A program made the position numbers and the translations under genes. From an uncultured Eubacterium sp. (GTDB lineage Bacteria > Bacillota > Clostridia > Lachnospirales > Lachnospiraceae), in NCBI GenBank assembly GCA_934338065.1, contig CAKRGX010000021.1, forward strand, positions 1 through 25,752: a stretch of 25,752 bases of DNA, in the 5' to 3' direction. The notes beneath the pieces were generated by a model that saw nothing but the letters and a program-made list of their open reading frames with translations, was not told the DNA's origin and searched no databases. Numbering within the stretch: position 1 is the stretch's first letter; every line of letters starts with the position of its first letter. Below, in pieces: positions 1 through 25,752 of the stretch.

Positions 1-2
1 AT

Positions 3-221
3 ATTCCTATGACTATGGAAGATTGGAAAACAAAGCTTGACGCATTTCTTAGATTTAATGATGCGGATGTACTTCAAGATAAAGGGAAAGTTACTGCAGC
101 TATTGCAAAAGAATTTGCAGAAAGTGAGTTTGAAAAATACAGGGTTATACAGGATTCACTATATGAAAGTGACTTTGATAAATTGATGAATGATATGGAG
201 AATGATGGTACTACCCATTAG
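3..221 (+). CDS. RhuM-family protein, C-terminal part (cut by window edge)
   Basis: The reading frame is open from the first full codon at base 3, so the gene begins outside the window. The visible ~72 residues match the C-terminal end of RhuM-family (virulence RhuM / PF13310-type) proteins: a Met-Thr-Met-Glu-Asp-Trp start of the segment, then Leu-Asp-Ala-Phe-Leu, a Gly-Lys-Val turn, and a helix ending Ala-Glu-Ser-Glu-Phe-Glu-Lys-Tyr. RhuM proteins are found on genomic islands and mobile elements; their biochemical role is not well established. Whether the upstream part is intact cannot be seen. The next 500 bases hold only debris, which fits an island edge. Confidence 0.7.
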   Translation: MPMTMEDWKTKLDAFLRFNDADVLQDKGKVTAAIAKEFAESEFEKYRVIQDSLYESDFDKLMNDMENDGTTH

Positions 222-274
222 TACCACAAAACTTGTAGTTGCAGAAACATCATTCGGAGCCTACAATTCTAATA

Positions 275-335
275 GGTGGACTTGCAAACCATCATAAGAT
301 TATTTCCTGAATAGTAAGCAGACCTGCAAGCCACC
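275..335. repeat. Imperfect inverted repeat
   Basis: GGTGGACTTGCA at 275-286 pairs with TGCAAGCCACC at 325-335, giving 11 base pairs with one bulged A and a loop of 38 bases. There is no T-run after it, so it is not a standard terminator. It may be a remnant of a recombination site or of a structured RNA. Confidence 0.45.
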
Positions 336-487
336 GGAACTACACACAATAATGACAATATAGCAATGGTACTGGATTGGTACTAAAAATATGCGAAACG
401 AAAAATAACGTGTGGAAAAGATGTGGAATATCAATACAAAACAGTATAGATAACCGTATTGAAATAACCAAAATCAAACTAGATCAT

Positions 488-512
488 GGGAGTATCCCAA
501 AGTTTGTGTAAA
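488..512. mobile_element. Possible IS256-type terminal repeat remnant
   Basis: The segment reads GGGAGTATCCCAAAG followed by TTTGTGTAAAC. A TTGTGTAAA core is typical of IS256-family terminal inverted repeats. No transposase and no second copy lies in this region, so at most a solitary end is left. The assignment rests on one short motif. Confidence 0.3.
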
Positions 513-524
513 CCTTTAAACTAA

Positions 525-725
525 TGTAAGATAATATTACTCAGTTTAGACAATTCAGAACATGTGAACAGCATTGTGAATTCATCTGCTTCTGAGGTGT
601 CTAAAGTTAATGCCGCTATGAACGACATGGAAAATAATGTTATTTCCGATTATGATGTTCTTGTACATACAGGAAAGGAATATGCTAATGATGCGAATGA
701 CTTCAAAAATCATCAGCCAGTTTAA
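525..725 (+). pseudogene. Chemoreceptor (MCP) C-terminal remnant
   Basis: A frame open from 525 to the TAA at 723-725 encodes about 66 residues with no start codon or ribosome binding site. From about 546 it reads like the last helix of a methyl-accepting chemotaxis protein: Ser-Glu-His-Val-Asn-Ser-Ile-Val-Asn-Ser-Ser-Ala-Ser-Glu-Val, then a Met-Asn-Asp-Met-Glu-Asn-Asn turn and a final Ala-Asn-Asp-Phe-Lys tail. The signalling hairpin and sensor domain are missing, so this is a 5'-truncated remnant. It converges on the LytTR regulator gene, with the two stops 9 bp apart. It differs in sequence from the complete chemoreceptor at 9815-10630. Confidence 0.5.
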
Positions 726-734
726 AGTATGATG

Positions 735-1442
735 TTATTGAAACATATAAGAAAAATAAGCTTCTTTAAATGCGGAGTAGTTATTTCTCGATATGGGCAG
801 AGAAGTTCCGTTTGCGGTAGTGATGGATGTTTTTGTAAATTGTTCGATGCGGTTAAGCCTTATGATGTAGCTGCGGTGGCATCGGAAAAAACCTTTTTCA
901 AGAGAAAAAATTTCTTCGCATTTTGAAAACAGCTCTTTAATTTCGATTGTTGTGCCGTTGGAAAGGTAAACAACAACTTGTTTGTTCTGGGCCTCCAGAT
1001 AGTCGACTTTATTAATGGCAATCTTGCAAAAACCTACCGAAGTATGTGCAGTAAAGGTTTCTTGGTCTACCGTTGCCGTATTAACAAATTCATCCAGAAC
1101 AGAAAATAATTTTTCCTTTGCAACCGGTTTGATTAAATAATTCAGCGCTTTAACCTCATAAGAGTCGACAGCAAATTCTTTAGATGAAGTAAGAAAAATG
1201 ATAGGTACACAAAGGTTTTGGTTTCGCAATTCTCTTGCTGTATCAATCCCATTAAACAAGGGCATGATAACATCTAAAAAAATCAGATCGGAACACTCTG
1301 CTTTTTGCCCGTTTATTAAGTCATCCCCATTGGTATAGCTTTGGATTGTTAATGAGAGTGAATTTTTTTCTGCCCATTGCTGTAACAGGGCAGCGGTTTC
1401 TTTTGTAATCCTTTGATCGTCATCACATACTGCTATTTTCAT
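735..1442 (-). CDS. LytTR-family response regulator (AgrA/ComE-like)
   Basis: A 235-residue two-component response regulator. The N-terminal receiver domain (about 1-120) shows the acidic pocket Asp-Asp-Asp at 7-9, the phosphoacceptor Asp57 in Phe-Leu-Asp-Val-Ile-Met-Pro, a Thr/Ser switch near 85 and the conserved Lys105 in Leu-Ile-Lys-Pro. The C-terminal half (about 133-233) is a LytTR DNA-binding domain, with Phe-Phe-Arg-Cys-His-Arg-Ser-Tyr-Ile and a Leu-Pro-Ile-Ser-Arg end. I chose the start at 1442, not a longer frame to 1478, because GAGGTG sits just upstream and the protein then begins Met-Lys-Ile-Ala-Val-Cys-Asp-Asp-Asp, as the family does. It lies 8 bp downstream of its cognate sensor kinase and is surely co-transcribed with it. 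Target genes are not identifiable. Confidence 0.92.
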   Translation of the reverse strand: MKIAVCDDDQRITKETAALLQQWAEKNSLSLTIQSYTNGDDLINGQKAECSDLIFLDVIMPLFNGIDTARELRNQNLCVPIIFLTSSKEFAVDSYEVKALNYLIKPVAKEKLFSVLDEFVNTATVDQETFTAHTSVGFCKIAINKVDYLEAQNKQVVVYLSNGTTIEIKELFSKCEEIFSLEKGFFRCHRSYIIRLNRIEQFTKTSITTANGTSLPISRNNYSAFKEAYFSYMFQ

Positions 1443-1450
1443 ATGCACCT

Positions 1451-2716
1451 CTATAATATAATTTTTAAGATAAAACAATTTTCAAACACAGAAAAATCAC
1501 ATTGACCATTGAGTCTCTGTACATAGTATACAATACTTTTTACACCAATACCATGCCCTTTTTGGGAAGAAACAGGAATACCATCTACAAAGCGGATTGT
1601 TTTTTTGATCGGATTTTTTATTTCCAGCAGAAGATGATTGCTCTTCTGGAAGATTGATAAGGTCACCCATCGGGGGCCGTTTGTTTTCTCTAAAGCATGC
1701 ATACTGTTTTCCAATGCATTTGATAAAATAGTACACAATGCAAGATCCGGGCAGGGGAGTTCTTCTGTCATCATGATCTCAGGCTGGAAGTCTATTTCTC
1801 TTTCACTAAAACGCATCTGATAGAGAGAAATCACAGAATTAAGTGTTTCGTTAAGACAATATCGCTTAATGATTGTGTCATCATACGCATTGCTGATCTG
1901 AGTGATATATGCGATTGCTTTATCGGTGTATCCGTTCTTTAAGTAACTTAAAATCAGATTCAGGTGGTGGCGCATGTCATGACGTAGAATAGTGAGTGTT
2001 TCTTCGTTGTTTCTTACCTGTTCGATTTCTTTTTGGATGGAGGTAAGCTGGATTTCCATCCGGTCACTGTACTGACGGATTTCCTGTTTCTTTTCATATT
2101 CTCTGAAATAGATGACCAGGAAAACAAGGTAAGCAATACTAAAGGCAAATCCCATGAACTCAACAATTACTTTATTACCAGAGTAAAGAAGTGCGGAAAA
2201 CTTTGTTGAGGCGTAATCAAACACATAGTATATGAAAGGTAGAAAACCAATAATGCATAGTTCGCGCGTATCTTTCAAAAAGATGGCTTCCGTGGTTTTG
2301 CATACATATTTAAATAATACAATAAACATGATACAGGTGGTTACAATTCTTGCAATATAATAGCACAAACCAGTTTGGGTTATGTCCAGAACGAGGAGAC
2401 CGATCCAGTTGCTGAACTGACAGCAGAGGTATGCAGAAAAGACAGACGTACAACAAGATAAAAAAGCATAATGATAGTGTCGGCATAAAAATAAAATAAG
2501 GGGAATATGTACAAGCAATGGGTAGATCTGATTGGAAAAACTAATATCAAGATATTCTATGCACAAATAATAAATAATACCATCTATCAGAGAAAACAAA
2601 GAAAGGTGTAATAAATTTTTTTTATTTGGGCTAATACCAAGAAAAAAAGCTGAAATAAAAATACCAAACAAAAGTGTAGTAATATTATGTATTAGTGACA
2701 GTAACAGTAATATCAT
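1451..2716 (-). CDS. GHKL sensor histidine kinase (AgrC-like)
   Basis: A 421-residue membrane sensor kinase. Residues 1-205 are strongly hydrophobic, with about six predicted membrane helices and no sizeable outside domain, as in AgrC/HPK10 peptide-sensing kinases. A coiled linker (210-240) leads to the H-box Leu-Arg-His-Asp-Met-Arg-His-His with His246 as the expected phosphorylation site. The ATPase domain shows the N-box Ser-Asn-Ala-Leu-Glu-Asn-Ser-Met (332-339) and the G-box Gly-His-Gly-Ile-Gly-Val-Lys-Ser (387-394). An AGGGGG ribosome site precedes the start. It is first in a two-gene operon with the LytTR regulator. No AgrB, AgrD or pheromone-precursor gene is visible nearby, so the ligand is unknown. 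Confidence 0.92.
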   Translation of the reverse strand: MILLLLSLIHNITTLLFGIFISAFFLGISPNKKNLLHLSLFSLIDGIIYYLCIEYLDISFSNQIYPLLVHIPLILFLCRHYHYAFLSCCTSVFSAYLCCQFSNWIGLLVLDITQTGLCYYIARIVTTCIMFIVLFKYVCKTTEAIFLKDTRELCIIGFLPFIYYVFDYASTKFSALLYSGNKVIVEFMGFAFSIAYLVFLVIYFREYEKKQEIRQYSDRMEIQLTSIQKEIEQVRNNEETLTILRHDMRHHLNLILSYLKNGYTDKAIAYITQISNAYDDTIIKRYCLNETLNSVISLYQMRFSEREIDFQPEIMMTEELPCPDLALCTILSNALENSMHALEKTNGPRWVTLSIFQKSNHLLLEIKNPIKKTIRFVDGIPVSSQKGHGIGVKSIVYYVQRLNGQCDFSVFENCFILKIIL

Positions 2717-2753
2717 CTTTTTCCCCCTGTTATATCAAGTTTGACTTAATTTG

Positions 2754-2782
2754 ATTATACGAAATTTTTGAAAGAAAGGCAA
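2754..2782 (-). promoter_or_regulatory. Promoter for the sensor kinase/regulator pair
   Basis: On the minus strand, TTGCCT (2777-2782) and TATAAT (2754-2759) are separated by exactly 17 bp. The predicted transcript would start about 30 bp before the kinase start codon. The site lies back to back with the asd promoter at 2822. Confidence 0.7.
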
Positions 2783-2821
2783 CGCCCGATTTGCACGATT
2801 TCAGCAGCATGTTAAGAAAGG

Positions 2822-2850
2822 TTGAAAAAAATAATTATTTGTAGTATGAT
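2822..2850 (+). promoter_or_regulatory. Promoter of the asd-pyr operon
   Basis: TTGAAA at 2822-2827 and TATGAT at 2845-2850 are 17 bp apart. The leader to the asd start at 2882 would be only about 25 nt, too short for a riboswitch or a PyrR attenuator. Regulation is therefore likely at initiation or elsewhere. Confidence 0.72.
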
Positions 2851-2881
2851 AAAGTTGACTATAAATTTATGGAGGAATATC

Positions 2882-3967
2882 ATGAGTGATAAATTACGAG
2901 TAGGTATCCTTGGCGGTACGGGAATGGTAGGACAGAGATTTATTTCTTTATTAGAGAATCATCCTTGGTTTGAGGTGGTAACTATCGCAGCAAGCCCACG
3001 CAGTGCAGGAAAAACCTATGAAGAGGCTGTTGGAGATCGTTGGAAAATGCAGACACCGATGCCGGAAGAGGTAAAGAAGATTATTGTAAAAAATGTAAAT
3101 GAAGTAGAAGATGTCAGCAAGGAAGTTGATTTTGTATTTAGTGCTGTTGATATGACCAAAGACGAGATCAAAAAAATTGAAGAAGATTATGCGAAAGCAG
3201 AAATACCTGTAGTATCAAACAACAGCGCACATAGATGGACGCCAGATGTTCCGATGATCGTACCGGAGATTAATCCGGAACACTTAGAGGTGATAGAGAG
3301 TCAGAAGAAACGTCTTGGTACAACAAGAGGTTTTGTATGCGTTAAGCCTAACTGTTCAATTCAAAGTTATGCGCCGGCATTGACGGCATGGAGAAAATTT
3401 GAGCCAACAGTAGTTGTTGCAACAACGTATCAGGCTATTTCCGGTGCGGGAAAAACATTTAAAGACTGGCCGGAGATGGAACACAACATTATTCCTTATA
3501 TTGGCGGCGAAGAAGAGAAGAGTGAGCAGGAACCACTTCGCCTTTGGGGCGAGGTAAAAGATGGTGTGATCGTTAAGGCAGATGCACCATTGATCACGAG
3601 CCAGTGTATCCGTGTGCCGGTTCTGGATGGTCATACGGCGGCAGCTTTTGTTAATTTTAAAAAGAAAGTAACAAAAGAAGAACTGATACAGGCTTTGGTT
3701 GAGTTTAAAGGTGTTCCTCAGGAATTAAATCTTCCAAGTGCACCAAAGCAGTTTATTCAATATCTTGAGGAAGATGACCGTCCACAGGTTGCATTGGATG
3801 TTAATTATGAAAATGGCTTTGGGGTTAGTATTGGTCGTCTTCGCGAGGACAGCTATTTTGATTGGAAGTTTGTTGGCCTTTCCCATAATACGATTCGTGG
3901 TGCAGCCGGTGGTGCTGTATTGATGGCTGAACTTCTGAAAGCTAAAGGATATATTAATGCTAAATAA
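2882..3967 (+). CDS. asd: Aspartate-semialdehyde dehydrogenase
   Basis: Reduces L-aspartyl-4-phosphate to L-aspartate-4-semialdehyde with NADPH. This is the branch step toward lysine/diaminopimelate, methionine and threonine. The 361-residue protein opens with the nucleotide-binding loop Gly-Gly-Thr-Gly-Met-Val-Gly (11-17). It carries the catalytic Cys158 in Lys-Pro-Asn-Cys-Ser-Ile and the catalytic His251 in Val-Leu-Asp-Gly-His-Thr. Length and the Asn-Cys-Ser context match the archaeal/fungal-type subfamily found in many Firmicutes. I place the start at the ATG at 2882 behind GGAGG; a TTG-initiated extension to 2822 would read through the promoter. It is first in a tight operon, with a Nudix gene 25 bp on and the pyrimidine genes after that. 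No lysine riboswitch is seen. Confidence 0.95.
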   Translation: MSDKLRVGILGGTGMVGQRFISLLENHPWFEVVTIAASPRSAGKTYEEAVGDRWKMQTPMPEEVKKIIVKNVNEVEDVSKEVDFVFSAVDMTKDEIKKIEEDYAKAEIPVVSNNSAHRWTPDVPMIVPEINPEHLEVIESQKKRLGTTRGFVCVKPNCSIQSYAPALTAWRKFEPTVVVATTYQAISGAGKTFKDWPEMEHNIIPYIGGEEEKSEQEPLRLWGEVKDGVIVKADAPLITSQCIRVPVLDGHTAAAFVNFKKKVTKEELIQALVEFKGVPQELNLPSAPKQFIQYLEEDDRPQVALDVNYENGFGVSIGRLREDSYFDWKFVGLSHNTIRGAAGGAVLMAELLKAKGYINAK

Positions 3968-3992
3968 TACACAAGTATAGTGGAGGTGTATC

Positions 3993-4448
3993 ATGGGGAA
4001 ATTTCGTGTTTTAGTAAAAGGAATTGTTCAATACAAAGATACGTTTTTGACAGTGGAACGATGGTATGATGACCGTATATTTGATCCTTATCAATGGGAA
4101 TTTATTGATGGTGAGATGGAATTTGGTGAGACTCCGGAAAAAGCTGTGGAACGTATTGTGGAAGAGAAAACAGGTGTGCCTGTGCAGGTGGATAAACCAT
4201 TGTATACATGGGGCTTTACGGCTGGTGAAATCTGCACGATAGGTATTGCATTCTTGTGCGATGCTCAGACAGATGAGGTGATTCTGGCAGAGGAACTGCA
4301 TGACAGTCAATGGGTGCCAAAGGGCGAGATTTCTCAGGTGATCACCAATCAGGCAGTAGTAAAGGATATTGAAAAGGCTGGGTTGACGAGCAGTTTTGAC
4401 CTGGATGATTTTGGAAAGGTGGATTTATTCATTGAACCTATGGATTAA
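3993..4448 (+). CDS. Nudix-fold protein with altered Nudix box
   Basis: A 151-residue protein of the Nudix hydrolase fold. The Nudix box would be Gly-x5-Glu-x7-Arg-Glu-U-x-Glu-Glu-x-Gly-U. Here the first part is perfect (Gly-Glu-Met-Glu-Phe-Gly-Glu-Thr-Pro), but the second reads Arg-Ile-Val-Glu-Glu-Lys-Thr-Gly-Val. The Glu after Arg is Ile, and the second Glu of the Glu-Glu pair is Lys. Both positions are metal ligands in MutT-type enzymes, so hydrolysis is probably weak or absent, and a nucleotide-binding or regulatory role is possible. GGAGG lies before the ATG. The 3' end overlaps the chosen pyrC start by 17 bp, suggesting translational coupling. Its substrate cannot be told from sequence. 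Confidence 0.85.
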   Translation: MGKFRVLVKGIVQYKDTFLTVERWYDDRIFDPYQWEFIDGEMEFGETPEKAVERIVEEKTGVPVQVDKPLYTWGFTAGEICTIGIAFLCDAQTDEVILAEELHDSQWVPKGEISQVITNQAVVKDIEKAGLTSSFDLDDFGKVDLFIEPMD

Positions 4449-5730
4449 AAATGGACATCTTTTGGATCCGGCCAATAGTCGCGATGAAATATGTGATTTA
4501 TACATTAAGGACGGAAAGGTTGCTGATATCGGCAGCCTTTTGTCAGATATGGATCCAAAAGAGTTAGAACAGGATGCTGTGGTTATTGATGCGACAGGAA
4601 AGTATGTTATGCCAGGGTTCCTGGATCTTCATGTGCATCTGCGTGAACCGGGATTTGAGTACAAGGAAACGATCAAGACTGGTACAGAGGCGATGGCAAA
4701 GGGAGGATTTACCGGCGTATGCCCGATGCCGAATACAAAACCGGCAACAGATTGTCCGGAAATGATTCGGAAGATTTTGGAGATTGCGGAAAAAGATAGT
4801 CCCATTCATGTTTATCCTGTTGGTGCTGTAACAAAAGGACAACAGGGAGAAGAGATTACAGATATTGTCGGCATGGCAGCAGCAGGGGCAAAAGCAATCA
4901 GTGAGGATGGGAAATCCGTAATGAATGCGGAATTATATCGTGAGGCAATGAAAGAGGCTGCCAAAGCCGGGATCATTGTTATGGCGCACTGTGAGGATAA
5001 GAATATGGTAGGAAAAGGTGCCATGAATGCAGGTAAAAAAGCAGAAGAATTAGGAATTCCAGGTATAACGAATTCGGTGGAAGATGTTATTGCTGCCCGG
5101 GATATCCTTCTTGCGAAAGAGACAGGTGTTAGACTTCACTTGTGTCATTGTTCTACAGAAGACAGTGTAAAAATGATTCGTGAGGCAAAAAAAGAAGGTG
5201 TGGCTGTATCTGGAGAAGTGTGTCCGCATCATTTTTCCATGACAGAAGATGAGATACCAGGGGATGATGCCAATTACAAGATGAATCCGCCCCTGCGCAG
5301 TCAGGCAGATGTAGAGGCTCTTTGTCATGGGCTTTCCGACGGTGTGATGGAAGCAATCTCTACCGATCATGCGCCACATAGTGAAGAGGAAAAAAATAAA
5401 TCTATGGCAGAGGCACCATTTGGGATTGTCGGTTCGGAGACAGCATATGCACTTGCTGTAACGCATTTGGTAAAGAAAGGATATCTTACGCCGATGCAGT
5501 TGGTTGAGCGCATGAGTACGGCACCACATCGGATTTTAGGAGTTCAAGGGGGAAATCTGGCCATTGGTATGCCTGCTGATGTTGTGATTGCTGACATGGA
5601 TAGCGAGTACACTATTGATAAAAATACATTTGTTTCAAAGGGAAAAAACACACCATTTCATGGACATAAAGTAAATGGCCGTGTCTATTATACGATAGTA
5701 AGTGGAAAAGTTGTTTACAGGTACGAATAG
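4432..5730 (+). CDS. pyrC: Dihydroorotase (class I)
   Basis: Closes N-carbamoyl-L-aspartate to L-dihydroorotate, the third step of pyrimidine synthesis. The amidohydrolase barrel shows the metal-binding Leu-His-Val-His-Leu-Arg-Glu-Pro (His67 and His69). Further on are the Ala-His-Cys-Glu segment, the Leu-Cys-His-Cys-Ser-Thr strand and the C-terminal Ser-Thr-Asp-His-Ala-Pro-His signature. I favour the TTG at 4432, with GGAAAGGTGG about 9 bp upstream, because it gives the family-typical start (Asn-Leu-Trp-Ile-Lys-Asn-Gly) and 432 residues. A TTG at 4396 or ATG at 4405 would add 9-12 residues without a good ribosome site. It starts inside the Nudix gene, and pyrF begins 13 bp after it. Confidence 0.95.
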   Translation: MNLWIKNGHLLDPANSRDEICDLYIKDGKVADIGSLLSDMDPKELEQDAVVIDATGKYVMPGFLDLHVHLREPGFEYKETIKTGTEAMAKGGFTGVCPMPNTKPATDCPEMIRKILEIAEKDSPIHVYPVGAVTKGQQGEEITDIVGMAAAGAKAISEDGKSVMNAELYREAMKEAAKAGIIVMAHCEDKNMVGKGAMNAGKKAEELGIPGITNSVEDVIAARDILLAKETGVRLHLCHCSTEDSVKMIREAKKEGVAVSGEVCPHHFSMTEDEIPGDDANYKMNPPLRSQADVEALCHGLSDGVMEAISTDHAPHSEEEKNKSMAEAPFGIVGSETAYALAVTHLVKKGYLTPMQLVERMSTAPHRILGVQGGNLAIGMPADVVIADMDSEYTIDKNTFVSKGKNTPFHGHKVNGRVYYTIVSGKVVYRYE

Positions 5731-5743
5731 AATGGAGGATAAT

Positions 5744-6664
5744 ATGATTGATCAGTTAGTAGCGAATATTAAGAAAACCAATGCACCGGTTGTTGTCGGC
5801 TTGGATCCGATGCTCTCCTATATACCGGAGTATATAATGGAAAAAGCAATTCAGGAACAAGGAGAGACATTAGAGGCAGCCAGTGCGGCTATCTGGGAGT
5901 ACAATAAAGGGATAATCGATGCAACATATGATCTGATCCCTGCAGTTAAACCACAGATTGCTATGTATGAGCAGTTTGGAATTCCTGGTTTAGAAGCGTT
6001 CAAAAAAACGGTGGACTATTGCAAGGAAAAAGGACTGGTTGTGATTGGCGATATCAAGAGAGGTGATATCGGTTCAACATCAACTGCCTATGCCGTTGGT
6101 CATTTAGGAAAAGTGCGGATTGGAAGCAAAAAAATAGCAGGGTTTGAGGAAGACTTTGTTACAGTAAATCCATACTTAGGAACCGATGGTGTGAAACCGT
6201 TTGTTGATGTTTGTAAGGAAGAGAATAAAGGTATTTTTGTTCTGGTTAAAACATCCAATCCGTCTTCGGGAGAGTTTCAGGATCAGGAGATTAATGGCAG
6301 ACCATTGTATGAGATTGTAGGTTCCCATGTGGCAAAATGGGGTCAGGAAGCAATGGGACAGTGTGGATACAGTCAGGTAGGTGCCGTTGTAGGAGCAACT
6401 TATCCTGAGATGGGAGAGGTTCTTCGTGGAATAATGCCGAAAACATACATCCTTGTCCCTGGGTATGGTGCACAAGGGGGAACGGCAGATTCTTTGAGAC
6501 CATATTTTAATGAGGATGGCTTAGGGGCGATTGTCAATTCTTCCCGTGGAATCATCTGTGCTTATAAGCAGGATAAATATGCTCAGTTTGGGGAGAAGAA
6601 TTATGCAGATGCTTCCCGTCAGGCTGTTATTGATATGATTGAAGATATAAATCGTATTTTTTAA
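5744..6664 (+). CDS. pyrF: Orotidine 5'-phosphate decarboxylase (type 2)
   Basis: Decarboxylates OMP to UMP, the last step of de novo pyrimidine synthesis. The 306-residue length and the motifs place it in the longer type 2 subfamily: Val-Val-Val-Gly-Leu-Asp-Pro near the start (16-22), the catalytic Asp-Ile-Lys-Arg-Gly-Asp-Ile-Gly-Ser-Thr with Lys105, and Thr-Val-Asn-Pro-Tyr-Leu-Gly further on. A Pro-Gly-Tyr-Gly-Ala-Gln-Gly phosphate loop lies toward the C-terminus. GGAGG at 5734-5738 fixes the start at 5744; the frame is open upstream but overlaps pyrC. pyrE, which would supply OMP, is not in the window. Confidence 0.95.
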   Translation: MIDQLVANIKKTNAPVVVGLDPMLSYIPEYIMEKAIQEQGETLEAASAAIWEYNKGIIDATYDLIPAVKPQIAMYEQFGIPGLEAFKKTVDYCKEKGLVVIGDIKRGDIGSTSTAYAVGHLGKVRIGSKKIAGFEEDFVTVNPYLGTDGVKPFVDVCKEENKGIFVLVKTSNPSSGEFQDQEINGRPLYEIVGSHVAKWGQEAMGQCGYSQVGAVVGATYPEMGEVLRGIMPKTYILVPGYGAQGGTADSLRPYFNEDGLGAIVNSSRGIICAYKQDKYAQFGEKNYADASRQAVIDMIEDINRIF

Positions 6665-6676
6665 AGGAGGATCGTG

Positions 6677-7447
6677 ATGGCAAAACTACAATGTATGGCA
6701 AGAGTTGTACAGGCAGAACAGTTAGCAGAAGGTGTTTTTTCCATGTATCTCCATGCGCCGGAGATTGCAGTGCAGGCTGTGCCGGGACAGTTTATCTCAT
6801 TATATTGTGATGACAGTGACAAACTCCTTCCCCGGCCAATCAGCCTTTGTGAGGTTGATAAGGAGACGGGCTCACTTCGGATCGTTTACCGTGTTGTGGG
6901 TGCAGGAACGGAAGAGTTTTCAAAGAAAAAACAGGGCAGTTTTATTCGTATTCTGGGACCATTGGGAAATGGATTCCCGTTAGAGGATAAAAAGGCTATT
7001 CTCATTGGAGGAGGAATAGGAATACCGCCGATGCTTCAACTGGCCAAAGAACTGCCGGGAGAGGTGACAGTTGTAGTTGGATACCGGGATGATCAGACAT
7101 TTTTATTACGTGAGCTTGAAGCAGCGGCAGATTATGTTGTCGTTGCGACAGAAGATGGCAGTGTAGGGACAAAAGGAAATGTGATTGATGCAATCCGTGC
7201 AGAGCATGTTACGGGCGATGTGATCTATTCCTGTGGGCCTATGCCGATGCTGCGTGGAGTGAAGCAGTGGGGATTGGAGAATCATATTCCGACATGGCTC
7301 TCATTGGAAGAAAAGATGGCTTGCGGGATCGGTGCCTGTCTTGCCTGTGTTTGTCAGTCTACAGAAGTAGATCCTCATTCTAACGTAAAAAATAAGCGAA
7401 TATGTAAAGATGGTCCGGTGTTTTTATCGACCGAGATTGAGTTGTAG
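6677..7447 (+). CDS. pyrK: Dihydroorotate dehydrogenase B electron-transfer subunit
   Basis: The FAD and [2Fe-2S] partner of PyrD. It passes electrons from dihydroorotate oxidation to NAD+. In 256 residues it shows the FAD-binding Arg-Pro-Ile-Ser (53-56), a Gly-Gly-Gly-Ile-Gly-Ile-Pro-Pro nucleotide loop (111-118), Ser-Cys-Gly-Pro-Met-Pro (185-190), and the iron-sulfur ligands Cys216, Cys221, Cys224 and Cys243 in the expected Cys-x4-Cys-x2-Cys-x18-Cys pattern. AGGAGG precedes both a GTG at 6674 and the ATG at 6677; I use the ATG, which has the better spacing. It lies 9 bp before pyrD, its stoichiometric partner. Confidence 0.95.
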   Translation: MAKLQCMARVVQAEQLAEGVFSMYLHAPEIAVQAVPGQFISLYCDDSDKLLPRPISLCEVDKETGSLRIVYRVVGAGTEEFSKKKQGSFIRILGPLGNGFPLEDKKAILIGGGIGIPPMLQLAKELPGEVTVVVGYRDDQTFLLRELEAAADYVVVATEDGSVGTKGNVIDAIRAEHVTGDVIYSCGPMPMLRGVKQWGLENHIPTWLSLEEKMACGIGACLACVCQSTEVDPHSNVKNKRICKDGPVFLSTEIEL

Positions 7448-7456
7448 GAGGTAATT

Positions 7457-8365
7457 ATGTCTGAAAAATTAGCGGTTAATTTTGCAGGGATGACTTTTGA
7501 AAATCCTGTGACAACGGCATCCGGAACATTTGGCTCCGGGTTGGAATATAGTGAATTTGTTAATTTAGACAAACTGGGGGCTGTGACAACGAAAGGCGTG
7601 GCAAATGTTCCATGGCCGGGGAATCCTGTTCCTCGTATAGCTGAGACACATAGTGGGATGCTTAACGCCATTGGATTACAGAATCCGGGAATTGATACTC
7701 TGATCAGCAGAGATCTGCCTTATTTGCATGAGCATAATGCACATATTATTGTAAATGTATGTGGGCGTTCAAAGGAAGACTATGTTGAGGTGGTAGAGCG
7801 TCTGTCGGAAGAAGCTGTTGATATGCTGGAGATCAATGTATCCTGCCCGAATGTAAAGGCCGGGGGGATTGCTTTTGGTCAGAAGCCGGAAATGGCAGAG
7901 GACATTACAAAAGCAGTGAAAAAAGTGGCCAGACAACCGGTAATCATGAAACTTAGTCCTAATGTGACAGACATTACCGAGATGGCACGTGCTGTTGAGG
8001 CGGGGGGAGCAGATGGCGTATCCCTGATCAATACACTGACAGGAATGAAAATAGATGTTGCCCGCAAAACATTTGCTATTGCAAATCAGACAGGAGGAAT
8101 GTCCGGACCGTGTGTTAAGCCGATTGCCGTGCGCATGGTTTATCAGGTAGCAAATGCTGTAAAGATACCAATTCTTGGTATGGGGGGCATACAAAATACA
8201 GAAGATGCGTTGGAATTTATGATGGCAGGGGCTACTATGGTAGCCGTAGGAACAGCTAATTTCTATCACCCATATGCAACAAGTGAGATCATTGACGGGT
8301 TAGAGAGATATGTAGAAAAAGAAAATCTGAATAATATTAGTCAGATTATCGGCTGCGTGAAATAA
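7457..8365 (+). CDS. pyrD: Dihydroorotate dehydrogenase B, catalytic subunit
   Basis: Oxidises dihydroorotate to orotate in the class 1B PyrD2-PyrK2 complex of Gram-positive bacteria. The 302-residue FMN barrel shows Thr-Thr-Ala-Ser-Gly-Thr-Phe-Gly (19-26), the FMN-contacting Thr-Lys-Gly around 45-47, and Asn-Val-Ser-Cys-Pro-Asn-Val-Lys with catalytic Cys130. Cysteine as the base, rather than serine, is the class 1 mark. A Gly-Met-Gly-Gly-Ile phosphate loop lies near the C-terminus. A strong TAGGAGG sits before the ATG. The CoA-transferase gene begins 29 bp downstream with no terminator between. Confidence 0.96.
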   Translation: MSEKLAVNFAGMTFENPVTTASGTFGSGLEYSEFVNLDKLGAVTTKGVANVPWPGNPVPRIAETHSGMLNAIGLQNPGIDTLISRDLPYLHEHNAHIIVNVCGRSKEDYVEVVERLSEEAVDMLEINVSCPNVKAGGIAFGQKPEMAEDITKAVKKVARQPVIMKLSPNVTDITEMARAVEAGGADGVSLINTLTGMKIDVARKTFAIANQTGGMSGPCVKPIAVRMVYQVANAVKIPILGMGGIQNTEDALEFMMAGATMVAVGTANFYHPYATSEIIDGLERYVEKENLNNISQIIGCVK

Positions 8366-8394
8366 AGAGACGCCGTGAGAAGGAGGTGTCGTTT

Positions 8395-9735
8395 ATGGTG
8401 AAGAATTATTTGCCGGAATATCGGGGGAAATTGCGGACACCGGAAGAAGCAGTCTCTGTAGTTAAGAGTGGTGACTGGATTGACTATACAAGCTGTCTCG
8501 GTAAACCGGTGTTGTTGGATCGGGCATTGGCTGCTCGGAAGGAGGAACTGCAGGAAGTAAAGATTCGTGGCAATCTGATGTCCGGACCTCTTGCTGTAGT
8601 AGAATGTGATGAGCAACAAGAACATTTTATTTATCATAGCTGGCATTGCTCAGCCTATGAACGCAGATTGTGTGACAAAGGCCTGTGTTATTACATTCCT
8701 ATGGTGTTTCATAATAATGCTGCATACTATGAGTATTTTCTGCATGTCAATGTTGTGATGGTTAGTGTTTCGCCTATGGATGCTCATGGATTTTTCAACT
8801 TTTCCGTGAATACTGGTGTGGCGGCTCCCATTACCAGAAGGGCTGATATTGTTATAGTAGAAATAAATGAAAATCTGCCAAAGGTTCGAGGCGGCTATGA
8901 TGAATGTATACATATCTCAGATGTAGATTTCATTGTAGAAGGTGAGCATGAAGCGTTCCCGGATGTTATGGTGCCAGAGCCTACAGAGACAGACCGCCGG
9001 ATTGCTGAATTGCTGATCCCTTACATTGTGGATGGAGCCACTTTGCAACTTGGTATTGGCAGCATGCCAAATGCATTGGGCGAAATTATGGCAGAGTCCG
9101 ATCTGAACGATCTGGGGATGCATACAGAATTGTGTTCGGATGCTTATTTTCAATTATATTTGTCTGGAAAACTGACCAATCGGAGAAAGTATCTTGATCG
9201 TGGCAAGGGTGTATTTGGCTGTGCTATTGGTTCCAGATCACTATATGAATGGCTGGATGATAATCCGGGAGTAGCAGCGTATCCGCTAGAATATGTCAAT
9301 CGTCCCAGTGTGATCGCACAGATTGATAACATGATATCTATTAATAGTTGTGTAGCTGTGGATTTGTACGGTCAGGTGGCAGCAGAGAGCTCCGGGGCCA
9401 GACAGATCAGTGGGACAGGGGGACAACTGGATTTTTTGATTGGCGCTTCTGCTTCCAGAGGTGGAAAGGCTTTTATTTGCATGAGCTCCGTTTTTGTAGA
9501 CCGGAATGGAGAAACACATTCGAGGATACGGCCACAATTTGACGGGGATATCATAACTTCACCAAGAAGCCAGGTATATTTTCTGGCGACAGAATATGGA
9601 GTGATCAATCTGGAAGGACGATCTACATGGGAACGTGCGGAAGCGTTAATTTCTATTGCGCATCCGGCCTTTCGTGATTATCTCATAAAAGAGGCTGAAA
9701 AGAGAAAAATATGGCGAAAAAGTAATAAGAAATAA
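8395..9735 (+). CDS. Acyl-CoA:acetate CoA-transferase family protein
   Basis: A 446-residue class I CoA-transferase of the acetyl-CoA hydrolase / 4-hydroxybutyrate CoA-transferase / butyryl-CoA:acetate CoA-transferase family. It would swap CoA between an acyl-CoA and a free carboxylic acid, usually acetate. Visible hallmarks are Ser-Gly-Asp-Trp-Ile-Asp-Tyr near the N-terminus, a Gly-Ile-Gly-Ser-Met-Pro-Asn loop (220-226), a His-Thr-Glu segment whose Glu245 is the likely thioester-forming residue, Tyr-Val-Asn-Arg-Pro, and Ser-Gly-Thr-Gly-Gly-Gln. Exact substrates (butyrate, propionate or other) cannot be fixed by eye. The ATG at 8395 is chosen over a GTG at 8386 because AGGAGG occupies 8381-8386; that site partly pairs with GACGCC at 8369-8374. 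Its place at the end of a pyrimidine operon is unexpected. Confidence 0.88.
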   Translation: MVKNYLPEYRGKLRTPEEAVSVVKSGDWIDYTSCLGKPVLLDRALAARKEELQEVKIRGNLMSGPLAVVECDEQQEHFIYHSWHCSAYERRLCDKGLCYYIPMVFHNNAAYYEYFLHVNVVMVSVSPMDAHGFFNFSVNTGVAAPITRRADIVIVEINENLPKVRGGYDECIHISDVDFIVEGEHEAFPDVMVPEPTETDRRIAELLIPYIVDGATLQLGIGSMPNALGEIMAESDLNDLGMHTELCSDAYFQLYLSGKLTNRRKYLDRGKGVFGCAIGSRSLYEWLDDNPGVAAYPLEYVNRPSVIAQIDNMISINSCVAVDLYGQVAAESSGARQISGTGGQLDFLIGASASRGGKAFICMSSVFVDRNGETHSRIRPQFDGDIITSPRSQVYFLATEYGVINLEGRSTWERAEALISIAHPAFRDYLIKEAEKRKIWRKSNKK

Positions 9736-9753
9736 AGAAGCCTCTTTTCATTT

Positions 9754-9782
9754 TTGACTTAATATGATAGAATATTTATAAT
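9754..9782 (+). promoter_or_regulatory. Strong promoter of the soluble chemoreceptor gene
   Basis: TTGACT at 9754-9759 and a perfect TATAAT at 9777-9782 lie 17 bp apart, followed by GGAGG and the ATG at 9815. It marks the chemoreceptor as a separate transcription unit from the pyr operon. No clear terminator separates the two. Confidence 0.8.
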
Positions 9783-9814
9783 ATGTTACGTAGAAATGAA
9801 GGAGGTTTATTGAG

Positions 9815-10630
9815 ATGAATGAGGAATTACAAAAAGTAGTTGATTCCCTTCCTGTTTTGCATGAGGCTGTGGGAGAGAATTCTTACATATCGGTATTAGA
9901 CAAAGATTGCGTTTTGTGTGGATATGTCGTGGCGGCTGGAGAAACGCCAGTACTCAAAGTGGGAGATAAGATGGATGATCCAACAGGTGCATTTGCAGAG
10001 GTTATTGTCAGTGGCCGTAAGAAGAATAATTTTTTGCCGAAAGAAGTTATGGGGACATCTGCTTTTGATGGCGTTCTGGTGCCGATCAAGGATAAGGGTG
10101 AAGTTGTCGGATGCCTTACCTACTGCTATTCAGTCGAGGACAAGAAAGATATGAAAGACATGGCACAAGAATTTCAAAACTCGGTTCAGGCCATTGATGA
10201 GTCGATACAGTCTGTTATTGACAATATACAGAGTTTGTTCAATATGTTATCTGGTATGACAGAGATGACAAGCGGTATCAACCATGATGTCCAGGAGGTT
10301 ACGGATGTTGTTCAAAAAATCAGTGGCAATGCGTCACGTTCTAACATATTGGCATTGAATGCATCGATTGAAGCTGCACGCAGTGGCGATGCAGGACGTG
10401 GATTTGCTGTAGTTGCCAACAGCATGGGTGAACTGGCAAACGATAGTGGAAGCTCTGCAAAAGAAATAGGGGATAAGCTTACAATCATGCGGGAACATCT
10501 GGCAGCGATCAATGAGTCTATTTCAGATGCTAATAATGTGGCAAAATCGCATATGGACAGTGTTAGTGAGATCCATGAAGGGCTGGCAAGAACAATCTTT
10601 TTAGCGGAGGAAATGCAGAAGCGTATCTAG
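9815..10630 (+). CDS. Soluble methyl-accepting chemotaxis-type receptor
   Basis: A 271-residue chemoreceptor with no signal peptide or membrane helix, so it acts in the cytoplasm. Residues 1-110 form a small mixed sensor domain, PAS/GAF-like in feel (Gly-Val-Leu-Val-Pro-Ile-Lys-Asp, then Gly-Glu-Val-Val-Gly-Cys-Leu), with three cysteines at 32, 35 and 100 and a fourth at 104. Residues 115-271 are an antiparallel coiled coil with the conserved hairpin tip near 176-200 ([13 protein letters not shown]), which would contact CheA/CheW. The arms are short, typical of minimal cytoplasmic receptors. It has its own promoter and terminator. No cheA, cheW or flagellar gene is in view; ligand unknown, and redox sensing through the cysteines is only a guess. 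Confidence 0.85.
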
Positions 10631-10658
10631 ATGATACAGGCCGAATATTTACAGAGAT

Positions 10659-10733
10659 AAAAAATCATAATTTGACAGGAAGTTGTAATTATAAAAGTAT
10701 ATGAACAACAACCTGTTGATTTATGATTTTTTT
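10659..10733. terminator. Long hairpin terminator after the chemoreceptor gene
   Basis: AAAAAATCATAA with the following TTTGACAGG (10659-10679) pairs with CCTGTTGATTTATGA and TTTTTTT (10712-10733): about 20 pairs with one mismatch and two G-U pairs in RNA. The loop carries a further GTTGT/ACAAC pairing. The A-run on one side and T-run on the other would allow termination on both strands, though only plus-strand genes flank it. Confidence 0.75.
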
Positions 10734-10780
10734 ATTTGAATATATTTCTGGTACAGGGACAAATCGGTAACAAATATTTG

Positions 10781-10809
10781 TTTCATTCTCTGGCAAATTA
10801 TGATAGAAT
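10781..10809 (+). promoter_or_regulatory. Possible promoter of the SNF symporter gene
   Basis: A TATGATAGAATA block (10799-10810) resembles the -10 region of the neighbouring chemoreceptor promoter. The best -35 (TTTCAT at 10781-10786, 17 bp from TAGAAT at 10804-10809) is poor. A promoter is needed here because a terminator lies just upstream, but the exact elements are uncertain. Confidence 0.35.
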
Positions 10810-10897
10810 AGTGAGAAAAGAAGATGGGAGATTACGATGGGGAAGAATAGCCGTATTTGCCGGATTTGTACTTTATTTATCAACAGGAGGAGTAAAA

Positions 10898-12295
10898 ATG
10901 AGTCAAAAAAAGAGAGGTAACTTTTCAGGAACAATAGGTTTTGTGATGGCGGCGGCAGGAAGTGCCGTAGGTCTGGGAAATATCTGGCGGTTTCCATATT
11001 TGGCTGCCAAAGGGCATGGTGGAGTATTTATTCTCTTTTACATCATATTAGCATTGACATTTGGATTTACTCTGCTGACGACAGAGATTGCCATTGGAAG
11101 AAAGACTGCACAAAGTCCGTTGAATGCCTATGGACAGATACATGCCAAATGGAAGGGGTTAGGTGTTCTGGCGTGTCTGGTGCCTGTCATTATTCTGCCC
11201 TATTACTGTACAATAGGCGGATGGGTTATGAAGTATTTTTTTAATTATATTTCCGGTTCTGGTAAAGCAGCGGCGGGAGATAATTATTTTACCGGCTTTA
11301 TTACATCACAGTGGTCACCGTTGATCTGGATGCTGGTATTTTTGGCGTTAACGGTATTTGTTGTATATCGTGGAGTGGACAAGGGGATTGAAAGATATAG
11401 TAAAGTGTTGATGCCGATTCTTATTGTTCTTGTGATTGGAATTGCTATTTATTCTATGACAATCCAGTATACAGATGATAATGGAGTGACTCGTACCGGA
11501 CTGCAGGGAGTAAAAGTATATCTTATTCCGGACTTTAGCGGAATTTCATTCAAAGATGGATTTATCATATTAATGGATGCGATGGGGCAGTTATTTTTCT
11601 CAATCAGTGTTGCGATGGGAATTATGGTTGCCTATGGATCGTATGTGAAAAAAGAGGTAAATTTGATGAAATCTATCAATCAGATTGAATTTTTTGACAC
11701 TCTGGTTGCTCTTTTGGCAGGACTGGTGATCGTTCCTGCTGTTTATACATTTATGGGGACGGAAGGAATGTCGAAAGGACCGGGACTTATGTTTGTTTCC
11801 CTGCCAAAAGTATTTCAGGCAATGGGACCTGTGGGAACGGTCATTGGTCTGGCGTTTTTCCTTATGGTAATTTTTGCTGCGGTGACATCGGCAGTATCTG
11901 TCATGGAAGCAATTGTATCCAGTATGATGGACAATAGACACTGGTCCAGAAAAAAAAGTACGGTGATCGTAGGCGTGTATGCTTTAGTTGGAGCTGTTAT
12001 CGTCTGTCTTGGCTACAATATTTTATATTTCGATATGCCGCTTCCTAATGGTACAACAGGTCAGATCCTGGATATTATGGATTATATCAGCAATAACTGT
12101 TTCATGCCATTAGTAGCATTATTGACATGCATCCTTATTGGATGGGTTGTTAAGCCGGAAGTCATTATTGATGAAGTGACGCAGGGCATATACCCCTTTC
12201 ACCGACGCAGATTATATATTATTATGATAAAGTTTATCGCACCGGTTCTATTGACAATTTTGCTTTTGCAGTCAGTAGGAATACTTCAGATATAG
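10898..12295 (+). CDS. Sodium-dependent amino-acid symporter (SNF/NSS family)
   Basis: A 465-residue polytopic membrane protein of the neurotransmitter:sodium symporter family, which drives uptake of amino acids with Na+. Helix 1 has the family signature Gly-Ser-Ala-Val-Gly-Leu-Gly-Asn-Ile-Trp-Arg-Phe-Pro-Tyr, including the unwound substrate/Na+ site. Helix 6 shows Gln-Leu-Phe-Phe-Ser-Ile-Ser-Val-Ala-Met-Gly. About 11 or 12 helices are visible, close to bacterial MhsT/TnaT-type members of 445-460 residues. AGGAGG at 10885-10890 fixes the start at 10898; an upstream extension to 10736 would run through the promoter region. Substrate cannot be told; hydrophobic or aromatic amino acids are usual for this group. 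The helical-repeat gene starts 16 bp after it. Confidence 0.92.
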   Translation: MSQKKRGNFSGTIGFVMAAAGSAVGLGNIWRFPYLAAKGHGGVFILFYIILALTFGFTLLTTEIAIGRKTAQSPLNAYGQIHAKWKGLGVLACLVPVIILPYYCTIGGWVMKYFFNYISGSGKAAAGDNYFTGFITSQWSPLIWMLVFLALTVFVVYRGVDKGIERYSKVLMPILIVLVIGIAIYSMTIQYTDDNGVTRTGLQGVKVYLIPDFSGISFKDGFIILMDAMGQLFFSISVAMGIMVAYGSYVKKEVNLMKSINQIEFFDTLVALLAGLVIVPAVYTFMGTEGMSKGPGLMFVSLPKVFQAMGPVGTVIGLAFFLMVIFAAVTSAVSVMEAIVSSMMDNRHWSRKKSTVIVGVYALVGAVIVCLGYNILYFDMPLPNGTTGQILDIMDYISNNCFMPLVALLTCILIGWVVKPEVIIDEVTQGIYPFHRRRLYIIMIKFIAPVLLTILLLQSVGILQI

Positions 12296-12311
12296 TGGAA
12301 AGGAGATCACA

Positions 12312-13337
12312 ATGCAGCAGGTAGATGAAATCATGAAAAAAATTCGGAAGGGATTCACAGGAGAGGCATCCAGAGATATTCCCTATTTACAACAGAAGAT
12401 GGATGAATACAAGGAGCATGATCTGTCAGCAGATATTATCCGCGAATGCAGTCGTCTGCTTTATGATATAGCGGCATCATCAGAGGAGATGCAGAAGGAA
12501 AATGAAAATATTGAAGAGACGCATAAGCATATGAAGGAAATCCGGGTGTATGTCGAGCAGGGGGAAGTCGCACAGGCGCTTCGAGTCAGTGAGGAACTTG
12601 TTAAACGAGCGGATAATAATTCTATGTATATAGATAATGAAAAATGTGAATTTTACTCTTTTTCCGAATTTTTTGAAGAAATCATGGTTAAGGAATTTAT
12701 GCACAGTGGAAGGGAGATTGTTAAGGCAAACTTCCCATTTTCTGACATTTATTATCAACACGGTATGCTGTTGATGGGGCAGAATAAAATAAAAGAGGCT
12801 CAGGATGTACTTGCTAAGGCCAGGCGGTGGAATCCTGTCAGTGCACCAATCGCTTTCGCTTATATGGATACGTTCCGGATGATGGGAAAGATGGATGAAT
12901 ATGCTGAGCTTAATCGGGAAATTTTTCCGTATTTGTATAAAGGAAAAGATGTGGCACAGTGTTACAGCCATTTTGCCGGGTATTATGCCGGTAAGGAGGA
13001 ATGGCGTGTGGCAGCAGGATGCTGCCAGCTAAGCCTTAAGTTTGAGCCGGGTGAAAAAACAGTAGAGGATCTGTTGAAGGAAATTAAGAAAAAAGCAGGA
13101 GCAGGATTTAAGATTCCATCCAAAAAGGAAATGGAACACCTTGCAGATAAGTATGAAATCCGTGTTTCACCAAATAGCAATATTATAAACCTTGCCGTTG
13201 GCATGGGGGAACAGTTTATGAATCAACAGGCATTAGAAGCGGCGTTATATTGCTTTGAAATAGTATATGGACTGACACAGGATAAAAAGATTGGTGAACT
13301 TGTTAAGAAGATGCGGATATTAGCTCCGATGGGATAA
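12312..13337 (+). CDS. TPR-like helical-repeat protein of unknown function
   Basis: A 341-residue soluble protein without signal peptide. I do not recognise a specific family. Residues 1-100 are charged helices with coiled-coil character. Residues about 140-260 form paired helices with a tetratricopeptide-like rhythm: Tyr-Gln-His-Gly-Met-Leu-Leu-Met-Gly, Lys-Ile-Lys-Glu-Ala-Gln-Asp-Val-Leu-Ala-Lys-Ala, Asn-Pro-Val-Ser-Ala-Pro, then a repeat ending Gln-Leu-Ser-Leu-Lys-Phe-Glu-Pro. Such repeats usually mediate protein contacts. AAAGGAG lies ahead of the ATG. It is 16 bp after the symporter and 58 bp before the CbiT-like gene, so it could belong to either unit; a weak A/T-rich promoter-like stretch lies in the 58 bp gap. 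Confidence 0.7.
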   Translation: MQQVDEIMKKIRKGFTGEASRDIPYLQQKMDEYKEHDLSADIIRECSRLLYDIAASSEEMQKENENIEETHKHMKEIRVYVEQGEVAQALRVSEELVKRADNNSMYIDNEKCEFYSFSEFFEEIMVKEFMHSGREIVKANFPFSDIYYQHGMLLMGQNKIKEAQDVLAKARRWNPVSAPIAFAYMDTFRMMGKMDEYAELNREIFPYLYKGKDVAQCYSHFAGYYAGKEEWRVAAGCCQLSLKFEPGEKTVEDLLKEIKKKAGAGFKIPSKKEMEHLADKYEIRVSPNSNIINLAVGMGEQFMNQQALEAALYCFEIVYGLTQDKKIGELVKKMRILAPMG

Positions 13338-13395
13338 AAGGCAAAAAAATTATTGAGGATAAATTTAATGGTATAAAATAAAGGGGGTCATTTTT

Positions 13396-14301
13396 ATGGC
13401 AGAGCAATTATTTACAAACGAAGTGATTTTATCGTGGCTGCAATATTATGCGAAGAATACGGCCATTGATCTGGAGCATGTGAAGATCATTGATATTACA
13501 AAGAAGAATAAGAATGTTATTCCGACCGTAGAATCTCATAAGACTACAATGGTCTTTACCAATGCCGGTGTGGATGATATTTTTTACCGGCTGTGGAATG
13601 CCGGTCTGGGTGAGTGTGATGTCTGGTATAATGAGGGGGCCGATCCAGATGGACAGATTTATAATAAGAAAGTGAAAGATATGATCGACCGTGGTATCAA
13701 TGCTTCTGCCGGAATGTTGATCATTAATTCCAATGCACGGAACACTGCCAAGATTGGAATTGGAAATGAACTTTTTCAGAAGGGTTCCATACAATATGTG
13801 GGAAGTGAGATCCGCGCCATTATTTTAAACAAAATGATGGTTGATACGGCAGATGATATCTGTGTCATTGGTGGTGAGAGTATTGCCATAGAGGCTGCTC
13901 TGCTGGCACCAGAAGGTAAAGTGATAGCGGTAGAATACAATAGAGCAGACCGAGAGACGATGGAAGATAATGTCAACCATTTTGGATTACATAATGTGGT
14001 TATTATTGATCATGTAGATGAACAAAGTATGGAAGGATGTCCGGTGCCTTCTCTTGTATTTATGGTAGCATCTGCAAGCATGGATCAGGAACTGACTTAT
14101 CTGAAGAAAATAAATCCACAGATCAACGTCGTGATTTATACGTTAGATTTTCAGGTGGCGGCAGGAGCCTCGAAAATGCTGGAAGAGATGGGAATTACGG
14201 ATGTGGAAACGATTCAGGTAGCTGTTTCACGGTTGGGAAGTAATCATTCTTTTAAACAACAGCCGGCACCTTGGATCATAACAGGGAAGGGCCGGGAATG
14301 A
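13396..14301 (+). CDS. Orphan CbiE/CbiT-like (precorrin methylase-like) protein
   Basis: A 301-residue protein. Residues about 50-115 resemble the C-terminal half of CbiE (cobalt-precorrin C5 methylase). Residues about 118-300 resemble CbiT (C15 methylase/decarboxylase): Gly-Ile-Gly-Asn-Glu-Leu-Phe, a Ser-Glu-Ile-Arg-Ala-Ile-Ile-Leu helix, then Ile-Glu-Ala-Ala-Leu-Leu-Ala-Pro-Glu-Gly and Val-Ile-Ala-Val-Glu. The SAM loop, Asp-x-Gly-x-Gly-Ser-Gly in CbiT, reads Val-Ile-Gly-Gly-Glu-Ser here: about two residues shorter and without the Asp. Normal SAM methylation is therefore doubtful. No other cobalamin gene is near. Its stop overlaps the feoA start (ATGA), tying it to ferrous iron uptake. It may bind a tetrapyrrole, iron or a nucleotide; this is inference. 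Confidence 0.72.
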   Translation: MAEQLFTNEVILSWLQYYAKNTAIDLEHVKIIDITKKNKNVIPTVESHKTTMVFTNAGVDDIFYRLWNAGLGECDVWYNEGADPDGQIYNKKVKDMIDRGINASAGMLIINSNARNTAKIGIGNELFQKGSIQYVGSEIRAIILNKMMVDTADDICVIGGESIAIEAALLAPEGKVIAVEYNRADRETMEDNVNHFGLHNVVIIDHVDEQSMEGCPVPSLVFMVASASMDQELTYLKKINPQINVVIYTLDFQVAAGASKMLEEMGITDVETIQVAVSRLGSNHSFKQQPAPWIITGKGRE

Positions 14302-14552
14302 AAATGAATGATGAGGTCATGCAATTGTGTACCAGACAGATGGGAAAGACTTATCGGATTCAGAGTATGGAACTCCCCTTACAGACGGAAAAACGTCTGG
14401 AGGCATTGGGACTTACGAAAAATACACCGATTCGTATTTTAAACAGAAAAGGACATGGAACAATGATTGTTCAGGTGCGTGGTACAAGATTTGCTCTAGG
14501 ATATGGGATAACTAAGAATATTCAAGTGAAGGGGGTCTCTCAGAGTGAGTGA
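14298..14552 (+). CDS. feoA: FeoA-family ferrous iron transport protein
   Basis: An 84-residue SH3-like protein that partners FeoB in Fe2+ uptake on the cytoplasmic side. It shows the usual pattern: a central Leu-Glu-Ala-Leu-Gly-Leu-Thr-Lys-Asn-Thr-Pro-Ile turn, then Gly-Thr-Met-Ile-Val-Gln-Val-Arg-Gly-Thr-Arg-Phe-Ala-Leu-Gly, the strand common to FeoA/DtxR-C domains. The ATG at 14298 overlaps the stop of the CbiT-like gene, and AAGGG lies 6 bp ahead. A second ATG at 14304 is possible. Its 3' end overlaps feoB by 8 bp. Confidence 0.88.
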   Translation: MKMNDEVMQLCTRQMGKTYRIQSMELPLQTEKRLEALGLTKNTPIRILNRKGHGTMIVQVRGTRFALGYGITKNIQVKGVSQSE

Positions 14553-16584
14553 TAGCCTGACAGTGGGGTTTATTGGAAATCCCAATTGTGGTAAGACAAC
14601 GTTATTTAATGCTTTTACCGGCGCCAATTTAAAGGTTGCAAATTGGCCGGGGGTAACAGTTGAGAAGATGGAAGGTGTGTTTCGTTATCATGATCACAGT
14701 TACCGGCTGGTTGATCTGCCGGGGACTTATAGTCTGACATCTTATACGATGGAAGAACAGGTTGCCAGACAATATATTTTGAGTGATGAAGTAGATGTCA
14801 TTGTCGATGTGGCAGATGCTTCCTCTCTGGAGCGCAATCTGTATCTCACCTTGCAGTTACTTGAATTAGGTAAGCCGGTTGTACTGGCTCTTAATATGAT
14901 GGACATTGTTGAAAAGCGTGGGATGGAGATCGATCTGCACCGTTTACCTGAGATGCTGGGAATTCCGGTGATTCCTGTCTGTGCCAGAAAACGTACCGGG
15001 TTAGGGATTCTTATGCATGCAGTAGCGCATCATAAAGATGCTGTGTGTCCGGATAAATTGGAACATCATCATGAGAGACCGTCACATCACCGTCATAATC
15101 ATCATGTGGATCATGTTATGGTTTATAGTGATCTGCTGGAAGATAAAATTGATCTTATTTCTGAGACCTTATTAAAACAATATTCGGATATTGGTAATGT
15201 GCGGTGGTGTGCGATCAAGCTGCTGGAGCAGGATAAGGAAATCATGGAACGGTATCCGGTTGATCTCCCTGACGTGATGGACCGCAGTTATGAGTCAGAT
15301 ATTATCAACGAGAAGTATGATTTCATTCAGGAGATTGTTTCCGAAGTGCTTGTCAACAAAGATGAAAAGGCGGAGTCTACCAACCGGGCAGACCGGCTGC
15401 TTACCCATCGTTTTTTCGGAATCCCCATTTTTCTTGTTATTATGGCAGTTGTTTTTCTACTGACATTTACGGTGGGAGATTGGATTGCCGGTTATTTTGA
15501 AATGGCTGTAGGATGGCTTGGCAGAACGGTCAGTGATCTGTTTGCCGGGTGGCAGGTTAATGAGGCAGTTACTTCGCTTGTAGTAGATGGAATTATAAGC
15601 GGGGTTGGAGGTATACTTACTTTTTTACCGAATATTTTTATTTTGTTCCTTGCCCTTGCATTTCTTGAGGACAGCGGATACATGGCGCGTGTTGCTTATG
15701 TAATGGATGGTGTTATGGGACGAATCGGTCTGTCGGGAAGGGCATTTATCCCGATGATCTTAGGGTTCGGATGCTCAGTGCCAGCTATTATGGCATCACG
15801 TGCTCTGGAGGACGAAAAAGATCGAAAAAAAACAATATTAGTTACGCCTTTTATGTCGTGTAGTGCACGGCTGCCTATCTACATATTATTTTCACATATG
15901 TTCTTTGGCAAGTATGCCATGCTCGCTGCATATTCTATGTATGTGATCGGGCTGGCTGTAGCAATTTTGGTAGCTTTTGTTTTGCATATGGCAGATCGCA
16001 AGAAAGCGACAGGAATGTTGCTGATCGAGTTGCCGGAGTATAAGGCACCGAGTGCACGGACGATATGGATCTATGTGTGGGAAAAAGTTAAGGATTATCT
16101 TACAAAGGCAGGAACGGTCATTTTCCTTGCATCAATTGTTATGTGGCTTCTTTTAAATTTTGGTGTGAGTGGTTATACAACTAATATGGCAGACAGTTTT
16201 GGCGCTTATATTGGAAAATTCATTGTTCCGCTTCTTGTCCCGGCCGGGCTGGGATATTGGCAGCTGGCTGTGGCGCTGATCGCCGGAGTATCGGCGAAAG
16301 AAGTTGTTGTATCAAGCTGTGCCGTTCTCTTTGGTGTTACCAATGTGACTTCAGCGACGGGGATGGGTGCATTGCATACGGCATTGGCAGGCAGTGGCTT
16401 TGGCATGTTGAATGCATTTTGTCTGATGGTATTTTGTTTGTTATATATTCCCTGTTTTGCCACGTTAACGACAATTCGCAAGGAGAGTGGCAGTTGGAAA
16501 TTTGCTGGATTGGCAGCAGCATTTCAGCTTCTCGTGGCATGGTTAGTTGCTTTTGTTATTTATCAGATAGGAGGTCTGCTTTAA
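14545..16584 (+). CDS. feoB: Ferrous iron transporter FeoB
   Basis: A 679-residue Fe2+ transporter with an N-terminal G-protein domain. G1 is Gly-Asn-Pro-Asn-Cys-Gly-Lys-Thr-Thr (11-19), G3 Asp-Leu-Pro-Gly-Thr-Tyr-Ser (57-63) and G4 Asn-Met-Met-Asp (117-120). A helical spacer follows, then a membrane part with two Gate repeats, including the conserved Gly-Phe-Gly-Cys-Ser-Val-Pro-Ala-Ile-Met with Cys410 in the presumed iron path. Residues 174-190 contain nine histidines in 17 positions, an unusual metal-binding-looking loop right after the G domain. The start is a GTG with AAGGGGG 9 bp upstream, overlapping feoA. The stop overlaps the next kinase gene (TAATG). The overlaps imply translational coupling. 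Confidence 0.95.
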   Translation: MSDSLTVGFIGNPNCGKTTLFNAFTGANLKVANWPGVTVEKMEGVFRYHDHSYRLVDLPGTYSLTSYTMEEQVARQYILSDEVDVIVDVADASSLERNLYLTLQLLELGKPVVLALNMMDIVEKRGMEIDLHRLPEMLGIPVIPVCARKRTGLGILMHAVAHHKDAVCPDKLEHHHERPSHHRHNHHVDHVMVYSDLLEDKIDLISETLLKQYSDIGNVRWCAIKLLEQDKEIMERYPVDLPDVMDRSYESDIINEKYDFIQEIVSEVLVNKDEKAESTNRADRLLTHRFFGIPIFLVIMAVVFLLTFTVGDWIAGYFEMAVGWLGRTVSDLFAGWQVNEAVTSLVVDGIISGVGGILTFLPNIFILFLALAFLEDSGYMARVAYVMDGVMGRIGLSGRAFIPMILGFGCSVPAIMASRALEDEKDRKKTILVTPFMSCSARLPIYILFSHMFFGKYAMLAAYSMYVIGLAVAILVAFVLHMADRKKATGMLLIELPEYKAPSARTIWIYVWEKVKDYLTKAGTVIFLASIVMWLLLNFGVSGYTTNMADSFGAYIGKFIVPLLVPAGLGYWQLAVALIAGVSAKEVVVSSCAVLFGVTNVTSATGMGALHTALAGSGFGMLNAFCLMVFCLLYIPCFATLTTIRKESGSWKFAGLAAAFQLLVAWLVAFVIYQIGGLL

Positions 16585-19082
16585 TGGAAAAAGAGACGCA
16601 GCGTGCAGCACATCTTTTGATCTTGACGGTTTATTCAATTGCTACTTTTGCTATGATCGGTGAATCATTCCTGTTAGGCTGGGAGACAGGACCGATTGTT
16701 TTGTTTGTCATAGCTCTTATATTTAGCTGGGTAATCTATTTTTCCGGGAAAGTTCCCGTGACAACAAGATTGTGGCTGTATGTCACGTTTACCATGCTAT
16801 CCTTTTTCTTTTATGGAATTCATGAGACCAGTATTTTTGATCTGGCACCAGTGATCATAGTCATTATTATTTTGTATGCGGTAACAGAAAGTCAGCGCGT
16901 GATCGCATTTTCCGTGGGAACCTACTTTATGACAATAGCTTATGATTTTATTTTTGTCAGAATGATTGAACTGTCTCCTCTTGTTATATCCAGAATTTTG
17001 TTACATTTTCTGCTTGTCATTGTAGCCGCAAAGCTGGTTAGTGTTGAAATAATGAGAATCGGCGAAGATCGTAAGAAGGCAGAAAAACAAATCAAAGTGC
17101 TGGAACAGGCAAATCGCAGGACGGAAGATTTTCTTGCCAATGTATCTCACGAATTACGTACGCCGATTAATGTAGTAACCGGAATTACGAGTGTTATGCT
17201 GAAGAATGAAGAGGATAAGAAGAAGAGAAAAAATCTGACCTCCATTCAGGCTGCCGGACATCGGTTGTTCGGGCAGATTAGTGATATTCTTGATTATACA
17301 GAGATTGATACAAAAAGGATCAAGGTCAGTCAAGAAAAATATATGATCACGTCTCTTGTAAATGATATCATCATGGGGCAGTTTCTGACTGAAAAGAAAG
17401 AAAAACTGGAGTTAGTGTTCGATATTGCACCCAGCATACCATCCGTTCTTTTAGGTGATGGAAAAAAGATAAAAAAAATACTTAATCATTTGATAGAAAA
17501 TGCGTTGAAATATACACAAATAGGAGGCATTTATGTCAGGATATATGCTTTACCAAAAGAGTACGGTATCAATCTTTGTTTGCAGGTAAAGGATACCGGA
17601 GTAGGAATTTCACAAGATGAGCTGGAAAAGATCCGGATAGGCTTTTATCAATCGAATAGTGGAAGAGACCTGAGAGCAGGAGGGCTTGGACTGGGCTTGT
17701 CGATCGTGTCCGGTCTGGTTTCTGCTATGGAAGGATTTATACAGGTAGAAAGTACACTGGGGCAGGGAACAGCGATTTCCATCAGTATTCCGCAGAAAAT
17801 ATCAGATGAAACACCAAGCATGATGGTGAAAAATCCGGGAGCCTTTAGTCTGGCGTGTTATTCAAGGATGGAGAAATATAAAGTTCCGGCAGTTAGAGAG
17901 TATTATAATGAGATGATTGCCCATCTTGTAGAAGGAGTCAACATTCCGCTGCATTGGTCGGATGATATTAGCGGGTTAGAACGATTGCTGGATACGTACG
18001 AGTTGACCCATTTGTTTGTGGGAAAAGAAGAATACGAAGAGAATCCATCGGTATTCGCCAAGATTGATCCACGAATAAAGGTTATTATTATAGTAGATGA
18101 ACACTTTACAGAATCAAAAGATTGTCCAGCAATATTTCTCAAAAAGCCATTTTATAGTCTGCCTATTGTCACCATATTAAATGCAGGAGAGGCGGAACAA
18201 GACAGCAGTGCAAAGAAGAGGGCGAAGATCTGCCCAGGGATCCGTGTTCTTGTTGTTGATGATGAACCGATGAACCTGATGGTAGCAGAGGGAATATTCA
18301 AAGAATTTCAAATGAATGTGACTACGGCGGAAAGTGGTAGGAAAGCAATTAATCTTTGCCGGAAAAATGATTACGATCTGATTTTTTTGGATCACATGAT
18401 GCCAGAGATGGATGGGATAGAGACACTTCGACAGATTCGTCAGGTTGGCGAAGAGACAGACAGAGAGTTTACTATAATTGCATTTACAGCAAATGCTGTT
18501 AGTGGTGCAAGAGAAATGTTTTTGCAGAAGGGATTCGATGAATTTGTAGCGAAACCGGTTGAATCGTTGGAGATTGAACGTGTTCTGAGAAAAGTTTTAC
18601 CGAAAGCAGCGATTGTGTATGCTGATAAAACACAGCAGCCAGAACCGGAGGAACTTGTAGTTCAGGAAAGCTCTGAGAATGGCGAAGACAGTGACCCAGG
18701 CGCTGTTGGGGATACAGCAGAGGACAAAATGAGCCGGCTAGAGAGAAAAGGAATTCAAGTACAAACCGGGATTGACTATAGTGGTGGTGATGAAGAATTT
18801 TATATTGAACTGCTTACCAGATTTGCAGAGGATGCTAAAATAAAGGAAGACAAAATGGGCGATTTTCTAAAACAGGGAGATATAGCAAATTATGAAATTC
18901 TTGTACATTCGCTAAAGAGTTCCGCGAAGATGATAGGCGCAGAAGAATTGTCGGAACATGCGAAGCAGGCAGAAGAAGCTGCTAAAAATAGGGATAACGA
19001 ATATCTGCAAGAACATCATGGAGAATTGATGGCTGAGTATGGTGAGACGGTAAGTCATATAGTCGAAGTAGTTGGAGTATAA
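16584..19082 (+). CDS. Hybrid histidine kinase with receiver and Hpt domains
   Basis: An 832-residue membrane phosphorelay protein. About six membrane helices (10-150) with tiny loops form the sensor. A coiled coil leads to the H-box Val-Ser-His-Glu-Leu-Arg-Thr-Pro (His189). The ATPase domain has Asn-His-Leu-Ile-Glu-Asn-Ala (301-307), Asp-Thr-Gly-Val-Gly and Gly-Leu-Gly-Leu-Gly-Leu-Ser. Residues 420-535 look like a receiver fold without a phosphorylation Asp. A true receiver follows (553-672: Asp559/Asp560, phosphoacceptor Asp603, Lys657). An Hpt domain (about 730-828) has His775 in Val-His-Ser-Leu-Lys-Ser-Ser-Ala-Lys. All relay stations are thus in one chain. The ATG at 16584 overlaps the feoB stop, with AGGAGG at 16569-16574; a longer frame back to 16257 lies inside feoB. 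The final response regulator is not in view. Confidence 0.92.
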   Translation: MEKETQRAAHLLILTVYSIATFAMIGESFLLGWETGPIVLFVIALIFSWVIYFSGKVPVTTRLWLYVTFTMLSFFFYGIHETSIFDLAPVIIVIIILYAVTESQRVIAFSVGTYFMTIAYDFIFVRMIELSPLVISRILLHFLLVIVAAKLVSVEIMRIGEDRKKAEKQIKVLEQANRRTEDFLANVSHELRTPINVVTGITSVMLKNEEDKKKRKNLTSIQAAGHRLFGQISDILDYTEIDTKRIKVSQEKYMITSLVNDIIMGQFLTEKKEKLELVFDIAPSIPSVLLGDGKKIKKILNHLIENALKYTQIGGIYVRIYALPKEYGINLCLQVKDTGVGISQDELEKIRIGFYQSNSGRDLRAGGLGLGLSIVSGLVSAMEGFIQVESTLGQGTAISISIPQKISDETPSMMVKNPGAFSLACYSRMEKYKVPAVREYYNEMIAHLVEGVNIPLHWSDDISGLERLLDTYELTHLFVGKEEYEENPSVFAKIDPRIKVIIIVDEHFTESKDCPAIFLKKPFYSLPIVTILNAGEAEQDSSAKKRAKICPGIRVLVVDDEPMNLMVAEGIFKEFQMNVTTAESGRKAINLCRKNDYDLIFLDHMMPEMDGIETLRQIRQVGEETDREFTIIAFTANAVSGAREMFLQKGFDEFVAKPVESLEIERVLRKVLPKAAIVYADKTQQPEPEELVVQESSENGEDSDPGAVGDTAEDKMSRLERKGIQVQTGIDYSGGDEEFYIELLTRFAEDAKIKEDKMGDFLKQGDIANYEILVHSLKSSAKMIGAEELSEHAKQAEEAAKNRDNEYLQEHHGELMAEYGETVSHIVEVVGV

Positions 19083-19117
19083 AAATCAGGTTTTGTAATT
19101 GGAAGAGGAGGACTGTT

Positions 19118-21796
19118 ATGATAAATGGCAGGAAAGTTTTTCAAGCGGTAATGGATAGTAACCGTACACGTCAGGAGCGCATATACCGTTTACTGATAAT
19201 ATTCGGGTTGTTTGCGCTGGCTATTGGTGCGGTATCCGGGATTATTTCCGGGCAGAGTGTTTATAGTGCGATTATACCGGTTTTTGCTTTTGTACTTGTT
19301 CTGGGAATTGCTTATTTTACCATTAAGTACAATAAGATACAGATAGGTGCTATTCTTATAGCGGTATTTTCCAGTGTATTGTTTTTACCATTTAACTTTA
19401 TGCTTAGTGGTGGGATTTATGGTGGTGGGTCCATATGGTTTATTTTTGAAGCGGTCTTTATTTGTCTTGTTGTTGAAAATACAGCAAAGTATGTTTTGTT
19501 GGCTTGTGGCTTTGTAATTGGCACTGTTTGCTACCTTACGGCCTACTTTTATCCACAATGGATCTTTGTTCCTCCTGTTAAAGCTATTTATGTGGATTCT
19601 TTTAGTAATCTGGTTATTGTTGCAAGTGTTACCTGCGGTATGATCCTATTTCAGAATTCAATTTTCCGTTCAGAAAATGAAACAACTAAAAAGCAAAAAA
19701 AAGAGATTGAAGAACTGAATCAGATGCAGAATCGTTTTTTCTCAAACATGAGCCATGAGATCCGGACACCAATCAACACAATTATAGGTCTGAATGAAAT
19801 GATCTTGCGTGAAGATGTCTCTGACGAAGTGGCAGACGATGCAAAAAGTATTCAGGGGGCAAGTAAAATGCTGCTGGCACTTATTAATGACATACTCGAT
19901 ATGTCAAAGATTGAGTCAGGGCGGATGGATATTGTGCCAGTGACGTATCGTATAGGGGATATGCTGTCTGACATTGTGAATATGATTTGGGTGCGTGCGC
20001 AGAAAAAGAATCTGGAATTTCATATTGATGTAGATCCGGCTATGCCACAACAGCTATATGGTGATGAGGTTCGTATTAAACAGATATTAATAAATGTGCT
20101 GAACAACGCTGTTAAATACACATCAGAAGGTTCCGTTACGTTATCAATTCATTGTCAGAAGAAGGAAAAAGGGCATGCCATAATCAGCTTTTCGGTAACT
20201 GATACCGGGATGGGAATCAAGAAAGAGAGTATACCACATTTGTTTAGTGCTTTTAAACGGGTTGACGAACAGAAAAACCGTTATATTGAAGGAACAGGAT
20301 TGGGACTTTCCATCGTGAAACAGCTGGTGGAACTGCTGGATGGAGAGATTGCAGTCAATAGTGTTTATACAAAAGGTTCTACCTTTGTGATAACACTGCC
20401 TCAGGGAATTGCCAGTGAGGATGAGCTGGGAGAATTAAATTTGGAAACAAGATACGCTCTGAATGAAAGAAAACACTATAAACAAAGTTTTGAGGCGCCT
20501 AAGGCGCATGTTTTGATCGTGGATGATAACGAGACTAACCTTATGGTCGCAGAAAAACTGTTACGTGACACTAAGGTAGGGGTCGATCTCACGTCAACGG
20601 GACAGGATTGTTTAGTAAAAACACTTCAGCAAAGATATGATGTGATTCTCATGGATCACCTGATGCCGGGGATGGATGGTATTGAATGTCTGCATGCAAT
20701 CCGCAAGCAGGTGGGAGGACTGAATCAGAATACGCCGGTTGTGGCACTTACAGCCAATGCAGGAGGAGAAAATCAGTCATTGTATCGAAGAGAGGGCTTT
20801 GATGGTTATTTGTTGAAACCGGTAACAGGTATACAACTAGAAACTGAGTTATTGCGTCATTTGCCGAGAGAATTGGTAAGCAAGGTGGCAGTCGATAGTA
20901 AGATGAATGACATTGTGCCATCAATTCAGAAACATAAGGACAAAAAGATGATTCTGATTTCAACAGATAGCGTTTGTGATTTGCCAAAACAACTTGTGGA
21001 TAATAAGCAGATAGCTATTATGCCATACCATGTTATGACAAAAGGAGGCGTATTCCTTGATGGAGTAGAAACAGAGACAGAAGGTGTCCTTTCATATATA
21101 AAAGAAACAGGAAATTCCGTTCGCTCACAAGAACCCAAAGTAGAAGATTATGAAGATTTTTTTGCGGAGCAGCTTACCAGGGCGCATAGCATCATTCATA
21201 TTTCAATGGCAGAACATGTCAGCTGTGGTTATCAGAATGCGAAAGAAGCGTCGAAAACATTTGATAATGTTTTTGTTATAAATTCAGGACATTTATCTAG
21301 TGGAATGGGAATGATGGTGCTGAAAGCAGCAGAATGTGCGGCAGAGGGAATGAGTGCAGAAAATATCATAAAAGAAATAGAACAGATGAAGAAGCGTGTT
21401 AAGACTAGTTTTATCGTAAACAGCACGGAGTATCTGGCACGGGTTGGACGAATATCCGACAAGGCAGATTCCCTGTGTCGGGCGCTTATGATCCATCCGG
21501 TTATTGTACTAAAAAATAGTTTTATGAAGGTTTGTTCTGTCCGTATTGGAAAAACAAAATATGCAAGACAGAAGTATATTGCGTCGACATTGAATTCCGG
21601 TATGATGCGCAAGGCTGATCATAAGATTTTGTTTATAACTTACGCCGGGTTGTCTAATGCTGAACTTAAGGAAATAGAAGAGCAGGTTAGAAGTAAAGCT
21701 GAATTTGACACTATTATTTGCCAGAAAGCTTCTCCTGCAATTTCTGCCAATTGTGGTCCGGGATCGTTTGGACTGCTTTTTGCACTGAAAGAGTAA
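19118..21796 (+). CDS. Hybrid histidine kinase fused to a DegV domain
   Basis: An 892-residue membrane protein with an unusual fusion. Residues 22-182 hold about six membrane helices. A coiled coil leads to the H-box Met-Ser-His-Glu-Ile-Arg-Thr-Pro (His213). The ATPase domain has Asn-Val-Leu-Asn-Asn-Ala-Val-Lys-Tyr, Asp-Thr-Gly-Met-Gly-Ile and Gly-Thr-Gly-Leu-Gly-Leu-Ser. The receiver (462-585) has Asp469/Asp470, phosphoacceptor Asp513 and Lys567. Residues 611-892 match a complete DegV/FakB-type fatty-acid-binding domain: Ser-Thr-Asp-Ser-Val-Cys-Asp-Leu-Pro, Tyr-Gln-Asn-Ala, Val-Gly-Arg-Ile-Ser and Cys-Gly-Pro-Gly-Ser-Phe-Gly. Free DegV proteins are about 280 residues, so the domain is whole. 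Some expected pocket residues differ (Arg669, Asn878). There is no Hpt domain; the kinase upstream has one. GAGGAGG precedes the ATG. Confidence 0.9.
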   Translation: MINGRKVFQAVMDSNRTRQERIYRLLIIFGLFALAIGAVSGIISGQSVYSAIIPVFAFVLVLGIAYFTIKYNKIQIGAILIAVFSSVLFLPFNFMLSGGIYGGGSIWFIFEAVFICLVVENTAKYVLLACGFVIGTVCYLTAYFYPQWIFVPPVKAIYVDSFSNLVIVASVTCGMILFQNSIFRSENETTKKQKKEIEELNQMQNRFFSNMSHEIRTPINTIIGLNEMILREDVSDEVADDAKSIQGASKMLLALINDILDMSKIESGRMDIVPVTYRIGDMLSDIVNMIWVRAQKKNLEFHIDVDPAMPQQLYGDEVRIKQILINVLNNAVKYTSEGSVTLSIHCQKKEKGHAIISFSVTDTGMGIKKESIPHLFSAFKRVDEQKNRYIEGTGLGLSIVKQLVELLDGEIAVNSVYTKGSTFVITLPQGIASEDELGELNLETRYALNERKHYKQSFEAPKAHVLIVDDNETNLMVAEKLLRDTKVGVDLTSTGQDCLVKTLQQRYDVILMDHLMPGMDGIECLHAIRKQVGGLNQNTPVVALTANAGGENQSLYRREGFDGYLLKPVTGIQLETELLRHLPRELVSKVAVDSKMNDIVPSIQKHKDKKMILISTDSVCDLPKQLVDNKQIAIMPYHVMTKGGVFLDGVETETEGVLSYIKETGNSVRSQEPKVEDYEDFFAEQLTRAHSIIHISMAEHVSCGYQNAKEASKTFDNVFVINSGHLSSGMGMMVLKAAECAAEGMSAENIIKEIEQMKKRVKTSFIVNSTEYLARVGRISDKADSLCRALMIHPVIVLKNSFMKVCSVRIGKTKYARQKYIASTLNSGMMRKADHKILFITYAGLSNAELKEIEEQVRSKAEFDTIICQKASPAISANCGPGSFGLLFALKE

Positions 21797-21842
21797 TCTG
21801 GCCGGATAAAGATAGTAAATGCAGAAAGGGGCTGAAAAGGTG

Positions 21843-22190
21843 TTATATTGCCTGATTAAAATATCTTCGCAAAAAGAGTGGAACGGTTATCGGTTCAACC
21901 CTGCGGCAATAATCGGTATAATTTTTGGAGAGCAGGACATTTTTTGTTTCGGCGCACCGATTAAAAACAGATAAGTCGTAAAAATGTGGGGTGTCTTCAA
22001 TTCTGATTTGTGGGTGGTGTTGTTCCAGGTCATTTCTTAAAAGATCATTGACACCAGAATCCCCCTTTTTGACCATCATAAGTGTTTCTCCATATAAATC
22101 TTCGATATTAATGCATTTTTTCACAGCAAGGCGATGTCCTCTGGAAACGGCAATCATCTTCCGGTATCTGCCAAGGGGGAGCATTTGACA
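21843..22190 (-). pseudogene. LysR-family regulator, effector-domain fragment
   Basis: Minus-strand residues from about 22187 down to 21846 match the C-terminal half of a LysR-type regulator's substrate-binding domain: Pro-Leu-Gly-Arg-Tyr, Ile-Ala-Val-Ser-Arg-Gly-His-Arg-Leu-Ala, Ile-Glu-Asp-Leu-Tyr-Gly-Glu-Thr-Leu-Met, and Thr-Pro-His-Phe-Tyr-Asp-Leu-Ser-Val-Phe-Asn-Arg-Cys. The DNA-binding half is absent. The fragment is joined directly to an IS3 transposase fragment; the open frame continues to 22274, but those bases encode transposase in another frame. The family pattern also fades after Ile-Thr-Val-Pro near 21870, so the 3' end is probably damaged too. Confidence 0.75.
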
Positions 22191-22204
22191 GAGGTTGAGC
22201 CATG

Positions 22205-22737
22205 CCTTGCAGAAATGTTCCAGGCGATGACTTTGCGTGAAAATAAATCCATTACAATACAGAGGTAATACCATTTACTAGCGACTCTGATATATGTGAA
22301 ATCACTGACCCAGACGATGTTTGGAGATTTTTGGTTAAACTCTTGATGCAGATGATTGGTACATTTGTCATTATCTTTATGGCGGTAATTACGGAAAGAT
22401 TTTTCCGTGGACATGCGTGGTAGCTGAAGAGTTCTCATCTGGCGGTACACTCGTCCGACACTGATGTTTATGCTATAATCACGCTGAAGAACATAGGTGA
22501 TTTTATAAGCACCAAGACGCTTGTTGTAATCGGCGTAAATCTGAAGAATCATCTTAGCAATGTGTTGATTTTCTTTGGTGCGGTCAGCTGGTTCTGAATT
22601 ATAATGTTAGTAATAAGTGCTTCTGTTGACACCTAAGACTTTACAAAGAATTTTGATGTCATGTTGGAAGCGCAGCTTATGAACAGCTTCTAATCGTTGT
22701 TTGAGTGTGGCGTGAAGATGGCAATCGCTTTTTTTAA
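22205..22737 (-). pseudogene. IS3-family transposase (orfB) remnant with in-frame stop
   Basis: Read on the minus strand from about 22737, the frame encodes the helix-turn-helix part of an IS3/IS150-type OrfB (Leu-Gly-Val-Asn-Arg-Ser-Thr-Tyr-Tyr). It then hits a TAA at 22607-22609 and continues in frame with Arg-Leu-Gly-Ala-Tyr-Lys-Ile and the integrase core Trp-Val-Ser-Asp-Phe-Thr-Tyr-Ile, whose Asp is the first of the DDE triad. It breaks off after Val-Ile-Ala-Trp-Asn-Ile-Ser near 22211, losing the other two catalytic residues. The run of seven A at 22729-22735 (minus strand), followed by GCG, is where IS3 elements usually make their -1 frameshift between orfA and orfB; orfA itself is not recognisable. 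Inactive. Confidence 0.8.
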
Positions 22738-22776
22738 TATAGATCCAAGATAGAGAATGTTGTAAAAGGGGGGCAA

Positions 22777-22962
22777 CCTGTGTATTTAATAAAAAACGGG
22801 CATGGTTCTATGGTTGTTATGAGTATGGAAAAATATGCACAGATTACAGATGATGTTGAAATTATACTGGACGAAGCAGACCGAGCAGCAAAGGAGACAG
22901 ATGTTAGATGTACTCATGAAGAAGTTTTTTCCAGAGTAAGGAGGAATATAGGTGGAAGATAG
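22777..22962 (+). pseudogene. Phd/YefM-type antitoxin lacking its N-terminus
   Basis: The frame from Pro-Val-Tyr-Leu-Ile-Lys-Asn-Gly-His-Gly to the stop at 22960-22962 (61 residues) matches the middle and C-terminus of Phd/YefM antitoxins: Met-Val-Val-Met-Ser-Met-Glu-Lys-Tyr, then the toxin-binding helix ending Thr-His-Glu-Glu-Val-Phe-Ser-Arg-Val-Arg-Arg. The first ~25 residues, which carry the DNA-binding part, are missing and replaced by IS3-related sequence. A GTG at 22780 could start a 60-residue peptide but has no convincing ribosome site. It overlaps the toxin remnant as in intact modules. Confidence 0.75.
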
Positions 22963-23083
22963 ATGCACCCTTAGATATTTACCTCTTTTTGAGGAAGAAT
23001 TAACGGATATTGTAAATCATAACAAATATAAACTGAAAAAGCCAAGTGCTGCTGATAATCTGGTGAAGAAAAATTGTACCTAA
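22952..23083 (+). pseudogene. RelE/ParE-family toxin, truncated
   Basis: A GTG start at 22952, 7 bp after AAGGAGG and overlapping the antitoxin stop, opens a 43-residue frame. It begins like RelE/ParE toxins of YefM modules (Leu-Arg-Tyr-Leu-Pro-Leu-Phe-Glu-Glu-Glu-Leu-Thr-Asp-Ile-Val) and continues to Lys-Pro-Ser-Ala-Ala-Asp-Asn-Leu-Val. It stops at 23081-23083, less than half of the usual ~95-105 residues. The catalytic C-terminal strands are absent, so the toxin is dead. Confidence 0.7.
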
Positions 23084-23099
23084 CAAGAAGGAGTTAAAT

Positions 23100-24248
23100 A
23101 TGCTAGAAAAAATACAACTGATATATGATGCTGTTTTAGCATTTATTAAAAATATCCCGCTAACTGATTTATTGGTAGGAGTAGTTGTGCCAATAGTGGC
23201 TGCTTGGACATCATATTTTTTGGCACAAAATGCAATAAGAAAAAAGGAAAATAATAAACTGTTTGTCCAGATTGAATTGATAAGAAAAGAATTAAAAAAT
23301 AATAATGACCAATTATCCTATTTCATAGATTCAGTTAATAAGAAGCGCGAATTAGACAAAGCATTAGAATTCCCTTTAATGTTTATGAAAGATTTTTTGA
23401 TAAATATTCTTGATGAACTTCAAATTATAAAAGAATCATATATGCGTAGTGGAGAGTTTCTTTTGGAGAAACCTACTAAATTGCTTTTGCTGGGGGATGA
23501 AAAAGAGAAATTAGACACAGAGATTAGTAAATTGGAATGTCAAGGATATTCTGACCAGTATTTAGATGAAAGAAGAAAGATGAAATTATTTCAGAAGATA
23601 GAACAAAGAGAAAAAATCTTAGACGAAGCTAAAATATGTGACAAGGATATTTACAGTGAATTTAAAGCTTTGCAGAGTTCTATGGAGAGGCAGTTGGTTG
23701 GGGACGTTTTTAAAAAAATGGAGAGTGAAGAAGATAATTTTGTTTTAGCGAAGTTTATATATGAAAATATAAAAGATTTCAATGATAAACCGAATAAGCA
23801 AAAGGAAGATGTACTTTCCTTATATAAAACTCTTGTAATATTTGAAATTGATTCAGATATTGTGAAAGATTCATGTTTTGATCAAGAAGAATTTGATTTG
23901 TTCTACAAGGGCTTTGAAAGACCAGAAGGAATAGAAAAGAAACTATATGATTTATGCGAGCAGTATTACAAGCATAGAGCATTTAAGGAGTTACTGTCAA
24001 ATTATGTTTATGAGTTTCAAGATAAGCGATGGGATGAAAATTCTTCCGATTTTGTTATTATAAATGATAGGAATTTATATATATCACTAGTGGAACTGTA
24101 TGAAAAATTGGCTCGCAGTAATGAAATATCAGAGGGAGAAGATTACGAAGAAAAATACCAATATAGCATTGAATGTCAAAATGATATAGGTGAAATTATG
24201 GAACAGTTAGAACAACATGAGATAAAATTGAAAAAGAAGTGCAAATAA
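23100..24248 (+). CDS. One-helix membrane protein with coiled coil, unknown function
   Basis: A 382-residue protein I cannot assign to a family. Residues about 22-44 form one membrane helix (Leu-Val-Gly-Val-Val-Val-Pro-Ile-Val-Ala-Ala-Trp) close to the N-terminus, followed by positively charged residues, so the bulk should face the cytoplasm. The rest is highly charged, helical and coiled-coil-like (55-80, 130-185, 350-382). AAGAAGGAG precedes the ATG, and a good terminator follows 14 bp after the stop, so it looks like an intact single-gene unit. It is visibly more AT-rich than the operons to the left, with many AAA, GAA and AAT codons, suggesting acquisition by transfer. It is the only intact gene among mobile debris. 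A defence role is possible but nothing in the sequence proves it. Confidence 0.75.
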   Translation: MLEKIQLIYDAVLAFIKNIPLTDLLVGVVVPIVAAWTSYFLAQNAIRKKENNKLFVQIELIRKELKNNNDQLSYFIDSVNKKRELDKALEFPLMFMKDFLINILDELQIIKESYMRSGEFLLEKPTKLLLLGDEKEKLDTEISKLECQGYSDQYLDERRKMKLFQKIEQREKILDEAKICDKDIYSEFKALQSSMERQLVGDVFKKMESEEDNFVLAKFIYENIKDFNDKPNKQKEDVLSLYKTLVIFEIDSDIVKDSCFDQEEFDLFYKGFERPEGIEKKLYDLCEQYYKHRAFKELLSNYVYEFQDKRWDENSSDFVIINDRNLYISLVELYEKLARSNEISEGEDYEEKYQYSIECQNDIGEIMEQLEQHEIKLKKKCK

Positions 24249-24262
24249 TATGATTTACATAC

Positions 24263-24297
24263 CCGATTGGTTTCTAAAAGAAATCAGTCGGTTTTTT
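24263..24297 (+). terminator. Rho-independent terminator
   Basis: CCGATTGGTTTC (24263-24274) pairs with GAAATCAGTCGG (24280-24291): 12 pairs including two G-U, with a 5-base loop, followed by six T. It ends the transcript of the unknown membrane protein. Confidence 0.9.
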
Positions 24298-24319
24298 AAT
24301 ACCTTCTATATTACTACAT

Positions 24320-24349
24320 AGCCATTCCAAAAACTGGAGTGGCTTTTTT
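24320..24349 (+). terminator. Second rho-independent terminator
   Basis: AGCCATTCC (24320-24328) pairs with GGAGTGGCT (24336-24344), with a 7-base loop, and runs into six T. It lies between the first terminator and the parA remnant and would insulate parA from upstream reading. Confidence 0.8.
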
Positions 24350-24372
24350 CATTTGGAAAGGAGGTAACCGAT

Positions 24373-24477
24373 ATGCCACGTTGTAAAGTAATTGCGATTG
24401 CCAATCAGAAAGGAGGAACAGGGAAAACTACCACAACAATCAACTTGGGTATTGGATTGGTCAATCAGGGAAGGTGA
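24373..24477 (+). pseudogene. ParA/Soj ATPase N-terminal stub
   Basis: ATG at 24373 behind AAGGAGGT opens a 34-residue frame with the deviant Walker A of ParA/MinD ATPases, Ala-Asn-Gln-Lys-Gly-Gly-Thr-Gly-Lys-Thr-Thr (10-20), then Asn-Leu-Gly-Ile-Gly-Leu-Val-Asn-Gln-Gly-Arg and a TGA. A full ParA is about 250 residues. The break comes just where Lys-Val-Leu-Leu-Ile-Asp would follow. The next sequence belongs to an unrelated surface protein in another frame, so a deletion or recombination joined the two. ParA genes with this layout are common on conjugative elements. Confidence 0.85.
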
Positions 24478-25252
24478 ACCGGTATCCGCAGCAAAGACAA
24501 GCAAAGTTACTATGAATCTGGTGGGAGCAAAGACACGATATAAGTATTCGGCAGCATTGAAAAATGCAAAGAAGGTTACTTTGAAAAGCAGTAAGAAATC
24601 TGTAGTAAAAGCAACATATAAAAAATCAAAGGGGATCCGGCGGATTGTTCTTACAGCCAAAAAGCTGGGAACGGCTACTGTAACCGTCAAATGCAAAATG
24701 AAGAACAACACAACAAAGACTTATAAATACAAAGTATCTGTTGTGAAAAGTAAAAAAGTGACGGCAATGGACAAAGCAAAAAAGGCATTCAAAATCCAAA
24801 ACCAGTACCGCAAGGAAAAAGGCGTGACGGAGTTGGAGTGGTCAGATGAACTTTACCAGTTCTGCCTTTACCGCATAAAAACCAGTGGGTTTGATGGACA
24901 TGAAAATTTGGGCAGAGATACCAACGCCTATTTTGGATTGTATGCAAAGTATAAACCTTTGGCATTTGCTGAAAATATGTATAGTGGATATACTGATCCA
25001 GAAAGTGCAATGAAGGCATGGAAAAATAGTCCAGGGCATTACAGTAACTTGCTTTCCGCTGATCATGTATGTGGAGCGATAGCCCGTTACGGGAATGTGT
25101 GGTGTGCAATCTTTTATAATGGTGATAAGAGCGAGGTTGAAAACTGGCGAAACTACCAGATTAAAGAAATTACGTTAAAACGTTATAACAGCCAGAGTGG
25201 CACTTATGCAAGTGGCAGTAAAATTGCATACTATGAGGAAGGAAATCAATAG
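24476..25252 (+). pseudogene. CAP-domain surface protein lacking its N-terminus
   Basis: About 258 residues from the junction with parA. Residues from roughly 24490 to 24760 are lysine-rich beta sequence like a bacterial Ig-like (Big_2) repeat. From 24770 to 25150 comes a CAP/SCP (PR-1-like) domain: Ala-Phe-Lys-Ile-Gln-Asn-Gln-Tyr-Arg, Phe-Asp-Gly-His-Glu-Asn, Ala-Glu-Asn-Met-Tyr-Ser-Gly, and Ala-Trp-Lys-Asn-Ser-Pro-Gly-His-Tyr-Ser-Asn-Leu-Leu. Such proteins are normally secreted, but no signal peptide remains. The open frame runs back to a TTG at 24392, yet those codons are parA read out of frame, with no ribosome site. The gene is therefore probably silent or fortuitously expressed. Confidence 0.8.
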
Positions 25253-25432
25253 GATAGTTTGAAAGCAGCAACTATTTCCCAAACCACAGGAAAGAAGATT
25301 TACCTTGAAGTAGGGAAAACTTATGTCATTTATGAACGGGTAGCACCGGAAGGATGCACAAAAGCAGAACGAGTTACCATTACCGTGACAGCAGAGGGGG
25401 TCAGTGAAGTGGTATTCCTGCTAACTCCATAG
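25253..25432 (+). pseudogene. SpaA/Cna-B-like surface-protein fragment
   Basis: Directly after the CAP stop, and in the same frame, 59 residues read like the end of a prealbumin-type SpaA/Cna-B domain: Leu-Glu-Val-Gly-Lys-Thr-Tyr-Val-Ile-Tyr-Glu-Arg-Val-Ala-Pro-Glu-Gly, then Val-Thr-Ile-Thr-Val-Thr-Ala-Glu-Gly. It ends at TAG 25430-25432. There is no start codon, secretion signal or sorting motif. It is either a remnant of a separate adhesin/pilin gene or a former continuation of the CAP protein behind a nonsense codon. Confidence 0.5.
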
Positions 25433-25511
25433 TAGTCAATGCAGCAACTACCGCTTCTGGCAGTCTGACATCATTGGGACGTAAAGGCGATGTGAGCCAG
25501 AATGGTTATAT

Positions 25512-25634
25512 CTGGACACGGATGAGAATGGAATCAGCATGAACCACTATTTTGTGGAACACCCGGAAATGGTGCTGGGGGAAATGGGAATGGAAACGGG
25601 ACAGTTTGGGATGCCTGATGGAGACGGTCTATGA
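25512..25634 (+). pseudogene. Possible conjugative-element methylase/helicase fragment
   Basis: A 40-residue frame without start ends at TGA 25632-25634. It contains Met-Asn-His-Tyr-Phe-Val-Glu-His-Pro-Glu-Met-Val-Leu-Gly-Glu-Met, which resembles a segment of the very large N-6 DNA methylase/SNF2 helicase proteins of integrative conjugative elements. The assignment rests on this one segment. Its 3' end merges into IS3 sequence near 25627-25634. The bases between 25433 and 25511 hold no recognisable coding unit. Confidence 0.4.
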
Positions 25635-25752
25635 CTGCGTTACGAAGCAAATACGGACAAACTTTTGCCTGCTTCATGCGCTTAGACAGATTCATCTTTG
25701 GATAAATCGGTGTAATGTCCATTTCACGCATATATCTGCCTGCTTTACGGCG
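25627..25752 (-). mobile_element. IS3-family transposase fragment, cut by window edge
   Basis: On the minus strand, from the window edge to about 25627, the frame encodes Met-Arg-Glu-Met-Asp-Ile-Thr-Pro-Ile-Tyr-Pro-Lys-Met-Asn-Leu-Ser-Lys-Arg and Tyr-Leu-Leu-Arg-Asn. This is the stretch between the helix-turn-helix and the integrase core of IS3-group OrfB. The sequence diverges after Ile-Asp, before the DDE core, so the element is broken at this end. It is a different IS3 member from the one at 22205-22737. Confidence 0.7.

Follow-up and report, generated by a model that had tools for sequence, protein, structure and literature searches.

A FakB-like DegV domain as candidate lipid sensor in a two-kinase phosphorelay of gut Clostridia

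DegV/FakB proteins are fatty-acid carriers for FakA, and in the LuxPQ and TorTS systems a separate periplasmic binding protein reports its ligand to a hybrid kinase. In the parts of the FakB literature covered here, FakB1 is described as holding the fatty-acid carboxylate with Thr62, Ser95, Ser171 and His270, as having in Arg173 a residue essential for FakA phosphorylation, and as docking on FakA_C and on membranes through a positive wedge centred on Arg205 (PMC8892158; PMC9136124). Fatty acids also enter bacterial signalling: in the covered part of its source, RpfC/RpfG comprises a hybrid kinase with a five-transmembrane input, a receiver and an Hpt, which passes the fatty-acid signal DSF to an HD-GYP regulator (PMC4504480), and a link between the fatty-acid kinase of S. 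aureus and SaeRS two-component activity (PMC5539427, in part) is the nearest physiological connection in the literature covered. A protein joining a DegV/EDD domain with a histidine kinase, a receiver or a diguanylate cyclase was found in none of the PMC full-text matches listed, a collection outside which most subscription journals lie; this agrees with the sequence-only reading of the present DNA, which knew of no described mechanism for such an architecture. The window, by which we mean the whole stretch of 25,752 nucleotides that was analysed (CAKRGX010000021.1 positions 1-25,752, forward strand), encodes such a protein, referred to here as HK2-DegV.

The HK2-DegV protein and its clade

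The features of HK2-DegV lie in the window as follows.

19118..21796, + strand: HK2-DegV, a hybrid histidine kinase with C-terminal DegV domain (single open frame, 892 aa)
19118..19726, + strand: membrane part, residues 1-203, six helices in the predicted model
19727..19921, + strand: HisKA, residues 204-268 (Pfam E 5.7e-20), with the His213 codon at 19754-19756
20060..20404, + strand: HATPase_c, residues 315-429 (Pfam E 1.5e-27)
20510..20845, + strand: receiver (Response_reg), residues 465-576 (Pfam E 3.2e-20), with the Asp513 codon at 20654-20656
20951..21784, + strand: DegV domain, PF02645, residues 612-889 (Pfam E 6.1e-47)
21125-21127, 21221-21223 and 21449-21451, + strand: DegV codons for Ser670, Ser702 and Arg778
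21539-21541 and 21545-21547, + strand: DegV codons for Val808 and Ile810, at the site of FakB's FakA-docking Lys-x-Arg
21749-21751, + strand: DegV codon for Asn878

HisKA, HATPase_c and receiver all have their catalytic residues, and HK2-DegV qualifies as a hybrid histidine kinase. His213, Asn330, Asp362, Gly364, Gly366, Asp469, Asp470, Asp513 and Lys567 are invariant in all 45 aligned HK2-DegV proteins; His213 and Asp513 had been named as the phosphorelay residues from the letters of the window, and the invariance of catalytic residues speaks against a dying gene. Judging by their hydrophobicity, residues 1-203 probably sit in the membrane, with predicted helices at 18-43, 48-70, 74-96, 106-118, 122-144 and 154-231, the last of which extends into HisKA. 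The DegV domain scores far above the cut-offs of both families searched (PF02645, 160.7 bits against 27; TIGR00762, 177.5 bits against 99.7), which bears out to the exact coordinates the proposal of a hybrid kinase with a complete DegV domain. The fold predicted for the DegV part is the complete one of FakB/DegV proteins, down to the elements above the fatty-acid tunnel, and the top 45 Foldseek matches of this part are DegV/FakB proteins, many of them with fatty acid. How the domain packs within the full-length protein is left unfixed by the model (mean pLDDT 82.8, pTM 0.52).

The concern that a sequencing error had merged two genes could be laid aside. The same fusion is common to 82 of the 83 DegV ORFs found in the window and 79 loci from a scan of genome contigs (of which L057 yielded no DegV ORF); it is therefore no artefact, and a merger by sequencing or assembly is ruled out, the one exception being a kinase-free protein (L050). 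These loci belong mostly to Lachnospiraceae and other Clostridia, and the named isolates among them are Anaerotruncus colihominis JM4-15 and Butyrivibrio sp. VCD2006, MC2021 and YAB3001. A protein-cluster search with the DegV part as query, confined to proteins of 0.55 to 1.75 times the length, matched 996 clusters, and every one of the 120 listed has HATPase_c, Response_reg and DegV.

Frequencies were counted with a long frame taken as a fusion, not each one being read. Nine of 246 sampled genomes in the order of Butyrivibrio MC2021 (MC2021 included) have a match above 255 bits in a frame of more than 700 aa, and 31 of 299 in its family have one at E <= 1e-45 in a frame of at least 786 aa, the latter a low count because MC2021, which has four long-frame copies, itself falls below the threshold. 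In the family of genome G959 (197 genomes), nine have free-standing members read in context and seven have matches in frames of 888-906 aa; the genome of protein P0203 lies outside the samples. Clostridia may carry many DegV paralogues, four of the six genomes searched having 6 to 11 DegV matches each. Tandem HK2-DegV copies occur at two loci (L006:5282-10673 and L013:3781-9170), followed at L006 by more HK2-related kinase genes.

A tree built from 184 DegV domains unites 20 free domains, one from a DegV-Hpt protein and all 82 of the fused set in one group (support 0.975), which stands apart from 75 FakB-type and six spirochaete domains and within which the fused set is itself a clade (support 0.917). 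The fused set as counted here takes in the kinase-free L050 and the contig-edge copy L261, the free domains include the broken L260, and the trees were calculated without L263 (contig edge), L193 (short), L137-L145 and L167. At L260:5684-8363, HK2 and DegV stand in two overlapping frames, the second beginning at a run of A. The locus at first resembled an intermediate in which HK2 and DegV are encoded separately, a view that was rejected because the sequence fits one fusion gene with a frame interruption at the A run, perhaps through assembly error or slippage, and for this reason L260 was left out of the free-member counts.

Ligand-site and FakA-docking positions

Residues of the clade (n = 102: 82 of the fused set, 19 free, one DegV-Hpt) were compared by alignment with those of the 75 FakB-type domains, with FakB2 numbering as a cross-check. 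At the Thr62 position Ser or Thr stands in 90 of 102 clade domains against 75 of 75 FakB-type, the window having Ser670 in a column with Ser in 67 of 81 aligned domains; at the Ser95 position Ser stands in 85 of 102 against 71 of 75, the window having Ser702. Within the DegV domain the conservation of these two serines reaches no more than the 70th and 63rd percentile. The His270 position is Asn in 91 and His in three of 102 clade domains against His in 68 of 75, the window having Asn878. The sequence-only reading was right in its retained Ser702 and in its change of the ligand His to Asn878, and its change of Thr to Arg669 was out of register by one, FakB Thr62 aligning with Ser670. In the window, Ser670 and Ser702 retain their hydroxyls, but with Asn878 for His the Thr62-Ser95-His270 network is incomplete.

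Arg173 is kept in the window as Arg778 and in 43 of 102 clade domains (38 of the 82 fused-set and four of the 19 free members) against 75 of 75 FakB-type. With Asn in place of His and Ser in place of Thr in the carboxylate network, and with Arg173 often missing, fatty-acid binding may have been lost. The position before Pro794 is His in 83 of 102 clade domains and mostly Lys in the FakB-type set (47 of 75), which the clade resembles at the three tunnel-wall positions tested. A fatty-acid tunnel blocked by Leu at the position of FakB1 Ala121 was considered and dropped, since 45 of the 75 FakB-type domains share this Leu.

The docking wedge is altered throughout. Arg at the Arg205 position is found in one of 102 clade domains (L253) against 70 of 75 FakB-type, and Lys two residues before it in none of 102 against 67 of 75, the window having Ile810 and Val808 at these sites. 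When 11 extra fused domains are added (among which L138 is the same gene as L073), Arg205 is matched by Arg in two of 113 (free L253 and fused L140) and the complete Lys-x-Arg in none of 113; L254 and L145 have His at the Arg205 position. Across the clade, position 808 is V, I, L, A, M or F, apart from one gap, and position 810 mostly F, I, M, V or L. Among the free DegV proteins that rank next by clade profile (L146-L193 except L167), 47 of 47 show the complete set of FakB residues at these six positions. The clade no longer has the hand-off surface to FakA but retains the predicted FakB fold, both hydroxyls and FakB-like residues at the three tunnel-wall positions tested; at the level of sequence, a retained fold with a lost dock is the pattern that would be expected of a carrier turned sensor, although it is no proof of a ligand.

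The genome content of one Treponema bears on the same question. This genome (G005, locus L018) has a single DegV match, the fusion, and no match to FakA-like_C or Dak2, both of which are present in the other five fusion-bearing genomes searched; as the genome is a MAG, the absence of FakA could be an assembly gap. Mis-binning of the contig is unlikely by composition, its tetranucleotide correlation being 0.75-0.95 with five pieces of the genome's other contigs and 0.33-0.74 with six pieces from four other genomes, although the lowest value within its own genome (0.75, for a 12.6-kb contig) is close to 0.74. Gene transfer into Treponema is likely, because G005 alone among 198 sampled genomes of its phylum has a match above 135 bits. 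We consider a partnership of the fused DegV with FakA unlikely because the docking Arg and Lys are missing across the clade and a fusion-bearing Treponema genome has no FakA match. In the same phylum, ten proteins of about 600 aa (L119-L124, L127-L130) have a FakB-like C-terminal half, with an N-terminal half that appears Dak2-like by eye in L119, and may be FakA-FakB fusions; Phe or Tyr occupies the Arg205 position in nine of the ten.

Partner kinase, separable forms and gene neighbourhood

Directly upstream of HK2-DegV lies a second hybrid kinase, HK1, which the sequence-only reading left unmentioned.

16582..16586, + strand: TAATG, the feoB stop overlapping the HK1 ATG, read from the sequence
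16584..19082, + strand: HK1, the 832-aa partner hybrid kinase with HisKA, HATPase_c, receiver and Hpt; HK2-DegV follows after 35 bp
17148-17150, + strand: HisKA His189 of HK1
18390-18392, + strand: receiver Asp603 of HK1
18807..19007, + strand: Hpt of HK1, residues 742-808, the sole Hpt of the window pair
18906-18908, + strand: Hpt His775 of HK1

By eye, a degenerate receiver-like stretch is present in HK1 between ATPase and receiver. In the window (14271-19082), feoA, feoB, HK1 and HK2 stand in one run with ends overlapping or close. Because the feoB stop overlaps the HK1 start codon, the two kinases probably belong to the feoAB operon in this genome, where a ferrous-iron link is suggested. 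Downstream of HK2, at 21843-22750, are the remains of a broken gene with a LysR substrate-binding match below cut-off and, by eye, transposase-like fragments on the minus strand.

HK1 is a near-constant neighbour. It lies directly upstream on the same strand for 72 of the 77 fused-locus DegV ORFs that have an upstream ORF, some of the 72 being truncated by contig ends, a count that is on these loci a classification and not an independent test, the profile having been derived from 28 HK1 that these loci encode. The five ORFs without a clear HK1 comprise second copies behind HK2 (L006, L013), two with a short upstream piece (L007, L009) and one whose upstream gene is ambiguous between HK1 and HK2 (L013). 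At FakB-type DegV loci, an HK1 kinase was found in none of 79 within flanks of about 1.5 kb, three of them having receiver-sized hits; these are what was kept of 92 control loci after eight proved to be HK-DegV fusions and five FakA loci, and two pairs among them overlap. Adjacency of HK1 and DegV indicates a shared pathway, not contact.

Each of the 61 complete fused pairs has exactly one Hpt, on HK1 in 39 and behind DegV on HK2 in 22, and none has it on both proteins or on neither; this set leaves out L019 and L071 (HK2 cut) and L060 (short HK1), the wider set giving 41, 23 and one of 65. By Pfam, Hpt is found in 17 of 45 HK2, in none of the HK1 partners of those 17, and in 26 of 28 other HK1. 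At L050, Hpt is absent both from the kinase-free DegV and from the HK1. Since a single Hpt on either protein is hard to explain otherwise, we infer that HK1 and HK2 function as one relay.

Members of the clade show at least four architectures, free and fused. The L050 protein (516 aa) consists of a membrane part and DegV, without kinase or receiver, and its relatives P0211 and P0212 are of equal length (96% and 74% identity over the 260 residues searched). In genome G959, of the order of Anaerotruncus, a free DegV of 284 aa (L219) lies between a REC-GGDEF protein and an HK1-type kinase with 30% identity to the window HK1 over an 829-column alignment, and at L262 a DegV-Hpt protein lies between an Hpt-less HK1 and REC-GGDEF. 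By profile and motif, an HK1-type kinase stands directly upstream in 16 of 16 free members read in context, and REC-GGDEF directly downstream in seven of the 16; these members were found by DegV similarity alone, 14 in the scan of the G959 family and two in that of the MC2021 family. The former gave 32 rows, with seven long frames and 11 weaker free rows outside the context reading (of which L215 is FakB-type) besides the 14, and among the short-frame rows of the latter L264 and L265 were counted and L260-L263 left out. Two of these 16 HK1 partners, those at L251 and L257, have no Hpt match by Pfam. As free DegV, the L050 type and DegV-Hpt all occur, the kinase and receiver before DegV are optional.

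The gene directly above HK1 carries an HD-GYP motif in 13, a GGDEF motif in seven and neither in 42 of the 62 loci with a gene there, by scans in which HD-GYP, GGDEF, REC and Hpt were short patterns and examples were confirmed by Pfam. The Anaerotruncus genome G001, which carries the fusion, has no GGDEF match, and none of the 20 window ORFs scanned by Pfam matches HD-GYP or GGDEF. A universal c-di-GMP output is ruled out by G001, and these three observations together mean that c-di-GMP is not the general output. Other arrangements are seen at single loci. Directly above the HK1/HK2-DegV pair of L022 (2886-6287) is a protein of 1134 aa with HisKA, HATPase_c, two Response_reg, an HD domain with the HD-GYP motif and a weak Hpt match (24.5 bits against a cut-off of 24.6), so that a single polypeptide holds almost an entire phosphorelay. 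At L222:7400-8203, a gene for a family-3 solute-binding protein lies between HK2-DegV and REC-GGDEF, and P0210, which may be a chimeric contig, joins a partial DegV to a family-3 solute-binding domain. Downstream of HK2-DegV-Hpt at L062:10196-13502 are a DUF6976 protein, a sodium:alanine symporter and a receiver protein of 254 aa, and ORFs of similar lengths recur at several other Butyrivibrio-type loci.

Candidate roles and comparison with known systems

We give a probability of about one half to the reading that the DegV domain senses lipid for a phosphorelay of two kinases and probably descends from a FakB-type carrier that has lost its FakA dock. A sensor is likelier than a receiver output because the dock is missing and HK1 is so constant a neighbour. 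In such a relay, HK1 and HK2 would pass phosphate via their own receivers to the one Hpt and then to a response regulator, and the balance between kinase and phosphatase activity would depend on the pocket ligand of DegV, probably an acyl chain with Ser670, Ser702 and Asn878 holding it in place. Such a relay would act on c-di-GMP turnover at loci with an adjoining HD-GYP or GGDEF regulator and on something else elsewhere, and a free-standing DegV would act in trans on HK1. From the membrane-located link between phosphorelay and fatty-acid status that had been proposed, the placing of DegV in a membrane phosphorelay and the altered ligand residues stand, the receiver output is not supported and the FakA link is unlikely; the accompanying alternative, that bound lipid may tune the kinase, is compatible with the findings, the direction of information flow being set by no result.

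Next in likelihood to the lipid sensor, and a real if lesser possibility, is a ligand-free DegV that serves as a docking scaffold joining HK1, HK2 and the response regulator, the old wedge having become a hydrophobic contact patch. The mostly hydrophobic residues at positions 808 and 810 throughout the clade, the frequent loss of Arg173 and the separable DegV forms that still have HK1 as neighbour are consistent with this, and a precedent is given, in the covered part of the source, by FakA_C, a FakB-like fold without fatty-acid tunnel that binds protein (PMC9136124). That the domain senses a non-lipid small molecule in a reshaped pocket is improbable: Asn at the His270 position and the His before Pro794 would suit it, but the tunnel-wall positions tested are FakB-like and the first 45 structural matches are DegV/FakB proteins, many with fatty acid. 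Least probable of all is the output role first proposed, in which receiver phosphorylation gates fatty-acid binding or release by DegV and so feeds FakA and phospholipid synthesis, since against the position of DegV behind the receiver in the 45 fused proteins scanned and the retained Arg778 stand the loss of the docking Lys from all 102 clade domains and of the Arg from 101 of them, a fusion genome that lacks the FakA matches of five others, and members that do without receiver and kinase.

Extending the sensor reading to the whole clade is a more tentative step, at somewhat less than even odds: in gut Clostridia and a Treponema, these domains may act in the cytosol as dedicated lipid receptors for a phosphorelay with two kinases and a single Hpt, which would convey membrane lipid state to c-di-GMP and other outputs. 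If so, it would be the first signalling role for the many DegV paralogues of unknown use, and if the ligand is an acyl chain, common gut bacteria would possess a phosphorelay that reads lipid status by a dedicated lipid-binding protein. Because sequence, the missing FakA dock and the constant kinase neighbour together delimit the clade, its role is directly testable.

Set beside known systems, the window DegV has the predicted fold and length of FakB/DegV proteins (PF02645; S. aureus FakB1 and FakB2, PDB 5woo and 4x9x) and shares Arg173 with them, with Ser at both the Thr62 and Ser95 positions; it differs in having neither Arg205 nor its Lys and in Asn for His270, and its clade in being fused to or encoded beside a hybrid kinase, in one case in a genome without a FakA match. 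HK1 resembles RpfC in its layout of membrane part, HisKA, ATPase, REC and Hpt, with an HD-GYP-motif gene above it at 13 of 62 loci, whereas a second kinase with DegV is present here and a REC-HD-GYP regulator is missing from the 20 window ORFs scanned. In SaeRS, as covered here, the fatty-acid kinase enzymes are separate from the two-component system, whereas DegV is here encoded as part of the relay. The likeness to LuxPQ and TorTS is that the gene of a hybrid kinase has next to it one for a ligand-binding protein from a carrier family; their binding proteins are periplasmic, whereas DegV stands on the side of the kinase domains, presumably in the cytoplasm.
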